Origin: Swingsia samuiensis
GTDB taxonomy: Bacteria > Pseudomonadota > Alphaproteobacteria > Acetobacterales > Acetobacteraceae
Direction of reading: 5' to 3'
Length of the DNA: 64,000 nt
Assembly: GCF_006542355.1 (NCBI RefSeq)
Contig: NZ_CP038141.1
Location: forward strand, 1,680,001-1,744,000
Positions 1-64,000 of the stretch are shown here, in pieces. The notes under the pieces are model-generated. The model did not search any database. It was not told the DNA's origin and saw nothing but the letters and a program-made list of their open reading frames with translations. The translations under genes and the position numbers were made by a program. Every line of letters starts with the position of its first letter. The stretch's first letter is position 1.

Positions 1-1
1 A

Positions 2-307
2 AGTGTTTATCTTTTTCCGGGACGTGACCCAGATAAACATCTGACACGGCAAGGCTTTGATAAAATTCTTTTAGCGTGTGCTTTAAAAGCAGGTGTGGAC
101 CCACAGCGTGTTAGTCCGCATGTGTTGAGGCACTCTTTTGCCAGTCATCTTTTGTCACGAGGGGCTGATTTAAGGGCTTTGCAAGTTTTACTTGGCCATG
201 CAGATATCGTGACAACTCAGATATATACACAGGTTATGGCAGAGCGCTTGCGCCAACTTGTGACAGAGTATCATCCCCTCGCAAAGAGCGTCCCTTCAGC
301 AAATTAA
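2..307 (+). CDS. xerD: Tyrosine recombinase XerD, C-terminal part (cut by window edge)
   Basis: The open frame runs in from the left edge, so only the last ~100 residues of the catalytic domain are visible. They contain the H-x-x-R block (SPHVLRHSFASHLL), the LLGH box and the nucleophilic tyrosine in TTQIYT, followed by a short C-terminal tail, as in XerC/XerD. Xer recombinases resolve chromosome dimers at dif. The sequence ends normally with TAA and shows no damage, so truncation is due to the window, not decay. XerD is preferred over XerC or a phage integrase because of the tail and the housekeeping accA neighbour, but the missing N-terminus would decide. Confidence 0.85.
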   Translation, partial: SVYLFPGRDPDKHLTRQGFDKILLACALKAGVDPQRVSPHVLRHSFASHLLSRGADLRALQVLLGHADIVTTQIYTQVMAERLRQLVTEYHPLAKSVPSAN

Positions 308-354
308 GAAGTAAGGACTATTTCTAAAACTTTGGACATGTTATTTGGTGTCTT

Positions 355-1326
355 ATGCGCCAATTTTTAGATTTTGAAAAATCGATCGCTGAATTAGAGA
401 CCAAGATCGATGAACTTCGCCAGGTTGGAAGTCAGGAAAATAGTTCCGGCTCCAATGGTATCAATATTGATGATGAAATTGCACGTTTGTCTGACAAGAC
501 AGATAAGTTGCTTCGAACGACATATTCAAAGTTAACACCGCTTCAGAAGGTTTTGGTCGCTCGTCATGCGCAGAGGCCAAAAGCACTTGATTATGTCCGA
601 CTATTAACGACTGATTACACCCCGCTTGCCGGCGATAGAGCTTTTGGCGATGATGAAGCCATGGTTGGAGGGTTAGCGCGTTTTCAGGGAAGACCTGTTG
701 TTATTGTTGGCACAGAACGCGGTCATGATACGGAAACACGTTTAAAACATAACTTTGGTATGGCCCGGCCAGAAGGCTATCGTAAGGCGCAACGTTTGGT
801 TGAGATGGCTGGTCGTTTTGGCTTACCTATTTTAAGCTTTATTGATACAGCCGGTGCTTGGCCTGGGATTGATGCTGAAGCTCGTGGGCAGGCACAGGCC
901 ATTGCACGTTCTATTGATGTTTGCCTTAAAGCTCCTGTCCCGCTCATCGCAACTATTATTGGCGAAGGTGGTTCTGGTGGCGCTATTGCGATTGGTGCGG
1001 GTGACCGGGTGTTAATGTTAGAGCACTCAATTTATTCTGTTATTTCACCGGAAGCAGCAGCATCTATTTTGTGGCGTGACCCCAAAATGGCTTCGACATC
1101 TGCTGAAGCTTTGAAGTTGACAGCTCAGGATTTGTTGGGTTTTGAGTTGATTGATCGGATTATCCCCGAACCTATTGGTGGAGCTCAGCGTGCGCCGGAG
1201 CAAGCGGTTGAAGCCGTTGGGAAAGCCATTGCGGAAGAGCTTGCGGTTTTGACTGAATTGACAGGGCCTGCGCTTTTACAAAAACGGCGTGATAAATACT
1301 TAAATATGACACGTGGGCCGATATAA
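355..1326 (+). CDS. accA: Acetyl-CoA carboxylase carboxyltransferase subunit alpha
   Basis: 323 residues, the usual AccA length. It forms with AccD the carboxyltransferase that moves CO2 from biotin to acetyl-CoA, giving malonyl-CoA for fatty acid synthesis. The N-terminal helical segment (MRQFLDFEKSIAELE) and the crotonase-like core with the GEGGSGG turn near residues 203-209 are typical. It starts at ATG 47 bp after xerD and is followed by a strong hairpin terminator, so it is probably the last gene of its transcript. Cytoplasmic, essential, intact. Confidence 0.96.
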   Translation: MRQFLDFEKSIAELETKIDELRQVGSQENSSGSNGINIDDEIARLSDKTDKLLRTTYSKLTPLQKVLVARHAQRPKALDYVRLLTTDYTPLAGDRAFGDDEAMVGGLARFQGRPVVIVGTERGHDTETRLKHNFGMARPEGYRKAQRLVEMAGRFGLPILSFIDTAGAWPGIDAEARGQAQAIARSIDVCLKAPVPLIATIIGEGGSGGAIAIGAGDRVLMLEHSIYSVISPEAAASILWRDPKMASTSAEALKLTAQDLLGFELIDRIIPEPIGGAQRAPEQAVEAVGKAIAEELAVLTELTGPALLQKRRDKYLNMTRGPI

Positions 1327-1353
1327 AAATTTCGAGTCCGATACCAGATAAGA

Positions 1354-1383
1354 AGCCGTCCTTTCAGAGGACGGCTTTTTTTA
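1354..1383 (+). terminator. Rho-independent terminator after accA
   Basis: A 9-bp GC-rich stem (AGCCGTCCT / AGGACGGCT) with a 5-nt loop is followed by a run of T. It lies between the convergent accA and CinA-like genes and ends the accA transcript. Confidence 0.9.
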
Positions 1384-1386
1384 TGG

Positions 1387-2142
1387 TTATACAGGATCAC
1401 CACTTATTGGTTTTTGTCCGTAAGCGACGATAAGGTCATGTAAAGTGTGAGCTGCATCGTTTACGACCTGAGCATCATAGCCTTTTGCGACAAGGGCGAC
1501 ACCTTTTACGCCATCGGGCAGCTGGTAAGGGTATGATCCAATATCAATGGAAGGGAATTGGTGTTGAAGAGCTTCAAGATCATCAGCAAATTGTCCTTCT
1601 TTCAATCCGGGGGCATGCCAGCTTTTGGATGAAAGAGGAACTCCCGCTTCAAGTTGGGGCACAAGCCATGAAACCATATAGGCAAAAATGGACGGAACCC
1701 CTGCCATGACATGCACATTCTCAATAGAAAAGCCGGGTGCAATCGATACTTTATTTTCGATTGGGGTTGCCCCTTGAGGAAGGTAGGCCATTTTTTGGCA
1801 GGCTTTGTTAAACCGCTCCTTACCCAGATGTTCTTCTAATGCCTTAGAGCTAGGCTCATCGAGAATTAAAGGAACTCCCATCGCCTTTGCGATACATTGA
1901 GTTGTAATATCGTCATGGGTGGGGCCAATTCCGCCACTGGTAAAGACAATGTCAAAGCTCGCCTTACATTCTCTTACCGTGCGGATAATATGATCTTCAA
2001 TATCTGGAATAACACGGACTTCGAGCAAACGAATTCCACGTTCGTTTAATGCTTTGGCAAGAACTTGAGTATTGGCATCTTTCGTTCGGCCGGAAAGAAC
2101 TTCGTTCCCAATCACTAAGAAACAAGCATTTTTTTGGGACAT
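1387..2142 (-). CDS. CinA/MoaB-type molybdopterin-binding domain protein
   Basis: 251 residues made almost entirely of a MoCF_biosynth (MogA/MoaB/CinA N-terminal) domain. The TSGGIGPTHDD motif near residues 68-78 is the family signature and is preceded by a GNE-LSG segment at residues 12-18. Related proteins bind molybdopterin or act as NMN/ADP-ribose pyrophosphatases. The C-terminal deamidase domain of full-length CinA (~400 residues) is absent, so this is the short alphaproteobacterial form annotated as competence/damage-inducible protein A. The gene is monocistronic, convergent with accA, and starts at ATG. The biochemical activity cannot be read from the sequence. Confidence 0.85.
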   Translation of the reverse strand: MSQKNACFLVIGNEVLSGRTKDANTQVLAKALNERGIRLLEVRVIPDIEDHIIRTVRECKASFDIVFTSGGIGPTHDDITTQCIAKAMGVPLILDEPSSKALEEHLGKERFNKACQKMAYLPQGATPIENKVSIAPGFSIENVHVMAGVPSIFAYMVSWLVPQLEAGVPLSSKSWHAPGLKEGQFADDLEALQHQFPSIDIGSYPYQLPDGVKGVALVAKGYDAQVVNDAAHTLHDLIVAYGQKPISGDPV

Positions 2143-2243
2143 AAATTACCTACATAGCGTTAGAATAACGTTACGTGTTATACCGCACCAACACGTAAGT
2201 TTTGTTTGGGATCGTTCACAAAGTTAATATTAGGACAAATGTA

Positions 2244-3134
2244 ATGACGCTGAAATACCATAATCCTGAATGTGTTCTTGATGTGCGAGCAACATTGGGT
2301 GAGGGGCCGGTTTGGATTGGTTCTGAAAGTGCTCTTTACTTTGTGGATATTCTTGGAAAAAAAGTCCATCGCTTTGTTCCTGATACAGCAGAGCATAAGT
2401 CGTGGGATGCTCCTGCTCGAGTAGGTTTCATGCTGCCTGTTGAAGATGGAAAGTTTTTGGCTGGGCTTGCAGATGGATTGCATATCTTTGACCCGCACAC
2501 AGGGGAATTTGCGCCTCATGCACAGATAGAGCCAGAACACCCAGGAAATCGCTTGAATGACGGTTGTGTTGATGGATTGGGTCGGCTGTGGTTTGGTACG
2601 ATGGATGACGGAGAAGAAAACGAGACAGGTTCCATCTATCGGGTCATTCATAAGCGGGATGGTTTGGAAATTACAAAACACGATGAAGGTTACGTCGTGT
2701 CGAATGGTCCTGCGGTCTCTCCGAATGGGGATGTTTTATATGTCTGCGATAGTGGGGAGCAAAAGGTTTATGCTTTTGACTTAGATAAAGCTGGCAATCT
2801 CTCAAATGAGCGGCTTTTTGCACAATTCTCTGATGGCTATCCTGATGGTGTTGTAACGGATAGTGAGGGAAATGTTTGGTGTGGAACATGGGGCGGTGGA
2901 CGCGTCTCACGTTTTCGTCCAGATGGAACGCCATTACCTTCTATCGAAATGCCAGCAACGAATGTTACAAAAATTGCGTTTGGGGGGGATGATTTAAAGA
3001 CTGTTTTTGTAACAACGGCTCGTAAAGGTTTGGACGCAGAAACGTTAGCAAAAGAGCCTCAGGCGGGTTCAATTTTTGCTTTTAGAACAGATGTTGCCGG
3101 TAATCCGCAGCATGCGTTTCGTTTAGAAAAATAG
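2244..3134 (+). CDS. SMP-30/gluconolactonase family sugar lactonase
   Basis: 296 residues from ATG 2244, chosen over an upstream TTG because an AGGA ribosome site sits about 8 nt before it and homology begins here. The fold is a six-bladed beta-propeller. GEGPVW (Glu20), the RLNDG segment (Arg103, Asn105), a SNGPAVSP motif and YPDGVVTDSEG supply the divalent-metal and substrate residues of the family. No signal peptide is visible, so it is probably cytosolic. The likely role is hydrolysis of aldonolactones such as glucono-delta-lactone, which fits the sugar oxidation of acetic acid bacteria. Substrate is inferred from the family only. Confidence 0.85.
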   Translation: MTLKYHNPECVLDVRATLGEGPVWIGSESALYFVDILGKKVHRFVPDTAEHKSWDAPARVGFMLPVEDGKFLAGLADGLHIFDPHTGEFAPHAQIEPEHPGNRLNDGCVDGLGRLWFGTMDDGEENETGSIYRVIHKRDGLEITKHDEGYVVSNGPAVSPNGDVLYVCDSGEQKVYAFDLDKAGNLSNERLFAQFSDGYPDGVVTDSEGNVWCGTWGGGRVSRFRPDGTPLPSIEMPATNVTKIAFGGDDLKTVFVTTARKGLDAETLAKEPQAGSIFAFRTDVAGNPQHAFRLEK

Positions 3135-3141
3135 TCTTTTC

Positions 3142-4167
3142 TTAGCCTAAAAGTTCCTGAAAAAGTGGGATCAATGGAAGATCAGGGTCTGGCATTGGAT
3201 ACTTTGCCAGATCTGCTGCATTGACCCACGCCAGATTTTGTCCTTCTTTAGGAAAAGGCGTCCCTTGCCAACGCCTCACTACAAATAAGGGCATAAGAAG
3301 GTGAAACTCCCCTACATTTTCGCTAATAAATGTAAATGGGGCGAGGCATGATGCGGTGAGGTCAATATTTAACTCTTCCTGCATTTCTCGAATAAGCGCT
3401 TGCTCTGGCGTTTCATGTATTTCCACTTTTCCGCCGGGAAATTCCCATAAGCCAGCCAGAGGTTTTCCTTCTGGGCGTTGAGCAAGTAATATTTTGTTTT
3501 CTAAATTAAGAAGCGCTGCCGCGACGACGAGTAATGTCTTTGGTTTACGAAGAGAGTGTGTAGTCGTTACTTCAGGAGAGGTGGAAACGGGCTTTGGTTT
3601 TTCCTCAGGGATAGGTAGTGGGGGCGTTGGATTAAGTTCCAGAAAACGGGCTCTATTTAATTCAAACAATGTAACTTCGCAGTTTTGACCTCGTGAGAGG
3701 AAGCGTCTGGTCGATTTTCCAACCTCTTGGAAATCAAGTTTTTTTAAAACGGCACATGAAGCAGGATTATCGATTGCCGCATCGGCTGTAATTTTTTCAA
3801 GCTTTAAAAAGCGAAAGCCCCACTCAATAATACGTTGTGCAGCAACTGTTGTCAGGCCTTGCCCCCACAACGCAGGAGAGATCCAGTAGCCTAAAGAGGC
3901 TGTTTTCTTATCTTCGGAAAGAACAAGTCCAATCGCCCCAATGAGAATATTTTCTCGCGTAATAGCGAAATGATAGGCATGGCCTGCTTGGCTGTCCTCT
4001 TGAGTGGATCGGATCCATTTTTCAGCCAGATCCCTAGGGTATGGAAAGGGTAAGCTGCTTAACGTACGTACCACTTTCCAGTCATTCACTAACCGATGAA
4101 CGTGAGGCGTATCTTCATGTGTCAGAGGACGAAGTACGAGGTTGGCAGCTTTTAGTTCTGGCGTCAT
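3142..4167 (-). CDS. GNAT acetyltransferase-NUDIX (MutT-like) fusion protein
   Basis: 341 residues with two domains. Residues ~5-170 are a RimJ/RimL-type GNAT N-acetyltransferase with the acetyl-CoA loop region near 93-107 (GYWISPALWGQGLTT). A Pro/Glu-rich linker (~178-205) follows. Residues ~210-341 are a MutT-like NUDIX hydrolase with a complete box from Gly246 (GX5EX7REXXEE, residues 260-265) and the WEFPGG lead-in typical of 8-oxo-dGTP diphosphatase. The second half probably sanitises oxidised nucleotides; the first half probably acetylates a protein N-terminus or small amine. The frame is continuous with no stop or frameshift at the junction. Confidence 0.88.
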   Translation of the reverse strand: MTPELKAANLVLRPLTHEDTPHVHRLVNDWKVVRTLSSLPFPYPRDLAEKWIRSTQEDSQAGHAYHFAITRENILIGAIGLVLSEDKKTASLGYWISPALWGQGLTTVAAQRIIEWGFRFLKLEKITADAAIDNPASCAVLKKLDFQEVGKSTRRFLSRGQNCEVTLFELNRARFLELNPTPPLPIPEEKPKPVSTSPEVTTTHSLRKPKTLLVVAAALLNLENKILLAQRPEGKPLAGLWEFPGGKVEIHETPEQALIREMQEELNIDLTASCLAPFTFISENVGEFHLLMPLFVVRRWQGTPFPKEGQNLAWVNAADLAKYPMPDPDLPLIPLFQELLG

Positions 4168-4243
4168 ATGGATTATGTGTGTTTCCCCTAATCAGAAACT
4201 TTATACGCCTTTTAAGAAAAAATTGTCACTGGAAAAGAGCGTG

Positions 4244-5113
4244 TCACGTGTGAGGAACGCCCAATTCAGCACTAAGGTCGTCAATGAATTGTGCTGCAAC
4301 ACGTCCAGAGCGGCTACCGCGCGCCATACTCCATTGGAGGGCTTTTCGACGGAGGTCTTCTGGTGAAATAGGAAGTTTTCGGTCTTGAGCGTAGGCTTCG
4401 ACGATAGCGAGATATTCGGTTTGGCTAGCACCGTATAGGCCGATCCATAGTCCGAAACGATCTGAGAGTGAGACTTTTTCTTCAACTGCTTCAGAGGGAT
4501 TTATCGCATTTGTATTTTCATTCTCTATCATTTCGCGCGGCATTAAGTGGCGTCGGTTTGAGGTAGCATAAATAAGAACATTGCTCGGACGCCCGCTTAT
4601 GCCTCCATCTAGGACAGACTTGAGTGATTTATAATCTGAATCCTGACTTTCAAAAGAAAGGTCATCACAGAAGAGAATAAAACGGCGGTCGCTCTTTCTG
4701 AGGAGAGATAGAAGTTTAGGAAGAGAAGAAAGTTCATCCCGTTGAATTTCAATAAGAGCAATCAGAGGTGCATTTTTGGAGTGCTGTTCGTTATTCACGT
4801 AAGCAACGGTGGCTTTAACAAGGGAGGATTTTCCCATGCCTCTCGCCCCCCACAACATGGCATTATTTGCCGTGAATCCGTTTGCAAAATGTTGTGTGTT
4901 GGTCAGAAGCTGCTGTGATTGGCGTTCCACACCTTTGAGAAGCGATAGAGACACACCCGATACTTTATCTATTGGCTCCAAGGCACCTAATGAGGCTTGC
5001 CAAACGAAAGCATCATGATGGTTTAGGATATCAGGAGTTAAGGGAGGGGGGCTCATTCTTTCTAGGCTGTTGGCAATGCGTTCAAGAGTGTTGAGTAGGG
5101 CTGGATCTGACAT
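4244..5113 (-). CDS. DUF815 family AAA-type ATPase
   Basis: 289 residues. Walker A is GARGMGKSS (residues 89-97) and Walker B is in FILFCDDLSF (near 145-154). A sensor-like YATSNRRHLMP segment and a C-terminal SGRVAAQFIDDL stretch follow. This is the COG2607/DUF815 pattern, a widely conserved ATPase of unknown cellular role. It starts at ATG 118 bp from the divergent yajC. The 76 bp to the downstream GNAT-NUDIX gene on the same strand would permit co-transcription. Confidence 0.88.
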   Translation of the reverse strand: MSDPALLNTLERIANSLERMSPPPLTPDILNHHDAFVWQASLGALEPIDKVSGVSLSLLKGVERQSQQLLTNTQHFANGFTANNAMLWGARGMGKSSLVKATVAYVNNEQHSKNAPLIALIEIQRDELSSLPKLLSLLRKSDRRFILFCDDLSFESQDSDYKSLKSVLDGGISGRPSNVLIYATSNRRHLMPREMIENENTNAINPSEAVEEKVSLSDRFGLWIGLYGASQTEYLAIVEAYAQDRKLPISPEDLRRKALQWSMARGSRSGRVAAQFIDDLSAELGVPHT

Positions 5114-5163
5114 GGGAATAACTTTGTCCGAGAAAGAAAAAATAGAAAATAATCGTGTTGTTC

Positions 5164-5191
5164 TTGACGAAGATGTTTGTAACGATATGGT
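5164..5191 (+). promoter_or_regulatory. Candidate sigma-70 promoter for yajC
   Basis: TTGACG (5164-5169), a 16-nt spacer and TATGGT (5186-5191) lie 40 bp before the yajC start in the divergent DUF815/yajC gap. Identified by eye only. Confidence 0.4.
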
Positions 5192-5230
5192 TCACCTCTC
5201 TTTCAATCAAGACTGGACCAATATATTTTC

Positions 5231-5575
5231 ATGAGCAGTCTGTTTTTCTCTTCTGCACAAGCCGCTGACGGCGGTGGGATTTTATCAAATCCGACAGTGC
5301 TTCAATTTGCTCCGATGATTTTTATCTTCGTAGTTTTCTATTTTTTGTTGATTCGGCCACAACAGGTTCGGCAACGTAAACTACGTGAAGAGCAGAATGC
5401 ACTTCGTCGTGGTGATAAGATTGTTACAGCCGGTGGTATTGTTGGGACGGTACAAGCAACTCGGGACGATAGTAACGAAGTTGAGGTTGAAATTGCTCAA
5501 GGTGTAAGAGTGAAGATTGTTCGTAGTACCATTACGAATATTATTCAGCGCGATAAGCCTGCAAATGATGTTTAA
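5231..5575 (+). CDS. yajC: Preprotein translocase subunit YajC
   Basis: 114 residues. A short N-terminus is followed by one membrane helix (about residues 22-40, ending FYFLLIRPQQ) and a cytoplasmic domain with the family blocks RRGDKIVTAGGIVGTV and the C-terminal VRSTITNI. YajC associates with SecDF-YidC to assist protein export. It is read as a single gene here: a bidirectional terminator follows and secD/secF are not adjacent, unlike in many Proteobacteria. Confidence 0.93.
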   Translation: MSSLFFSSAQAADGGGILSNPTVLQFAPMIFIFVVFYFLLIRPQQVRQRKLREEQNALRRGDKIVTAGGIVGTVQATRDDSNEVEVEIAQGVRVKIVRSTITNIIQRDKPANDV

Positions 5576-5592
5576 TTAAATCTTTCAAGATT

Positions 5593-5632
5593 AAAAAAAG
5601 CCTCACTCCTGTAGGGGAGTGAGGCTTTTTTT
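5593..5632. terminator. Bidirectional terminator between yajC and sodB
   Basis: A perfect 10-bp stem (5600-5609 with 5616-5625) and a 6-nt loop are flanked by seven A on the left and seven T on the right. It can therefore terminate both convergent genes. Confidence 0.92.
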
Positions 5633-5653
5633 ATCGAGTTTTATCTGGCCGAA

Positions 5654-6262
5654 TTAAGCAGATTTTAGTTCAGCTTCTGCAAATTCATAGTTTGCAAGCT
5701 TATCTAGATAGTTTGTGATATAGTCTGGCCGACGATTACGGAAATCAAGATAGTAAGCGTGCTCCCAAACGTCTAAGCCAAGAAGAGCTTTGCCTTGACC
5801 CTCGGCAAGAGGGTTTGAGCCGTTTGCTGTTTTTGTTACAGCAAGCTTACCGCTTTTATCTAAGACAAGCCATGCCCAGCCAGAACCAAACTGTGTGGTT
5901 GCTGCTTGTTTGAAGTTCGTTTTGAACGCGTCAACAGAACCGAAGTCTTCAGCAATTTTCTTTTCTAGAGCAGAAGGGATCTTGCCGCCTGTTGGAGAAA
6001 GATTTTTCCAGAAAAGAATATGGTTCCAGTGTTGGCCTGCATTGTTAAAAACAGGAGCAATATCTGGTTTGCCATGAGCAAAAGCAACGATCTCTTCAAG
6101 AGATTTGCCAGCAAGTTCAGGCATTTTCTCTACAAAACCATTCAGAGCGGTAACGTAAGCCTGATGGTGCTTGCCATGATGTAGTTCGAGTGTTTCTTGG
6201 CACATGCCAGCACCAGCAAGTGCGTTAACGGCATAAGGCAATGAAGGTAGTTCAAAAGCCAT
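5654..6262 (-). CDS. sodB: Iron superoxide dismutase
   Basis: 202 residues. It dismutates superoxide to O2 and H2O2. Metal ligands are visible as His28 (LELHHGKHH), His81 (HWNHILFW), Asp164 and His168 (DVWEHAYY). The second-sphere glutamine is at position 77 (NNAGQHWNH) and the later site reads TANGSNP instead of a Gln-containing loop, which is the iron-type rather than manganese-type arrangement. There is no signal peptide, so it is cytosolic. The start is ATG with AAGGAG 8 nt upstream. It relieves oxidative load in an obligately respiring bacterium. Confidence 0.95.
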   Translation of the reverse strand: MAFELPSLPYAVNALAGAGMCQETLELHHGKHHQAYVTALNGFVEKMPELAGKSLEEIVAFAHGKPDIAPVFNNAGQHWNHILFWKNLSPTGGKIPSALEKKIAEDFGSVDAFKTNFKQAATTQFGSGWAWLVLDKSGKLAVTKTANGSNPLAEGQGKALLGLDVWEHAYYLDFRNRRPDYITNYLDKLANYEFAEAELKSA

Positions 6263-6294
6263 GATGATACTCCTTAATAAAAAACGTTAGCGTC

Positions 6295-6307
6295 CATATT
6301 CAATATG
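6295..6307. repeat. Perfect palindrome upstream of sodB
   Basis: CATATT-C-AATATG lies about 33 bp upstream of the sodB ATG. It may be an operator or part of the promoter, but A+T-rich palindromes of this size also occur by chance. Confidence 0.3.
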
Positions 6308-6333
6308 AGTGCTACGGTCTGTGCCTATCGATG

Positions 6334-7209
6334 TCATTTATCTGACGAATTGGCAACGCTATGTTCCATCGCGCCGATAAGAGCGGCATAATCTTCATTT
6401 GCATGGCGTCTATTTGAGAGCGCCAAAGCTTGGTCTGCCATAGCCATTGCAGGCATAAAAGCCCCTACTTTCCGGGCAGAACTCACGAGAAGCCCCATAT
6501 CTTTTGACATCAAACGTGTTGGAAATTGAGAAGGAAACTTACGCTCCTGTGCCATCTTCAACTTACGTTTATGATGAGGGCTAACCACCGCAACTTCTTG
6601 TAAGGTGTTAAATAACACCTCACGTTCGATTCCTGCAGAAAGCCCATAACTGACGCCTTCAGCAATAACGTTTAGAGTTGCCCCCATAACACCATTTACC
6701 ACTAATTTGAGGCGTGCAGCTGCACCGGAATCTCCTGCATAGATGGTCAGTTTTCCAATGATATCAAGGATGGGTTGTGCACGAAGAAGTGTTTTTTCTT
6801 TCCCGCCAGCAAGCATAATGAGATTGCCTGTTTCAGCTTCTGGTGTGCTGCCGGACATGGGGGCCTCCAGAGCATCGAAGCCTTTTTCTTGTGCAAGAGC
6901 TGAAAGGCGTTCTGCTTGTTCAGGAGAAACGGTGGAGGTGTCTATAACGAGTTGATTGGGTTTTACGCCAGCTAACAGTCCATGTTCTCCATAAAGAGAT
7001 TGGTTTTCAGCCTCATCGTTAGGAACGCAGAGAATAATAATGTCAGCTTCTTCAGCAAGGGTGCGGGGAGTCGGCAACATTTGTGTGCCATTTTTTTCTT
7101 TGCCAGATGGAGTATAGGCAACAATTGTGTACCCTGCGTTTTTCAGGTTTTGTGCCATTTTTTCTGCCATGGCACCATAACCAATAAATCCAATTGTTGT
7201 GTTTTCCAT
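6334..7209 (-). CDS. NAD(P)-dependent beta-hydroxyacid dehydrogenase family protein
   Basis: 291 residues from the ATG at 7209. A longer in-frame start at 7308 would run into the divergent msrP and adds residues foreign to the family. The start chosen has AAGGGA upstream. The N-terminal Rossmann motif is GFIGYGAMAEKM, followed by the substrate loop EAPMSGSTPE (115-124) and the catalytic Lys168 with Asn172 in ARLKLVVNG. This matches 3-hydroxyisobutyrate dehydrogenase, tartronate-semialdehyde reductase and glyoxylate reductase relatives. The usual first glycine block GxGxMG reads GYGAMA. Substrate cannot be assigned. Confidence 0.85.
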   Translation of the reverse strand: MENTTIGFIGYGAMAEKMAQNLKNAGYTIVAYTPSGKEKNGTQMLPTPRTLAEEADIIILCVPNDEAENQSLYGEHGLLAGVKPNQLVIDTSTVSPEQAERLSALAQEKGFDALEAPMSGSTPEAETGNLIMLAGGKEKTLLRAQPILDIIGKLTIYAGDSGAAARLKLVVNGVMGATLNVIAEGVSYGLSAGIEREVLFNTLQEVAVVSPHHKRKLKMAQERKFPSQFPTRLMSKDMGLLVSSARKVGAFMPAMAMADQALALSNRRHANEDYAALIGAMEHSVANSSDK

Positions 7210-7286
7210 GGAAATAATCCCTTCATTATTTTTAGAAGAATGTAAGTGTTTAGCTGCCATAGTCTTTATGGAATCGGAAATCAAAG

Positions 7287-8231
7287 ATGCCTGAGTTTTC
7301 ATACCCAAAGCCGCTATCCTCGGAAATTACACCTAAAGAGATATATTATTCTCGCCGGAAGGTGTTGGGTGTAGGGTTGGCTGGAGTATCTGTTGCTGCA
7401 AGTGGGCAGCTGAAAGCAGCGCCATTAAAAACACATACAGGAGCTTTTCCGTCTTCTTTAGACCCTACGCCAAAAGAGTTCGCTACAGGGTATAATAATT
7501 TTTATGAGTTTGGGATGGAGAAAGATGATCCGGTTTTACACAGTGGGGACTTTCATCCTTTGCCATGGACCTTGGAAATATCCGGGCTTGTGAATAAGCC
7601 TCAACAGATTGATGTTGAAGAACTTTTAAAATCTAAAGAAATTGAAGAACGCATTTACCGTATGCGTTGTGTGGAAGGATGGTCCATGGTGATCCCTTGG
7701 GACGGGATTCCTTTGAGATCTCTTTTGATGTTAGCTGAACCATTAAGCTCTGCGCGTTATGTTGCATTTGAGAGTGTTGTTAGGCCGTCGGAAATGGCGG
7801 GTCAGAAAGATGGGATCTCAGGTATTTCGTGGCCGTATGTTGAAGGCTTACGCCTGGACGAAGCGATGCACCCTCTGAGTTTACTTGCCGTTGGGATGTA
7901 TGGTGACAGCTTACCTAATCAGAATGGAGCTCCTATTCGATTGGTTGTTCCGTGGAAATATGGTTTTAAGGGCATAAAATCTATTCAGCGTATCCGACTG
8001 GTTAAAGATATGCCTTCCACGACATGGAATAAACTCGCGCCGGATGAGTATGGTTTTTATGCGAATGTTAATCCAAAGGTAGATCATCCCCGGTGGAGCC
8101 AGGCAACTGAGCGTGTAATTGGTTCCAAGAGCTTGTTTGGGGAAAAGAGGCAACCGACCTTAATGTTTAATGGGTATGGTGAGCAGGTGGCTGATTTATA
8201 TAAAGATATGGATTTGCGTGTTAATTTTTAA
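7287..8231 (+). CDS. msrP: Protein-methionine-sulfoxide reductase catalytic subunit MsrP
   Basis: 314 residues. A twin-arginine signal (SRRKVLG at 22-28 with a hydrophobic stretch ending near Ala45) sends the folded molybdoenzyme to the periplasm. The molybdenum-ligating cysteine is Cys128 in [11 protein letters not shown], followed by the sulfite-oxidase-type motifs IPWDGIPL and [14 protein letters not shown]. It repairs oxidised methionines in periplasmic proteins using electrons from quinols via MsrQ, whose gene overlaps its 3' end. Confidence 0.95.
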
Positions 8232-8811
8232 GAAAAATTGGAGAGTATTGCTGTACGGGATCGGATTGATTCCCGCTCTGTATTTGTTGTGGCAAGGGCA
8301 AACGGGACGGCTGGGAGCTGATCCCGTGAATGTTTTTGAGAGAGCTTTAGGGCTTTGGGCTTTTCGTTTTTTATTAGTTTGTTTCGCGCTATCGCCTTTG
8401 CAGGTCGTGAGTGGGATGGCATTAAAAAGATACCAGCGGTTAACGGGCCTTTTAGCTTTTATCTATGCAATATTGCATCTCGGTGCTTATTTATTTCTTG
8501 ATTTGCAAATGAATTTTTCAATCTTTGCACGTGATGTCACGCATAGACCCTTTATCATTTTGGGTATGTTGGCTGTATTAATATTATTACCAATGGCTTT
8601 GACGTCTAATCGGTTATCCATGCGTCTTTTAAAAAAGAAATGGAAGAAAATACATTCGTTAATTTATGTAGCCGTCCCTTTGGTATTGGCTCACTTCTAT
8701 TTATCGTTTAAAGTATTTAATAAAACTATATTTTTCTATTTGTTTATCACGAGTGTTGTTGTTTTTTTGCGTTTTATACTTACTGGGTTCCCAAGGAAGC
8801 AGAGCTTTTAG
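8218..8811 (+). CDS. msrQ: Heme-binding membrane subunit MsrQ
   Basis: About 197 residues from GTG 8218, which overlaps the end of msrP by 14 bp. An upstream ATG at 8170 would give 213 residues but adds a segment lying inside msrP. Several membrane helices are visible, with the ferric-reductase-like pattern [10 protein letters not shown] and conserved histidines near [16 protein letters not shown] for heme b. It passes electrons from the quinone pool to MsrP. The order msrP-msrQ is the canonical operon. The 3' end overlaps the convergent 8780-9352 gene by 32 bp. Confidence 0.9.
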
Positions 8812-9352
8812 TATTTAGACTATCAATAATATGAGGTAAAAAATCATCTAATTTAGAGAAAAAATGTTCTTCTGTAGCAGGGTGTAACAGATCACCAATC
8901 AGGAGGCCATCAGGTAAAAAAGTGATAAAGTTTGATCTGAAATCAAGGTGTGTCATAGGAATACCGCAAGCTTCCAACACAGCAATATGAGCGGAAACAC
9001 CCAAGGGCAGAACAAGATGTAAGTTTTTCATGCTTTGAAGAACAGAGCGAAGATTATTTACAAAATGTTCGATTTCATCAAAGGAAATTGCATGGTTTTT
9101 TTGTGCGCTGGATGAAAGCGAAACAAAACGCGCTTTTTTCCCTCTAACCTGCGGATGGGAAGAAAAACTAATCTCTTTATCTTCAAAAGCAGAGAGAATG
9201 TCTTGGTATTCATTCACAGGACATATAGAAAGAATTAAGATCTCAGCTTCTACTGAGCCGAGATCTTTCCATTCTACAGAGTAGTCTTCTTCTTGGGGCA
9301 CAATGGTGGCTGGAGTATTTGTTGTGACCTTAAAAGAAGCTTGGGGTGTCAT
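8780..9352 (-). CDS. Divergent uracil-DNA-glycosylase-superfamily-like protein
   Basis: 190 residues. The middle and C-terminal parts resemble a UDG fold: a hydrophobic strand AEILILSICP, a strand-helix unit LHLVLPLGVSAHIAVLEACGIP and a terminal LLIGDLLHPATEE like the HPS motif region of family 4/5 UDGs. The four cysteines for the 4Fe-4S cluster and the GLAPG/RTGRPF active-site blocks are not visible, so catalysis is doubtful. It overlaps the NYN gene by 4 bp (ATGA), implying translational coupling. The superfamily call rests on pattern recognition only; it could be an unrelated alpha/beta protein. Confidence 0.45.
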   Translation of the reverse strand: MTPQASFKVTTNTPATIVPQEEDYSVEWKDLGSVEAEILILSICPVNEYQDILSAFEDKEISFSSHPQVRGKKARFVSLSSSAQKNHAISFDEIEHFVNNLRSVLQSMKNLHLVLPLGVSAHIAVLEACGIPMTHLDFRSNFITFLPDGLLIGDLLHPATEEHFFSKLDDFLPHIIDSLNTKSSASLGTQ

Positions 9353-9957
9353 ACTTCATCGCCTTCATCACTATTGAAATCAGCTGGATGGCGAACAGGT
9401 GGAGCTGGTGGACGAGGGCGACCTTCAGGGTGACGGCGTGTAAATGAAGGTGCAATGCTGGCAAGTTCAACAAATACGTCAGCTTGTCTGCGAAGGTCAT
9501 CCCCAATCATAGGAGGGGTCGAGCGCATAGAAGAAATAACGGTTACACGCACACCGCGTGTTTGTGCAGCTTCTACAGCTCGGCGCAAATCAGAATCACC
9601 GCTAATAATAACAGCGTGATCCAGCTTATGAGATTGCTCCAATAGATCTACAGTTAGTTCGACATCCATATTCCCTTTAATACGACGTCTTCCTGAATGA
9701 TCCGTAAATTCACGCGCATTTTTTACAACAAGATGATATCCGTTATAAGCAAGCCAGTCTGTGAGTGGGCGCAATGGTGAATAATCATCTGTTTCTGGCA
9801 TTGCAGCATAATAATAGGCGCGTTGAAACTGGCTTTGTGTCTCAAACATTTTGCGTAGGCTTCGAAAGTCAACTTCAAAACCAAGGTTGCGCGCGGCATG
9901 GTGAAGGCTTGCACCATCAATAAAAAGGGCAGTGCGTTCATGTGGACGCAGAAGCAT
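9349..9957 (-). CDS. NYN domain (LabA/DUF88-type) putative ribonuclease
   Basis: 202 residues. The PIN-like NYN core is clear: Asp14 in ALFIDGASLHH, Asp98 and Glu100 in GNMDVELTVDLL, and SGDSDL at 119-124 supply the acidic metal-binding site. The C-terminal 30 residues are Pro/Arg-rich and probably disordered. Members such as LabA-like and RapZ-independent NYN proteins cleave RNA in some bacteria; the target here is unknown. It is divergent from rpoZ and its stop overlaps the start of the UDG-like gene, so the two are made together. Confidence 0.85.
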   Translation of the reverse strand: MLLRPHERTALFIDGASLHHAARNLGFEVDFRSLRKMFETQSQFQRAYYYAAMPETDDYSPLRPLTDWLAYNGYHLVVKNAREFTDHSGRRRIKGNMDVELTVDLLEQSHKLDHAVIISGDSDLRRAVEAAQTRGVRVTVISSMRSTPPMIGDDLRRQADVFVELASIAPSFTRRHPEGRPRPPAPPVRHPADFNSDEGDEV

Positions 9958-10152
9958 ATGATATTCCTGACTGTAAAATAGTTTTCCGGAGCAGGGTAAT
10001 TAAAATTCCTGCCATGAATAGACAAACGAGTGAGAGGTGGGTTAGGTTTGCTTTCTGGCAGAAAAGATATGTTGATTGCATTTGCACGAACTGCGTGCTA
10101 TTGCCAAGACTATATATCCAGTTTTTTGCCATTATTTAAAGGAATCGGCTTT

Positions 10153-10536
10153 ATGGCGCGTGTAACCGTCGAAGATTGCATCGAAAAGGTTCCAAACCGT
10201 TTTGATCTGGTTCTTTTAGCTGCTCAGCGTGCACGTAATATGTCACGTGGTGAAGAACTTCGTGTTGATCGTGATAATGATAAAAACCCAGTCGTTGCTC
10301 TTCGTGAAATTGCCGAAGAAAAATTGAATCTGGGCACTCTTCGTGATGGCATTGTTCGCTCGCTAGCTCGTGCGCCAGAGCCAGAGCCTGTTGATGAAGA
10401 GGTTATGGATATTATTCCAACTGAAAAAAATATTTTCGGCCTTCAGGATGTTTCTGCAGAAGAGGAGCATGCCCATATGTCAGAAAGTGAAGCTGCTGCT
10501 ATTGAAGCTGAACTTGGTGGACGAGGTCGTCGCTAA
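10153..10536 (+). CDS. rpoZ: RNA polymerase omega subunit
   Basis: 127 residues from ATG 10153; an open frame extends upstream but homology starts at [19 protein letters not shown]. Omega binds the beta-prime subunit and aids RNA polymerase assembly. The conserved block [18 protein letters not shown] and [11 protein letters not shown] are present, with an acidic C-terminal tail usual in Alphaproteobacteria. It stands immediately before the (p)ppGpp gene, the common rpoZ-relA/spoT arrangement, which is apt because omega forms part of a ppGpp site on the polymerase. Confidence 0.94.
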
Positions 10537-10570
10537 TTAAAAGAAAAGATTAAAAAAGCAGGAGGAAAAT

Positions 10571-12868
10571 ATGCCAGAAACATTGCCTCCTGTAGAAAAA
10601 AAATCTTTAGAGAATAATATTTTTAAACCATCAATAAGTGGTTTATTGCGGCGGGTGGAAACGTATGACCCGCACGCAAATTTGAAATTAATAGAAGATG
10701 CGTATGATCTTGCGGCCTCGGCTCATAATGGGCAACTGCGAGATAATGGTGACGCGTATATAACGCATCCAATTGCGGTTGCGAGTATATTAGCCGGTTT
10801 TCGAATGGATGTGACGTCCATTCTGGTTGGCTTATTACATGATACGATTGAAGATACGGGTATTACTCTCGCTGATTTACAAAATCGTTTTGGCGAGGAT
10901 GTAGCAGCACTCGTTGATGGTGTAACCAAACTAACCCGCTTGGAGTTACAGTCAGATCGTACAAAACAAGCTGAAAATTTTCGGAAGCTTGTTTTGGCGA
11001 TGTCGCGCGATATTCGTGTTCTAATCGTCAAATTGGCTGATCGTTTGCATAATATGCGAACGCTTCACTATGTGCAGCGGTTAGACCGACGGCAGAGAAT
11101 TTCTCGTGAGACGATGGATATTTATGCGCCATTAGCCGAGCGCATAGGTATGGATCGTGTTAAAACTGAGCTGCAAAATATTGCCTTTGCTCAGCTAGAG
11201 CCAGAAGCAGACGCTACAATCCGTGCGCGTTTGAATTTTTTGCGCGGGCAGGGCGCAGATGTTATTGATCAGATCAGCAAGGAATTAACGTCCCTTTGTG
11301 CTGAGGCCGGATTAGACGATGTTGATGTAACAGGACGTGAAAAATCTCCTTTTTCGATTTGGGAGAAGATGAAACGTCGGAATATTGCTTTTGAGCAACT
11401 TTCTGACATCATGGCTTTTCGTTTGATCGTACCAACGCGCGATGCGTGTTATATGGCTTTGGGCGCTATTCATGGTGCTTATCCGATGATAGCGGGACGT
11501 TTTAAAGATTATATCTCGACCCCTAAAGCAAATGGGTACCAAAGTTTGCACACAGGGGTGACGCTTCGCTCCCCTCGTAACCAGAAGATAGAAGTGCAGA
11601 TCCGTACGCGTGAGATGCATGATTGGGCAGAAGACGGAGTAGCTTCTCATTGGGCTTATAAAGAAGACATGACGCCCAATGAGCGTGAAACGATGGCGTT
11701 GTCGGGCATATTTGGGAAAAATAATCGTAAATTACGGTGGGTGCAGGATCTTCTTGAAATTTTGGAAGATAGTGAAGCGCCCGATGAGTTTTTAGAAAAT
11801 ACGAAGCTTGAATTATACCAAGATCAGGTTTTTTGCTTTACGCCTAAAGGGCAACTTATCTCTCTTCCAAGGGGGGCGACGCCGATTGATTTTGCTTATG
11901 CTGTGCATAGTCAAGTCGGTGATACATGTGTTGGCGCTAAGGTTAATGGTCGATTGATCCCATTGCGGCACGAGCTGCAAAATGGGGATCAAGTTGAGAT
12001 TATGACGGCACGAGGAGGTACTCCATCTCCGTCATGGGAACGTTTCGTCGTTACTGGGAAAGCGCGTGCGAGGATACGGCGCTTTGTTGTGGCTCAACAG
12101 CGGCAAGTTTATATTGATAATGGCCGGGTTGCTATTGCAAAAGCCTTCCGACAGGAAGGGGCAGATGGATCTGAGAAAGTGCTGGAGGGGATTCTCAAAG
12201 AGCTCCGACAGGCTTCTGTTGAAGATTTATATGTTGCGGTAGGGAATGGGCAATTAGGCCCTAAAGATGTTGTTAATGCTGCTTATCCGGAGTTAAAACC
12301 AGCGGGAAGGGCACCTCGTCTGGTACCGGGGCTTTCGCCGCGTTTTGGTCAGTCTCTTCTTTTGGGGGCAGGGAATATTCCTGCTCGGAAGAAAACGTCT
12401 CAATCCAATCAAATTATAAAAGGATTAGGGGTCGGGATTGCGACGAGCTTTGCCGGATGCTGTCGTCCTATCCCGGGAGATAGTATTGTTGGGGTGATTG
12501 CTCAAAGCAAAGGCGTTACAATCCATCGCAAAGGGTGTCAAAATCTGGCTAGTTTTTCGGAAAATCCTGAGCGGTTTATTGAAGTTGATTGGGATTATGA
12601 TGCCATTGCAAAGCGTGTGGATACGACACCTTATACTGCTCGTTTATCTGTTGTTGCGACGAATGAGCCGGCTGTCTTGGCAACCCTTACAAACGCAGCG
12701 GCCAAAAGCGGTGGAAGTGTTGTGAACTTAAAAATAGTAAATAGACAGTTGGATTTTATGGAAATTTTGGTGGATGTGGAGGTGAAAGATTTAAAACATC
12801 TTTTATCACTCATTACTTCTTTTCGGGTGGCTGTTGGTGTGATGCAAGTCGAGCGCGTTAAGGGATAA
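10571..12868 (+). CDS. Bifunctional (p)ppGpp synthetase/hydrolase (Rsh)
   Basis: 765 residues, one long-form Rsh enzyme. The order is an HD hydrolase domain (His66 in ITHP, HD at 90-91 in LLHDTIEDT), a nucleotidyltransferase synthetase domain (YISTPKANGYQSLHT around residue 322), a TGS domain, the conserved CCRPIPGD segment near 630 and a C-terminal ACT domain. The intact HD block predicts hydrolase as well as synthetase activity, as for the single Rsh/SpoT of Alphaproteobacteria. It controls the stringent response. GGAGG stands 6 nt before the ATG. Confidence 0.95.
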   Translation: MPETLPPVEKKSLENNIFKPSISGLLRRVETYDPHANLKLIEDAYDLAASAHNGQLRDNGDAYITHPIAVASILAGFRMDVTSILVGLLHDTIEDTGITLADLQNRFGEDVAALVDGVTKLTRLELQSDRTKQAENFRKLVLAMSRDIRVLIVKLADRLHNMRTLHYVQRLDRRQRISRETMDIYAPLAERIGMDRVKTELQNIAFAQLEPEADATIRARLNFLRGQGADVIDQISKELTSLCAEAGLDDVDVTGREKSPFSIWEKMKRRNIAFEQLSDIMAFRLIVPTRDACYMALGAIHGAYPMIAGRFKDYISTPKANGYQSLHTGVTLRSPRNQKIEVQIRTREMHDWAEDGVASHWAYKEDMTPNERETMALSGIFGKNNRKLRWVQDLLEILEDSEAPDEFLENTKLELYQDQVFCFTPKGQLISLPRGATPIDFAYAVHSQVGDTCVGAKVNGRLIPLRHELQNGDQVEIMTARGGTPSPSWERFVVTGKARARIRRFVVAQQRQVYIDNGRVAIAKAFRQEGADGSEKVLEGILKELRQASVEDLYVAVGNGQLGPKDVVNAAYPELKPAGRAPRLVPGLSPRFGQSLLLGAGNIPARKKTSQSNQIIKGLGVGIATSFAGCCRPIPGDSIVGVIAQSKGVTIHRKGCQNLASFSENPERFIEVDWDYDAIAKRVDTTPYTARLSVVATNEPAVLATLTNAAAKSGGSVVNLKIVNRQLDFMEILVDVEVKDLKHLLSLITSFRVAVGVMQVERVKG

Positions 12869-12872
12869 AAAG

Positions 12873-13277
12873 ATGATATTAGGGATAGGGATCGATTTAT
12901 GTATGATCCCTCGTATTGGAGATATGATCGAAAAATATGGGGAGCGTTTTTTGAACCGTGTTTTTACAGAAGATGAGCGGATTTATTGTGAACGTTTTTC
13001 ATCCGTGCCTCGGATAGGAAGCTATGCTAAGCGTTGGGCTGCAAAAGAAGCGTGCGTTAAAGCGCTGGGGACGGGTGTTGCCAAGGGAATAACCCTACAG
13101 GATATAAGCGTTTTTAATGATGCTGCAGGCGCTCCGAAAATAGCTCTGAGAGGGAAGGCACTTGCTGCTTTAGAGGAGCTGACACCGACCAATAGTCGTG
13201 CAGAAATTTTAGTCAGTTTAACGGATGATACTCCTTTTGCTATGGCCCAAGTCATTATTCAGGCAATTTACGTCTGA
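12873..13277 (+). CDS. acpS: Holo-[acyl-carrier-protein] synthase
   Basis: 134 residues. It transfers 4'-phosphopantetheine from CoA to acyl carrier protein. The two family signatures are present: GIGIDLCMIPRI at the N-terminus (Asp8 binds Mg2+) and RWAAKEACVKALGTG, whose Glu is the second metal ligand. It begins 4 bp after the Rsh stop, so translation is probably coupled. Normal length and intact. Confidence 0.95.
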   Translation: MILGIGIDLCMIPRIGDMIEKYGERFLNRVFTEDERIYCERFSSVPRIGSYAKRWAAKEACVKALGTGVAKGITLQDISVFNDAAGAPKIALRGKALAALEELTPTNSRAEILVSLTDDTPFAMAQVIIQAIYV

Positions 13278-13339
13278 AATGCTCGCTATTCAAAAAGAAC
13301 TGAGTTAAAAGCGCTTGGTGAAGTAAGGAGATAGGCCCC

Positions 13340-14122
13340 ATGTGGGGGAAAAAACAATTAGACAATCCGCCAGAGAAGAAACAGGAAACTTTGGGAGAAA
13401 CTATTCGGTGGTTTCTCATGATGCTTTTTGTTGTCCTTGCTGTGAGAACGTTTATTTTCGAGCCGTTTAATATACCATCAGGCTCCATGATCCCAACCTT
13501 ACAGATTGGTGATTTTGTATATGTATCGAAGTTCAGTTACGGTTATTCCCGCTATTCTTTCCCATATTCGCTTGATTTATTTGACGGTCGAATTTTGGAG
13601 AGTGATCCACATCGTGGAGACGTCGCTGTTTTTCGTTACACGCGTGATACATCAACGGCTTATATTAAACGTATTGTCGGGTTGCCGGGAGATCGGATTC
13701 AGGTCACAGGCGGTCAGTTATATGTGAATGGTGTTGAAGTTCCACGCAGGGATTTGGGGCACTATGAAGTACGTGATGAGCGGAATGAGTTGTTAAGTGG
13801 TGAGTTGTATAATGAAAGCCTCCCTGGGAGTGATGGGCGTGCAACAGTTAACCATGATATTTTAAAATTAACGGATGATGGCTTTGCCAATAACACCCCA
13901 GAATACGTTGTTCCTCAAGGTTATTTCTTTGCCATGGGAGATGATCGGGATGATAGTTCTGATAGCCGGTTTCAGAAAGATTTAGGCTTTGTGCCGATCC
14001 AAAATCTTGTGGGGCGAGCGCAGGTCGTGTTGTTCTCTCTCGATTTTCGTCATCCTGCATGGCAGTTTTGGTATTGGCCAGTTGAAATCCGGTTTAATCG
14101 CTTTTTGCATTCAGTAACATGA
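13340..14122 (+). CDS. lepB: Signal peptidase I
   Basis: 260 residues. One N-terminal membrane helix (about 22-40) precedes the catalytic serine Ser49 in IPSGSMIPTL. The general-base lysine lies in AYIKRIVGLPGD (near 110), and the box-E motif reads MGDDRDDSSDSR, where most enzymes have MGDNRDNS. It removes signal peptides from exported proteins at the periplasmic face. The start is ATG with AAGGAGA upstream. The stop overlaps the rnc start by 4 bp. Confidence 0.94.
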   Translation: MWGKKQLDNPPEKKQETLGETIRWFLMMLFVVLAVRTFIFEPFNIPSGSMIPTLQIGDFVYVSKFSYGYSRYSFPYSLDLFDGRILESDPHRGDVAVFRYTRDTSTAYIKRIVGLPGDRIQVTGGQLYVNGVEVPRRDLGHYEVRDERNELLSGELYNESLPGSDGRATVNHDILKLTDDGFANNTPEYVVPQGYFFAMGDDRDDSSDSRFQKDLGFVPIQNLVGRAQVVLFSLDFRHPAWQFWYWPVEIRFNRFLHSVT

Positions 14123-14859
14123 CTCTTTCTCAAGATCAGATTGAGGATTCTATACAAAAAGCATTAGGGTATCATTTTAAGAATATTCAGCTTTTAAGAG
14201 AAGCCTTAACACATCGTTCTGCTGTCAGTGGTCGCCGTCAGAAGGGCGGGCGTAAGAGAAGTGCTGCGCTCCCTAAAGGCTCAGGATCGAACGAACGTCT
14301 TGAGTTTGTAGGCGATCGGGTCTTGGGGCTTTTGATGGCAGAGTGGTTGTTTCAGCACTTCCCTCAAGAGCAGGAAGGGGCATTAGGTCCGCGGCATGCC
14401 CATTTGGTTTCGCGTCCCATTTTAGCAGAAATTGCAGATCAGATTGGGCTTTCGGCATTTATTAATATAGCTTCCCATGAAGAAGCGGCTGGGATTCGTC
14501 AGTTATCGAGTATACAAGCCGATGCAATGGAAGCTGTACTTGGGGCGCTTTATTTGGACGGGGGGTTAGAACCTCCCAAGTATGTCGTGCATAAATATTG
14601 GGGAGAAAAGATTGACAGTCAGCTTCGCCCTCATAAAGAACCCAAAACGTTGTTGCAGGAATATCTCTTATCTTTAGGGCGGCCTTTGCCTCATTATGAG
14701 TTGATTTCTGCCGAAGGACCATCACATGCGCCAGTCTTTCGGATTGAAGTTAAAGCGCAAGGCTTAACTGGCAAGGGAGAGGCCGGGAGTAAAAGGCTTG
14801 CAGAGAGTGCTGCTGCATTAGATCTGTTAAAACTTCTTGGCCAGAATGTAGCGCCATAA
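14119..14859 (+). CDS. rnc: Ribonuclease III
   Basis: 246 residues. The signature NERLEFVGD (58-66, catalytic Glu62 and Asp66) and the second acidic pair in QADAMEAVLGALYLDGG form the metal site; a double-stranded RNA-binding domain occupies the last ~75 residues (QEYLLSLGRPLPHYEL onward). It processes rRNA precursors and other duplex RNAs. A Lys/Arg/Gly-rich insertion of ~17 residues (about 37-56) separates the first helix from the signature. Overlaps lepB by ATGA. Confidence 0.95.
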   Translation: MTLSQDQIEDSIQKALGYHFKNIQLLREALTHRSAVSGRRQKGGRKRSAALPKGSGSNERLEFVGDRVLGLLMAEWLFQHFPQEQEGALGPRHAHLVSRPILAEIADQIGLSAFINIASHEEAAGIRQLSSIQADAMEAVLGALYLDGGLEPPKYVVHKYWGEKIDSQLRPHKEPKTLLQEYLLSLGRPLPHYELISAEGPSHAPVFRIEVKAQGLTGKGEAGSKRLAESAAALDLLKLLGQNVAP

Positions 14860-14886
14860 TAAGGTGCAGAAAAAAGGATGAATAGT

Positions 14887-15774
14887 ATGACCACTCGCTG
14901 CGGTTTCGTGGCCCTTGTTGGCGCCCCTAACGCCGGAAAATCCACACTTTTGAACCGCATTGCTGGTGTTAAATTATCCATTGTGAGTCCAAAGGCGCAA
15001 ACAACACGCTTTAGAACGCTCGGAATCGTAGTAAGAGAAAATACTCAAATCATATTGGTTGATTTGCCGGGAATTTTTAAACCACGCCGGCGGTTGGACC
15101 GGGCTATGGTCAATGCCGCATGGACTGGATCGCAAGATGCAGACCTGACGTTGTTAATGATTGATGCCAAGTTGGGTTTGCGTGATGATGTTAGAGAAAT
15201 TATAACCAAACTTGCGCAGAGTAATGGTAAAATCTGGCTTGTCTTGAATAAGACAGATCTTATTGCTGCTGAAGATCTTCTCCCGATTACTAAAGAAGTT
15301 AATGATCTTTTGCCTGTTGAGCGTGTCTTTATGGTGAGTGCACGTTCAGGCGATGGTGTTGAAGATTTGCTCGATCAATTGACGGCTGATCTTCCTGAGG
15401 GGCCATTCTTATATCCAGAAGATGATTTGACTGATTTGCCAGATCGGTTGTTGGCCGCAGAGTTGGTTCGTGAACAAGTCTTTATGCAAACGCATGAAGA
15501 AATTCCATATCAGGCAACTGTTGAAACAGAGAGCTTTAAAGAGCGCCCTGATGGGTCTGTTCGTATAGAAGTGACAATTTACGTTTCTCGAGCTGGGCAC
15601 AAAGCGATTTTGATTGGCGAAGGCGGTCATAAAATAAAATCGATTGGCGCCCGTGCACGTTTAGAGTTGCAAGAGCTATTAGATCGTCCGTGCCATTTGT
15701 TTTTAAACGTGAAAGAACGTGCAGGCTGGGATGAGGAAAAAGCACGTCTGCGAGCAATTGGTTTGGAAGATTAG
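14887..15774 (+). CDS. era: GTPase Era
   Basis: 295 residues from the ATG at 14887, preferred over 14878 because AAGG ends directly before the first ATG but is correctly spaced for the second. The P-loop is GAPNAGKS (12-19), switch region TTRFRT, DLPG and NKTD motifs are present, and the C-terminal KH domain carries GEGGHKIKSIG. Era binds the 3' end of 16S rRNA and the 30S subunit, a fitting partner for the upstream RNase III. Intact. Confidence 0.95.
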   Translation: MTTRCGFVALVGAPNAGKSTLLNRIAGVKLSIVSPKAQTTRFRTLGIVVRENTQIILVDLPGIFKPRRRLDRAMVNAAWTGSQDADLTLLMIDAKLGLRDDVREIITKLAQSNGKIWLVLNKTDLIAAEDLLPITKEVNDLLPVERVFMVSARSGDGVEDLLDQLTADLPEGPFLYPEDDLTDLPDRLLAAELVREQVFMQTHEEIPYQATVETESFKERPDGSVRIEVTIYVSRAGHKAILIGEGGHKIKSIGARARLELQELLDRPCHLFLNVKERAGWDEEKARLRAIGLED

Positions 15775-15886
15775 TGAGTGTAATAAGAAGATAAAGAATA
15801 TTGCTTTTTTCGAGGATCGCTTGTGACAATCTCTCGGGAGATGTATGACAAGTAAAACGCACCGTAATCCATCCAGAGACGGGTAT

Positions 15887-16615
15887 ATGACTGAAAAACA
15901 AGAAAGCTATAAGCGTGTTCTCCTGAAAGTGTCTGGAGAGGCACTGATGGGTAAGGCAGCATCAGGCGTTGACCCCGATATGATCGATATGGTGGCCGCT
16001 GATATTGCAGAAGTTGTGCGCTCTGGTGTGCAGGTATGTTTGGTTGTTGGTGGTGGAAATATCTTTCGTGGATTATCTGCTGCGGCAAAAGGAATGGACC
16101 GGGCGCAAGGTGATTACGCTGGCATGCTTGCGACGGTTATTAATGCGCTAATGCTTCAAAATGGTTTGGAGCGCCAAGGGCTGGAAACGCGTGTTATGAC
16201 TGCCATTCAAATGGCCTCTATTGCTGAGCCATACATTCGCCGCCGCGCTGTGCGCCACATGGAAAAAGGGCGTGTTGTTATTTTTGCTGCCGGAACGGGT
16301 AATCCGTTTTTTACAACAGATACAGCCGCAGCTCTTCGTGCGAACGAGATGGAGTGTGATGCTCTGTTTAAAGGTACGCAGGTGGATGGGATATATTCCG
16401 ATGATCCTCGGCGTAACCCGGATGCAACGCGTTATGATCGTTTGACGTACATGGATGTGTTGTCACAGCAGTTGAATGTTATGGATGCTGCGGCTATCAG
16501 TCTTGCTCGTGAAAATAAGCTGCCTATTGTTGTGTTCAATATGCATGCGCCTGGCGCTTTTGGTGCAGTTGTTCGTAGCGAAGGGCTTTTCACCAAGGTT
16601 GTCGAAGCCAATTAA
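15887..16615 (+). CDS. pyrH: UMP kinase
   Basis: 242 residues from ATG 15887; a longer frame from 15845 adds residues outside the family. The amino acid kinase fold shows [40 protein letters not shown] and the [14 protein letters not shown] loop. It phosphorylates UMP to UDP and is usually allosterically controlled by GTP and UTP. The common neighbours rpsB and tsf are missing upstream; era is there instead. frr follows. Confidence 0.95.
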
Positions 16616-16653
16616 AATTTCTGTGTTCATCGAAACTATGAAGGAACAGCTTT

Positions 16654-17220
16654 ATGCCTGCTGACCTGAAGGACTTGTTAGCTGATCTTACGCGCCGGAT
16701 GGATGGTGCGATTGACAGTCTTCGCCGTGATCTATCTGGCTTACGTTCTGGGCGTGCAAGTCCCAACTTGCTAGAGCCTGTACGTGTAGAAGCGTATGGT
16801 TCGGAAGTGCCATTGTCACAGGTTGGTTCAATCGCTGTCCCTGAAGCACGTATGTTAACGGTTTCTGTTTGGGATCGAAGCGTCGTGGGGGCTGTTGAGC
16901 GTGCTATTCGTGATAGCGGGCTTGGCCTTAATCCGGCTGCGGATGGGCAGACAATCCGTGTTCCTATTCCCGTTCTAACGGAAGAGCGTCGTAATGAGTT
17001 AGCACGTGCTGCTGGCCGATATGCTGAAAATGCTAAGATTGCTGTTCGTGGTGTTCGTCGTGATGGGATGGAGCAAACCAAAACGGCTGAAAAAAATAGT
17101 GATATCAGCCAAGATGATATGAAAACATGGTCAGATTCTATTCAGAAACTGACGGATGAATACGTCAAAAAAATTGATGATATTTTGGCTGAAAAAGAGC
17201 GTGAGATTAAGCAAGTCTGA
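16654..17220 (+). CDS. frr: Ribosome recycling factor
   Basis: 188 residues. The three-helix bundle motifs [36 protein letters not shown] and the C-terminal [15 protein letters not shown] are present. RRF with EF-G splits post-termination ribosomes. It starts 38 bp after pyrH at ATG with GAAGGA upstream, and uppS follows 9 bp after its stop, the standard pyrH-frr-uppS order. Confidence 0.96.
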
Positions 17221-17229
17221 TTTGATCTC

Positions 17230-17997
17230 TTGACTAAAACCACCTCTTCTCAGCCGGTATCGTGTTCGGGGACTATCGCCCCGCACGAGTTAAGCACCAT
17301 TCCTGTGCATGTTGCTTTAATTATGGACGGGAATGGTCGTTGGGCGCGTTCTCGGCGCTTGCCGGTTGCTGTGGGGCACCAGCAAGGCGCAGAGGCTGTG
17401 CAGAGGTGTGTGCAAACGGCTATTAAGCATGGAGTGAAGTATCTTACACTTTATGCTTTTTCTTCTGAAAACTGGCGCCGATCTTCAGAGGAAATTAAAG
17501 ATTTAACGTCATTATTACGTTTTTACGTGCGTCATAAATTAAATGAATTGCATGAGCAGGGTGTTCGTCTCCAAGTAATAGGGGAGCCTGAGCGGTTTGA
17601 TAATGCTCTTTACGAAGAGCTGAAACGTGCTGAAGCAAAAACCCATGCAAACACAAAGTTGGTTTTAACGCTTGCTCTTTCTTATGGGGGGCGGGCTGAT
17701 ATTGTTCAGGCAAGCCGTGTTTTAGCGCAGAAAATTGCTCAAGGTGCGTTATCACCTGAGGATATTACAGAGGAGCTTTTGGGCGCGGCTTTGCAAACCT
17801 CTGGAACGCCTGATCCAGATTTGGTGATCAGGACCAGTGGAGAATGTCGCTTGTCCAATTTTCTATTATGGCAAAGTGCATATGCAGAGTTTGTATTTAT
17901 GGATGTTTTATGGCCCGATTTTGGAGAATCTGAATTTCTTGAAGCATTGTCGTATTTTGCAAAGAGGCAAAGGCGGTTTGGTGGTCGGCCGGCATGA
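17230..17997 (+). CDS. uppS: Isoprenyl transferase (undecaprenyl diphosphate synthase)
   Basis: 255 residues from a TTG at 17230, the only plausible initiator before the conserved core. The cis-prenyltransferase signature MDGNGRWA contains catalytic Asp33; FSSENWRR and the C-terminal RTSGECRLSNFLLWQ bind substrate and Mg2+. It elongates farnesyl diphosphate to the C55 carrier lipid for peptidoglycan and LPS O-chains. No strong ribosome site is seen, so it may rely on coupling to frr. It overlaps cdsA by 4 bp. Confidence 0.93.
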   Translation: MTKTTSSQPVSCSGTIAPHELSTIPVHVALIMDGNGRWARSRRLPVAVGHQQGAEAVQRCVQTAIKHGVKYLTLYAFSSENWRRSSEEIKDLTSLLRFYVRHKLNELHEQGVRLQVIGEPERFDNALYEELKRAEAKTHANTKLVLTLALSYGGRADIVQASRVLAQKIAQGALSPEDITEELLGAALQTSGTPDPDLVIRTSGECRLSNFLLWQSAYAEFVFMDVLWPDFGESEFLEALSYFAKRQRRFGGRPA

Positions 17998-18845
17998 ATA
18001 AGAGTTCACCACGCTGGTCTGATTTAAGAACACGGTTAGTGTCGGCAGTTATTCTGGTTTGCGTTGCTGGGGTTTGTCTTTGGCAGGGTGGATTTTTATA
18101 TGATGTGTTGATTCTCCTTGCGATGGTGGGCTTGGTTTGGGAAGGCGAGCTACTCATCCAGCAGCCTTTGCGGACGTGGAGAGGTGTCCTTTTGTTGTTG
18201 TGGCCAATTGTCGCAGGGGTGTCTGCCTTAAAAGGGCAATGGCTTTTGGCTTTGGGGATGCTTATTCCTGCCATGGCGTTTGGTGTTAAGACAAGTATTC
18301 CCGTGATTGTTTCTGTTGTGGGTGGTTTGTCTCTGTTGTGGTTAAGGCATCGGGGAGCGGGGCTGGAAAGCGTTTTATTTGTTTTAAGTGTTGTTGTTGC
18401 TAGTGATAGTTGTGCGTATTTAAGTGGCCGAATTTTTGGCGGACCAAAGTTGGCTCCTTCCATATCGCCCGGGAAAACACGTTCAGGGGCACTCGGCGGC
18501 TTATTGGGGGCGTCTCTTGCCGGAGGCTGCGTTGCTTGGCTAACAAGTGGGCATTTGATTATTGGGGGCCTGTTTTGGGGAGCTGTGTTAGGCGTTTTTT
18601 CTCAAAGTGGGGACCTCTTAGAGAGTGCTGTGAAGCGACGTTTGGGAGTTAAAGATTCGGGCTATATTATTCCCGGGCATGGTGGATTGCTGGATCGGTT
18701 TGATGGTTTGTTGGCGGCAGCGCCGGTTGCTGCTCTTTTGTCTTTATTTGTTTCCGGGCATGCCTTTTGGGCATTCCAACCTGTAGATCTGGTAAGCGGG
18801 TCTGCACATTATACCATTTCGCAGGGGAGTTTTTCTCATGAATAG
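17994..18845 (+). CDS. cdsA: Phosphatidate cytidylyltransferase
   Basis: 283 residues, strongly hydrophobic with about seven to eight membrane helices. The C-terminal CDS signature is complete: KRRLGVKDSG followed by IIPGHGGLLDRFDG. SPGKTRSGALGG precedes it. It makes CDP-diacylglycerol, the precursor of all phospholipids. It overlaps uppS by 4 bp and dxr by 8 bp within the envelope operon. Confidence 0.94.
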   Translation: MNKSSPRWSDLRTRLVSAVILVCVAGVCLWQGGFLYDVLILLAMVGLVWEGELLIQQPLRTWRGVLLLLWPIVAGVSALKGQWLLALGMLIPAMAFGVKTSIPVIVSVVGGLSLLWLRHRGAGLESVLFVLSVVVASDSCAYLSGRIFGGPKLAPSISPGKTRSGALGGLLGASLAGGCVAWLTSGHLIIGGLFWGAVLGVFSQSGDLLESAVKRRLGVKDSGYIIPGHGGLLDRFDGLLAAAPVAALLSLFVSGHAFWAFQPVDLVSGSAHYTISQGSFSHE

Positions 18846-20058
18846 CGGTTCTGCCGTTAAACCACGTCGTATTACCGTTTTGGGCAGCACAGGAAGTATT
18901 GGTACTTCCACGGTGGATCTGCTCAAGCGTGAAAAAGATGAATTTGATGTAAGAGCCTTGGTCGGCGGGCGTAATGTGAAGCTTCTTGCTGAGCAAGCAA
19001 AAGATTTACGTGCAGAGTTGGCCGTTATTCATGATGAAAGCCTTTATGCAGAACTTAAGGCCGCTCTTGCTGGGACGGGGATTAAGGCTGCGGCTGGTCG
19101 ACAAGCTGTTATTGATGCTGCCGCTCTCGAAGCAGACTGGACGATGGCCGCTATTACTGGAGCTGCAGGGTTGGAGCCAGCCTTGGCTGCTGCACGCAAT
19201 GGCCATGCGATTGCTCTTGCCAATAAAGAGGCATTGGTCTGTGCTGGCGATGTGATGTTGCGTGCAGTTCGGGAGGCTGGTGCAACACTTTTGCCGGTTG
19301 ATTCAGAGCATAATGCTATTGCGCAAGCTTTGGGTGGGTGTTCGATGGAGAGCGTCGAAAAGATTGTTCTGACGGCATCCGGTGGGCCTTTCCGAAAATC
19401 TTCTCTTGAAGAGATGCGAGCTGCAACCCCGCAGAAAGCACTGAAGCATCCGACATGGTCTATGGGAGCTAAAATCACGATTGATTCGGCTTCTATGGCG
19501 AATAAAGGTTTGGAGGTTATTGAGGCGGCTCGTTTATTTGGACTTACAGAAGATCAGATTGATGTGTTGATTCATCCTCAGTCAGCTGTGCACGGGTTGG
19601 TGCAATTCAAAGATGGAAGTTTAGTGGCTCAAATGGGTTCAGCAGATATGCGGATACCGATTGCGCATACACTTGCTTGGCCACAACGGATGAATACACC
19701 ATGCCAGCGTTTGGACTTGAGTGCTTTGAGCACATTAGAGTTTGAAGCTCCAGATGAAAATCGCTTTATTCCATTGCGTTTGGCGCGCCAAGTTTTGAGA
19801 GCAGGGGGAGCAGCGCCTGCTGTTTTTTCTGCGGCAAATGAAATTGCTGTGGACGCGTTTTTAAATGGCCGTATTGGTTTTCTGGGTATTGGCGAAACGA
19901 TTGATAGTGTTTTGCAAGTCATGCCTGAAAATCCGGAGTTAAAAACATTGGATGATGTTTTGGAATGGGATGCGAAAGGCCGGATGTGGGCAGAAGAGCA
20001 CATTTTAAAACAGGGCGATCGGTTGAGAAATATTAGCGAGAATTCCGTTCATGCATGA
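18838..20058 (+). CDS. dxr: 1-deoxy-D-xylulose 5-phosphate reductoisomerase
   Basis: 406 residues. NADPH-binding GSTGSIG lies at the N-terminus (residues ~15-21), followed by LANKEAL, the metal and substrate motif PVDSEHNA and the ASGGPFR and SMANKGLE blocks. It makes 2-C-methyl-D-erythritol 4-phosphate in the non-mevalonate isoprenoid pathway, feeding uppS and quinone tails. Overlaps both neighbours by 8 bp. Confidence 0.96.
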   Translation: MNSGSAVKPRRITVLGSTGSIGTSTVDLLKREKDEFDVRALVGGRNVKLLAEQAKDLRAELAVIHDESLYAELKAALAGTGIKAAAGRQAVIDAAALEADWTMAAITGAAGLEPALAAARNGHAIALANKEALVCAGDVMLRAVREAGATLLPVDSEHNAIAQALGGCSMESVEKIVLTASGGPFRKSSLEEMRAATPQKALKHPTWSMGAKITIDSASMANKGLEVIEAARLFGLTEDQIDVLIHPQSAVHGLVQFKDGSLVAQMGSADMRIPIAHTLAWPQRMNTPCQRLDLSALSTLEFEAPDENRFIPLRLARQVLRAGGAAPAVFSAANEIAVDAFLNGRIGFLGIGETIDSVLQVMPENPELKTLDDVLEWDAKGRMWAEEHILKQGDRLRNISENSVHA

Positions 20059-21151
20059 TTTGTTGCGTACGTTAGTTTCATTTGGTCTTGTGCTTGGAAT
20101 CTTGGTTTTTATACACGAGTTCGGGCATTATATCGCTGCGCGTTGGAGAGGGATAAAAGTCGATACGTTTTCTATCGGCTTTGGACCAGCTCTATATCGT
20201 TGGCATGACCGAACGGGAACGGAGTGGCGGATTAGTGCAATTCCTTTAGGGGGATATGTTAAGCCTCATGGTTTTGAAGGGCCAGAGGATGCCACGGAAG
20301 AGCAAAAGCAGGCTTGGGTTCCGGGACAAACATTTCATGATAAGCCAGTAGGTTCACGCGCGCTGGTTATTGTTATGGGGCCAGTATTTAATTTTCTTTT
20401 CGCGATCGTGGCTTTTACGGTTCTGTTTTCCACGGTTGGAAAGATGGAATTGAAAAATGATATTTCTCAAGTTGCTGTAGGAAGTGCCGCTGAGAAAGCT
20501 GGTATTAAGGTTGGTGATATTATTACCCGCATTGGCACATTAAATATTTCAACACCTGAAGATGTGATGGAAATTATATCCACTCATCCCGGGGATCAGA
20601 CGACGATTGATGTAAAGAGAAATAATCAGCCTATTTCTTTACCCGTAACTGTGGGAACAACAGGAGTTGGTTCGCATGCCCACGGGCTGTTAGGGGTTGG
20701 GTTTACAGCCGTGCCTGGCCATCCGGTATCTGTGATTAAGGCACTTCCAATGGGTGTGGTAGAGACATGGAATATGTCTGTAAAAACCCTTCAAGGTGTG
20801 TGGCAGATTCTTTCTGGTCAACGGAGTCCGAAAGAGCTGGGGGGAACGATTCGAATCGCGCAGCTTTCAGGGCAGGTTGCAAGTTATGGTTTTGCGAGTG
20901 TTCTTTCTTTTATGGCGCTTCTATCGATTAATTTGGGGTTAATTAATTTATTCCCAATTCCTGTTTTAGATGGTGGGCGTTTATTTTTTTATGCCATAGA
21001 GGCTATAAAAGGTAGCCCGGTTTCCCGGCGGGTTCAGGAAGTCGGAATGCAAATAGGAATGGCACTTATTGGGGCTCTTTTCTTATTTTCTACATTTAAT
21101 GACTTAACCAATATAGGTCTTTTCCATTGGTTATTTCATATGGGAAGTTAA
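20051..21151 (+). CDS. rseP: Site-2 intramembrane metalloprotease RseP
   Basis: 366 residues. The zinc motif HEFGH (22-26) sits in the first membrane helix, and the third ligand is in PIPVLDGGRLFF near the C-terminus. One PDZ domain is visible between them (about residues 140-220), where E. coli RseP has two and ~450 residues; the shorter form is usual in Alphaproteobacteria. It cleaves anti-sigma factors or remnant signal peptides within the inner membrane. It lies directly upstream of bamA, whose failure it may help sense. Confidence 0.93.
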   Translation: MHDLLRTLVSFGLVLGILVFIHEFGHYIAARWRGIKVDTFSIGFGPALYRWHDRTGTEWRISAIPLGGYVKPHGFEGPEDATEEQKQAWVPGQTFHDKPVGSRALVIVMGPVFNFLFAIVAFTVLFSTVGKMELKNDISQVAVGSAAEKAGIKVGDIITRIGTLNISTPEDVMEIISTHPGDQTTIDVKRNNQPISLPVTVGTTGVGSHAHGLLGVGFTAVPGHPVSVIKALPMGVVETWNMSVKTLQGVWQILSGQRSPKELGGTIRIAQLSGQVASYGFASVLSFMALLSINLGLINLFPIPVLDGGRLFFYAIEAIKGSPVSRRVQEVGMQIGMALIGALFLFSTFNDLTNIGLFHWLFHMGS

Positions 21152-21200
21152 GAAAGTAATCTTCTGTAATCTTTCGTGAGTGAAGTGAAAGCTTGCATTG

Positions 21201-21230
21201 AGGGGGGATTTTCGGATACCTCCCCTTTAT
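21201..21230 (+). terminator. Possible terminator or attenuator between rseP and bamA
   Basis: AGGGGGG (21201-21207) can pair with CCTCCCCT (21219-21226, one G-T pair), followed by TTTAT. The T-tract is short, so read-through into bamA is likely. Confidence 0.35.
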
Positions 21231-21281
21231 AGATGTAGCGTTGTAAAATTATCTGCGGAAATTGTAACAAGGAAAACCGGT

Positions 21282-23807
21282 TTGTCTGGATCACGGTCAA
21301 GAGGTTCTCAGGCCCTAAATATGCGGATGATGCTTCTTGCATCCGTATGTCTTTTCCCGTCCATTTTGAATGTGGCGGAAGCGCGTGGAGCACGTCATCA
21401 TACGGCAGGGGGAGCAGCGTCGTTTGTTCCTGGTAATATTATCCAGACGATTAAGGTCTCGGGTAATACTCGTATCGAGACGAGTACTGTTTTGTCCTAT
21501 ATGGTGGCGCAGCCTGGGGATACTTTTAATCAGGATGATCTGGATCGCTCCCTAAAGACGCTTTATGCGACAGGGCTTTTCAAAGATGTTACTTTGCGGC
21601 GGGAAGGCAGCACTCTGCTTGTCAATCTGGTTGAAAACCCGATTGTTAACCGCATTGTGTTTGAAGGAAACCATGCTTTAAAAGAGGAAGATCTTCTTAA
21701 AGAGATTAGCCTTCGTCCAAGAGCCGTTTTTTCTGCCCAAACAGTGGCGGCAGACCGTCAGAAAATTTTGAATCAATATGCTGGGAAAGCACGCTATGAT
21801 GCGACAGTAACCCCGCAGATTATTCAATTATCTCATAATCGTGTGGATGTTGTTTTTAAAATAAACGAAGCGCAGCAAACACTGATTCACAAGATTGTTT
21901 TTGTTGGAAATCACGCTTTTAGTGAAGCAAGACTCGCTCAGGTGATTTCTTCCAAAGAAACGGCTTGGTATCGTTTCTTCTCTTCATCCGACGAGTATAA
22001 TCCTGAGCGTATTAAATACGATGCTGAATTGCTGCGTCGTTTTTACCTCCATAATGGTTTTGTTGATTACCATATGGTGGATGCGACAGGTGAGTTGGCG
22101 CCCGACCATAAATCATTTTATGTAACCTTTACGATTCACGAGGGTGATCGTTATCGCATGGGTAAAATGGACGTGCGGTCCAGTCTGCGTGGCGTAACCC
22201 CTAAAATGATGCGCAAACATATCGAACTGTTTAAGCATCAGTGGTACGATGGGACGGCTATTCAGCATAACGCAAATAACATGCAGGAATGGTTGCAATC
22301 GCAAGGCCATCCTTTTGCGATGGTGCGCCCAGAAATTGCACGTAACCCAGAAAAGCATGTTGTAGACCTTCTTTTTGATATTACAGAAGGCCCTCATGTG
22401 TATGTTGAGCGTATTGATATTAACGGCAATACCATCACACGTGACAGCGTTATCCGCCGAAACCTTCCAATGTCTGAAGGGGATGCTTACACACCCTCTG
22501 ACCGTAAATATTCTAAGATGGCCTTAGAGGATTTGGGTTATTTTAGCTCGGTTTCTGTGGATCAAAGCCAAGGTTCTGCGCCTGACCGGGTGAATGTTGC
22601 GGCGAATGTTGTTGAAAAACCAACAGGGGAATTCTCCTTGGGTGGTGGTTATTCAACGGACGTGGGTGTTTTAGGAAACGTCGCTGTTAAGCAGCACAAC
22701 CTTCTGGGTACGGGTATTGATGCTGGTGCATCTGGAACTGTTGCTTATTATGAGAAGCAGGTAGATCTGTCTGTTACGGATCCTTATTTCTTGAACCGTA
22801 ACGTTGTTGCTGGTGCTGATATTTACTTTAATCAGCAAGGGAATAACGGTTCTACGTCGTATCAGCAGAGCTATAAAGAGACCCAGATTGGTGCTGTTCT
22901 GCGTTTAGGTTATGCCTATAACCGTTATCTGTCTCAGTCTTGGAGCTATACACTGGTCGATCGTAAGGTCGGTAATTTGTATAATCCTAATTATAAAACT
23001 CAAAATCCAAACGATTATTTTGATTACTTATCCTACGCTCCATCCTTGTATGTTCAGGATAGTGCAGGGTGGTCTGTTCTTTCCCAGTTGAGTACAGCTT
23101 TAACGTATGACCGCCGTGACCGGCGTATGAATCCGCATTCTGGTTATATGTTGAAGTTGGCTGGAGATTTTGCCGGGATCGCTACAAAAACACGCTATGG
23201 ACGTGTTAAGGCGGATGGCGCTTACTATCTGCCGCTCGATAATATTACAGGCAATCATGACTGGACCTTCCAATTTAAAGGTGGGGTTGGTTATATGGGG
23301 AACTGGTCTGGCTCCAGCCGAACGAATATTATTGATAACTTTTATCTGGGTGGTGATAACTTGCGTGGGTTCCTACAAGGTGGTGTCGGGCCACGTGCAA
23401 GCCATTATTGTGCGAGTGCTGCTGGCGGATGTCCCCCTTATATGCCTAAATACGGGCAAGAGGATTTCTTAGGTGGTAAGTTTATGTATACCGCCTCTGC
23501 TCAGATTAATTTCCCGCTTCCAATGGGAGATGATTTGGGAATTTCTGGTCGTTACTTCGTTGATGCGGGCAGCTTGGCAGGTATGCGCGTCAGACGCCGT
23601 TATTATAACCAAGCGGCTTATCCGAAGTATGGTGAATCCTACACGCCTGTAACAGGCGATACTCTTACACCTCGTGTATCAACGGGTTTAGGTATCACGT
23701 GGAAAAGTCCGTTCGGTATGGTTAATATCGATGGTGCGGTTCCTATTCGTAAAGAGCATGGCGATCGTATTTATCCGGTTCGTTTTGGTTTTGGTCAGCA
23801 GTTCTAG
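21282..23807 (+). CDS. bamA: Outer membrane protein assembly factor BamA
   Basis: About 841 residues from TTG 21282, which has AAGGAA ~8 nt upstream. The alternative is ATG 21321 (828 residues), which starts right at the signal peptide (MRMMLLASVCLFP...AEA) but lacks a clear ribosome site. After the signal come five POTRA repeats (about 70-420) and a C-terminal 16-strand barrel ending in phenylalanine (FGQQF), the BamA recognition signal. The lid motif region around NLRGF is visible. It folds beta-barrels into the outer membrane. skp follows directly. Confidence 0.94.
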   Translation: MSGSRSRGSQALNMRMMLLASVCLFPSILNVAEARGARHHTAGGAASFVPGNIIQTIKVSGNTRIETSTVLSYMVAQPGDTFNQDDLDRSLKTLYATGLFKDVTLRREGSTLLVNLVENPIVNRIVFEGNHALKEEDLLKEISLRPRAVFSAQTVAADRQKILNQYAGKARYDATVTPQIIQLSHNRVDVVFKINEAQQTLIHKIVFVGNHAFSEARLAQVISSKETAWYRFFSSSDEYNPERIKYDAELLRRFYLHNGFVDYHMVDATGELAPDHKSFYVTFTIHEGDRYRMGKMDVRSSLRGVTPKMMRKHIELFKHQWYDGTAIQHNANNMQEWLQSQGHPFAMVRPEIARNPEKHVVDLLFDITEGPHVYVERIDINGNTITRDSVIRRNLPMSEGDAYTPSDRKYSKMALEDLGYFSSVSVDQSQGSAPDRVNVAANVVEKPTGEFSLGGGYSTDVGVLGNVAVKQHNLLGTGIDAGASGTVAYYEKQVDLSVTDPYFLNRNVVAGADIYFNQQGNNGSTSYQQSYKETQIGAVLRLGYAYNRYLSQSWSYTLVDRKVGNLYNPNYKTQNPNDYFDYLSYAPSLYVQDSAGWSVLSQLSTALTYDRRDRRMNPHSGYMLKLAGDFAGIATKTRYGRVKADGAYYLPLDNITGNHDWTFQFKGGVGYMGNWSGSSRTNIIDNFYLGGDNLRGFLQGGVGPRASHYCASAAGGCPPYMPKYGQEDFLGGKFMYTASAQINFPLPMGDDLGISGRYFVDAGSLAGMRVRRRYYNQAAYPKYGESYTPVTGDTLTPRVSTGLGITWKSPFGMVNIDGAVPIRKEHGDRIYPVRFGFGQQF

Positions 23808-23864
23808 GAACTGCTTGCCATTCCAAACGTCAAGTCTTTCATAGATTTTGTGATAGAGGTGGTC

Positions 23865-24782
23865 ATGTCTCGAATTTCGCTAATGCGTGCGGTATCAGCT
23901 AGTGCGCTTCTTGTTGCTGTTTCTTTTGGTGGCGCAGCACATGCTCAATCATCAGGGAATGGTGGTTGGTTTGTTCCCAAAGCGCCGCATGCAGAAGCGC
24001 CTGCTCCCGTAGCACATTCTGCGCCTCGACATGCTGTGCCAGTTGCTGCCCCTGCTGCGGTGCCACAGGAAGAGGATGATGCTCCTGGTGTCCCGCAAGC
24101 GCCGCCAGTGCTGCCTTTGCCACCGATTCCTACGCCTTCACAAATTGCGAAAGAAGCGGCTCCTCCGCCTATCGTCATTGGGGTAATTAATGTTCCTGCT
24201 GTTATGCAGATTTCTTCTGCAGCACAGGAAATTCAGCAGGTTCTTGGCGCACGCCGTGATAAGCTTGCTCAAGCGGTTCAAAAAGAAGAAGCAGCATGGC
24301 GCGGAGAGCAACAACGTCTACAGGCACAAGCTCGTAGCCTGAGTGCTGAGCAGATTCAGCTGCGTGAACGTCATCTTCAAGAGCGACGTGCAAAAGATCA
24401 GCGTGATTTTAGTAATCAGGCTCGGATTATTCAAGAGGCTGCCCAAGTTGCGTTTCATCAGATTGAACGTGAGTTAGAGCAGCCAAATGGAATTATTGCA
24501 GCGGTTGCTGGGGCCCATAATATGAATATGGTGCTTCATGCTGAGCAGGTTGTTTTGCATGTTGGTGAGCAGGATATTACAGAAGAAGTTGCTAACCAAT
24601 TGAATAAAACATTACCTCATGTTTTTATTCCAGCAGAGGGTGTTGACCCTGAGAAATTGGCGAAATCAGGAAAGATGCCAACTACAGCAGATGAGCAACG
24701 CATTATGGCACAAGCTGCTAATGTTCCTGCGGCGGCAGCTCCTGCTCCTAAAAATGACTCCGTTGTACGGCAACATCACTAA
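23865..24782 (+). CDS. OmpH/Skp family periplasmic chaperone, extended form
   Basis: 305 residues from ATG 23865 (GAGGTGG upstream). A signal peptide ends near AAHAQ. A Pro/Ala-rich segment of about 80 residues follows, then the Skp-type coiled-coil domain (from VIGVINVPAVM, ~residue 105) with long charged helices, then a short Ala/Pro tail. Ordinary Skp is ~160 residues, so this protein has unusual low-complexity additions at both ends. Skp holds unfolded outer-membrane proteins for BamA. Position between bamA and lpxD is the classical one and supports the call. Confidence 0.85.
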   Translation: MSRISLMRAVSASALLVAVSFGGAAHAQSSGNGGWFVPKAPHAEAPAPVAHSAPRHAVPVAAPAAVPQEEDDAPGVPQAPPVLPLPPIPTPSQIAKEAAPPPIVIGVINVPAVMQISSAAQEIQQVLGARRDKLAQAVQKEEAAWRGEQQRLQAQARSLSAEQIQLRERHLQERRAKDQRDFSNQARIIQEAAQVAFHQIERELEQPNGIIAAVAGAHNMNMVLHAEQVVLHVGEQDITEEVANQLNKTLPHVFIPAEGVDPEKLAKSGKMPTTADEQRIMAQAANVPAAAAPAPKNDSVVRQHH

Positions 24783-24792
24783 GGGCTAAGGC

Positions 24793-25848
24793 GTGGCAGA
24801 TATCGATCGGTTAGATAATCTTCCTGGTGACCAGCGTTTTTTTGAACGTTCTGGGCCGTTTTCTCTTGAGCAGCTTGTAGAAGCTGCTGGCGGAGATATT
24901 CACCCGGCACAAAGTGGGAAGAATGTTCGGTTTCGAGGGGTAGCTCCATTACATGTTGCGACTGCTGAAGACGTTAGCTTTTTAGATAACCGTCGTTATC
25001 TGCCTTTATTGGAAAAAACGAAAGCAGGGGTGGTGATTTTGTCTCCTGCTTTCGTTGATAAACTACCAGCCCAAACGGCGGGCCTTGTTTCTAAGGCCCC
25101 ATATCTGGCATGGGCGCGTGTTGCTTCGCTTTTTCATCCTGCTCCACCCTCTAAAGGATCGAGGCATCCATCCGCATATATTGGAGAGGGTGTAGAAATC
25201 GGAGATGATGTAGAAATTGGTCCTTTTGCTGTCATTGAAAATGGCGCAAAAATTGGTAATGGATCGATTATTTCTGCACATGCATTTATTGGGAAAAGCG
25301 TTGAAATTGGAGAGCGTTGCCGTATCGGTAGTCATGTTTCTGTTACGCATGCAAAAATAGGCAATCGTGTTTCGTTGTATTCTGGAGCACGGATTGGGCA
25401 AGACGGTTTTGGTTTTGCCGTTGGTCCGCAAGGGTTTGAAACTGTCCCTCAGCTAGGTTTGGTTATTATAGAAGACGACGTTGAAATTGGAGCGAACTCG
25501 ACGATTGATAGAGGTTCAATGCGAGATACCTTTATTGGGGCGGGCACACGGATTGATAACCTTGTTCAGATTGGACACAACGCCCGTTTAGGGAAGTGTT
25601 GTATTGTTGTGTCGCAAGCAGGGGTTTCCGGTTCGACAGAGCTTGGTGACTTTGTCACGATTGCAGCTCAGGCTGGGCTGATTGGTCACATTAAAATCGG
25701 TGAAAAAGCCCGCATTGGTGCGCAGTGCGGTGTAATGTCTGATGTAGAAGCAGGTGCAGATGTTATCGGCAGTCCTGCGATGCCTTTCCGTGAGTTTTTC
25801 CGTAACGTTGCTACTTTGCGTAAACTTTCTCGGAAGAGTAGCGGCTGA
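24793..25848 (+). CDS. lpxD: UDP-3-O-(3-hydroxyacyl)glucosamine N-acyltransferase
   Basis: 351 residues from GTG 24793, 10 bp after skp. The N-terminal uridine-binding domain ([10 protein letters not shown]) is followed by left-handed beta-helix hexapeptide repeats ([16 protein letters not shown]...) and the catalytic-histidine region QIGHNARLG, then a C-terminal helix. It adds the second hydroxyacyl chain to lipid A. Part of the skp-lpxD-fabZ-lpxA cluster. Confidence 0.95.
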
Positions 25849-25953
25849 ACTTCCTGCAATGGATGGTAACCTTGAGGTAGTTTTGCTAAGGGGAAATAAC
25901 TCACTGCTTTAATGTGCAGTATATGATATTTCATTTTTTAGAAGGATATGGTG

Positions 25954-26466
25954 ATGAAAATGGATCGAGGGCATACGTCAACCGAAAAGAAAAAAGTTGG
26001 GGCGACGGAGGAAGGTAATCACCAGCTTCCTGAAAGCATCGACGTGATGCAGATTATGCAATGTATTCCGCATCGATATCCATTCCTTCTGATTGATAAG
26101 ATGATTAACATCAAGGCTGGGGAATCAGCGGTAGGTGTTAAAAACGTCACAGTAAATGAACCTTTTTTCCAAGGACATTTTCCAGAAAGGCCTGTGATGC
26201 CGGGGGTGTTGATCGTTGAGGCAATGGCTCAAACGGCGGCAACTCTGGTTGTTATGACACTAGGGAAAGCCTTTGAAGGGAAGTTGGTTTATTTCATGAC
26301 AATCGAAGGTGCGAAATTTCGTCGTCCTGTAGGGCCGGGAGACCAACTTCATGTGGAAGTTATAAAAGAACGTTCACGTGCAAATGTATGGAAATTTAAA
26401 GGAGTTGCACGGGTGGATGGAACAGCAGTCGCTGAAGCGACCTTTAGCGCGATGATCATGGGCTGA
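25954..26466 (+). CDS. fabZ: (3R)-hydroxyacyl-ACP dehydratase FabZ
   Basis: 170 residues from ATG 25954, the start correctly spaced from AAGGA at 25942; 25948 lies too close. The hot-dog fold motifs IPHRYPFLLIDKM (catalytic His), FFQGHFPERPVMPGVL (catalytic Glu) and EAMAQTAA are present. An N-terminal Lys/Glu-rich extension of ~20 residues precedes the domain. It dehydrates hydroxyacyl-ACPs and so competes with LpxA/LpxD for the hydroxyacyl pool, which explains the clustering. Confidence 0.95.
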   Translation: MKMDRGHTSTEKKKVGATEEGNHQLPESIDVMQIMQCIPHRYPFLLIDKMINIKAGESAVGVKNVTVNEPFFQGHFPERPVMPGVLIVEAMAQTAATLVVMTLGKAFEGKLVYFMTIEGAKFRRPVGPGDQLHVEVIKERSRANVWKFKGVARVDGTAVAEATFSAMIMG

Positions 26467-26470
26467 TCGA

Positions 26471-27331
26471 ATGCAGCGCGCAGGGAAACGGCCCGAAACT
26501 GTTGAGATACATACAACGGCGCTTGTTGATAAACGGGCCCGCTTGGGTGAGAATGTGCGCATAGGGCCATGGTGTATTGTAGGTCCAAATGTCACACTGG
26601 GTGACGGAGTTTGTTTGCATTCCTCTGTTGTTATTGATGGACACACGACACTTCAATCTGGGGTGGAGGTTTATCCATTTGTCACTATTGGAATGGCCCC
26701 TCAGGATTTGAAGTATGCTGGGGAGCCCACGTTGTGTGAGGTCGGTGCGAATACGATTATTCGTGAGAATGTAACGATCCATCGTGGGACAGCCCAAGGT
26801 CATGCTCTGACAAAAATAGGCTCCAACTGTTTGATCATGGCGAATGCTCATATTGCTCATGACTGCATTATTGGTGATCGGGTAATTATCGTTAATAATG
26901 TGGTTATGGGCGGGCATGTTGATATTGCTGACGATGCCAAGGTGATGGGCTCTGCTGCACTTCATCAGTTTGTTCGTATCGGACGAGGTGCTGTGGTTGG
27001 TGGCGTTTGTGGTGTTGAAATGGATGTCATTCCCTACGGGAGCGTATTGGGAAATCGTGCGCGCCTTGTTGGGTTGAATTGGATTGGCTTAAAGCGGTCT
27101 GGCGCTGGCTCAGAAGAAATTCAAGATATGCGGCGTGCGTTTAGAACACTTTACCCCCGACACAGTAACGGAGCGGAAAGTGTTTTGGAGGTACGAATTG
27201 CAGAGGTCCGTCAACGATATGGGCATTTAAAGCGGATTGCTGAAATGTTGGATTTTATGGAGGCTCCGAGTAAGCGTGGGTTAACACGTGTTGCGCGGAA
27301 TGATGGAATGGCAGAAACAGAAGGAGCTTGA
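26471..27331 (+). CDS. lpxA: UDP-N-acetylglucosamine acyltransferase
   Basis: 286 residues. Left-handed beta-helix repeats start near residue 8 and contain HRGT, catalytic-His region MANAHIAHDC and the QFVRIGRGAVVGG block; the C-terminal helical domain includes RAFRTLYP. It performs the first acylation of lipid A synthesis. It starts 4 bp after fabZ and its stop overlaps a possible TTG start of lpxI. Confidence 0.96.
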   Translation: MQRAGKRPETVEIHTTALVDKRARLGENVRIGPWCIVGPNVTLGDGVCLHSSVVIDGHTTLQSGVEVYPFVTIGMAPQDLKYAGEPTLCEVGANTIIRENVTIHRGTAQGHALTKIGSNCLIMANAHIAHDCIIGDRVIIVNNVVMGGHVDIADDAKVMGSAALHQFVRIGRGAVVGGVCGVEMDVIPYGSVLGNRARLVGLNWIGLKRSGAGSEEIQDMRRAFRTLYPRHSNGAESVLEVRIAEVRQRYGHLKRIAEMLDFMEAPSKRGLTRVARNDGMAETEGA

Positions 27332-27333
27332 TT

Positions 27334-28176
27334 GTGACAGCTGGAAAGTGTGTTGGTATTTTGGCAGGAGCAGGGCCACTACCAGCACAGGTTGCTGCGG
27401 CTGTTACTGCTCAAGGGAAAAAAGTTTTTATCATTGCATTTCGTGATTATGCAGATTTAAGCCTTATTCAATCCTATCCGCATCAGGTCATTAGATTGGC
27501 TGCTGTGGGAGAAATTCTCAAAACTCTTAGAGAAAATCAGTGCCAAGAGCTGGTGCTGATAGGCCCTGTGAGTCGTCCTGCATGGCGTGATTTGCGCCCA
27601 GATGGAGAGGGGGCACGTATTCTTGCTCGTTTGGGGCGTGCTATATTTGCTGGTGATGATGGGTTGCTGGGAGCAATTCTGCGTGTGTTGGGTGAAGAGG
27701 GGTTTGTTGTTCGTGGAGCGCATGAGTATTTAAATCATGCGACAGGGCGAAGCGGGGCTCTTGGACGGTTTTCTCCAGATGAGCAGGCAAAGCAGGATAT
27801 TCTACGCGGGGTTGATGTTTTAAGGGCTATGGCACAATTGGATATAGGGCAGGCTTGTGTCGTTCAAAGCGGTTTGGTTCTAGCTGTAGAGGCTATGGAA
27901 GGAACCGACGCAATGCTTGGGCGGTGTGGAAAATTGATGCAGGCTGGTAGTGGAGGGGTTCTGATTAAAATCCCCAAAAAAGGCCAAGATTTGCGAGCTG
28001 ATATGCCGACCATAGGCCCTGAGACTGTTGAAAATGCCGCACGGAATGGTTTGCGTGGAGTTGTGTTTCAGCCAGGGGTAACGCTTATCACTGATCTGGA
28101 GCGGTGTGTTGCTTTGGCTGACAGGTATAATTTGTTTTTATATGGTTTAACGACAGAAGATCTAAAGGAAAAATAA
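27334..28176 (+). CDS. lpxI: UDP-2,3-diacylglucosamine pyrophosphatase LpxI
   Basis: 280 residues from GTG 27334, placed 7 nt after AAGGAG; TTG 27328 is too close to that site. The N-terminal domain begins VGILAGAGPLPAQVA and the C-terminal catalytic domain carries GTDAMLGRCG, KIPKKGQDLRADMPTIGPETV, all DUF1009/LpxI hallmarks. LpxI hydrolyses UDP-diacylglucosamine to lipid X in bacteria lacking LpxH. lpxB, often next, is not found in this window; gloA follows instead. Confidence 0.94.
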   Translation: MTAGKCVGILAGAGPLPAQVAAAVTAQGKKVFIIAFRDYADLSLIQSYPHQVIRLAAVGEILKTLRENQCQELVLIGPVSRPAWRDLRPDGEGARILARLGRAIFAGDDGLLGAILRVLGEEGFVVRGAHEYLNHATGRSGALGRFSPDEQAKQDILRGVDVLRAMAQLDIGQACVVQSGLVLAVEAMEGTDAMLGRCGKLMQAGSGGVLIKIPKKGQDLRADMPTIGPETVENAARNGLRGVVFQPGVTLITDLERCVALADRYNLFLYGLTTEDLKEK

Positions 28177-28178
28177 AA

Positions 28179-28568
28179 ATGGGTATTTTCTTACATACGA
28201 TGGTTCGGATCCGAGACATTGATCGGAGTCTAATTTTTTATGGTCTTTTAGGAATGAAGGAGCTGCGTCGTAAAGAGGTGCCCGAGGGGCGCTATACGCT
28301 TGTATTTATTGGGTATGAAGGTAACGCAAAAGGAGAGGGGGAAATTGAACTGACCTACAACTGGGACCAAGAAGAAGACTACGAAATAGGAAATGGCTTT
28401 GGTCATTTTGCCGTTGGTGTCCCAGATGTTGCTGGAGTTGTTGAAAAAGTACGTACTGGTGGCGGAAAAGTAACACGTGAAGCAGGACCGTTGAAGTTTG
28501 GCACAACGATCATTGCTTTCGTTGAAGATCCAGATGGATATAAAGTAGAGCTTATTGAGAGGAAGTAG
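28179..28568 (+). CDS. gloA: Lactoylglutathione lyase (glyoxalase I)
   Basis: 129 residues. The metal ligands of glyoxalase I are visible as His6 (FLHTMVRI), a Glu in the GEIELTYNW strand, His in GFGHFAVGV and Glu in YKVELIER at the end. It isomerises the methylglyoxal-glutathione hemithioacetal to S-lactoylglutathione. It starts 2 bp after lpxI, so it probably rides on the envelope operon. The 3' end overlaps the convergent HisKA-like gene by 17 bp. Glutathione synthase (gshB) is encoded later in the window. Confidence 0.94.
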   Translation: MGIFLHTMVRIRDIDRSLIFYGLLGMKELRRKEVPEGRYTLVFIGYEGNAKGEGEIELTYNWDQEEDYEIGNGFGHFAVGVPDVAGVVEKVRTGGGKVTREAGPLKFGTTIIAFVEDPDGYKVELIERK

Positions 28569-28752
28569 TTTGTTTTAAGAGGGCCAGAGCATTCTCGAGT
28601 GCTGAGGTGATGAGGTAGGCGTTTTTTTGAACGGTCGCATCTGGGTGTGCTGTTAGAATATCGGCACAGAGGAGGGCTGGAGAAAGAGCGTTGCGTAAAT
28701 CGTGGCGTAATTTCTTGGTTTTATCGTGATTGGCCGTTGATTGCGATGTCAT
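28552..28752 (-). CDS. Small free-standing histidine-kinase dimerisation (HisKA-like) protein
   Basis: 66 residues from ATG 28752, with AAGGAAAC 5 to 12 nt upstream; an upstream in-frame ATG at 28848 adds non-family residues. The core LRHDLRNALSPALLCADIL resembles an H-box (candidate phospho-acceptor His17) and is followed by a second amphipathic helix (AYLITSALENALALLKQ), i.e. a helical hairpin like a DHp domain. There is no ATPase domain, receiver or membrane helix. It overlaps gloA antiparallel by 17 bp and its upstream region overlaps the rpmH promoter. Function unknown; a phosphotransfer or dimerisation role is inference. Confidence 0.65.
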   Translation of the reverse strand: MTSQSTANHDKTKKLRHDLRNALSPALLCADILTAHPDATVQKNAYLITSALENALALLKQTTSSQ

Positions 28753-28776
28753 TTTTGTTTCCTTGTTGCTCTGGCA

Positions 28777-28806
28777 TTGACATTTGGGCCTTGGGATGCC
28801 TACAAA
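28777..28806 (+). promoter_or_regulatory. Candidate sigma-70 promoter of the rpmH operon
   Basis: A consensus TTGACA (28777-28782), 18-nt spacer and TACAAA (28801-28806) lie ~90 bp before rpmH. A GC hairpin (CGGGCG 28825-28830 with CGCCCG 28838-28843) would lie in the transcribed leader. Assigned by eye. Confidence 0.55.
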
Positions 28807-28896
28807 GCCGCATCTTAATAAACCCGGGCGTTTCGTGCGCCCGATCATAACAAATATCTAATAGAGGATATTTGTGCAGATTTTAAGGATCGAGTC

Positions 28897-29031
28897 ATGA
28901 AGCGCACGTATCAACCATCTAAACTTGTTCGTAAACGTCGCCACGGTTTCCGTGCACGTACGGCAACAGTTGGTGGTCGCCGTGTATTGGCAAACCGCCG
29001 CACAAAAGGCCGTAAGAAGCTGTCTGCCTGA
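28897..29031 (+). CDS. rpmH: 50S ribosomal protein L34
   Basis: 44 residues, beginning [20 protein letters not shown] and ending KGRKKLSA, essentially invariant for bL34. It is rich in Arg/Lys and sits in the large ribosomal subunit. ATG with AAGGA 8 nt upstream. It heads the conserved rpmH-rnpA-yidD-yidC cluster. Confidence 0.97.
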
Positions 29032-29054
29032 GTACGAATCGGACCATTAACCGC

Positions 29055-29375
29055 TTGAAAAAGCGGCCGCAGTTTCTGCACGTTGCTCGACAAGGACAAA
29101 AAATTGTTGCGTCGAGTATGATTGTGCAGATTCTGCCGGACAGCAGCCAACAAGAAACACGTGTTGGTTTTACGGTTACCAAAAAAGTTGGTAATTCTGT
29201 TGTTCGTAATCGCACGAAGCGTCGGCTTCGAGAGGCTTTTCGCCTTCTTGCTAAAGAGCAGGAAATACCGTGTGCTGATATTGTCCTTGTTGGACGGAAC
29301 AGTACGAGAAGTCGAAAATTTTCCCGTTTAAAAGATGACCTTAGCAAAGCTCTGCAAAAAGGGCATATAAAGTGA
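29055..29375 (+). CDS. rnpA: Ribonuclease P protein component
   Basis: 106 residues from TTG 29055. No ATG or GTG is available; a CTG at 29028 overlapping the rpmH stop would give 115 residues and may be real, since homologues start a few residues earlier. The RNR signature region [15 protein letters not shown] is complete, preceded by [16 protein letters not shown]. It helps RNase P RNA cleave tRNA 5' leaders. Stop overlaps yidD by 4 bp. Confidence 0.93.
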
Positions 29376-29620
29376 AAAATTTTGCAGAAAAGTTTCTGGC
29401 AGAATTTTTTATTCTTTTAATTAATGCTTATAAAATATTTCTTAGCCCAATAATGGGAAAGAACTGCCGTTTTTCGCCAGTATGCAGCACATATGGCATA
29501 ATGGTTATAAAAATGTATGGCCCATGGCGTGGGGGCTGGATGGCACTAAAGCGAGTTCTGCGGTGTCACCCTTGGTCAAAAGGTGGGTTGGATTATCCGC
29601 CGACATCGCATAAGCATTAA
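29372..29620 (+). CDS. yidD: Membrane protein insertion efficiency factor YidD
   Basis: 82 residues from GTG 29372 (overlap GTGA with rnpA). Core motifs [21 protein letters not shown] and [17 protein letters not shown] match YidD, a small membrane-associated protein that aids YidC-dependent insertion. The N-terminal amphipathic stretch is retained. Position between rnpA and yidC is universal. Confidence 0.95.
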
Positions 29621-29709
29621 AAAAATAATCTCCCTATTGTTTTAAGTGCGTTTTTCGGCCACTTGAAACCACAGTATTTCTCCGTGAGATGAAAGACCGG
29701 CATCGCCCG

Positions 29710-31452
29710 ATGGAAATTAAGCGCATCATTGCGGCCACGATCCTTTCGGCCCTTATTCTTCTAGGTTTCGACTATTTTATGCCGAAGCCTACTCCCGACA
29801 ACCATCCGTCTACTTCTCAAGTAGCTGCTGTACACCCGTCAGCAACGGATACTCCTTCGTCTGTATCGACGAGTGGGGCTGCTGCGGAGACATCAGCTCC
29901 CGCAAGACGGATTCCTGTTCGCAGTCCTGATGTTCAGGGGAGTATTAATCTTAAAGGTGCAGTCTTAGATGATCTAGTGTTAACGAAGTATCGTGAGACA
30001 CTGGCAAAAGATAGTCCTCTTGTACGGTTGCTTGATAAAGTAGGTAGCGAGCATCCGAATATGGTTGCTGTGGGGTGGGAAAATGCTCCTGGCTCAAACG
30101 CACATGTGCCGAATGCAAATACTGTTTGGGAAAGTTCAGACGATGTGTTGCAACCAGGAAAAGCGGTTGTTCTGCATTGGAATAACGGGCAGGGGTTGGA
30201 TTTTTTCATTCATTTGGCGATTGATGAACATTATATGTTCTCGGTCTCTCAGACTGTAGAAAATCATTCGTCCCAACCTGTTGCTCTTGTGCCTTTCCAG
30301 CGGGTTGTTCGTAATTATCAGGCGCCTGAGGGCTCGTTCACGGCTCATGAAGGGCCAATCGCTGTGATGAACGGTCGATTAAATGATGAGACGTATAAGC
30401 ACGTTCGCTCTGGAGCGGAGCATACAGATCATACCTCATGGGCGCAGTCTGGCTCGGGTGGATGGGCTGGAATTAGCGATAAATATTGGTTGACAGCCGT
30501 TGCTGCGAAACCGGATGATCACGTTACGGCAAGTTATGCTTATGTTCCTGAAAATTCAGGGTCGTATCGTATTGGTTTTACAACACAGAATGCGCAGCAA
30601 GTTATGCCAAACGGTTCTGTTACCCAGAGTAGTTATGTTTTTGCTGGAGCTAAAGTTGTTAGTTTGCTTCAGAACTATGAACGTACCCTTCATATCCCTG
30701 ATTTTGATAAGGCCATTGATTTTGGATGGTTTAGCTTCTTAACGCGCCCCATTCTTTATCTTTTGCACTGGCTCTATGTGCACTTAGGGAACTTTGGGTT
30801 GGCGTTGATGGCTTTGACATTGATCGTCAAGATTGTTCTTTTCCCACTTGCTTCCAAGGCTTCTGTTTCTTCGGCCAGAATGCGAATGCTTGCTCCTAAA
30901 ATTAAGGAGATTAGAGAGAAGAGCAAAGATGATCCTTTGGCGGTGAACCAAAAGGTTATGGCTCTTTATCGTGAAGAGAATGTTAATCCAGCGAGTGGCT
31001 GCCTTCCTGTTCTAATTCAGGCGCCGATTTTCTTTTGTTTGTATAAAATGTTGAATATCAGCATTGATGAAAGACACGCACCGTTCTTCGGCTGGATTAA
31101 GGATTTATCTGTTCCAGACCCAACGAATATATTTAATTTGTTCGGCCTGATTCCGTTTGATCCATCGCAGTATATTTCCTTTTTGCATGTTAGCATCTGG
31201 GGGGCTGCGCTAGGCATTACTTTCTGGTTCTTACAACGCCAGACGACAGTTAGTCTTGACCCTGCTCAGGCAAAAATGATGCAGTTTATGCCGTTGGTGT
31301 ATGTTTTTGTTATGTCTGGTTTCCCGGCAAGTCTGATGGTTTATTATACTTGGAACAACATTTTGACGATTGCCCAACAGAGCTACATCCAAAGTCGTAC
31401 TAAACTTCCTATTCCTGTCTCTTCATCGCGAGGAAAATCAGGAAAATCATGA
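29710..31452 (+). CDS. yidC: Membrane protein insertase YidC
   Basis: About 580 residues from ATG 29710 (MEIKRIIAATILSALI), with an alternative ATG 29689 adding seven residues. One N-terminal helix is followed by a Ser/Thr/Pro-rich linker, the large periplasmic beta-domain (about 70-330) and the five-helix insertase core beginning near FLTRPILYLLHWLY. The coiled segment MRMLAPKIKEIREK and QAPIFFCLYKML are typical. It inserts inner-membrane proteins with or without SecYEG. Overlaps engB by 4 bp. Confidence 0.95.
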   Translation: MEIKRIIAATILSALILLGFDYFMPKPTPDNHPSTSQVAAVHPSATDTPSSVSTSGAAAETSAPARRIPVRSPDVQGSINLKGAVLDDLVLTKYRETLAKDSPLVRLLDKVGSEHPNMVAVGWENAPGSNAHVPNANTVWESSDDVLQPGKAVVLHWNNGQGLDFFIHLAIDEHYMFSVSQTVENHSSQPVALVPFQRVVRNYQAPEGSFTAHEGPIAVMNGRLNDETYKHVRSGAEHTDHTSWAQSGSGGWAGISDKYWLTAVAAKPDDHVTASYAYVPENSGSYRIGFTTQNAQQVMPNGSVTQSSYVFAGAKVVSLLQNYERTLHIPDFDKAIDFGWFSFLTRPILYLLHWLYVHLGNFGLALMALTLIVKIVLFPLASKASVSSARMRMLAPKIKEIREKSKDDPLAVNQKVMALYREENVNPASGCLPVLIQAPIFFCLYKMLNISIDERHAPFFGWIKDLSVPDPTNIFNLFGLIPFDPSQYISFLHVSIWGAALGITFWFLQRQTTVSLDPAQAKMMQFMPLVYVFVMSGFPASLMVYYTWNNILTIAQQSYIQSRTKLPIPVSSSRGKSGKS

Positions 31453-32117
31453 AGGAAGTAGCTGGCCCACCAACCCCCGAGCAGATTGAGGCTGGGAGAG
31501 TTCTTTTTTCTGGAGAATGTGAGTTTTTCTTCGGATCACAGAAAATCGACCAGCTTCCTCCAGCAGGAAGGCCAGAAGTGGCTTTTGCGGGGCGTTCGAA
31601 CGTGGGGAAATCGAGCCTTATTAATGCTCTGACCAATCGGAAGGCTTTAGCGAGAGCATCTTCGGAGCCGGGTCGAACGAAGCAGCTCAATTTTTTTAAT
31701 CTGGCGGATCGGATTACGTTAGTCGATATGCCGGGGTATGGGTTTGCGAAAGCGGCCAAAACAGTCAAGGAAGATTGGCAAAACACAATGTTTGCTTATC
31801 TTCGTGGCCGGACAACTCTTGCTCGGGTTATTTTGCTTTTGGATGCGCGGGTTGAACTCAAAACATCTGATAAAGACGCTATGGAGCTGTTGGATAGGGC
31901 AGCTGTCGTTTTTCAGATTGTTTTGACGAAATGCGACCAAATTAAACCCAAGGCTTTAGAGGCGAAGATAGCAGAGGTGGAAGCCATTGCTTTAAAGCAT
32001 GCTGCTGCTTACCCTCGTATTGTGTGTACGAGTAGTCAGACTGGGCTTGGTATTGAAGATTTGCGTGCAGAAATTGCTCGCTTTGCAGAGCCGGCAGACC
32101 CCACAGGAGAAGGATAA
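31449..32117 (+). CDS. engB: Ribosome biogenesis GTPase EngB (YihA/YsxC)
   Basis: 222 residues. G1 is [10 protein letters not shown]3 DMPGYGFA, G4 TKCDQIKP and G5 CTSSQTGLG. The TRKxLA-like switch region reads [14 protein letters not shown]. EngB assists late 50S assembly. It follows yidC with ATGA overlap and precedes argB by 8 bp. Confidence 0.95.
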
Positions 32118-32125
32118 AATCCGCC

Positions 32126-33061
32126 GTGAGTAAAAAGACACATAGTGAAAAGCTCCCGGAAGTTCCTCCGGTGGCAGATTTGGAAGATGCTCAACAGCAA
32201 GCCAAGATACTCGCTGGTGCGCTACCTTACTTGCGTCGTTATGCAGGGGACACCATCGTTGTTAAGTACGGTGGTCATGCGATGGGAGAAGGGGAGCTCT
32301 CTCGTGCTTTTGGGTATGATATTGCTCTTTTAAAGCTTGTCGGAATTAACCCCATCGTTGTGCATGGGGGAGGTCCACAAATTAGCGCCATGCTGGATCG
32401 GTTGCATATCAAATCTCAGTTTGTTGATGGTTTGCGTGTCACTGATGAAGCGATGATCGACGTGATCGAGATGGTGCTTTCTGGGACTGTTAATAAACAG
32501 GTGGCTGCATTAATTAACCATGCAGGTGCTATGGCAGTGGGTATCTCTGGGAAAGATGGAGGTTTAATCCATGCTCAGAAATTGCTGCGGACCAAGGTAG
32601 ACCCACAGACTAATCAGGAAATAAAGGTTGATTTAGGGTATGTAGGATATCCTGATAAAGTTGACCCGCGTGTTCTATATGCTTTGCTTGGCTCAGGATT
32701 GATTCCCGTCGTTGCGCCTGTTGGTGCAGGAGATTCTGGAGAAACCTATAATATCAATGCAGATACAGCCGCAGGGGCCGTTGCGGGTGCCGTTCATGCA
32801 TCACGCTTATTGATGTTGACGGATGTTCCAGGCGTATTGGATAAAAATGGCCGTCTGATTGAAGAGCTGAGTGCTGAGGAAGCGCGTGCTTTAATTAAAG
32901 ATGGTACTATCTCAGGCGGTATGATTCCTAAAGTTGAGACATGTTTGGATGCCGTTTTAGGGGGCGCTAAAGCAGCGGTTATTCTGGATGGTCGTATCCC
33001 TCATAGCTGTTTGCTGGAACTCTTCACGCGTGCTGGCCCTGGAACTTTAATTAAGGCATAG
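32126..33061 (+). CDS. argB: Acetylglutamate kinase
   Basis: 311 residues from GTG 32126. The amino acid kinase motifs [10 protein letters not shown] (catalytic Lys), VHGGGPQIS and [14 protein letters not shown] are present, with [14 protein letters not shown] near the end. It performs the second step of arginine synthesis. The first ~20 residues are a polar extension; long N-terminal helices occur in arginine-inhibited hexameric enzymes, so feedback control is plausible. A 9-bp inverted repeat follows its stop. Confidence 0.95.
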
Positions 33062-33071
33062 AAGACTAAAG

Positions 33072-33101
33072 ATTTGCCAGTGTTGTTCTGAGCTGGCAAA
33101 T
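33072..33101. repeat. Inverted repeat between argB and dapD
   Basis: Perfect 9-bp arms ATTTGCCAG (33072-33080) and CTGGCAAAT (33093-33101) separated by 12 nt, just after the argB stop. There is no T-tract, so it may be an mRNA 3' hairpin or an operator for dapD rather than an intrinsic terminator. Confidence 0.4.
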
Positions 33102-33196
33102 ATGCTGAATATCGTTCTTTTGTTGTTAATGACCTATCTATAACAGGCTGTATTTATTACAAATTGCTTGGATGGTTTTGTTTTTTGGATGGTTTT

Positions 33197-34027
33197 ATGT
33201 CTACTGATATGCTTCGTTCTGCTGTTGAGGCTCTTTGGGAGCGTCGCACAACTTTAAGCCCACAAACAGAAGGTGGGGACCGTGAGGTTGTTGATGTCGT
33301 TCTTAAAAAATTAGATGACGGTCAATTGCGTGTTGCCGAACCTTCCGAAAACGGTTGGGTTGTTAATGAATGGCTAAAGAAAGCCGTTCTGCTTTCTTTC
33401 CGTCTTCAAGATAGCCGTGTGATGGAATATGGGGCCGGCGGTGAGTCCGCTTTTGATAAGGTTCCACTGAAATTTGATGGTTGGGATCAATTCCGTTTTT
33501 CTGAAGCTGGATTTCGGGCTGTCCCTGGGTCAATTGTACGCCGCTCTGCTTTTATAGCGCCCAATGTTGTTCTGATGCCAAGCTTCGTGAACGTTGGTGC
33601 ATATGTTGATAGTGGTACGATGATTGATACATGGGCCACGGTTGGTTCATGCGCTCAAATCGGAAAGAACTGTCACATTAGCGGTGGTGCAGGTATCGGC
33701 GGGGTTTTAGAGCCTCTTCAAGCCACTCCTGTTATCATTGAGGATAATTGCTTTATCGGAGCGCGTTCTGAAGTAGCAGAAGGTGTGGTGGTAGAAACTG
33801 GTTCCGTGCTGTCTATGGGTGTTTTCATTGGTGCATCAACGAAAATCGTTGATCGTGCTACTGGTGAAGTCTTTATGGGAAGAGTGCCAGCATATTCTGT
33901 TGTTGTCCCAGGAACGTTGCCCCCGAAAGAGCCTGGTATGCCATCTTTGGCTTGTGCGGTTATTGTAAAACGTGTGGATGAACGCACTCGCTCAAAAACA
34001 TCCATTAATGAACTGCTACGCGATTAA
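33197..34027 (+). CDS. dapD: Tetrahydrodipicolinate N-succinyltransferase
   Basis: 276 residues from ATG 33197. N-terminal helical part ([13 protein letters not shown]) is followed by the left-handed beta-helix with [31 protein letters not shown] and [12 protein letters not shown] blocks. It succinylates tetrahydrodipicolinate in the lysine/diaminopimelate pathway. dapE, the next pathway enzyme but one, follows 3 bp downstream. Confidence 0.96.
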
Positions 34028-34030
34028 TTT

Positions 34031-35176
34031 ATGAAGCCTGTTTCTTCTCCAACAGATCCTGTTGTGATCGCGCAGGAGTTGGTGCGCTGTCAGTCTGTTA
34101 CTCCCGCAGATGATGGAGCTCAGGCTTTTTTAGCATCCTTGTTGGAGGAGATGGGTTTTAAGGTCACTCATCTTCCTTTTGGGCCGAAAGATGCCCCTAC
34201 GCCTAACTTATATGCACGCATAGGTACTCAAGGGCCTCACTTATGCTTTGCAGGGCATACGGATGTTGTTCCCACTGGCGATGGATGGGCGCATGATCCT
34301 TTTAAGGCGTCTATTCAAGATGGGCGTTTATTTGGTCGCGGAATAGCGGATATGAAAGGCGGCATTGCAAGTGCAGTGGCTGCCGTTGCACGTTTTTTGC
34401 ACTCTCACTCTTTACATGGCTCTATATCGTTTTTGATTACGGGTGATGAAGAGGGACCGGCTCATTACGGCACGAAGCCAGTGATCGAGTGGTTGTCTGA
34501 ACGTAATGATCTTCCTGATTTTTGTGTTCTGGGAGAGCCAACCAACCCGACTGTTTTAGGTGAGACCATTAAAATTGGTCGCCGTGGCAGCATGAATGCA
34601 GATATTACCATTTATGGCGTGCAAGGGCATGTTGCGTATCCGCACCTTGCGGATAATCCGATTCATCGTTTGCTGAATGTGCTTAATGAACTGACAGCAC
34701 GAAAATTGGATAAGGGAAGTGAATGGTTTGCCCCATCATCATTGCAGCTCACAAACTTAGATGTTGGGAATACGGCAACAAATGTTATTCCGGATGCAGC
34801 ACATGCACGGTTGAATATTCGATTTAATGATTGTCACGAAGGGAAAGACCTAGCGCAGTGGATTGAAGGTGTTGTCGCTCGGCATGCTCCCAAAAATGAA
34901 GTGAAAATTGCCATTAGTGGAGAAGCTTTTCTTACCCAACCCGGTGTTGAAGTTGATGCTCTGAAAGAGGCAATCAGGGATGTAACAGGCCTTACAGCAA
35001 GGTTGGATACAGGTGGTGGAACGTCAGATGCACGGTTTATTTCTCAATACTGCCCCGTCGCAGAATTTGGTCTGGTAGGGGCTACGATGCATAAGCGGGA
35101 TGAAAACGTAGATATTTCAACCCTTGAAGATTTAACGCAGATTTATTTCAAATTTATGGAAAGGTTTGGTCTGTGA
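34031..35176 (+). CDS. dapE: Succinyl-diaminopimelate desuccinylase
   Basis: 381 residues, M20 metallopeptidase. Zinc ligands lie in FAGHTDVVPTGDGW, GRGIADMKGG, TGDEEGPA, VLGEPTN and the C-terminal TMHKRDENV. It releases succinate to give LL-diaminopimelate for lysine and peptidoglycan. Its stop overlaps the following membrane-protein start by 4 bp. Confidence 0.96.
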   Translation: MKPVSSPTDPVVIAQELVRCQSVTPADDGAQAFLASLLEEMGFKVTHLPFGPKDAPTPNLYARIGTQGPHLCFAGHTDVVPTGDGWAHDPFKASIQDGRLFGRGIADMKGGIASAVAAVARFLHSHSLHGSISFLITGDEEGPAHYGTKPVIEWLSERNDLPDFCVLGEPTNPTVLGETIKIGRRGSMNADITIYGVQGHVAYPHLADNPIHRLLNVLNELTARKLDKGSEWFAPSSLQLTNLDVGNTATNVIPDAAHARLNIRFNDCHEGKDLAQWIEGVVARHAPKNEVKIAISGEAFLTQPGVEVDALKEAIRDVTGLTARLDTGGGTSDARFISQYCPVAEFGLVGATMHKRDENVDISTLEDLTQIYFKFMERFGL

Positions 35177-35799
35177 GCCCTAAAGATCATAACCCGCCAC
35201 CAGCTGTTGAGGGCGCTAGTATTCCTGCGGGTATAGTGCTTCTTGGAAGAGGGAAGGCTCAAGGAATTAATTATTTTTCTCCAGGTGTGCAGCCGTTTTT
35301 ATCAGCTTTGGCTCCCACTATCGCTATGGCGCTGATTAGTCTTTTTTTCAGTTTAAATATGCCTGCCGGACAAAAGGCCATTGGGGTTGTGCGCTCGCTT
35401 GTACCGATTGTTTTTACATTATCCCAGCTCGTTATTTCAGAAGTATATGCAGCATATCTCAATCGAAAAGGCTTGTGGTTACGTTATGCAACAGCATCTT
35501 TATGGTGTGACTGGTTGCCTCTGATTGTGATGATTTTTGCCGAAGGCGCTCTGCGCATGGTTATGCCAAATGGGACCTCTATGGCACCTGTTCTTGTAGG
35601 GATTGCCGTTGGTGTCTCGCTTTATAGCTTATGGCTCTCGTGGTATATTTCTCGTGTGGGCTTGATTATAACAGGGCTACAAGCTGCTTTAATGACATTA
35701 ATTCAAATAATACCTGTAGGCATTATCGGGGTTATTTTGTGGTTTTTGCCACCCCATTATAACGTTTTGCAGGATATCTTAGGTTTATCATCGCATTAA
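35173..35799 (+). CDS. Hypothetical integral membrane protein
   Basis: 208 residues from GTG 35173, overlapping dapE by 4 bp. After a 35-residue polar N-terminus there are about five membrane helices (near 44-62, 72-90, 109-128, 140-158, 168-192). No family motif is recognised; the general shape resembles Yip1-like or YhdP-unrelated small polytopic proteins but no assignment is made. Co-translation with dapE suggests stable linkage rather than a shared function. It ends in a 4-bp antiparallel overlap with truA. Confidence 0.75.
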   Translation: MSPKDHNPPPAVEGASIPAGIVLLGRGKAQGINYFSPGVQPFLSALAPTIAMALISLFFSLNMPAGQKAIGVVRSLVPIVFTLSQLVISEVYAAYLNRKGLWLRYATASLWCDWLPLIVMIFAEGALRMVMPNGTSMAPVLVGIAVGVSLYSLWLSWYISRVGLIITGLQAALMTLIQIIPVGIIGVILWFLPPHYNVLQDILGLSSH

Positions 35800-36581
35800 T
35801 TGGCTAAAAACGGATCATCCAGATAACCAACATCCATAAAGCATAGACCTTCAGGAGGGGATGTAGGCCCTGCCGCAGCTCTATTTTTGGCATTTAAGAC
35901 ACATTTCATTTTCCGAGGTTCCCATTTGCCTGTGCCGACCAGAGCGAGGGAGCCCACCATGTTCCGGACTTGGTGGTGTAGAAAGGAACGAGCTTTTGTT
36001 TCGATAAATATAAACTCGTTTTCTCTGTGTACATTGAGGACATCAAGCGTTCTTAATGGGCTGTTCGCTTGGCAAGCTGCTGCTCTAAAAGAAGAAAAAT
36101 CGTGACAGCCTAACAGGTATTGTGCCCCTTCATGCATAGCCGCAGCATTGAGAGGGCGTTTGACGTGCCAGACCCGATTAGTGTGCAGAGCAGGACGGCT
36201 GGGACGATTAAGAATAGTAAAGCGGTAACTGCGCCAAATCGCAGAAAACCGTGCGCTCCAGTCAAGGCTAACAGGTGCTGCATCTAGAATAACGACCGGA
36301 TGAGGCTTTAAATAAAAACCCATTCCATCCCGAATTTGCCGTTTATTAAGCACAACATCCGCAGGAAAATCGAGATGGACTACGAGGCCTGCTGCATGCA
36401 CGCCTGCATCAGTTCGGCCTGCTGTTATGCTTGAAACGGGGCGGCCACCAATAAGTTGAGACGCAGCTTTTTCAATAAGTTCTTGAACCGATATTCCATT
36501 ATTTTGGCGTTGCCAACCGACATATTCGGTGCCGTCAAATTCGATACGAATAGCCCATCGAATAATATTATCGTCAGTCAA
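35796..36581 (-). CDS. truA: tRNA pseudouridine(38-40) synthase TruA
   Basis: 261 residues from TTG 36581, overlapping the fmt stop by 8 bp. The catalytic aspartate is in AGRTDAGVHAAG; FDGTEYVGWQRQ opens the protein and FLHHQVRNMVGSLALVG lies in the second half. It isomerises uridines 38-40 in tRNA anticodon arms. Last gene of the def-fmt-truA operon, and probably translated by coupling because no separate ribosome site is seen. Confidence 0.95.
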   Translation of the reverse strand: MTDDNIIRWAIRIEFDGTEYVGWQRQNNGISVQELIEKAASQLIGGRPVSSITAGRTDAGVHAAGLVVHLDFPADVVLNKRQIRDGMGFYLKPHPVVILDAAPVSLDWSARFSAIWRSYRFTILNRPSRPALHTNRVWHVKRPLNAAAMHEGAQYLLGCHDFSSFRAAACQANSPLRTLDVLNVHRENEFIFIETKARSFLHHQVRNMVGSLALVGTGKWEPRKMKCVLNAKNRAAAGPTSPPEGLCFMDVGYLDDPFLAN

Positions 36582-37485
36582 AATGAGTACCTTTTGGGAC
36601 GGACTGTCCTCTTAAAAAATCATCCGTGCGCATCATGGTGCGACCAGGTTTTTGAATGGTTTCTATTTTAATTGCACCTTTCCCACAGGCAACAACTAAC
36701 TGGTCTGTTAGAGTATAACCTGGGGGATGTGATGGGGCATTGGGAAGAGGGGTCGCCTGGCCAATTTTTAAAATCGTGCCGTTTAAAGAGGTAAAAGCTC
36801 CTGGCCATGGGGTAAAACCACGGATTTGACGATCAATATCTTCACATGACTTGGACCAATCAATCCGTCCATCCTCTCGCTTTAGCATGTGAGCGTATGT
36901 TGCCCCGGTATCTGTCTGAGGGAGAGGGGATGGTTGTTCATTGAGAACACGGATAATTAAACGGCCGCCAATTTCAGCTAGGCGATCGTGGAGTGTGCTG
37001 GCGGTGTCTGTTTCTGTAATAGGGGTAGATTCTTCAAGGAGGATAGCGCCTGTATCCAATCCTTCATCCATTTGCATAATAGAGACACCACTTTGAGTAT
37101 CTCCTGCAACGATAGCGGATTGAATGGGAGATGCACCACGCCAGCGGGGAAGCAAACTGGCATGAATGTTGATGCATCCGAGCCGGGGAGCTTGGAGCAT
37201 CTCTTTTGGTAAAATGAGACCATAAGCGGCAACAATAGCCGCATCGGCTTGAAGAGCCGCAAAAGCGGCGTGTTCTTGCGGATCGCGTCGTACGCGAGAG
37301 GGAGTGCGGACTTCAATCCCCAGAGCATCGGCAGCCTCATGCACAGGAGAACGGCGAAGTGCTTTGCCGCGTCCAGCGGGGCGTGGTGGCTGTGTATAGA
37401 CAGCTACAATTTCATGCCCTGCATTGATGAGGGCATGGAACGCTGGTACGGCAAAATCAGGCGTACCCATGAAGATAAGGCGCAT
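36574..37485 (-). CDS. fmt: Methionyl-tRNA formyltransferase
   Basis: 303 residues. MRLIFMGTPDFAVPAF opens it; the folate-site block INIHASLLPRWRGASPIQ and GVSIMQMDEGLDTGAIL follow, with the OB-like C-terminal domain including IRGFTPWPGAF. It formylates initiator Met-tRNA. Follows def by 8 bp, pairing addition and removal of the formyl group. Confidence 0.96.
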   Translation of the reverse strand: MRLIFMGTPDFAVPAFHALINAGHEIVAVYTQPPRPAGRGKALRRSPVHEAADALGIEVRTPSRVRRDPQEHAAFAALQADAAIVAAYGLILPKEMLQAPRLGCINIHASLLPRWRGASPIQSAIVAGDTQSGVSIMQMDEGLDTGAILLEESTPITETDTASTLHDRLAEIGGRLIIRVLNEQPSPLPQTDTGATYAHMLKREDGRIDWSKSCEDIDRQIRGFTPWPGAFTSLNGTILKIGQATPLPNAPSHPPGYTLTDQLVVACGKGAIKIETIQKPGRTMMRTDDFLRGQSVPKGTHFD

Positions 37486-37493
37486 AAGAGGAG

Positions 37494-38048
37494 TTATTTC
37501 TTTTTGAATTTCTGTTCTTTTGCGAGCCGGCGCATAATCATATTACGCTTGAGTGTAGAGAGGTGATCGACAAAAAGAACACCATCCAGATGATCCATTT
37601 CATGTTGGATACATGTGGCTAATAGGCCATCAGCCTCGCGTTCGATAACATCACCTTGCAAGTCACGGTAACGGACACGAATTGATTCTGGCCGAATGAC
37701 TTCAGCATATTGATTGGGGAGAGACAAACAACCTTCTTCCCGGGCGGCCATTTGTTCTGAATCCTCTACAATTTCGGGATTGATTAAAATAAGTGGATCC
37801 CGTGGCTCTTTTTCGTCGGCAAGGTCAATGATGGCAAAACGCAAGTCTATCCCTACTTGTGGAGCAGCAAGACCAATTCCGGGCGCTTTATACATCGCTG
37901 AAAACATACCGGGTAATTGCTTACGCAGAAAAGCAATGTCTTCAGGAGCAACATCCCGTGTAATCTGACGTAAAATCGGGTCTGGTGCGATTAAGATAGG
38001 AGTAGGTGGCACATCGTCAATGCCAGTTAGAAAATCAAGTTCACTCAT
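37494..38048 (-). CDS. def: Peptide deformylase
   Basis: 184 residues. Motif 1 GIGLAAPQVG, motif 2 EGCLSLP (Cys metal ligand) and motif 3 QHEMDHLDG (HExxH) are all present. It removes N-formyl groups from nascent proteins. First gene of def-fmt-truA. A short basic C-terminal tail (KRNMIMRRLAKEQKFKKK) is present. Confidence 0.96.
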   Translation of the reverse strand: MSELDFLTGIDDVPPTPILIAPDPILRQITRDVAPEDIAFLRKQLPGMFSAMYKAPGIGLAAPQVGIDLRFAIIDLADEKEPRDPLILINPEIVEDSEQMAAREEGCLSLPNQYAEVIRPESIRVRYRDLQGDVIEREADGLLATCIQHEMDHLDGVLFVDHLSTLKRNMIMRRLAKEQKFKKK

Positions 38049-38134
38049 ACAATACGGTGTAGCGAGGCATTGCTCTTTATGCCAGCCTTTTTCGATGGTG
38101 AGGTATGTATCATTTTTGTTACAGTCGGAAAAAC

Positions 38135-38162
38135 TTGTTTCGAAAAGATATGAAAATAGAAT
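38135..38162 (+). promoter_or_regulatory. Candidate sigma-70 promoter for the 38206 outer-membrane gene
   Basis: TTGTTT (38135-38140), 16-nt spacer and TAGAAT (38157-38162) lie 44 bp before the ATG in an A+T-rich 157-bp gap. Read by eye. Confidence 0.4.
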
Positions 38163-38205
38163 AAGAACAAGTAATCCTCTACCTTGATTTTAAAATGGTA
38201 GTAAA

Positions 38206-39180
38206 ATGATATTTTCTAGATTGAAAGCTGTGGGGCTAGGTGTCCTTTCTTTTGCTGTGGCAGGTTCGGCTTCAGCCCAGACGACGGGTAACAGCATGCC
38301 TTGGTATGATGTGCCTTGGCTTGGTAAGCCTAAAAATGTATCGCCCGTCATTGCATCTGAGCGTGAGATTTCTGTTTCCGCCGATGGAATGCTGAGTAAT
38401 TACAAAGAGTATTTTGATAGAGATTCCGATGCTCACGACCGTGAATTGGGCTGGACGCCTGGTTTAACGGTGAAAGGCTCAACGATTTTTGATTTTTATC
38501 GTTTGCATGACATATACGTAAGCGTGCAAGGCAATTTTAATATTGGAAATGAGGCTTATCACGGCGGTTGGCATGATCATTTCGGCGATAGTGGAGCATT
38601 AGAGTCTCGTACCAATCAGCATAAAGCCTATGGCCAAGGTGAACTTGGTAAAGCATGGCGTTTAACACCGCAGTTATTGCTTATTACAGCCTTTCAAGGT
38701 GGGCATGGATACTGGAATAGAAGTATAAATGCTGGTTGGGGTGAGGCTGATCCAGATCTAGATGATCCCATTAATGATCCTTTTTTTAACGACCATCCCA
38801 ATGAGAAGCCATATATTCGGGGGGATTCAGAGCGGTATCAATATAATTGGGCAGGTGGCGCTGTTCACCTTGATTATGCCATTACGCCTAAGCTTGTAGC
38901 AAAGGTCAATGGTGCGGTGGGAGGGACCTTCCAGCCTCGTATGGGATCTGCTGATATATATAATCATTATAGATTAGGGAATAGTGTACGCTTTGATGTG
39001 GGTGGAGCGGTTGATTACCGTTTGACGCAACGTTGGCATATGTTGGCTAGTGTGGATTATCAACAGTTTGGTTTTGGTCGCTCTCACGATGAGAGGGCGC
39101 GGTACTATCGTTATTATTATGAACCCAATAGCCGGACGCAACAGTTGCATCTTGGTTTAGGTGTTGGCTTCGGCTTCTAA
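38206..39180 (+). CDS. Putative outer-membrane beta-barrel protein
   Basis: 324 residues. A signal peptide (about 1-24, ending SASAQ) is followed by a protein rich in Tyr, Gly, His and Asp with alternating hydrophobic strands (VHLDYAITPKLVAKVNG, VRFDVGGAVDYRLTQRW) and a C-terminal LHLGLGVGFGF ending in phenylalanine, the BamA-recognised signature. This indicates a monomeric outer-membrane barrel of perhaps 10-14 strands. No enzymatic or receptor family is recognised. It has its own promoter and is monocistronic. Confidence 0.75.
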   Translation: MIFSRLKAVGLGVLSFAVAGSASAQTTGNSMPWYDVPWLGKPKNVSPVIASEREISVSADGMLSNYKEYFDRDSDAHDRELGWTPGLTVKGSTIFDFYRLHDIYVSVQGNFNIGNEAYHGGWHDHFGDSGALESRTNQHKAYGQGELGKAWRLTPQLLLITAFQGGHGYWNRSINAGWGEADPDLDDPINDPFFNDHPNEKPYIRGDSERYQYNWAGGAVHLDYAITPKLVAKVNGAVGGTFQPRMGSADIYNHYRLGNSVRFDVGGAVDYRLTQRWHMLASVDYQQFGFGRSHDERARYYRYYYEPNSRTQQLHLGLGVGFGF

Positions 39181-39220
39181 GAGGTTTCCTCTTTTGGTGG
39201 CTTTCTTTTGATAGGCCACC

Positions 39221-39252
39221 AAGCACCTCTCTTTAACTCAAGAAAGGTGCTT
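39221..39252 (+). terminator. Hairpin after the 38206 gene
   Basis: AAGCACCT-C-TCTT (39221-39233) pairs with AAGA-A-AGGTGCTT (39240-39252) around a 6-nt loop with one mismatch. A second hairpin, TTGGTGGC (39194-39201) with GCCACCAA (39215-39222), lies just upstream and shares two bases. Neither has a good T-tract, so termination is uncertain. Confidence 0.4.
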
Positions 39253-39277
39253 GCATAAAATTAATATATTCCCATAT
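39250..39277 (+). promoter_or_regulatory. RpoH (sigma-32) heat-shock promoter for hsp20
   Basis: CTTG (39250-39253), a 17-nt spacer and CCCATAT (39271-39277) match the alphaproteobacterial heat-shock consensus CTTG-N17/18-CCcATnT. It lies 72 bp before the Hsp20 GTG, exactly where such a promoter is expected, and leaves a leader of about 65 nt. Confidence 0.65.
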
Positions 39278-39349
39278 CTATAAGACCTAACTGAGTGCCT
39301 CAATGAGGGCTCGGTGTATTATATGTCTCGCTCATGGAGGAGGCTTCCC

Positions 39350-39871
39350 GTGTCAGGTCGTCTTTTTACATCCCCAATGTTTTTGGGCTTTGATCATCTT
39401 GAACAAATGCTGGAACGTGCATCAAAATCAACATCGGATGGGTATCCACCCTATAATATAGAGCAATTAAGCCAAACTGCTCTACGCATTACACTGGCTG
39501 TTGCTGGCTTTGTTATGGAAGATCTGCAAATAACGCAGGAAGATAACCAGCTTGTTATTCGTGGAAGACAAGCGGATGATAGTCAGGGGCGAATTTTTCT
39601 TCATAGGGGAATTGCTGCTCGTCAGTTTCATAAAGCGTTTGTTCTGGCCGAAGGGATTGAAATTGGGGGCGCATGGTTAGATAATGGTTTGCTACATATA
39701 GATTTATTGCGACCAGAGCCGGAAGTGCGCGTTAAACGTATTGCGATTTCGCAAGGGCGTCGTATGAATGCTGCTGGGGCTTCTTCGTCTTCTCATGTGC
39801 AGCAAGAAGTTGTTCCTCCTGTTGGGGGTGTGCGGCGGAAACGGGCTGTGCAGGAATTTGGCGAAGAATAG
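39350..39871 (+). CDS. Small heat shock protein, Hsp20/alpha-crystallin family
   Basis: 173 residues from GTG 39350, which has a very strong GGAGGAGG 6 nt upstream; ATG 39323 is further up but lacks a ribosome site. The protein opens SGRLFTSPMFLGFDHLEQML, followed by the alpha-crystallin domain (NIEQLSQTALRITLAVAGF to LLHIDLLRPEP) with an IbpA-like RGIAARQFHKAFVLAEGI segment and a disordered tail. It binds unfolding proteins under heat stress. Expression by RpoH is supported by the promoter upstream. Confidence 0.92.
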   Translation: MSGRLFTSPMFLGFDHLEQMLERASKSTSDGYPPYNIEQLSQTALRITLAVAGFVMEDLQITQEDNQLVIRGRQADDSQGRIFLHRGIAARQFHKAFVLAEGIEIGGAWLDNGLLHIDLLRPEPEVRVKRIAISQGRRMNAAGASSSSHVQQEVVPPVGGVRRKRAVQEFGEE

Positions 39872-39899
39872 CTTTGAGATTTTATGTGAGGATCTGGGA

Positions 39900-40151
39900 T
39901 TGAATAACCTGTTTGGAAAAAATAATCAGAAGGAAGAGACGCTTCCATCTGATTTGAGACAGATCACCGATGCACAGTTTCTTACATTGGGCATGTCTCA
40001 ATTAGCTTACGTACGATCAGTCATCCATGATGGAGAAGTATTAGTCGCAATTCATGCTGCGGATGGTACCCCAATGGCTGTTGCTGATGATGAAGAAAGT
40101 GCGTTGGATGCTATCCTTGAGCACGAGCTTATCCCCACCTTATTGCAGTAG
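39900..40151 (+). CDS. DUF1150 family protein
   Basis: 83 residues from TTG 39900, with GAGG 9 nt upstream; the longer frame inside hsp20 is discarded. The core QFLTLGMSQLAYVRSVIHDGEVL and IHAADGTPMAVADD is the DUF1150 signature. This small alphaproteobacterial family commonly follows hsp20 genes, as here, and is of unknown function. Co-expression in the heat-shock unit is likely. Confidence 0.85.
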   Translation: MNNLFGKNNQKEETLPSDLRQITDAQFLTLGMSQLAYVRSVIHDGEVLVAIHAADGTPMAVADDEESALDAILEHELIPTLLQ

Positions 40152-40161
40152 TGAGGTTCAT

Positions 40162-40524
40162 GTGGGTGTAAATCCAGATATTACTCGGCAGCTTGAAGAA
40201 GAACGCTTGACGGGTGTTGTTACTCATAATGGTGTTGCGTATCTTGCTGGTCAGATTGCAGATGATGATACGCTTGATACTGAGGGACAAACAGCCGATA
40301 TCTTGAAGCAGATCGATGCTTTGCTTGCGCAGCTTGGCACAGATAAGACACGGTTGTTGTCTGTGCAGGTGTTCTTGTCTGATATTAATGAGATAGGGAA
40401 TATGAATAAGGCTTGGGATGCTTGGTTAGATACCGCGCATAAGCCTGCCCGTGCAACGGTTGAAGCTAAATTGGCAGAGCCAAACTGGCGTGTTGAAATG
40501 ACAGCGATTGCTGCCTTACGATAG
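40162..40524 (+). CDS. RidA/YjgF family protein
   Basis: 120 residues from GTG 40162 (GTGAGG upstream). The fold shows GVAYLAGQIADD near the N-terminus, QIDALLAQLGTDKTRLLSVQVFLSDI in the middle and KPARATVEAKLAEPNWRVEMTAIAAL at the end; the arginine in PARAT is the residue needed by RidA enamine/imine deaminases. It may detoxify reactive 2-aminoacrylate-type intermediates. Eleven bp after DUF1150, so part of the same transcript, ended by a strong terminator. Confidence 0.88.
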   Translation: MGVNPDITRQLEEERLTGVVTHNGVAYLAGQIADDDTLDTEGQTADILKQIDALLAQLGTDKTRLLSVQVFLSDINEIGNMNKAWDAWLDTAHKPARATVEAKLAEPNWRVEMTAIAALR

Positions 40525-40536
40525 TAAAAATCAAAT

Positions 40537-40576
40537 AAAAAGGCCCTGTATGTTTCAGTCATACAGGGCCTTTTTA
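40537..40576. terminator. Bidirectional terminator between the RidA gene and lptB
   Basis: A perfect 12-bp stem AGGCCCTGTATG / CATACAGGGCCT with a 7-nt loop is flanked by A4 on the left and T4-5 on the right. Serves the two convergent transcripts. Confidence 0.93.
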
Positions 40577-40577
40577 T

Positions 40578-41330
40578 TTACATGGAGAAATGCTCTCCAA
40601 GGTAAACACGTCTTACATCTTCATTGGCAACAATAGCCTCTGGCGTGCCTTCCATGAGAACTTGACCACCATGCATAATATAAGCACGATCAATGACTTC
40701 CAAAGTTTCTCGTACGTTATGGTCTGTGATTAAGACGCCAATTCCACGGTCTTTCAGATGGGAAACAAGATCACGAATTTCTCCAACCGCGATTGGGTCA
40801 ATACCAGCAAGTGGTTCATCAAGAAGAATATAGTTAGGTTGGCTTGCAAGTGCTCGGGCAATTTCCAGACGCCGCCGCTCACCACCAGAAAGGGCAAGAG
40901 AAGGGGAGTTACGTAAGTGCGTAATCCCGAATTCTGCTAAAAGCCCATTCAACATAGTTTCGCGTTTTGCAGGATCAGACTCGACAACTTCCAATGCAGC
41001 CATAATATTTTGTTCAACATTCAGGCCACGGAAGATGCTTGCCTCTTGAGGCAGGTATCCCACCCCGAGGCGCGCACGACGGTACATTGGCAATTGCGTA
41101 ATATCTGCGCCATCAAGAGTGATTGTCCCGGTATCAGGCTGTACCAAGCCAACGATCATGTAGAAGCTCGTTGTCTTACCTGCACCATTTGGCCCCAGAA
41201 GGCCTACAGCCTCGCCACGCTGCACTTGCAAAGACACATCTTTCACAACGGCACGTTTTTTATATGTCTTGCCTATACCTGTGGCGATAAGGCCAGTCGT
41301 CGGAATGGAAGGAAAAGGATTATCGATCAC
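40578..41330 (-). CDS. lptB: LPS export ABC transporter ATP-binding protein
   Basis: 250 residues. Walker A GPNGAGKTT, signature LSGGERRRLEIARAL, Walker B YILLDEPLAGID and the H-loop ITDHNVRE are complete, and the Q-loop region LPQEASIFRGL is typical of LptB. It powers extraction of LPS from the inner membrane with LptFG (not in this window). Overlaps lptA by 4 bp. Confidence 0.96.
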   Translation of the reverse strand: MIDNPFPSIPTTGLIATGIGKTYKKRAVVKDVSLQVQRGEAVGLLGPNGAGKTTSFYMIVGLVQPDTGTITLDGADITQLPMYRRARLGVGYLPQEASIFRGLNVEQNIMAALEVVESDPAKRETMLNGLLAEFGITHLRNSPSLALSGGERRRLEIARALASQPNYILLDEPLAGIDPIAVGEIRDLVSHLKDRGIGVLITDHNVRETLEVIDRAYIMHGGQVLMEGTPEAIVANEDVRRVYLGEHFSM

Positions 41331-42244
41331 TTTGGTGCCTGATTGTTATTGGCTTCATTGGGGACAACTAACCCTTGGATAGGGGCGTCCGATCCGGGGA
41401 GCATGGTCGCTATACCTGTTTTCATATTAACCACGGCTTGTGAACCATTATTTTGGTTTTGGCCTTGCGTAACATGAACATGCCCAATGAGGCGGGCAAT
41501 CTGGCTATCAAAAACATATACGCCTCGATCGCCTGTGGCTGTTTGGGTTTGTGTCCGTAAAACAACATGACCCCAGCCATAGGCCCGATCGAGTTTGGAA
41601 GAGCCGCCACCTAAAGGACCGGATGAGGTTTTAGCCGCATTGTTTGGAGTAGGGCTATCTGGCTTGCTGAAGGAGACAAGTACGTCTGCTTTGATTTGTT
41701 TTCCGTCATTTGTGGTGACGGTTGCGTTCCCACGTCCGACAGACATGCGTGTTTTGGAGTAGTACTCCATAGAATCACGGGCTGTGAGAACATCTTGTGG
41801 TGTTACAAGCTTTAAGTTGTGCCCAGTCATGACCATAACGGCCTGATCCATGTCATAAAGAGCGTGATCCCCCCAGCCTTGGTCAGTCTGGGTGTAAATA
41901 TGAACGTGACCACGTGCTTCAATGCGGTAAAGTTCTAATGAGCCACCCATAGGGTCATTATCATTGGGATGGTCAGGTTTGGGCTGATTGGCGGGTGGGG
42001 CTTTTTTGCGTAAATCACCAATGAGCTCATCTGCATCGATGGTGACATCACCGCGGACAGCGCGAGCACCCCCGGTAAGAGTGACGGTTTGGGCGTTTCG
42101 ATCGTAGATTTCTTCCCCTTTCCAGAAAAGCTTAACAGCCTCTCCATGAGACATGTCTAATCCGGCTGCGAGAGCAGGAGAGGAAAGGGCGCTTGAGAAT
42201 AAAAGCCCTGCGATAGGAAGTAGTCTGGAGATGTTCTTCATCAT
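41327..42244 (-). CDS. lptA: LPS transport periplasmic protein LptA (OstA-like)
   Basis: 305 residues, longer than E. coli LptA (185). A signal peptide ends near PALAAG. Two stretches of beta-jellyroll repeat are visible (AQTVTLTGGARAVRGDVTIDADEL and DSMEYYSKTRMSVGRGNATVTTNDGKQI), with Pro/Asn/Gly-rich inserts. It bridges the periplasm between LptC and LptD. Alphaproteobacterial LptA proteins are often long. Overlaps lptC by 4 bp. Confidence 0.92.
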   Translation of the reverse strand: MMKNISRLLPIAGLLFSSALSSPALAAGLDMSHGEAVKLFWKGEEIYDRNAQTVTLTGGARAVRGDVTIDADELIGDLRKKAPPANQPKPDHPNDNDPMGGSLELYRIEARGHVHIYTQTDQGWGDHALYDMDQAVMVMTGHNLKLVTPQDVLTARDSMEYYSKTRMSVGRGNATVTTNDGKQIKADVLVSFSKPDSPTPNNAAKTSSGPLGGGSSKLDRAYGWGHVVLRTQTQTATGDRGVYVFDSQIARLIGHVHVTQGQNQNNGSQAVVNMKTGIATMLPGSDAPIQGLVVPNEANNNQAPK

Positions 42245-43017
42245 TTTCCTGTTTTGGCTCCTTCCTTACGTTGGCGGGCAGCTTCTGATGGAGGTCCGTA
42301 GTCATCGTTACGAATGGTTAATCCTGGACCAGTAAATTGCATGATCCCGGCGTGTTGGTCTAGAAAATATCCTAATGCGTTCTGTGTGCCAAATGGTCCT
42401 TCTGCGTGAACCCAGTCGTGAGAGGCAATCACATCTTGCTTTAAGTCCAGATCTGCAGACGGGCCATTTAATAAAACACCATCATCCCGATACAATACAA
42501 CATTTTGATCAAGGTTTAATGTTTGTTCATGTTGCATGTATAGACCTTTATTGGCGCGGATATGAGCCCAAGATGAACTGGAAAGCTGAATATCTGCGAT
42601 TGGGTCAACAAGATCAATACGATCAGGGCCTTGTTGGTGGGTGACACGAGCCGTGATCATATATAATCGTCCGTGTGCATCCAATCCGCGATAGACCGCA
42701 TTTTCCATATTGCCACTTTCCACACGCAGGCGAGCCATCTCACGAAGGGCAGCCTTATTTTCATTCATAAGGTGAGAGACTTCAGGCCACGCAGCAATAG
42801 ATGCCAAGAGGGTTAGAGCAAATCCCGGGAGTGCCCATTTTGCAAATTTAAGAAGAGACCGACGACGGGCGAGTTGATCTGCATCCGGTGCAATACGAAT
42901 TTTCTGAAAGGCTTCACGTCGTAAAGCATCTAGCTTTGCTAGGTTCTCGCTACGATTTTGAGCAAAATCATCGCGTTGGGGTTTTTTATCGTTTTCTGGT
43001 GTGTGGTCGTTGTTCAT
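42241..43017 (-). CDS. lptC: LPS export protein LptC
   Basis: 258 residues. A charged ~55-residue cytoplasmic N-terminus precedes one membrane helix (about 56-76, FAKWALPGFALTLLASIAAW), followed by the DUF1239 periplasmic jellyroll domain (about 90-240: NMENAVYRGLDAHGRLYMIT, LNLDQNVVLYRDDGVLL). It receives LPS from LptBFG and passes it to LptA. Overlaps kdsD and lptA by 4 bp each. Confidence 0.93.
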   Translation of the reverse strand: MNNDHTPENDKKPQRDDFAQNRSENLAKLDALRREAFQKIRIAPDADQLARRRSLLKFAKWALPGFALTLLASIAAWPEVSHLMNENKAALREMARLRVESGNMENAVYRGLDAHGRLYMITARVTHQQGPDRIDLVDPIADIQLSSSSWAHIRANKGLYMQHEQTLNLDQNVVLYRDDGVLLNGPSADLDLKQDVIASHDWVHAEGPFGTQNALGYFLDQHAGIMQFTGPGLTIRNDDYGPPSEAARQRKEGAKTGK

Positions 43018-44000
43018 ATGAGACCTGCCCTTAACAGATCATGTACATGAATGATGCCTTTCGGGCGATGCATATCATCAACAATGAATAAACTGGTAAT
43101 GGGTTTGGGGCGGTCATTCATTAAAGCGAGAACATCTTGAGTTAAAGTGGATGGAGAGGTGGTAACAGGAGAGGGGTTCATAATCTCTTTAGCTGTTGTG
43201 GCATCAATATCGTGGTGGAGAGCCTTTCTAAGGTCTGCATCAGTAATAAGCCCCTGAAGAATTCCTGTCTCATTAATTACTCCCATGCACCCAAAAGCTT
43301 TGCGTGTCATCTCTAGAATCACTGATCGAAGAGAAATATCACTTTTTCCTAAAGGAAGATCGCTTCCTGTATGCATTAGTTCAGAAATGGGGCGAAGTCG
43401 TGCCCCTAATCGCCCTCCTGGATGAAAAATATAAAAATCATTTGCTGTAAATTTGCGTTTTTCAAGAAGGGCAATTGCGAGTGCATCACCAATGGCAAGT
43501 TGCATGAGCGTACTGCTCGTGGGAGCAAGCCCCATCGGGCAGGCTTCTTTAACAACAGGAAGGACAAGGCTTATTGTTGAGGAACGGGCAAGGGCAGAGT
43601 GAGGGGCGGAAGTAATGGAAATGACATTTAGATTTGTATGCGTCGCATAGGAGAGAATTGCTGCTAATTCTGCTGTTTCGCCAGAGTTTGAAAAAGCGAG
43701 GATAACATCCCCCGGTGCAACCATTCCCAAATCACCATGAGCGGCTTCAGCGGGGTGAACGTATAGAGAAGGTGTTCCCGTTGAAGCAAGTGTTGCTTGT
43801 ACTTTGCGGCTAATGTGGCCTGACTTGCCAATGCCTGTAACGATGAGCCGGCCGGTGCTGTTGAGAATGCAGTTAACAGCACGATCAAAATTTTGGCCGA
43901 GTTGCTGAGCGAAAGCATCTTCGAGAGCGTGCAGGCTTTGGCGTTCAACCGCTAGGGTTTTGAGAGCAGATGTAAGAGAGGAAGCGGCTGGTTCCGTCAT
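43014..44000 (-). CDS. kdsD: Arabinose-5-phosphate isomerase (KpsF/GutQ family)
   Basis: 328 residues: a SIS domain (GIGKSGHISRKVQATLASTG, HGDLGMVAPGDVILAFSNSGET, GLAPTSSTLMQLAIGDALA) followed by two CBS domains. It makes arabinose 5-phosphate, the first precursor of Kdo in the LPS core. Linkage to lptCAB by 4-bp overlap is the usual kds/lpt operon and supports the LPS role over GutQ. Confidence 0.95.
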   Translation of the reverse strand: MTEPAASSLTSALKTLAVERQSLHALEDAFAQQLGQNFDRAVNCILNSTGRLIVTGIGKSGHISRKVQATLASTGTPSLYVHPAEAAHGDLGMVAPGDVILAFSNSGETAELAAILSYATHTNLNVISITSAPHSALARSSTISLVLPVVKEACPMGLAPTSSTLMQLAIGDALAIALLEKRKFTANDFYIFHPGGRLGARLRPISELMHTGSDLPLGKSDISLRSVILEMTRKAFGCMGVINETGILQGLITDADLRKALHHDIDATTAKEIMNPSPVTTSPSTLTQDVLALMNDRPKPITSLFIVDDMHRPKGIIHVHDLLRAGLI

Positions 44001-44021
44001 ATTTTAATTAACAAACAACAT

Positions 44022-44666
44022 TTATGCGCGGTGTGAAAAGATATCAGGATCTCTATACCCAAGAAGGTCAAGCTGCGCTCGTGCTGGTAAAAAATCGAAA
44101 CAGGCTTGAGCTAGCTCCTGTCGTCCCTCACGAATAAGCATGGCTTCGAGTTTGTGCCATAAGGCGTGTAAGTAAAGAACGTCTGAAGCAGCATAACGCA
44201 GCTGATCTTCTGTGAGTTTCTCGCCACCCCAATCAGAGGATTGTTGACGTTTGTTAATATCAACGTTGAGCAGTTCGCGACATAAATAGGCAAGGCCATG
44301 GCGTTCAGTGAATGTGTAAATCAACCGTGCTGCAATTTTTGTGCAGATAATGGATGATAGAGTGATGTTAAGATTATGCTGTAATACGGCAACATCAAAC
44401 CGAGCGTAATGCATGATTTTAGAAATGGAGCGGTTTGTAAGGAGGGTTTTCAGGTTAGGGCAATCATAGCCCTTCCCGCCCATGGAAACCGGTTTGATAT
44501 GGACAAGGTGAGCTGTTCCGTCGCCTGACGAGAGTTGTACAAGACAAAGGCGATCCCGATACGGGTTTAGTCCCATCGTTTCTGTATCAATGGCAACGAT
44601 AGAACCAAGTTCTAAGTCTGGCGGCAGATCACCGTCATGAAGATGAATGGTGTTCTGCTGGTTCAT
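44022..44666 (-). CDS. Ribonuclease D-type 3'-5' exonuclease
   Basis: 214 residues. The DEDD exonuclease motifs are visible: VAIDTETMGL (Asp, Glu), MHYARFDVAVLQ and LRYAASDVLYLHAL (Asp, Tyr-type). Only the nuclease domain is present; the HRDC domains of full RNase D (~370 residues) are missing, as is common for this alphaproteobacterial short form. It probably trims RNA 3' ends. First gene of the minus-strand operon leading into kdsD-lptCAB, 21 bp upstream of kdsD. Confidence 0.92.
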   Translation of the reverse strand: MNQQNTIHLHDGDLPPDLELGSIVAIDTETMGLNPYRDRLCLVQLSSGDGTAHLVHIKPVSMGGKGYDCPNLKTLLTNRSISKIMHYARFDVAVLQHNLNITLSSIICTKIAARLIYTFTERHGLAYLCRELLNVDINKRQQSSDWGGEKLTEDQLRYAASDVLYLHALWHKLEAMLIREGRQELAQACFDFLPARAQLDLLGYRDPDIFSHRA

Positions 44667-44713
44667 TGTAAGATCACCAAATATAATGTGGAGTGAAGCT
44701 GAGAATGATCATG

Positions 44714-44800
44714 TGGTGCCCAGAAGAAGACTCGAACTTCCACGTCCTTGCGGACACAGATACCTGAAACCTGCGCGTCTACCAATTCCGCCATCTGGGC
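44714..44800 (-). tRNA. tRNA-Leu (anticodon CAG)
   Basis: Read on the minus strand, an 87-nt class II tRNA starts GCCCAGATGGCGGAATTGG, carries loop TTCAGGT (anticodon CAG) on a 5-bp stem, a long variable arm TGTCCGCAAGGACG, the T loop GTTCGAGTC and a 7-bp acceptor stem. The 3' ACCA is encoded. It decodes CUG. No duplicate of its 3' end was noticed, so no integrated element is indicated. Confidence 0.95.
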
Positions 44801-44951
44801 ACAGAAGAGATCAAATTTTATAATCTGAAACAGGTGCAAAAGCCTTTACATGCCCTTAAGAAAAGCGTCAACCTGAAAAGAGATATTCCCTGACGCTTAG
44901 AGTAATGAGAGGAAGGGTATTTAAATCAGATAGGATATTAGAGAGGTATTT

Positions 44952-45602
44952 ATGAATATAATGGATGCTTTAAAGTCGCGTTACACAACAAAAATGTATA
45001 ATCCTGAGCGACGTATTCCAGATGAGATTATAGAGCAATTGAAAGCGTCTTTGCGGCTTAGTCCTTCTTCTGTGAACTCTCAGCCGTGGCATTTTTTACT
45101 TGCAGATTCTGCTGAAGGGAAAGCCCGTATTGCGAAGTCTGCGGCGGGTATTTTTGCCTTCAATCAAGAGCGGATTATGCATGCATCACATGTGATTGTT
45201 TTGTGTGCTCGGGAAGATTTGTCTTCGGAGTACCAGGAAAAACTTGTCCGTCAGGAAGAAAAGGATGGACGGATATCGGGGCAGGATAATGTTGAAAAAG
45301 CGTTAGTAAGACGAGAAGGGTATATTGCATCGCGCTTGCATGTAGGGGGAATTGAAGCGTGGGCTCAAAAACAGGTGTATCTTGCTTTGGGATTTATTTT
45401 GTTGTCCGCGGCGATGTTGGGTGTGGATTCAACGCCGATTGAGGGTTTCGATCCTGCTATTTTAAATGCTGAGTTCAATTTGCCGGAACAAGGGCTTAAT
45501 GCGACGGTTATTATTGCTCTTGGCTATCGGGCTGAAGATGATGAGAATGCAAGAGTGGCAAAGTCACGTTTTTCTGAAGAGGACGTTTTTTCAAAAATTT
45601 AA
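44952..45602 (+). CDS. NAD(P)H nitroreductase, NfsB-like
   Basis: 216 residues, normal for the NfsB/FRase I group. N-terminal FMN-binding segment ALKSRYTTKMYNPER and PSSVNSQPWHF match the family, and ALGFILLSAAMLGVDSTPIEGF carries the second FMN-contacting region; the C-terminal ALGYRAEDDENARVAKSRF is typical. These flavoproteins reduce nitroaromatics, quinones or pteridines. It is followed by three palindromes and lies in a short variable-looking section with the next gene. Confidence 0.9.
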   Translation: MNIMDALKSRYTTKMYNPERRIPDEIIEQLKASLRLSPSSVNSQPWHFLLADSAEGKARIAKSAAGIFAFNQERIMHASHVIVLCAREDLSSEYQEKLVRQEEKDGRISGQDNVEKALVRREGYIASRLHVGGIEAWAQKQVYLALGFILLSAAMLGVDSTPIEGFDPAILNAEFNLPEQGLNATVIIALGYRAEDDENARVAKSRFSEEDVFSKI

Positions 45603-45613
45603 AATAAATTTGG

Positions 45614-45668
45614 GTGTCTGACTGTGTTTTATGAAGTCAGACACAATCACGTGATTTATGATCATAAA
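45614..45668. repeat. Cluster of three palindromes after the nitroreductase gene
   Basis: In 55 bp: a hairpin with perfect 10-bp arms GTGTCTGACT (45614-45623) and AGTCAGACAC (45635-45644), a 12-bp palindrome AATCACGTGATT (45645-45656) and a 14-bp palindrome TTTATGATCATAAA (45655-45668). The first may end the nitroreductase mRNA although no T-tract follows; the other two look like dyad protein-binding sites. Confidence 0.6.
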
Positions 45669-45754
45669 CAAAATAAATTGATAATTTATGAGATGGTTAT
45701 TGGAGTATTTTACATTAAAATTTGATGATTAAATGCGTATGTATGGAGGTAACT

Positions 45755-46117
45755 ATGTCCGTAACGTTTTTTACAGAAAACTCTCAAGAATTACTCAATA
45801 AATTTAATCAAGATATACGAGATGGTGTTATCGATACATGGAGGGTTGAAGAGCGGGACGGGCATCAATGTTATATTATGATTTCCCCACACCATGAAAA
45901 AGAAGCATTTTTTAAAGTATTGGTCGATAAAAACGTATTGCAATTCTTTTTGTTTAAGGATGGTGATAATAATAATGAAGATATAGAAAAAGATGCTTAT
46001 GCTTATTACAGCGGTGCTATTATGGATGCGTTTTTACTTGAGGGAACTGATTACTTTAAATACGCCGTGGTAACAGCAACTCCAGTTGTTGATATTAGCA
46101 AAATCAATTTTGAGTAA
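45755..46117 (+). CDS. Hypothetical protein, A+T-rich orphan
   Basis: 120 residues from ATG 45755 (GGAGG 6 nt upstream; the upstream ATG at 45722 region is discarded). The protein is acidic and rich in Phe/Tyr/Asp/Asn. It opens SVTFFTENSQELLNKFNQDI and has YYSGAIMDAFLLEG and YAVVTATPVVD toward the end. No signal peptide, membrane helix or known motif is seen. Its base composition is visibly richer in A+T than its neighbours and it has its own ribosome site and hairpin terminator, so it may have been acquired. No function is proposed. Confidence 0.7.
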   Translation: MSVTFFTENSQELLNKFNQDIRDGVIDTWRVEERDGHQCYIMISPHHEKEAFFKVLVDKNVLQFFLFKDGDNNNEDIEKDAYAYYSGAIMDAFLLEGTDYFKYAVVTATPVVDISKINFE

Positions 46118-46133
46118 TTGTGTGATAATGGAA

Positions 46134-46173
46134 CCGTCTCGGGCCTTTAAAAGGTCCGAAACGGACATATTTC
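46134..46173 (+). terminator. Hairpin terminator after the 45755 gene
   Basis: Arms 46134-46148 (CCGTCTCGGGCCTTT) and 46150-46164 (AAAGGTCCGAAACGG) are complementary except for one mismatch and one G-T pair, separated by a single base, and followed by a T-rich stretch. A rho-independent terminator is likely. Confidence 0.65.
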
Positions 46174-46225
46174 TCTATAACATAAATAATAATTTAAAAA
46201 ATACGATAGATTGTTTTTAAATTAT

Positions 46226-46240
46226 GTCAGCATTGCTGAC
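46226..46240. promoter_or_regulatory. Perfect palindrome (candidate operator) upstream of gltD
   Basis: GTCAGCA-T-TGCTGAC is a perfect 15-bp dyad ending 83 bp before the gltD ATG, in an otherwise A+T-rich leader. Its symmetry and position suggest a dimeric regulator site controlling glutamate synthase. The regulator is unknown. Confidence 0.45.
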
Positions 46241-46286
46241 TATTCTAATTGATATACGTCATAGCTGTTGAAAAAGGAGAGTAACA

Positions 46287-46319
46287 GTGCCTTGGGCGCA
46301 GCTTATCCTGAGGAGATAG
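46287..46319 (+). CDS. Possible leader peptide (upstream ORF) of gltDB
   Basis: GTG 46287 encodes a 10-residue peptide (MPWAQLILRR) ending TAG 46319, 4 bp before the gltD ATG. AAAGGAG lies 7 nt before the GTG, and the gltD ribosome site (GAGGAG) is inside the small frame. Its translation could regulate or couple gltD initiation. Evidence is the spacing only. Confidence 0.3.
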   Translation: MPWAQLILRR

Positions 46320-46323
46320 ACGT

Positions 46324-47754
46324 ATGGCTAAACGAATGCTTAAATTCGTAACGCACCCCCAAATTCTTCCAGAAAAACGTTCCGCAGAAGAGCGTAGGCA
46401 AGATTTCGGAGAAATTTATCAAGGGTTTGCGTTAAGCCGTGCGGAAGAGCAGTCTTCTCGATGCTCGCAGTGTGGGATACCTTTTTGCTCTGTTCATTGT
46501 CCTTTAGGAAATGACATCCCTGACTGGCTTAAATTAACAGCAGAGAACCGACTGCAAGAAGCATACGAAATCTCCTCTGCGACGAATACCTTCCCAGAAA
46601 TATGTGGTCGTATATGCCCTCAAGATCGTTTGTGTGAGGGAAATTGTGTTATTCAAAAAGATTTTAAAAGCGTAACAATTGGGGCGGTAGAGCGCTTTAT
46701 AACGGAAAACGCCTTTGAAAATGGATGGGTTGAGCCACGCACGCCGCTTCATGAACTTGGGTTAAGTGTTGGAATCGTTGGCTCGGGGCCGGCGGGGTTG
46801 GCGTGTGCTGAGCGGTTGCGTAGTCGCGGGTATGAAGTGCATGTCTATGAGCGGCAAGATCGTGTCGGTGGTCTTTTAACGTATGGTATTCCAAGCTTTA
46901 AGCTGGAAAAACACGTTGTTGCTCGTCGTCATAAAATTTTAGAAGAGCAAGGCATAATCTTTCACCTTTCAACAGCAATTGGTGAAGGAGATATATCTCT
47001 TAATGATTTGAGGACGCGGCATAACGCTGTGTTTCTAGCCACTGGGGTGTATCGATCTCGAGCGATTGATGTGCCGGGAGCGAATTTAAGTGGTGTCGTA
47101 GATGCTATTGATTTCTTAATGGCCTCTAACCGCCGCGGATATAATGAAGACCCGAAAGAGGACACCGCTCTTCATGCGAAAGACCGTCGGGTTATCGTGA
47201 TTGGTGGTGGAGACACGGCCATGGATTGTGTGCGGACATCCATTCGACAGGGCGCAAAAGAAGTCGTCTGTGTTTATCGACGGGATCGTGAGAATATGCC
47301 GGGCTCCCGGCAGGAAGTTTATAATGCGGAAGAAGAGGGGGCACAGTTTGAATGGCTCGCTGCTCCAGAAGAGTTTGTTGGGGATGCGCAGGGTGTAAAA
47401 GCTGTGCGTGTTCAGAAAATGCGCTTAAGTGCTCCTGATATGTCTGGTCGTCGTTCAATTGAAGGGACCGGGGAAACAACGTTGCTTGAAGCTGATTTAG
47501 TCATTCGTGCGTTGGGGTTTGAACCAGAGAACATTCCCGAAATTTGGAACCAGCCTGATTTGGCTGTCACTCAATGGGGCACGTTGAGTGTTCCACCGGG
47601 AGGCTTCCAAACAAGTGCACCTGGTGTGTTTGCAGGCGGTGATATTGTGCGGGGCGCCAGTTTGGTGGTGTGGGCCATTAAAGATGGTCGTGATGCAGCG
47701 GATGCTATTCATAAATCATTGACAAAAGATCATATGTTGGAGGCCGCAGAATGA
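46324..47754 (+). CDS. gltD: Glutamate synthase (NADPH) small subunit
   Basis: 476 residues. The N-terminal Fe-S domain carries CSQCGIPFCSVHCPLGNDIP and CGRICPQDRLCEGNC. The FAD Rossmann motif GIVGSGPAGLACAERL is near residue 150, and the NADPH motif VIGGGDTAMDC near 297. It feeds electrons from NADPH to the large subunit. Overlaps gltB by 4 bp. The gene order small-then-large subunit is noteworthy since gltB often comes first. Confidence 0.95.
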   Translation: MAKRMLKFVTHPQILPEKRSAEERRQDFGEIYQGFALSRAEEQSSRCSQCGIPFCSVHCPLGNDIPDWLKLTAENRLQEAYEISSATNTFPEICGRICPQDRLCEGNCVIQKDFKSVTIGAVERFITENAFENGWVEPRTPLHELGLSVGIVGSGPAGLACAERLRSRGYEVHVYERQDRVGGLLTYGIPSFKLEKHVVARRHKILEEQGIIFHLSTAIGEGDISLNDLRTRHNAVFLATGVYRSRAIDVPGANLSGVVDAIDFLMASNRRGYNEDPKEDTALHAKDRRVIVIGGGDTAMDCVRTSIRQGAKEVVCVYRRDRENMPGSRQEVYNAEEEGAQFEWLAAPEEFVGDAQGVKAVRVQKMRLSAPDMSGRRSIEGTGETTLLEADLVIRALGFEPENIPEIWNQPDLAVTQWGTLSVPPGGFQTSAPGVFAGGDIVRGASLVVWAIKDGRDAADAIHKSLTKDHMLEAAE

Positions 47755-50700
47755 GCCAGAACATGAATTTCATTCAAGAATATAATCAGAATGCTGAGCG
47801 ATTGAAGGGGCTATATGATCCAACGCAGGAGCGTGATTCCTGTGGTGTGGGTTTGGTCGCATCATTGGATGGCCAAGCCTCAAGGCGTGTTGTAGAACTT
47901 GGCATTGAGGCGTTGAAAAACATTTGGCATCGTGGTGCGGTCGATGCAGATGGCAAAACGGGGGATGGAGCAGGTATTCACGTTGAAATCCCACAGGATT
48001 TTTTTGTTGAAGCCATTCATGACAGTTCAAGCGCAGACCGTATTGAAGGCCGTATTGCCGTTGGAATGGTTTTCCTGCCTAAAACAGATTTGGCAGCGCA
48101 GGAGCGTGGCCGGCAGATCATTGAAACAGAAGTTCTAAACTTTGGGTACGGTATTTATGGTTGGCGGCAAGTGCCTATCGATACAGCGTGTATTGGTGAA
48201 AAGGCCAATCAGACCCGCCCTGAAATTGAACAGATTATGATCCGTAATACGCTCGGCAAAGATGAAGATGCTTTCGAGCGAGATTTATACATTCTTAGGC
48301 GGCGTATCGAAAAGCAAGCCACTCGTCAGCACATAGACCTTTATATTTGTTCTATGTCATGCCGATCAGTCATTTATAAAGGGATGTTTTTAGCTGAAAA
48401 CTTGACTGATTTTTATCCGGATTTGTTGGATGCAAGGTTTGTTTCGCGCTTTGTTATTTATCATCAGCGTTATTCTACTAATACGTTTCCTACGTGGAAG
48501 CTGGCTCAGCCCTTCCGAAAAGTAGCCCATAATGGTGAAATTAACACAATTTCAGGTAATACTAACTGGATGCGTTCGCATGAAACACGCCTCGCGCATC
48601 CAGATCTTGATCCATATATGGATGATCTGAAACCTGTTGTGCAAGCCGCGGGTTCTGATACGGCGATGCTGGATAATGTTTTTGAATTGTTGACGTTTGC
48701 AGGTCGCTCTGCACCTCTTGTGAAAACATTACTTGTCCCTGCTTCAGGGGGAGCAAATTCAGATATTTCTCCTGAAGCGAAAGCCATGTTCCGGTATTGT
48801 AATGCCATTATGGAACCATGGGATGGCCCTGCAGCATTATGTGCAACAGATGGGCGTTGGGTGGTTGCAGGGTTAGACCGCGCAGGATTAAGGCCGCTCA
48901 GATATTCAATCACACAAGATAATTTACTCATTGTAGGTTCAGAGACAGGAATGGTGCGCGTTCCTGATGGCCAACTGCGTGGGCGGGGCCGGCTTGGTCC
49001 GGGGCAAACATTAGCATTGGATTTAAAAGAAGGCCGTTTATATAAACCTAATGAACTTTTAGACATGCTGGCTTCCCGGCATGACTTTAAGGAATGGGTT
49101 AAGCGTACGCAGGATATCGAACCTATCGTACGAGATGTTGTAGAGCCTGATGCCATGGCGCCTGATCTTTTAAGGCGCCACCAAATGACGGTTAACCTGA
49201 CGTATGAAGAGTTGGAAACAATTCTTCACCCTATGGTAGAGACGGCTTCTGAAGCGTTGGGCTCAATGGGAGATGATACTCCCTTACAGGTAATATCAAA
49301 GTTCTATCGGAACTTGTCTCATTACTTCCGACAAGGCTTTAGTCAGGTTACCAACCCTCCGATTGATTCATTACGTGAAACACGGGTGATGAGCCTGATT
49401 ACGCGGCTAGGGAATTTAGGAAATATTCTGGATGAACGACCAGAACAGTGTGATTTGCTTCAGTTGCCTAGTCCCATTCTCACAAATGGTGAATTTGACG
49501 AGCTAAGACGTGTCTGTGGTGAAGACGCTGCTTTGATTGATTGTACCTTCCCTGTGGCCGATGGTGAGGAGGGGTTAAAAGCGGCGATTGCTGCGGTACG
49601 GGCGCAGGCCGAAGATCATGTTCGAGGTGGGTGTACTCATCTCTTCTTGACGGATGAGAATATTGGCCCAGAGCGGGTTGCTATCCCGATGATTTTGGCC
49701 ACAGCTGCTGTGCATGTTCATTTGGTAAGGCACTCTTTGAGAACATTTACATCATTGAATGTTCGCACATCAGAGGCGATAGATGTTCATGCTATTGCTG
49801 TTACTATTGGGGTAGGGGCAACTACGGTTAACCCTGTCTTGGCGCAATATAGTATTGCCGATCGTGTTCAGCGTGGGCTTTTTGGCCAGATGTCACTGCG
49901 TGAGGCCATGGAGCGCTATCGAAAAGCAGTGGATAAAGGTCTTTTGAAGATCATGTCCAAGTCCGGTATTTCAATCATATCAGCCTATCGTGGGGGATAT
50001 AATTTTGAAGCGATCGGCTTATCTCGTGCCTTAGTTGCAGAGTTTTTCCCGGGAATGCCCTCTCGTATTTCTGGAATTGGTTTGCCGGGAATAGCGCGGA
50101 ATCTGCTTAAAGCGCATGCCAAGGCATGGGATGAGAAGGTGGAACCTCTTCCTATTGGAGGTCGATATAAGCTCCGCCGGCAAGGTGAAACACATGCTTT
50201 TTCCGGTCAGCTTATTCATATGCTTCAGACTGCGGTGTCCGCGAACAGCTACACGCTATATCGTCGTTATGCGGATGCTGTTCGGAAGATGCCTGCTGTT
50301 GCTTTGCGTGATTTGTTGGACTTCAAACCTAATCATACTCCAATCCCTCTCGATGAGGTTGAGAGTGTTACACAGATCCGCCGCCGCTTGGTAGCACCCG
50401 GTATCTCTCTTGGTGCGTTAAGCCCAGAAGCACATGAGACATTAGCGATTGCCATGAACCGTATTGGCGCGAAATCTGATTCTGGGGAGGGGGGAGAAGA
50501 TGCAGAGCGTGCTAAGCCGCGCCCTAATGGTGATAATGCATCATCCGCTATTAAGCAGGTGGCTTCAGGTCGTTTCGGTGTAACGGCGCAATATTTAAAT
50601 GATTGCCGTGAAATTGAAATCAAGATGGCTCAGGGGGCGAAACCGGGAGAAGGAGGGCAGCTTCCAGGATTTAAGGTAACGGAACTCATCGGGCGTTTAC

Positions 50701-52271
50701 GCCATGCCACGCCGGGCGTTACATTGATTTCCCCTCCACCTCATCATGATATTTACTCAATCGAAGATCTGGCACAGCTGATTTATGATCTAAAGCAGGT
50801 TAATCCAACCGCTACGGTAACGGTCAAACTGGTGGCTCGGACAGGGATTGGTACGATTGCTGCGGGTGTAGCCAAAGCAAAAGCGGATGCTATTCTTATT
50901 TCAGGTCATTCAGGTGGGACTGGGGCGAGCCCTCAATCTTCCATTCATCATGCAGGGCTGCCATGGGAGATGGGTTTAAGTGAAGCGCATCAGGTTTTGA
51001 TGTTGAACCGTCTGCGGCATCGTTTGGTATTGCGCACAGATGGAGGTATTAAAACAGGCCGTGACGTGGTTATGGCCGCCATGTTGGGGGCAGAAGAGTT
51101 CGGAATTGGGACGGCTGCTCTCGTTGCGATGGGATGTATTATGGTGAGACAGTGCCATTCGAATACATGCCCAGTTGGTGTGTGTGTGCAGGATGAGAGC
51201 TTGCGTGCCAAATTTGAGGGCTCTCCAGAGAAAGTTATTAATCTTTTTACCCTGATCGCTGAAGATATTCGTCATATCCTTGCAGAGCTAGGGGTTCGCT
51301 CCATGGCTGAGATTATCGGCCGTACGGATATGTTGCGTCAGATCCATCGTGGTGCAAATTATCTTGATGACCTTGATTTGAATTCATTGCTGGTGCAGGC
51401 AGATACGGGCGAGCATGAGCGGTATTGCACTCGTAAAGGGCGCAATGAAGTGCCTGAAACGCTAGATGCTCAAATTGTAGCCGATGCTGTTCCTTTGTTT
51501 GAGCGTCGTGAAAAGCTCCATTTGCATTATAATGTTCAGAACACACATCGTGCGATTGGAACGCGTACATCGGGTATAATTACCCGGCAGTTTGGCATGC
51601 ATGGTTTGCCGGAAGGGCACTTGACCCTTTCTTTGCGCGGTTCGGCTGGTCAGTCTCTAGGAGCCTTTGCCGTTCAGGGGCTTAAGCTGGATGTTGTTGG
51701 TGATGCGAATGACTATGTAGGGAAAGGGCTATCCGGCGGCACGATTGTTGTGCGTCAGTCTCCCATGGCTCAATGGCGGTCTGAAGAAAATGCGATTATT
51801 GGGAATACGGTACTTTATGGCGCAACGAGTGGTTCGCTTTTTGCCGCTGGGCAGGCGGGAGAACGTTTTGCCGTGCGTAATTCAGGAGCTATTGCTGTTA
51901 TAGAAGGATGTGGCTCGAACGCTTGTGAATATATGACTGGTGGGAAAGTGGTTATCTTGGGGGAAACAGGAGATAACTTTGGGGCCGGGTTTACTGGTGG
52001 AATGGCTTATGTTCTCGATGAGGGGGGGCGGTTTGAAGAGCGTATTAACCCTGATACGGTTCTTTGGAACAGAGTGCCTGCCGGAAGTGTTTGGGAAAAA
52101 GATTTACGGGAGTTAATTGAACGTCATATCGCTGAGACAGAAAGCGTTTATGCCAAGGATTTGTTGCACCGTTGGGAGCAAACTTTATCCCAGTTCTGGC
52201 ATATTGTTCCACGTGAGTATGCGAAAGTAATTGGTTACGTTCAGGAAGATTTAACGCAACTTTCGGCATAA
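47751..52271 (+). CDS. gltB: Glutamate synthase large subunit
   Basis: 1506 residues. After a propeptide of ~26-28 residues the glutaminase cysteine appears in ERDSCGVGL and becomes N-terminal on processing. Then come the class II amidotransferase domain, the central domain, the FMN-binding synthase domain (ISGHSGGTGASPQSS, IKTGRDVVMAAMLGAEEFG), the 3Fe-4S cysteines in CIMVRQCHSNTCPVG and the C-terminal beta-helix of Gly-rich repeats (YVGKGLSGGTIVV). It makes two glutamates from glutamine and 2-oxoglutarate. Complete. Confidence 0.96.
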   Translation: MSQNMNFIQEYNQNAERLKGLYDPTQERDSCGVGLVASLDGQASRRVVELGIEALKNIWHRGAVDADGKTGDGAGIHVEIPQDFFVEAIHDSSSADRIEGRIAVGMVFLPKTDLAAQERGRQIIETEVLNFGYGIYGWRQVPIDTACIGEKANQTRPEIEQIMIRNTLGKDEDAFERDLYILRRRIEKQATRQHIDLYICSMSCRSVIYKGMFLAENLTDFYPDLLDARFVSRFVIYHQRYSTNTFPTWKLAQPFRKVAHNGEINTISGNTNWMRSHETRLAHPDLDPYMDDLKPVVQAAGSDTAMLDNVFELLTFAGRSAPLVKTLLVPASGGANSDISPEAKAMFRYCNAIMEPWDGPAALCATDGRWVVAGLDRAGLRPLRYSITQDNLLIVGSETGMVRVPDGQLRGRGRLGPGQTLALDLKEGRLYKPNELLDMLASRHDFKEWVKRTQDIEPIVRDVVEPDAMAPDLLRRHQMTVNLTYEELETILHPMVETASEALGSMGDDTPLQVISKFYRNLSHYFRQGFSQVTNPPIDSLRETRVMSLITRLGNLGNILDERPEQCDLLQLPSPILTNGEFDELRRVCGEDAALIDCTFPVADGEEGLKAAIAAVRAQAEDHVRGGCTHLFLTDENIGPERVAIPMILATAAVHVHLVRHSLRTFTSLNVRTSEAIDVHAIAVTIGVGATTVNPVLAQYSIADRVQRGLFGQMSLREAMERYRKAVDKGLLKIMSKSGISIISAYRGGYNFEAIGLSRALVAEFFPGMPSRISGIGLPGIARNLLKAHAKAWDEKVEPLPIGGRYKLRRQGETHAFSGQLIHMLQTAVSANSYTLYRRYADAVRKMPAVALRDLLDFKPNHTPIPLDEVESVTQIRRRLVAPGISLGALSPEAHETLAIAMNRIGAKSDSGEGGEDAERAKPRPNGDNASSAIKQVASGRFGVTAQYLNDCREIEIKMAQGAKPGEGGQLPGFKVTELIGRLRHATPGVTLISPPPHHDIYSIEDLAQLIYDLKQVNPTATVTVKLVARTGIGTIAAGVAKAKADAILISGHSGGTGASPQSSIHHAGLPWEMGLSEAHQVLMLNRLRHRLVLRTDGGIKTGRDVVMAAMLGAEEFGIGTAALVAMGCIMVRQCHSNTCPVGVCVQDESLRAKFEGSPEKVINLFTLIAEDIRHILAELGVRSMAEIIGRTDMLRQIHRGANYLDDLDLNSLLVQADTGEHERYCTRKGRNEVPETLDAQIVADAVPLFERREKLHLHYNVQNTHRAIGTRTSGIITRQFGMHGLPEGHLTLSLRGSAGQSLGAFAVQGLKLDVVGDANDYVGKGLSGGTIVVRQSPMAQWRSEENAIIGNTVLYGATSGSLFAAGQAGERFAVRNSGAIAVIEGCGSNACEYMTGGKVVILGETGDNFGAGFTGGMAYVLDEGGRFEERINPDTVLWNRVPAGSVWEKDLRELIERHIAETESVYAKDLLHRWEQTLSQFWHIVPREYAKVIGYVQEDLTQLSA

Positions 52272-52281
52272 GAAGTAAATC

Positions 52282-52333
52282 ATAAGCCAGTACGATCCTT
52301 GCCATTGATCTTGCTGGCTTATTTTCTGTTTTT
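52282..52333 (+). terminator. Terminator after gltB
   Basis: Perfect 9-bp outer stem ATAAGCCAG (52282-52290) / CTGGCTTAT (52314-52322) with an inner GATC/GATC pairing, followed by T-rich TTTCTGTTTTT. Ends the gltDB transcript. Confidence 0.75.
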
Positions 52334-52361
52334 GGATATTTATATAAAAGCCTGTTATTAT
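52332..52361 (+). promoter_or_regulatory. Candidate sigma-70 promoter for the oligoendopeptidase gene
   Basis: TTGGAT (52332-52337), 18-nt spacer and TATTAT (52356-52361), 39 bp before the ATG at 52400. By eye. Confidence 0.4.
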
Positions 52362-52399
52362 TTATCTAATTTATTGAAATGACGTTTTGGGTTTGAAAA

Positions 52400-54217
52400 A
52401 TGGATAAAATAAAGTTTGACGCTAATAACCATTCATCTGCTATGGGCGAGGGTATGGAAGTGCCTCCTCGTTGGGATTTGTCAGATCTTTATACATCATT
52501 TGACGATCCAAAGATTGAATCTGATTTTTCTCACCTTGAAAAAGCATCAAAGACGTTCTCACAGGAATGGAAAGGAAAGCTCCATCAAGTCGATGGGAAA
52601 GCTTTGGCAACAGCGTTCGCAGAATATGAGCGTATTGAAGAAGGCTTGGGAAGGATTGCCTCTTTCTCTCAGCTAGGCTTTGCAGCGCACACGACAGATC
52701 CTGCATGGGGGCGTTTTGCTCAAGGTGTGCAGGAAAGAATGACAGATATCTCAGCATATCTTTTATTTTTCAGTCTTGAAATAAACAGATTGGATGATGA
52801 GCAGATCAAAGGGCTTTTATCGGCTTCTGAAATGCAGAAGTGGAAGCCTTATTTAAGGGATTTGCGGGTATTTCGTCCTTATCAACTCTCAGATGAGGTT
52901 GAGCAGGTTTTAATGGATAAATCTGTAACAGGGCGTTCTGCTTGGAACAGATTATTTGATGAAACGATGGCATCTTTAACGGTCACTTTAGAAGATCAAG
53001 TGAAGCCGTTAGGTGAGGCGTTTAATATGCTGACCAGTTCTGACCGGGATAAGCGTAAAGCGGCGGCAGAACAAATCAGTAAAGTGTTGCAAGAGAATTC
53101 ACGTCTATTAACGATGATTACCAACACGCTGGCAAAAGATAAGGCGATTGGTGATAAATTACGGGGCTATCCACGCCCGATGAGCAGTCGCAACCGTGCC
53201 AATATGGTTGAAGATGAAGTGGTTGATGCGTTGGTGGCCGCTGTTGATGAGGCTTATCCACGTTTGGCTCATCGTTACTATAAGCTGAAGGCAAAATGGC
53301 TTGGTCTGGATAAGCTGGAACATTGGGATCGGAATGCACCGCTTCCAGGAGTGCCAGATACGGTTCTTTCTTGGGATCAGGGGAAAGAGATTGTTCGTAA
53401 TGCCTATACGAACTTTGACCCTGCATTAGGAAAGTTAGTTGAGCGGTTTTTGATGCATCCGTGGATTGATGCAGCGCCTCTTCCGGGAAAATCGGCTGGA
53501 GCATTTGCTCATCCAACCGTGCCTTCAGCACACCCATTTATTTTAATGAATTATCATGGACGCGCACGGGATGTGATGACGCTGGCTCATGAGTTAGGGC
53601 ACGGAGTTCATCAGATTCTTGCGGGGCAAAAGCAAGGGTATCTTAATTCAGCAACGCCGTTAACTCTTGCTGAAACAGCATCTGTTTTTGGAGAAATGCT
53701 CACGTTCCAATCTTTATTGGATCGAGAGACGGATCCTAAGAAGAAACGGCATCTGTTGGCCTCTAAAGTTGAGGATATGCTGAATACGGTTGTTCGGCAG
53801 ATTGCGTTTTATCAGTTTGAAGTGCGCGTCCATGAGGAACGTGCAAAAGGAGAGCTTTCGTCTGAAAGGATTGGAGAAATCTGGCGTGAGGTGCAAGAGC
53901 GTAGCTTAGGAGAGGCTTTTCACTTTACTCCAGACTATGATGCTTACTGGTCATATATTCCGCACTTCATTCATTCTCCATTTTATGTGTATGCCTACGC
54001 TTTTGGGGACTGTCTGGTAAACGCCTTGTATGGTGTATATCAGGAGCAGCCAGAGGGCTTTTCTGAAAAATATCGGACGATGTTAGAAGCCGGTGGAACA
54101 TTACGGCATAAAGAGTTATTGGCGCCCTTTGGTTTAGATGCGACGAAATCTGATTTTTGGCGTAAAGGGTTAGATGTTATATCGGGTCTGATTGATCAGC
54201 TCGAGCAGGAAGGCTGA
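52400..54217 (+). CDS. pepF: Oligoendopeptidase F (M3 family)
   Basis: 605 residues, standard for PepF. The zinc site HELGHGVH lies near residues 397-404, with the downstream Glu in AETASVFGEML. The N-terminal lobe begins RWDLSDLYTSFDDPKI, a PepF hallmark. It degrades short peptides in the cytoplasm. The ubiB-like gene begins 4 bp after its stop. Confidence 0.94.
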   Translation: MDKIKFDANNHSSAMGEGMEVPPRWDLSDLYTSFDDPKIESDFSHLEKASKTFSQEWKGKLHQVDGKALATAFAEYERIEEGLGRIASFSQLGFAAHTTDPAWGRFAQGVQERMTDISAYLLFFSLEINRLDDEQIKGLLSASEMQKWKPYLRDLRVFRPYQLSDEVEQVLMDKSVTGRSAWNRLFDETMASLTVTLEDQVKPLGEAFNMLTSSDRDKRKAAAEQISKVLQENSRLLTMITNTLAKDKAIGDKLRGYPRPMSSRNRANMVEDEVVDALVAAVDEAYPRLAHRYYKLKAKWLGLDKLEHWDRNAPLPGVPDTVLSWDQGKEIVRNAYTNFDPALGKLVERFLMHPWIDAAPLPGKSAGAFAHPTVPSAHPFILMNYHGRARDVMTLAHELGHGVHQILAGQKQGYLNSATPLTLAETASVFGEMLTFQSLLDRETDPKKKRHLLASKVEDMLNTVVRQIAFYQFEVRVHEERAKGELSSERIGEIWREVQERSLGEAFHFTPDYDAYWSYIPHFIHSPFYVYAYAFGDCLVNALYGVYQEQPEGFSEKYRTMLEAGGTLRHKELLAPFGLDATKSDFWRKGLDVISGLIDQLEQEG

Positions 54218-54221
54218 AATT

Positions 54222-55583
54222 ATGGCGCGCGATCTCGATAATATCGGTTTTATGGGTGAATTACGGCGAATGGCCCGGACATCGGGTGCTGTTGGCGGGA
54301 TCGCAGCTCGTATGGCCGGTAATCGGCTAGGGATAAAGACAGATAAGGCCGTTCATGCGGAAGAGTTGAAGGCTGCATTAGGGGGGTTAAAAGGCCCTTT
54401 AATGAAAGCGGCTCAGCTTTTATCCACCATTCCAGGTGCCTTGCCGGATGAATATGCAGATGAGCTTGCACATTTGCAGTCTAACGCGCCGCCTATGGGA
54501 TGGAGCTTTGTTCGGCGTCGGATGATGGCGGAGCTTGGTAGAGATTGGGAAAAACATTTTGAAAGTTTTTCTCATGATGCTGTTGCCGCAGCATCATTAG
54601 GGCAGGTGCACCGCGGGCGGTTAAAAGATGGACGGGAAGTGGCCTGCAAGCTTCAATATCCCGACATGCAAGGCGCGGTTGATTCTGATCTGCGTCAGTT
54701 CAGAGCTGTTTTGAGTTTATATAAGCATTTTGAAACGACTATTCGTCAGGATGACGTATATTTGGAATTGTCTGACCGTTTGCGAGAGGAGTTGGACTAT
54801 CGACGGGAGGCATCGCACTTACGTTTATACGGGAATATGCTTGCGCATATACCAGAAGTAACGGTTCCAAAGCCAATTGAAGATTATTCTACAGGTCGCT
54901 TGTTAACGATGGATTGGCAAACTGGCCGGGATATGAAAACTATTCTTGGGCAGGATCTTCCGTTGGAAGAACGTAATAAGATGGCAAAGGCGTTATTTAA
55001 GGCATGGTATACCCCTGTTTATCAATATGGGGTGATTCATGGTGACCCTCATATGGGGAATTTTACCGTGCGTGATGATTATGGCTTGAATTTACTTGAT
55101 TTTGGCGCTGTTCGGATCTTCTCTCCTCAATTTGTTGAGGGGGTTATAGATTTGTATAATGCCTTGATAAACAACGATGAAGATTTAGCATTTCATGCGT
55201 ATAGCAAGTGGGGTTTTAAAGGAATCTCGCGTGAAACGGCACAAGTTTTAAATGAGTGGGCCCGTTTCTTCTACCGTCCGTTGATGACAGATAATGTATG
55301 GTCAATGGACGAGAGCAATAGTCAAATTGAGGCACGTCAGGTTCTGGAGCGTGTTTATGAAGGCCTTAAAAGAACGGGTGGAATAAAAATACCACGTGAG
55401 TTCATTTTAATGGATCGCTCTGCAATTGGTTTGGGAAGCGCTTTCTTGCGTTTAGGTGCGCGTCTAAACTGGCACGAACTCTTTCAAGAGCTTATTGAAG
55501 GTTTTAATGTGGATGTATTAGCGGCTCGCCAGCAAGAAGCTTTGAGAAAGGCGCAAGTTCCTGTGCCGTTGTCATCTAAATGA
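54222..55583 (+). CDS. ABC1/UbiB (AarF) family atypical kinase
   Basis: 453 residues from ATG 54222. The family motifs are complete: the KxGQ-like segment LMKAAQLLSTIPGALPDEY, the Ala-rich loop AAASLGQVHRGRLKDG in place of a Gly-loop, CKLQYPDM (Lys), VIHGDPHMGNF (catalytic loop) and LLDFGAVR (metal Asp). It lacks the C-terminal membrane helices of UbiB itself, so it resembles the AarF/COQ8-like group linked to ubiquinone synthesis or lipid distribution. Probably co-transcribed with pepF and ended by a hairpin terminator. Confidence 0.9.
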   Translation: MARDLDNIGFMGELRRMARTSGAVGGIAARMAGNRLGIKTDKAVHAEELKAALGGLKGPLMKAAQLLSTIPGALPDEYADELAHLQSNAPPMGWSFVRRRMMAELGRDWEKHFESFSHDAVAAASLGQVHRGRLKDGREVACKLQYPDMQGAVDSDLRQFRAVLSLYKHFETTIRQDDVYLELSDRLREELDYRREASHLRLYGNMLAHIPEVTVPKPIEDYSTGRLLTMDWQTGRDMKTILGQDLPLEERNKMAKALFKAWYTPVYQYGVIHGDPHMGNFTVRDDYGLNLLDFGAVRIFSPQFVEGVIDLYNALINNDEDLAFHAYSKWGFKGISRETAQVLNEWARFFYRPLMTDNVWSMDESNSQIEARQVLERVYEGLKRTGGIKIPREFILMDRSAIGLGSAFLRLGARLNWHELFQELIEGFNVDVLAARQQEALRKAQVPVPLSSK

Positions 55584-55588
55584 GAGAG

Positions 55589-55617
55589 AAGGGACACAAA
55601 AATTTGTGTCCCTTTAT
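55589..55617. terminator. Terminator after the UbiB-family gene
   Basis: A 12-bp stem AAGGGACACAAA / TTTGTGTCCCTT with a 2-nt nominal loop (so the inner A-T pairs open) followed by T. It lies between convergent genes and may work both ways. Confidence 0.75.
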
Positions 55618-55620
55618 GGG

Positions 55621-56031
55621 TTAAAAAATCTCTTTGATGAGATCATTCCCAATACCAAAACCAGCACCAGCTTCGACAGAGCGAGCAAAGCCGGAGTTTA
55701 GGATGTTAGAGAGAAAGTTGCCGCTTGCAGGTTGCTGTTGTTGCTCGACAACCTGTACAGGCGCTTGAGGTTGTTGAGCATAGCCCTGCTGCATGTTGGA
55801 GGCGTTCTCCATAGCGGAGTGGAGCTGTTGAAGAAGATTGGCAACCTGCTGTTGTTCAGCTTGAAAAGAGAGAGCCAGCTCACGCAGGTCTAGCGACCAC
55901 TCACGTGCTTGCATATCGCCGTTTTGCGCGGCAGATTGCATTTTATTGGCAAGGTTTTGTAAGGCCTGTGCTGATTGTTGTGATTGTTGGACTAATTGAT
56001 TGTATGTTTGCTCAACTGTTTGGATATCCAC
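55621..56031 (-). CDS. Small glutamine-rich coiled-coil protein
   Basis: 136 residues from GTG 56031 with AGGAG 7 nt upstream. Residues 1-95 form a predicted long helix or coiled coil with ~25 glutamines; a QPQAPVQVVEQQQQPASG linker follows, then a conserved-looking Gly-rich tail (NFLSNILNSGF...GIGNDLIKEIF). There is no signal peptide, cysteine or membrane helix. It resembles small cytoplasmic proteins of unknown function of Acetobacteraceae by appearance only. Function unknown. Confidence 0.75.
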   Translation of the reverse strand: MDIQTVEQTYNQLVQQSQQSAQALQNLANKMQSAAQNGDMQAREWSLDLRELALSFQAEQQQVANLLQQLHSAMENASNMQQGYAQQPQAPVQVVEQQQQPASGNFLSNILNSGFARSVEAGAGFGIGNDLIKEIF

Positions 56032-56169
56032 TTTTTAGCTCCTGATACGAGAAGAAAACAAATTACATTATCATCCAGTGAGAATAATGAATGATAAAAA
56101 GTTAGGTATTTGCCTGCTAAAATATAAACACCTCTTGAGAGATTGAGTTCTTTGCCCCATTTTATTTTA

Positions 56170-58392
56170 ATGGCAAAAAAACAACCCGCTCACCGTAATG
56201 CAGACGCACGGCCTATGACGGCCTTCATTCCGGAGAAACAACCTCCGAAGCCTAAAACGAACAAATTTGTCGTAAAGTCTGATTATGATCCAGCAGGAGA
56301 TCAGCCAACGGCAATCGCGGAGTTGGTCGCTGGTGTAGAAAGAGCAGAGCGAGATCAGGTTCTGCTCGGGGTCACCGGGTCTGGTAAAACTTTCACAATG
56401 GCAAAAGTCATTGAAAAAACCCAAAAGCCGACCTTGATTTTGGCCCCCAATAAAACGCTTGCAGCGCAGCTATATGGAGAAATGAAGCAGTTTTTCCCAG
56501 ATAATGCTGTGGAATATTTTGTGTCTTACTACGATTATTATCAGCCTGAAGCGTATGTTCCGCGTTCAGACACATATATTGAAAAAGACAGCCAGATTAA
56601 CGAGCAGATTGACCGGATGCGTCACGCTGCAACGCAGGCTTTGCTTGAGCGGAATGACGTTATCATCGTGTCGTCTGTTTCATGTATATACGGTATTGGG
56701 TCTGTTGAAACATATTCAAAGATGGTGGTTCGCCTTGAGGTAGGAGGCGAAATTGATCGTGATAAGCTTATTAAGGCATTAGTTGAACTGCAATATCGGC
56801 GTAATGATGCCTCCTTTGAACGGGGAACTTTCCGTGTGCGTGGGGAGCAGATTGATATTTTCCCGGTTCAGAATGAAGACCGCGCATGGCGTGTTTCATT
56901 GTTTGGTGATGAAATTGATCAGATCATTGAGTTTGACCCATTAACGGGGAATAAAACAGGGGATCTGGCTGAAATTAGCGTGTATGCGAACTCTCACTAT
57001 GTGACGCCTAGGCCAACCCTTAATCAGGCAATGATTGGGATTAAGCAGGAGTTAAAACAACGCCTTCAGCAGTTTACCGATGAAGGTAAGTTATTAGAGG
57101 CGGAACGGCTTTCTCAACGCACGACGTTTGATTTGGAAATGATTGAAACGACAGGGGCGTGTAAAGGGATTGAGAACTATTCCCGGTATTTATCTGGCCG
57201 TGGCCCCGGTGATCCGCCTCCAACCTTGTTTGAATACTTACCAGAAGATGCGCTTTTAATTGTTGATGAAAGCCATGTAACGGTTCCTCAAATTGGAGGG
57301 ATGGAAAGGGGAGATAGAGCCCGGAAATCAGTCCTGTCTGATTATGGGTTTCGTTTGCCTTCCTGTATTGATAATCGGCCGCTTTCCTTTGGTGAGTGGA
57401 ATGCATTTCGGCCACAAAGTGTTTTCGTGTCTGCGACCCCCGGTCCATGGGAAATGGAACAAACTGGTGGTGTGTTTGCAGAACAGATTATTCGTCCGAC
57501 CGGCTTGGTAGATCCTGTAACGGATGTTCGCCCTGTTGAGGGACAGGTAGATGATCTGCTTCATGAATGCCGTGCGACAGTGGCAAAAGGTGGTCGTATT
57601 TTGGTTACCACTTTGACCAAAAGAATGGCTGAAGATCTTACAGATTATTTGTCGGAAGCCGGGATTAAGGTCCGTTATCTGCACTCGGACGTCGATACGT
57701 TAGAACGTATCGAGATTATTCGGGACCTTCGTTTGGGTGCTTTTGATGTTTTAGTTGGGATTAACCTTCTTCGGGAGGGGCTTGATATTCCAGAATGTGC
57801 TCTCGTGGCGATTTTGGATGCAGATAAAGAGGGTTTCTTAAGATCAAGAACGTCTCTTATTCAGACGATTGGGCGTGCGGCTCGAAATGTTGATGGTCGT
57901 GTGCTGCTTTATGCGGATAAGATCACTCAAAGCTTGCAATTTGCGATGGATGAAACAGAACGCCGTCGTTCAAAACAAATTGCCTGGAATGAAGAACACG
58001 GGATTACACCTCAGACCGTTCGTTCTAAAATTGGTGATGCGCTTTCTTCGATTTTCGAGCAGGATTATGTTACAGTTTCGCCTGATGATACAGGTGGCGT
58101 CGAGCAGCTTGTTGGAAAATCGCTCAAAGATACGATCAAAGATTTTGAGAAGCAGATGCGTGATGCCGCTGCTAATTTGGACTTTGAGTTGGCCGCAAAG
58201 TTGCGTGATGAAGTAAGGCGTTTGGAAGCGATTGATATGGGGTTAGAGCCTCCTCCGGTTGCAACGTCAACGGCGGGTCGTCCGGGAAGTAGTGGTAAAA
58301 AACCCAAAGGCCCTCCTAAACCTCTCGGTCCCGGAGGAGGCGGGTATGATCCTGCAAAAACCCAGCGAGGAAAAAGGCGTACCAAAAGTTAA
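56170..58392 (+). CDS. uvrB: UvrABC system protein B
   Basis: 740 residues from ATG 56170; a TTG at 56143 would add nine residues and cannot be excluded since neither has a clear ribosome site. Walker [12 protein letters not shown], beta-hairpin region [21 protein letters not shown] and helicase motifs [14 protein letters not shown] and QTIGRAARN are present, with the UVR motif [14 protein letters not shown] near 690. A Pro/Gly/Lys-rich disordered tail of ~45 residues ends the protein. Central to nucleotide excision repair. Confidence 0.95.
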
Positions 58393-58428
58393 AGTGAGTT
58401 TGTTTCAGAAGTTAGGGGATCAAAGTGA

Positions 58429-59310
58429 ATGATTGAATTAAAGCGTGGGAAAAGCCGTCTTACTATTCTGCCTGACGTTGGAGGAGCCATTGGAGAATGG
58501 CAGTGGGATGGCAAAGATATCTTTTTGCCAGTATCGAATGATGCTTTAAAAGCTCAGCGAGGAGTGGCTGTTGGGGCATATCCTTTGATCCCGTACTCTA
58601 ACCGTATTGCAAATGGTCGCTTTTCTTTTGAAGAAAAAGCATATCAGCTTGCAGAAAATATGGCGGATCATCCTCATACCATTCATGGCAATGCTTGGGA
58701 GCACGAATGGACTGTTGCTCATGAAGGGGATCATTTTGTTGTTTTGACATTTGATCACACCCCTCAAGGTCAAGATGCTGAATGGCCTTTTGCTTATCGT
58801 GCTGTTTTATCTTACCAATTACATGAGAGTTATCTGGACGTTGTCATTGCAATCGAAAATAGGGATCGTGTTAATCAGCCTGTTGGCTTGGGGTATCATC
58901 CCTTTTTGGCAGCACAGGGAAAAGCAAATTTAAAGTTTGATGCAGAATCTGTTTGGCTGACGACGCCAGATGGGTTGCCTACGGAGCGTATTCCTACGGA
59001 AGGAGAATGGTCTTTCCATCATTTAAAAGATGTGCATGCACGCTTTATCGATCATTGTTTTAATGAGTTTGGTGGTCATGTAGAGTTACAACGCCCAGAT
59101 GATGGCGTGAGCGTCTCAATCGAGTCTGCCCCATTATTCTCTCATCTAGTTGTTTTTACATCTCCGGATGGACCTTTTGTTGCTGTTGAGCCTGTAACGA
59201 ATATGACCGATGCGATTAATCACCCAGAGGTGTCAGATCGTGGATTGCATATTTTAAAACCCGGCGCACAGCTTGGTGGGCGCATGCGTTTTCATATTAA
59301 GAGCCTTTAA
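58429..59310 (+). CDS. Aldose 1-epimerase (mutarotase) family protein
   Basis: 293 residues. The galactose mutarotase-like beta-sandwich shows YPLIPYSNRIANGRF (substrate Asn/Arg), HTIHGNAWEHEW (His), GYHPFLA (His) and the catalytic Glu in FVAVEPVTNMTDAI. It interconverts alpha and beta anomers of aldoses, useful to a bacterium oxidising sugars. Its TAA shares one base with the greB start. Confidence 0.9.
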   Translation: MIELKRGKSRLTILPDVGGAIGEWQWDGKDIFLPVSNDALKAQRGVAVGAYPLIPYSNRIANGRFSFEEKAYQLAENMADHPHTIHGNAWEHEWTVAHEGDHFVVLTFDHTPQGQDAEWPFAYRAVLSYQLHESYLDVVIAIENRDRVNQPVGLGYHPFLAAQGKANLKFDAESVWLTTPDGLPTERIPTEGEWSFHHLKDVHARFIDHCFNEFGGHVELQRPDDGVSVSIESAPLFSHLVVFTSPDGPFVAVEPVTNMTDAINHPEVSDRGLHILKPGAQLGGRMRFHIKSL

Positions 59311-59801
59311 TGTCTGAGAAAACACCGCTCTCTTATTATCTTTCGCCTCGGGGTGCTGAGGTTATGCGTGCAGAACTGAAGGAGTTGGCACAAAAAGAGC
59401 GACCACGGATTGTTGAAATTGTTTCTTGGGCTGCAAGCAATGGAGATCGTTCAGAAAATGCTGACTATCAGTATGGAAAGAGGCGTCTGCGTGAAATAGA
59501 TCGTCGCTTGCGCTTTTTAACAAAGCGTTTGGAAAATGCCATAATTGTTGATCCTGCATCGCAGAGTATGCGGGATCAGGTCTTCTTTGGTGCAACTGTG
59601 ACATATGTTGATGAAGAGGATCAGGAATATACCGTAACGATTCTAGGAGTTGATGAATCAGATTTTGCACGAGGCGAAGTAAGTCTGATTTCACCTGTCG
59701 CTCGCGCCCTGATGCGGACACGGGTAGGGGATGAGGTGATATTACATACTCCAAAAGGACCAGTGGAGATTGAAATATTGAAGATTGTGTATCCAGATTA
59801 A
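59310..59801 (+). CDS. greB: Transcription elongation factor GreB
   Basis: 163 residues. The N-terminal coiled coil with tip acidic residues (SNGDRSENADYQYGKRRLREIDRRLRFL) and the C-terminal FKBP-like domain are present; the RRLREIDRR block is the GreB-type helix. It stimulates RNA polymerase transcript cleavage in backtracked complexes. It begins in the stop codon of the epimerase gene (one-base overlap). Confidence 0.92.
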   Translation: MSEKTPLSYYLSPRGAEVMRAELKELAQKERPRIVEIVSWAASNGDRSENADYQYGKRRLREIDRRLRFLTKRLENAIIVDPASQSMRDQVFFGATVTYVDEEDQEYTVTILGVDESDFARGEVSLISPVARALMRTRVGDEVILHTPKGPVEIEILKIVYPD

Positions 59802-59888
59802 AAGGTAGCTTTGAGAAATCAAAGTTTTGAGAATTACTCATCTCTCGCTAGAGAGAGTAGATTATTATTCTAATCGGGGTTTCCCTTA

Positions 59889-60863
59889 ATGTCTCAATCA
59901 CTTTGTGTTGCTGTGCAGATGGATCCGCTAGAGCAGGTGAATATCGATGCAGATTCTACTTTTGCTCTTATGCTTGAAGCTCAAGCGCGTGGACATGAGC
60001 TTTGGGTATATCCTGTAACCTCTCTGAGTTTGGATGAGGGAGGCGGTAAACAAGGGCGTGTTAAAGCACATGCCCGCCGCGTAAAAGTGAAACGTGAGCA
60101 TGGACATCACGCATCTTTTGAAAAAGAGGAAATTCTCTCTTTAGGTGATGATACGGACGTTGTGTTGATGCGTCAGGACCCTCCATTTGACATGGGGTAT
60201 ATTACAGCGACCCACCTTTTGGAGCATATTCACGGAGTGGGAAAAGGGCGCTCTTTAGTCGTGAATGATCCTGTTTCGGTTCGGAATGCTCCTGAAAAAT
60301 TACTTGTAACGCATTTCCCTCAGCTGATGCCTCCGACACTCATTGCGTGGGATTCTCGTGATATTGATGCTTTTCGACAGAAGCATGGGGATATCATCGT
60401 AAAGCCACTCTATGGAAATGGTGGGGCAGGTATTTTTCGCATTAAGCCGGATGATGGTAATTTAAAAGCATTGCTGGAAATGCATTTTGCTCGCTCCCGT
60501 GAACCATTAATGATTCAACGGTATGAAGCGGCGGTCCGCAAAGGGGATAAACGAATTATTCTGGTGGACGGAAAAGCTATCGGGGCCATTAACCGTGTTC
60601 CTGCTGATGGAGAGACTCGCTCCAACATGCATGTTGGAGGGCGTCCTGAGCCAGTTGATTTAACAGAACGTGATCTTGAAATCTGCGAGTCTATCGGACC
60701 GTATTTACGTGACCATGGTCTGATTTTCACAGGAATTGATGTGATCGGAGATTGGTTAACAGAAATTAATGTAACATCTCCAACTGGGCTTCAGGAGCTG
60801 GATCGTTTTAATAAAATCAACAGTGCAGGTTTAATCTGGGACGCTATTGAGAAGCGTTTTTAG
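59889..60863 (+). CDS. gshB: Glutathione synthetase
   Basis: 324 residues. ATP-grasp motifs IIVKPLYGNGGAGIFR, QRYEAAVRKGDKRIILVDG, GAINRVPADGETRSNMHVGG and DVIGDWLTEINVTSPTG are those of prokaryotic GshB; the N-terminal VAVQMDPLEQVNIDADSTFAL is likewise typical. It joins gamma-glutamylcysteine and glycine. Glutathione supports gloA in the window. A TCTCTC/GAGAGA hairpin (59841-59856) lies in the leader. Confidence 0.95.
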   Translation: MSQSLCVAVQMDPLEQVNIDADSTFALMLEAQARGHELWVYPVTSLSLDEGGGKQGRVKAHARRVKVKREHGHHASFEKEEILSLGDDTDVVLMRQDPPFDMGYITATHLLEHIHGVGKGRSLVVNDPVSVRNAPEKLLVTHFPQLMPPTLIAWDSRDIDAFRQKHGDIIVKPLYGNGGAGIFRIKPDDGNLKALLEMHFARSREPLMIQRYEAAVRKGDKRIILVDGKAIGAINRVPADGETRSNMHVGGRPEPVDLTERDLEICESIGPYLRDHGLIFTGIDVIGDWLTEINVTSPTGLQELDRFNKINSAGLIWDAIEKRF

Positions 60864-60890
60864 AAGGTTGTTGATCAGAAGGCAGAGGAA

Positions 60891-61097
60891 TTATTCTGCC
60901 TTCTGCTCGGAGCTTTTTTCATCAATTTTAGGTTGAGCGTATGAGATAGGCTCAATTTTTTGGCCCGGCTTTAATTTTGGCTTTCGTTCAGGGGTAAATT
61001 TATTCTCAAGCCAGAATAATAAATCGTGTCTGAAATAAAAAGCATAGATGCCTATCCATGCAATGATTGAAAAGATAATCAGAAAATAGTTCAACAT
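60891..61097 (-). CDS. Small single-pass membrane protein
   Basis: 68 residues from ATG 61097, preceded by GGAGG; the upstream ATG at 61124 is discarded. One membrane helix (about 2-22, LNYFLIIFSIIAWIGIYAFY) is followed by a charged tail rich in Lys, Glu and Pro (ENKFTPERKPKLKPGQKI). N-in/C-out or the reverse cannot be told. No family recognised. Convergent with gshB, whose stop lies 27 bp away. Confidence 0.6.
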   Translation of the reverse strand: MLNYFLIIFSIIAWIGIYAFYFRHDLLFWLENKFTPERKPKLKPGQKIEPISYAQPKIDEKSSEQKAE

Positions 61098-61254
61098 TGT
61101 GTGCCTCCAATAGAAAATTAACAAATTTCATCGCAGATTGTTCCACTAACTCTTGCCAGAGACCTATGAACAAGGGCAAGAAGGGGCCAATTGAACCAAG
61201 TTCCGGATATGCTCTTTTAACAAAAAGAGAGCAGACACAGAAGGTCACACATAT

Positions 61255-61917
61255 ATGTCCTCAACCCTATCACCGCGTTCTGCCTTGGATGCGGAGGCTG
61301 TTAAAGCAGCTTACCGCCGATGGGCCCGAGTTTACGATACTGTTTTTGGTGGGGTCTCGGGTTATGGGCGCAAGAGAGCTGTCGCTGCCGTGAATGGCTT
61401 ACCTGGTGAGCGTGTATTAGAAGTGGGAGTGGGAACAGGTCTCGCTCTTCCTTCATATGCGCGCCATAAGCGCATTACCGGGATAGACCTATCCAAAGAT
61501 ATGTTGGAGCGTGCGCATCAACGTGTTTTGAAAGAGCGCCTCACCAACGTAGATGATTTGCTGGAGATGGATGCCGAGGCAACCTCTTTTGAGGATAATA
61601 GCTTTGACATCGCTGTTGCCATGTTTGTCGCTTCTGTTGTGCCGCATCCCGATCGGCTTTTAGCTGAATTGAAGCGTGTTGTTCGTCCCGGTGGATATAT
61701 ATTGTTTGTTAATCACTTCTTAGCGACCGGTGGTGTACGTCTAGCGATTGAAAGAGCTATGGCCAGTGCGTCACATTCTTTAGGATGGCACCCAGATTTC
61801 GCGATTGAAGCTCTGCTGCCCCCTGAAGATTTAAATCGAGCTACACGTATTCCCGTGCCCCCTTTAGGTCTTTTTACTCTTGTGACATTGCCTCATATTA
61901 AGGATAGTGTAGGTTAA
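61255..61917 (+). CDS. Phosphatidylethanolamine N-methyltransferase (PmtA-like)
   Basis: 220 residues. Class I SAM methyltransferase with motif I LEVGVGTGLALPSY, motif II acidic residue in ITGIDLSKDML, and FDIAVAMFVASVVPHP and RPGGYILFVNHF downstream. The N-terminal AYRRWARVYDTVFGGVS is typical of the Rhodobacter-type PmtA, which methylates phosphatidylethanolamine to phosphatidylcholine. Substrate is inferred. A 10-bp hairpin terminator follows. Confidence 0.82.
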   Translation: MSSTLSPRSALDAEAVKAAYRRWARVYDTVFGGVSGYGRKRAVAAVNGLPGERVLEVGVGTGLALPSYARHKRITGIDLSKDMLERAHQRVLKERLTNVDDLLEMDAEATSFEDNSFDIAVAMFVASVVPHPDRLLAELKRVVRPGGYILFVNHFLATGGVRLAIERAMASASHSLGWHPDFAIEALLPPEDLNRATRIPVPPLGLFTLVTLPHIKDSVG

Positions 61918-61938
61918 ATAACCTTTTAGTCGCCTGAT

Positions 61939-61974
61939 CTGTGAATGAATATTATCATTCACAGAATATTTTGA
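61939..61974 (+). terminator. Terminator after the PmtA-like gene
   Basis: Perfect 10-bp arms CTGTGAATGA (61939-61948) / TCATTCACAG (61955-61964), 6-nt loop, followed by AATATTTT. Confidence 0.7.
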
Positions 61975-62023
61975 CGCTTACATATAGGGCTCTGCTGCAA
62001 GGGACCGAGATTTAATACGCATT

Positions 62024-63205
62024 ATGATCAATCAGGCATTTACAACACGGAACGTTATTCCAGCCAGAAGGATAGGGGTCTCTTTTATTCTTCTTGCTTT
62101 GTTTGCCGGCCTTTTAGGGGGAGCACTCGCTTTTCTTAAACTGCCGACAGAGTCCACCGCAGGGCAAGTTTTTTGCCATGGAATTTTAATGACTTTTTAT
62201 GTCATGTGCCCTGCAGTTTTAGGTGGCTTTTGGAATTTTTTTCTTTCTGATGAATTAAAAGTCAAGCATTCGACTTTACCAGTCGCAACGGTTGCCGGCT
62301 TATGCTTTTTGTCCGCCGGGATCGTTTTGTTACCCCTTCAGCCTGTTTTGGGGGTATTGTGTTGGTCTGTTGGTATTTTATGCGTTGCTTTAGATGTTAT
62401 TACGACCTTCTTAGAAGGAAGGTCTGTTTCTTTTAAAAATATTTCGCCTTTCGCATGGTCTGTTCTAGCAACAGCATCGGGTGCAATTATTATAGCTTCG
62501 GCTCTTGCTGCTCTTGTGACACGCTTAGTTGTGGATGAGAGTTCGGTCAGCAAAGTATATACACTCGCACATATTCTTTATCTTCCAGAACAGGCTTTGA
62601 TGATCACCCCAGCGCTCGGGTTGGTCTGTCATGTTTTGTTGGCGAAAACGAACAAAACATCCGCACTTTCATTTAGAATTGCGTCATATATTTTCGGTAT
62701 TATTGCCGTTATTGGTCCGTTATGCTGGTTAGATAGTTTGTTTGGTGCGTTTCCATTAGTGCTGGAAAAGTATTTGTTTCTGCTTACACAGCTAATTCCG
62801 GTCTCATTTCTAGTGCTGGCTGTATGTTGGGATGCTTGGAACACACGCCGTGAACTCACGGGTGTAACCTTATGGGCTGTAGCTAGTCTTATTCTTTTTG
62901 GGATCAGCTGGGTTACAGAATTTCTTTATTCTGGTTCTTTTGTTGAACATACAGCGGCCTCCTTTGGTGGCGTAATGGCTTTATGCTGTGGTTTATACGC
63001 GTGGATACAAAAGCTATATCCATCGGGCTTTCCTTCAACATTATGCCGTATACATGCAGGTTTAACTTTTTTTGGGGCTCTTTGTTCTTTACTCCCCTCG
63101 TTAATGATTATGGGAGAAGGAATGATGGGGGTAAGTCTCCTTACGTTTGGATTGCTGGGCCTCTCTTTGGTTAAAGCGGCAGAGCAAAGCCGAGTAAGAA
63201 TATGA
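62024..63205 (+). CDS. Degenerate heme-copper oxidase subunit I homologue lacking the active site
   Basis: 393 residues, ~10-12 membrane helices. It aligns by eye with cytochrome oxidase subunit I: CHGILMTFYVMCPAVLGGF matches HGVLMMFF-IPA--GGF, LDVITTFLEGR matches INIITTFLNMR, SPFAWSVL matches FAWSV, PALGLVCHVL matches PGFGIISHV, and GVMALCCGLYAWIQKLYP matches the helix X end. His52 and His309 correspond to the two low-spin heme ligands. The heme a3 ligand is Val, CuB ligands are Leu187, Asp237 and Ser238, and the active-site Tyr is Ala191. It cannot therefore reduce oxygen. Its stop overlaps the ctaB start by 4 bp. Confidence 0.7.
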   Translation: MINQAFTTRNVIPARRIGVSFILLALFAGLLGGALAFLKLPTESTAGQVFCHGILMTFYVMCPAVLGGFWNFFLSDELKVKHSTLPVATVAGLCFLSAGIVLLPLQPVLGVLCWSVGILCVALDVITTFLEGRSVSFKNISPFAWSVLATASGAIIIASALAALVTRLVVDESSVSKVYTLAHILYLPEQALMITPALGLVCHVLLAKTNKTSALSFRIASYIFGIIAVIGPLCWLDSLFGAFPLVLEKYLFLLTQLIPVSFLVLAVCWDAWNTRRELTGVTLWAVASLILFGISWVTEFLYSGSFVEHTAASFGGVMALCCGLYAWIQKLYPSGFPSTLCRIHAGLTFFGALCSLLPSLMIMGEGMMGVSLLTFGLLGLSLVKAAEQSRVRI

Positions 63206-64000
63206 GTGACGTAACACCATCCATTCCAACGGGCCTTTTTTCTATTTTAGGGCATGAACGTGATTCTTCATTAAGAGAGTGGTTTTCTCTTTTAAAGCCC
63301 AGAGTAATTTCGCTAGTTGTTTTCACGGGCGTTGCAGGGATGGCTGTGGCGCCTCAATGGCCTTCTGTTCCGATCGGGCTTATTACTATTTTATGTATTT
63401 GCATCGGAGCGGGTGCCGCCGGTGCAATTAATATGTGGTATGATCGCGATATTGACGCGATTATGAAGCGCACAAACGTGCGTCCTATTCCAGCTGGGCG
63501 TGTGTCGGCTGACAGCGCGCTAATTTATGGAATTATTCTTTCTGTTTTATCGGTTGTTATATTGTGGTTAGCAACCAATGCATTGGCTGCCGGCATTCTC
63601 GCATTTTCTATATTCTTTTATGGCGTTATTTATACGATGTGGCTTAAGCGACGGACGCCACAGAATATTGTAATTGGTGGTGCAGCCGGTGCGTTCCCTC
63701 CGATGATTGGGTGGGCTGCTTCTATGGATTCCATGGCTGTGTTGCCCGTTTCTATGTTTGCCGTCGTATTTTTGTGGACGCCCCCTCATTTTTGGTCGCT
63801 CGCACTTTATGCGTGTAAAGATTATGGCAATGCAGGCATTCCGATGTTGCCGGTTGTGAAAGGAGCGCGGCACACACGGTGGCAAATTCTACTTTATACA
63901 TTTGTGCTAACTGCTGTATCGTTAACGCCCTCATTCTTTCATGAAACAGGATGGTTTTATACAGCAACAACTAGCGTGTTGGATTTAGGATTTATTCTGT
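63202..64000 (+). CDS. ctaB: Protoheme IX farnesyltransferase (heme O synthase), 3' end beyond window
   Basis: At least 266 residues, running off the right edge. The prenyltransferase motifs NMWYDRDIDAIMKRT (aspartate-rich, Mg-diphosphate binding), RPIPAGRVS and YTMWLKRRTPQNIVIGGAAGAFPP are intact, within a series of membrane helices. It converts heme B to heme O for terminal oxidases (bo3 in acetic acid bacteria). It begins within the stop of the degenerate oxidase gene, so the two are probably co-translated. Confidence 0.95.
   Translation, partial: MSDVTPSIPTGLFSILGHERDSSLREWFSLLKPRVISLVVFTGVAGMAVAPQWPSVPIGLITILCICIGAGAAGAINMWYDRDIDAIMKRTNVRPIPAGRVSADSALIYGIILSVLSVVILWLATNALAAGILAFSIFFYGVIYTMWLKRRTPQNIVIGGAAGAFPPMIGWAASMDSMAVLPVSMFAVVFLWTPPHFWSLALYACKDYGNAGIPMLPVVKGARHTRWQILLYTFVLTAVSLTPSFFHETGWFYTATTSVLDLGFIL

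Follow-up and report, generated by a model that had tools for sequence, protein, structure and literature searches.

A degenerate haem-copper oxidase subunit I encoded beside haem O synthase in acetic acid bacteria retains its low-spin haem ligands under purifying selection

Introduction

Why would a degenerate subunit I of a haem-copper oxidase be kept directly in front of the gene for haem O synthase? The locus that raises this question occupies the final 2 kb of the window (the whole 64,000-nucleotide stretch of DNA analyzed here), in which an acetic acid bacterium (genome of 2.19 Mb, 100% complete) has the remnant of an oxidase operon, made up of a CtaD-like gene and ctaB. Little is understood of how oxidases receive haem O and haem A from the membrane synthases that make these haems.

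In 2014, Matsutani reportedly described a mutated ctaD beside ctaB in Acetobacter, and the abstract of that work is said to put the loss of ctaD function down to accumulated mutations. The "deranged COX1-like protein" or partial COX cluster ctaBD of acetic acid bacteria belongs to the same gene family, again a mutated ctaD beside ctaB; Degli Esposti 2023 (PMC10715153), from which the former name comes, states that all metal-binding residues are lost and suggests a CtaB-stabilizing role. The gene had thus been reported, with a proposed role, when the earlier note on this DNA named no described function. In genome papers (PMC5158111, PMC4596401) the gene is called ctaD or a cytochrome c oxidase is credited to A. 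pasteurianus; the SKU1108 genome paper enters it under ctaD with no qualification. An RNAseq paper on G. oxydans does not mention it. Our literature search found no function described beyond the stabilizing suggestion.

Results

The locus comprises the following features.

62024..63205, + strand: CtaD-like gene, degenerate haem-copper oxidase subunit I (393 aa, 12 predicted transmembrane helices)
63202..64000, + strand: ctaB, haem O synthase, continuing past the window end (315 aa in the contig)
63202..63205, + strand: 4-base ATGA overlap of the CtaD-like gene stop (TGA) and the ctaB start (ATG)

The CtaD-like reading frame starts with ATG and runs without internal stop or frameshift, and it overlaps ctaB as the earlier note had stated. 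A methyltransferase-like gene (61255-61917) is the upstream neighbor; beyond the window, the genes 3' of ctaB lie on the opposite strand. The genome has a single ctaB, the one adjoining the CtaD-like gene. Inspection of the locus revealed no adjoining gene for oxidase subunit II or III, which sets the CtaD-like gene apart from aa3 ctaD, and no ctaC-like gene was recognized by eye here or in six orthologous neighborhoods.

Descent from haem-copper oxidase subunit I, as the earlier note had proposed, is borne out by homology, by the 12-helix fold and by the presence of both low-spin ligands. The 393-aa protein matches Pfam COX1 at 5.1e-10, exceeding the curated cut-off, and phmmer matches it to aa3 cytochrome c oxidases of the PDB at 3.4e-17; a search of NCBIfam returned only a meaningless match (E=2.4). 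In agreement with these matches, an AlphaFold2 model (pLDDT 79, pTM 0.82) has 12 transmembrane helices and superposes on aa3 oxidases along ~380 residues (Z 34-36), the structural match that the earlier note had set as a check. Since the input alignment, in which 42 real CtaD proteins accompanied the window protein and a single orthologue, itself favors an oxidase fold, the independent evidence is that of the sequence matches. With aa3 CtaD/COX1 of Paracoccus and Rhodobacter the protein shares fold, 12 helices, direct descent and the ctaD-ctaB gene order, but it is far shorter than the about 530-560 aa of real CtaD. The short CtaD-like proteins and real CtaD fall on either side of one branch (support 100/100) in a 69-sequence tree, so one loss of oxidase function is enough. 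The CtaD-like family forms a graded series of truncation. The Komagataeibacter xylinus orthologue (L070, 3487-4920) keeps the CtaD C-terminal tail NYWGPGARTAEWQVTSP, lost in the window protein.

Alignment with real CtaD located the residues kept and lost (equivalents in Paracoccus numbering).

62177..62179, + strand: codon of H52, equivalent of low-spin haem ligand H94 (His in 86/86 orthologues)
62456..62458, + strand: codon of W145 (invariant in 86/86 and in real CtaD)
62582..62596, + strand: L187-P-E-Q-A191 in place of the active-site motif HPEVY (CuB ligand H276 and Y280 gone)
62726..62728, + strand: codon of W235, the Trp of the VWAHH motif in real CtaD (invariant in 86/86)
62732..62737, + strand: D237 S238 in place of the HH pair of the CuB site (H325/H326)
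62942..62944, + strand: V307 in place of haem a3 ligand H411
62948..62950, + strand: codon of H309, equivalent of low-spin haem ligand H413 (His in 86/86 orthologues)

All the residue pairings drawn in the earlier note (H52=H94, H309=H413, L187=H276, A191=Y280, D237/S238=H325/H326 and V307=H411) are correct in this alignment. Across 86 orthologues with a median pairwise identity of 27%, just 4 of 383 columns are strictly invariant, namely the two histidines and the two tryptophans, all of them shared with aa3 CtaD. The ligands of the CuB site, the haem a3 ligand and the active-site tyrosine of the aa3 enzyme are what the family lacks: H276 and Y280 are kept in 0/86 orthologues, H326 in 7/86, H325 in 30/86 and H411 in very few (2/62 in a smaller set). 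The selective loss claimed in the earlier note, with the catalytic residues gone and the low-spin pair retained, is the trend across the aligned family, where, as the note had asked to be checked, the two histidines are invariant and the catalytic positions are not. The proton channels have fared no better, with K354 kept in 0/86 orthologues (mostly Leu, Val or Ile) and a mixed D124 column with Asp in 16/86. The equivalents of R473 and R474 and the W164 loop are gone from the orthologues, and the loop between helices XI and XII is deleted as well. A functional haem-copper oxidase is thus excluded on the counts of CuB ligands, H411, Y280 and D124/K354 channels alike, and none of the 86 orthologues can build an O2-reducing center.

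Evolutionary rates set the same residues apart. In an analysis of 52 sequences and 397 sites on a tree 36 changes per site in length, H52 and H309 were the lowest and second-lowest of all sites, near-tied with about ten others, and the positions of H276, H411 and H326 ranked 328, 306 and 281. Within the family, helices I, II and X evolve slowest and helices VI-VIII rank among the fastest; in the parent enzyme the former enclose the low-spin haem and the latter form the catalytic site. This pattern of helix conservation is reversed relative to real CtaD: the rates of I/II/X versus VI-VIII are 0.67 versus 1.17 in the CtaD-like family (one-sided p=1e-8) and 0.96 versus 0.56 in real CtaD, which has no such trend.

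The gene is also under purifying selection, weaker than that on ctaB (dN/dS 0.03) but far from neutral. Among 17 close pairs, dN/dS of the CtaD-like gene had a median of 0.10 and a range of 0.02-0.29, with upper 95% bounds <0.6 in all of them; only close pairs were used because distant ones (dS up to 1.6, median dN/dS 0.60) are saturated at synonymous sites. A dN/dS of ~0.1 conflicts with the view that the gene is decaying and, together with reading frames intact here and in 86/86 orthologues, supports the contention of the earlier note that an uninterrupted gene has been maintained. Nor is it a scattered pseudogene, the finding that would have spoken against that note; an intact copy is present in 26/26 genomes of the window's genus. 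Selection, intact frames and site-specific conservation together rule out a pseudogene, and we regard it as very probable that the gene encodes a maintained haem-site protein.

A survey of Acetobacteraceae genomes found a match in 267/299, of which about 62 are short CtaD-like proteins and the rest real CtaD. A profile search recovered divergent copies missed by a single-sequence search. Contig scans gave no matches with a single CtaD-like protein as the query; with a CtaB alignment they gave one named carrier (K. xylinus) and many real ctaD-ctaB loci. In every orthologous locus scored, ctaB lies directly 3' of the CtaD-like gene, and the position of the locus is stable, with identical flanking genes on both sides across distant genera. 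The 4-base overlap is present at 61/83 scorable orthologous loci versus 1/6 real ctaD-ctaB pairs. Exactly one true CtaB is encoded per carrier genome, beside the CtaD-like gene (25/25 tested), and this CtaB must therefore be the source of haem O for the bo3 oxidase. A full-length CyoB-type subunit occurs in every carrier genome examined; that of the window's genome, encoded elsewhere (G000:C1:1791211-1792554), is its working oxidase.

Two kinds of genomes without the gene bear on its link to CtaB. In reduced genomes it is absent together with ctaB and the bo3-type oxidase: five genomes without ctaB (G029, G116, G066, G070 and G210) lack both the CtaD-like gene and a 650-700 aa CyoB-type subunit. 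Three of these, G029, G116 and G066, are small complete genomes whose sole COX1-family match is a weak one, a protein of 785-833 aa (E about 1e-42) that is probably a quinol nitric oxide reductase and not an O2 reductase. Other relatives retain ctaB without the CtaD-like gene, G179 and G249 with a single CyoB-type oxidase and G001 with two oxidase genes of CyoB-like size. In the G179 lineage (genus g54) the methyltransferase gene is followed directly by ctaB, with nothing CtaD-like between them (L161, 204-2376), an independent and clean loss of the oxidase gene. This pattern indicates that, at least in that lineage, the CtaD-like protein is not required for CtaB and a bo3-type oxidase to work. 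The partnership with CtaB put forward in the earlier note therefore holds only in part: the genes are always adjacent, mostly overlapping and absent together, but the CtaD-like gene is dispensable in some relatives and the ctaD-ctaB order is ancestral, being that of real CtaD too, so that adjacency alone is no proof of a new partnership.

Two further genes bear on the haem involved. Haem A synthase is missing from the window's genome and 28 other carriers and present in 26; its absence from 29 carriers implies that haem A is not what the CtaD-like protein serves. In real CtaD, R54 binds the formyl group of haem A. At this position, 25/26 carriers with haem A synthase have Arg, Gln, Glu or Ser, and 22/29 carriers without it have Leu, Phe, Ile or Gly or lack the residue, the remaining 7/29 being polar. 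Such a pattern would fit continued occupancy of the site by a haem, but carriers with and without the synthase are not independent on the tree and the contrast could reflect a single event. SURF1 was found in 0/55 carrier genomes versus 6/6 genomes with real CtaD, a loss expected from loss of the oxidase alone.

Discussion

Rather than being a fossil, the CtaD-like protein probably lives on as a partner of the neighboring haem O synthase in the handling of haem. As aa3 oxidase was replaced by a bo3 quinol oxidase in acetic acid bacteria, its subunit I would have lost oxidase function and been kept as a low-spin-haem membrane protein, with one bis-histidine haem between helices II and X. That haem would be O or B, as haem A synthase is missing from the window's genome. 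The protein, presumably produced alongside CtaB and located next to it, may receive CtaB-made haem O and hold it or hand it on so that it can be inserted into the bo3 oxidase. In aa3 oxidase assembly this step is aided by SURF1, which these carrier genomes lack. From the patterns described above we infer that the protein binds haem, touches CtaB and transfers haem. Our preferred mechanism, in which a protein with low-spin haem (O or B) keeps haem O or relays it between CtaB and the bo3 oxidase, is accordingly only tentative, with somewhat less than an even chance of being right. Deletion of the loops bearing the haem propionate partners R473/R474 and W164 means that a bound haem would be held less well, and a weaker hold would also suit a carrier. 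The more specific version, in which the low-spin site of the dismantled oxidase is a dedicated carrier that takes haem O from CtaB and loads a bo3 oxidase acquired horizontally without a haem O synthase of its own, is possible but rather unlikely. Relatives with ctaB and CyoB-type oxidases but no CtaD-like gene (G179, G249 and G001) are counter-evidence to a carrier mechanism and, to our knowledge, the bo3 oxidase of E. coli needs no such protein.

A purely structural role has somewhat poorer prospects still, and we think it unlikely. The protein would keep CtaB folded or placed in the membrane, any haem being merely a structural cofactor; this is the published proposal (PMC10715153) with haem added here. 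Its invariable place directly before ctaB, with which it would be cotranscribed, the prevailing overlap and the purifying selection would all suit such a platform, which by itself leaves unexplained why precisely the low-spin ligands are the slowest sites. Relatives that keep ctaB without the CtaD-like gene also weigh against it, as does the abstract of the 2014 Matsutani paper, according to which CtaB of A. pasteurianus alone reportedly makes haem O in E. coli. A leader relic, a slowly decaying remnant retained only because the stop-start overlap supports translation of ctaB, is strongly disfavored and has very little chance of being correct. Such a remnant is what the attribution of lost ctaD function to accumulated mutations implies. 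The loss of every oxidase residue, the ancestral position and the overlap speak for it, but a coding-length leader cannot yield site-specific retention, dN/dS is ~0.1, the frame is intact in 86/86 orthologues over a tree of 36 changes per site, and relatives translate ctaB after deleting the gene.

The two invariant histidines could also serve something other than CtaB. A membrane cytochrome of the b or o type that moves electrons, for example from quinol to a periplasmic acceptor, or reports redox state would make sense of the invariance of both ligands, since electrons enter the parent enzyme through a low-spin haem with two histidine ligands. The conserved neighborhood, a methyltransferase gene upstream and ctaB downstream, offers neither a redox partner gene nor a subunit II, and a single haem site with no sensor or effector domain makes this role improbable; nothing in our analysis points to the sensor that the earlier note had entertained. 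More improbable again, the histidines may owe their retention to packing or to a ligand other than haem, be it a metal, a quinol or a lipid. The strict invariance of W145 and W235, neither of which is a haem ligand, speaks for this, as does the loss of the haem propionate partners. Against it, the retained histidines correspond precisely to the axial ligands of the ancestral haem, and the slow sites cluster on helices I, II and X around the haem site.

Under the favored reading of haem O held or passed by the CtaD-like protein, a natural low-spin-haem half of an oxidase, translated with haem O synthase and conserved across acetic acid bacteria, would isolate the haem-passage step in a simple, testable form. 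The gene and its neighborhood were already known; retention of the low-spin site is a new, testable property. Neither the invariance of the low-spin pair, nor strong purifying selection, nor the reversal of helix conservation was found reported in the literature searched. The statement of total metal-ligand loss (PMC10715153) is corrected by our alignment, in which two putative low-spin haem ligands are invariant in 86 orthologues. Annotation as ctaD or cytochrome c oxidase is misleading because the oxidase center is absent in all orthologues studied; our findings explain this recurrent misannotation.

Among known systems, the proposed task resembles, by analogy only, that of SURF1 (Shy1), the haem-insertion factor of aa3 oxidase, which likewise would bring haem to an apo-oxidase beside the haem O/A synthases. 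SURF1 has an unrelated fold with two transmembrane helices, and the two genes never occurred together in the genomes tested. CyoB, subunit I of the bo3 ubiquinol oxidase, belongs to the same superfamily as the CtaD-like protein and carries low-spin haem b on the equivalent histidines, but it keeps the whole binuclear center. One genome has a second CyoB-type gene with an internal TAG (G126:C1:787601-788944), apparently a decaying extra bo3 copy.
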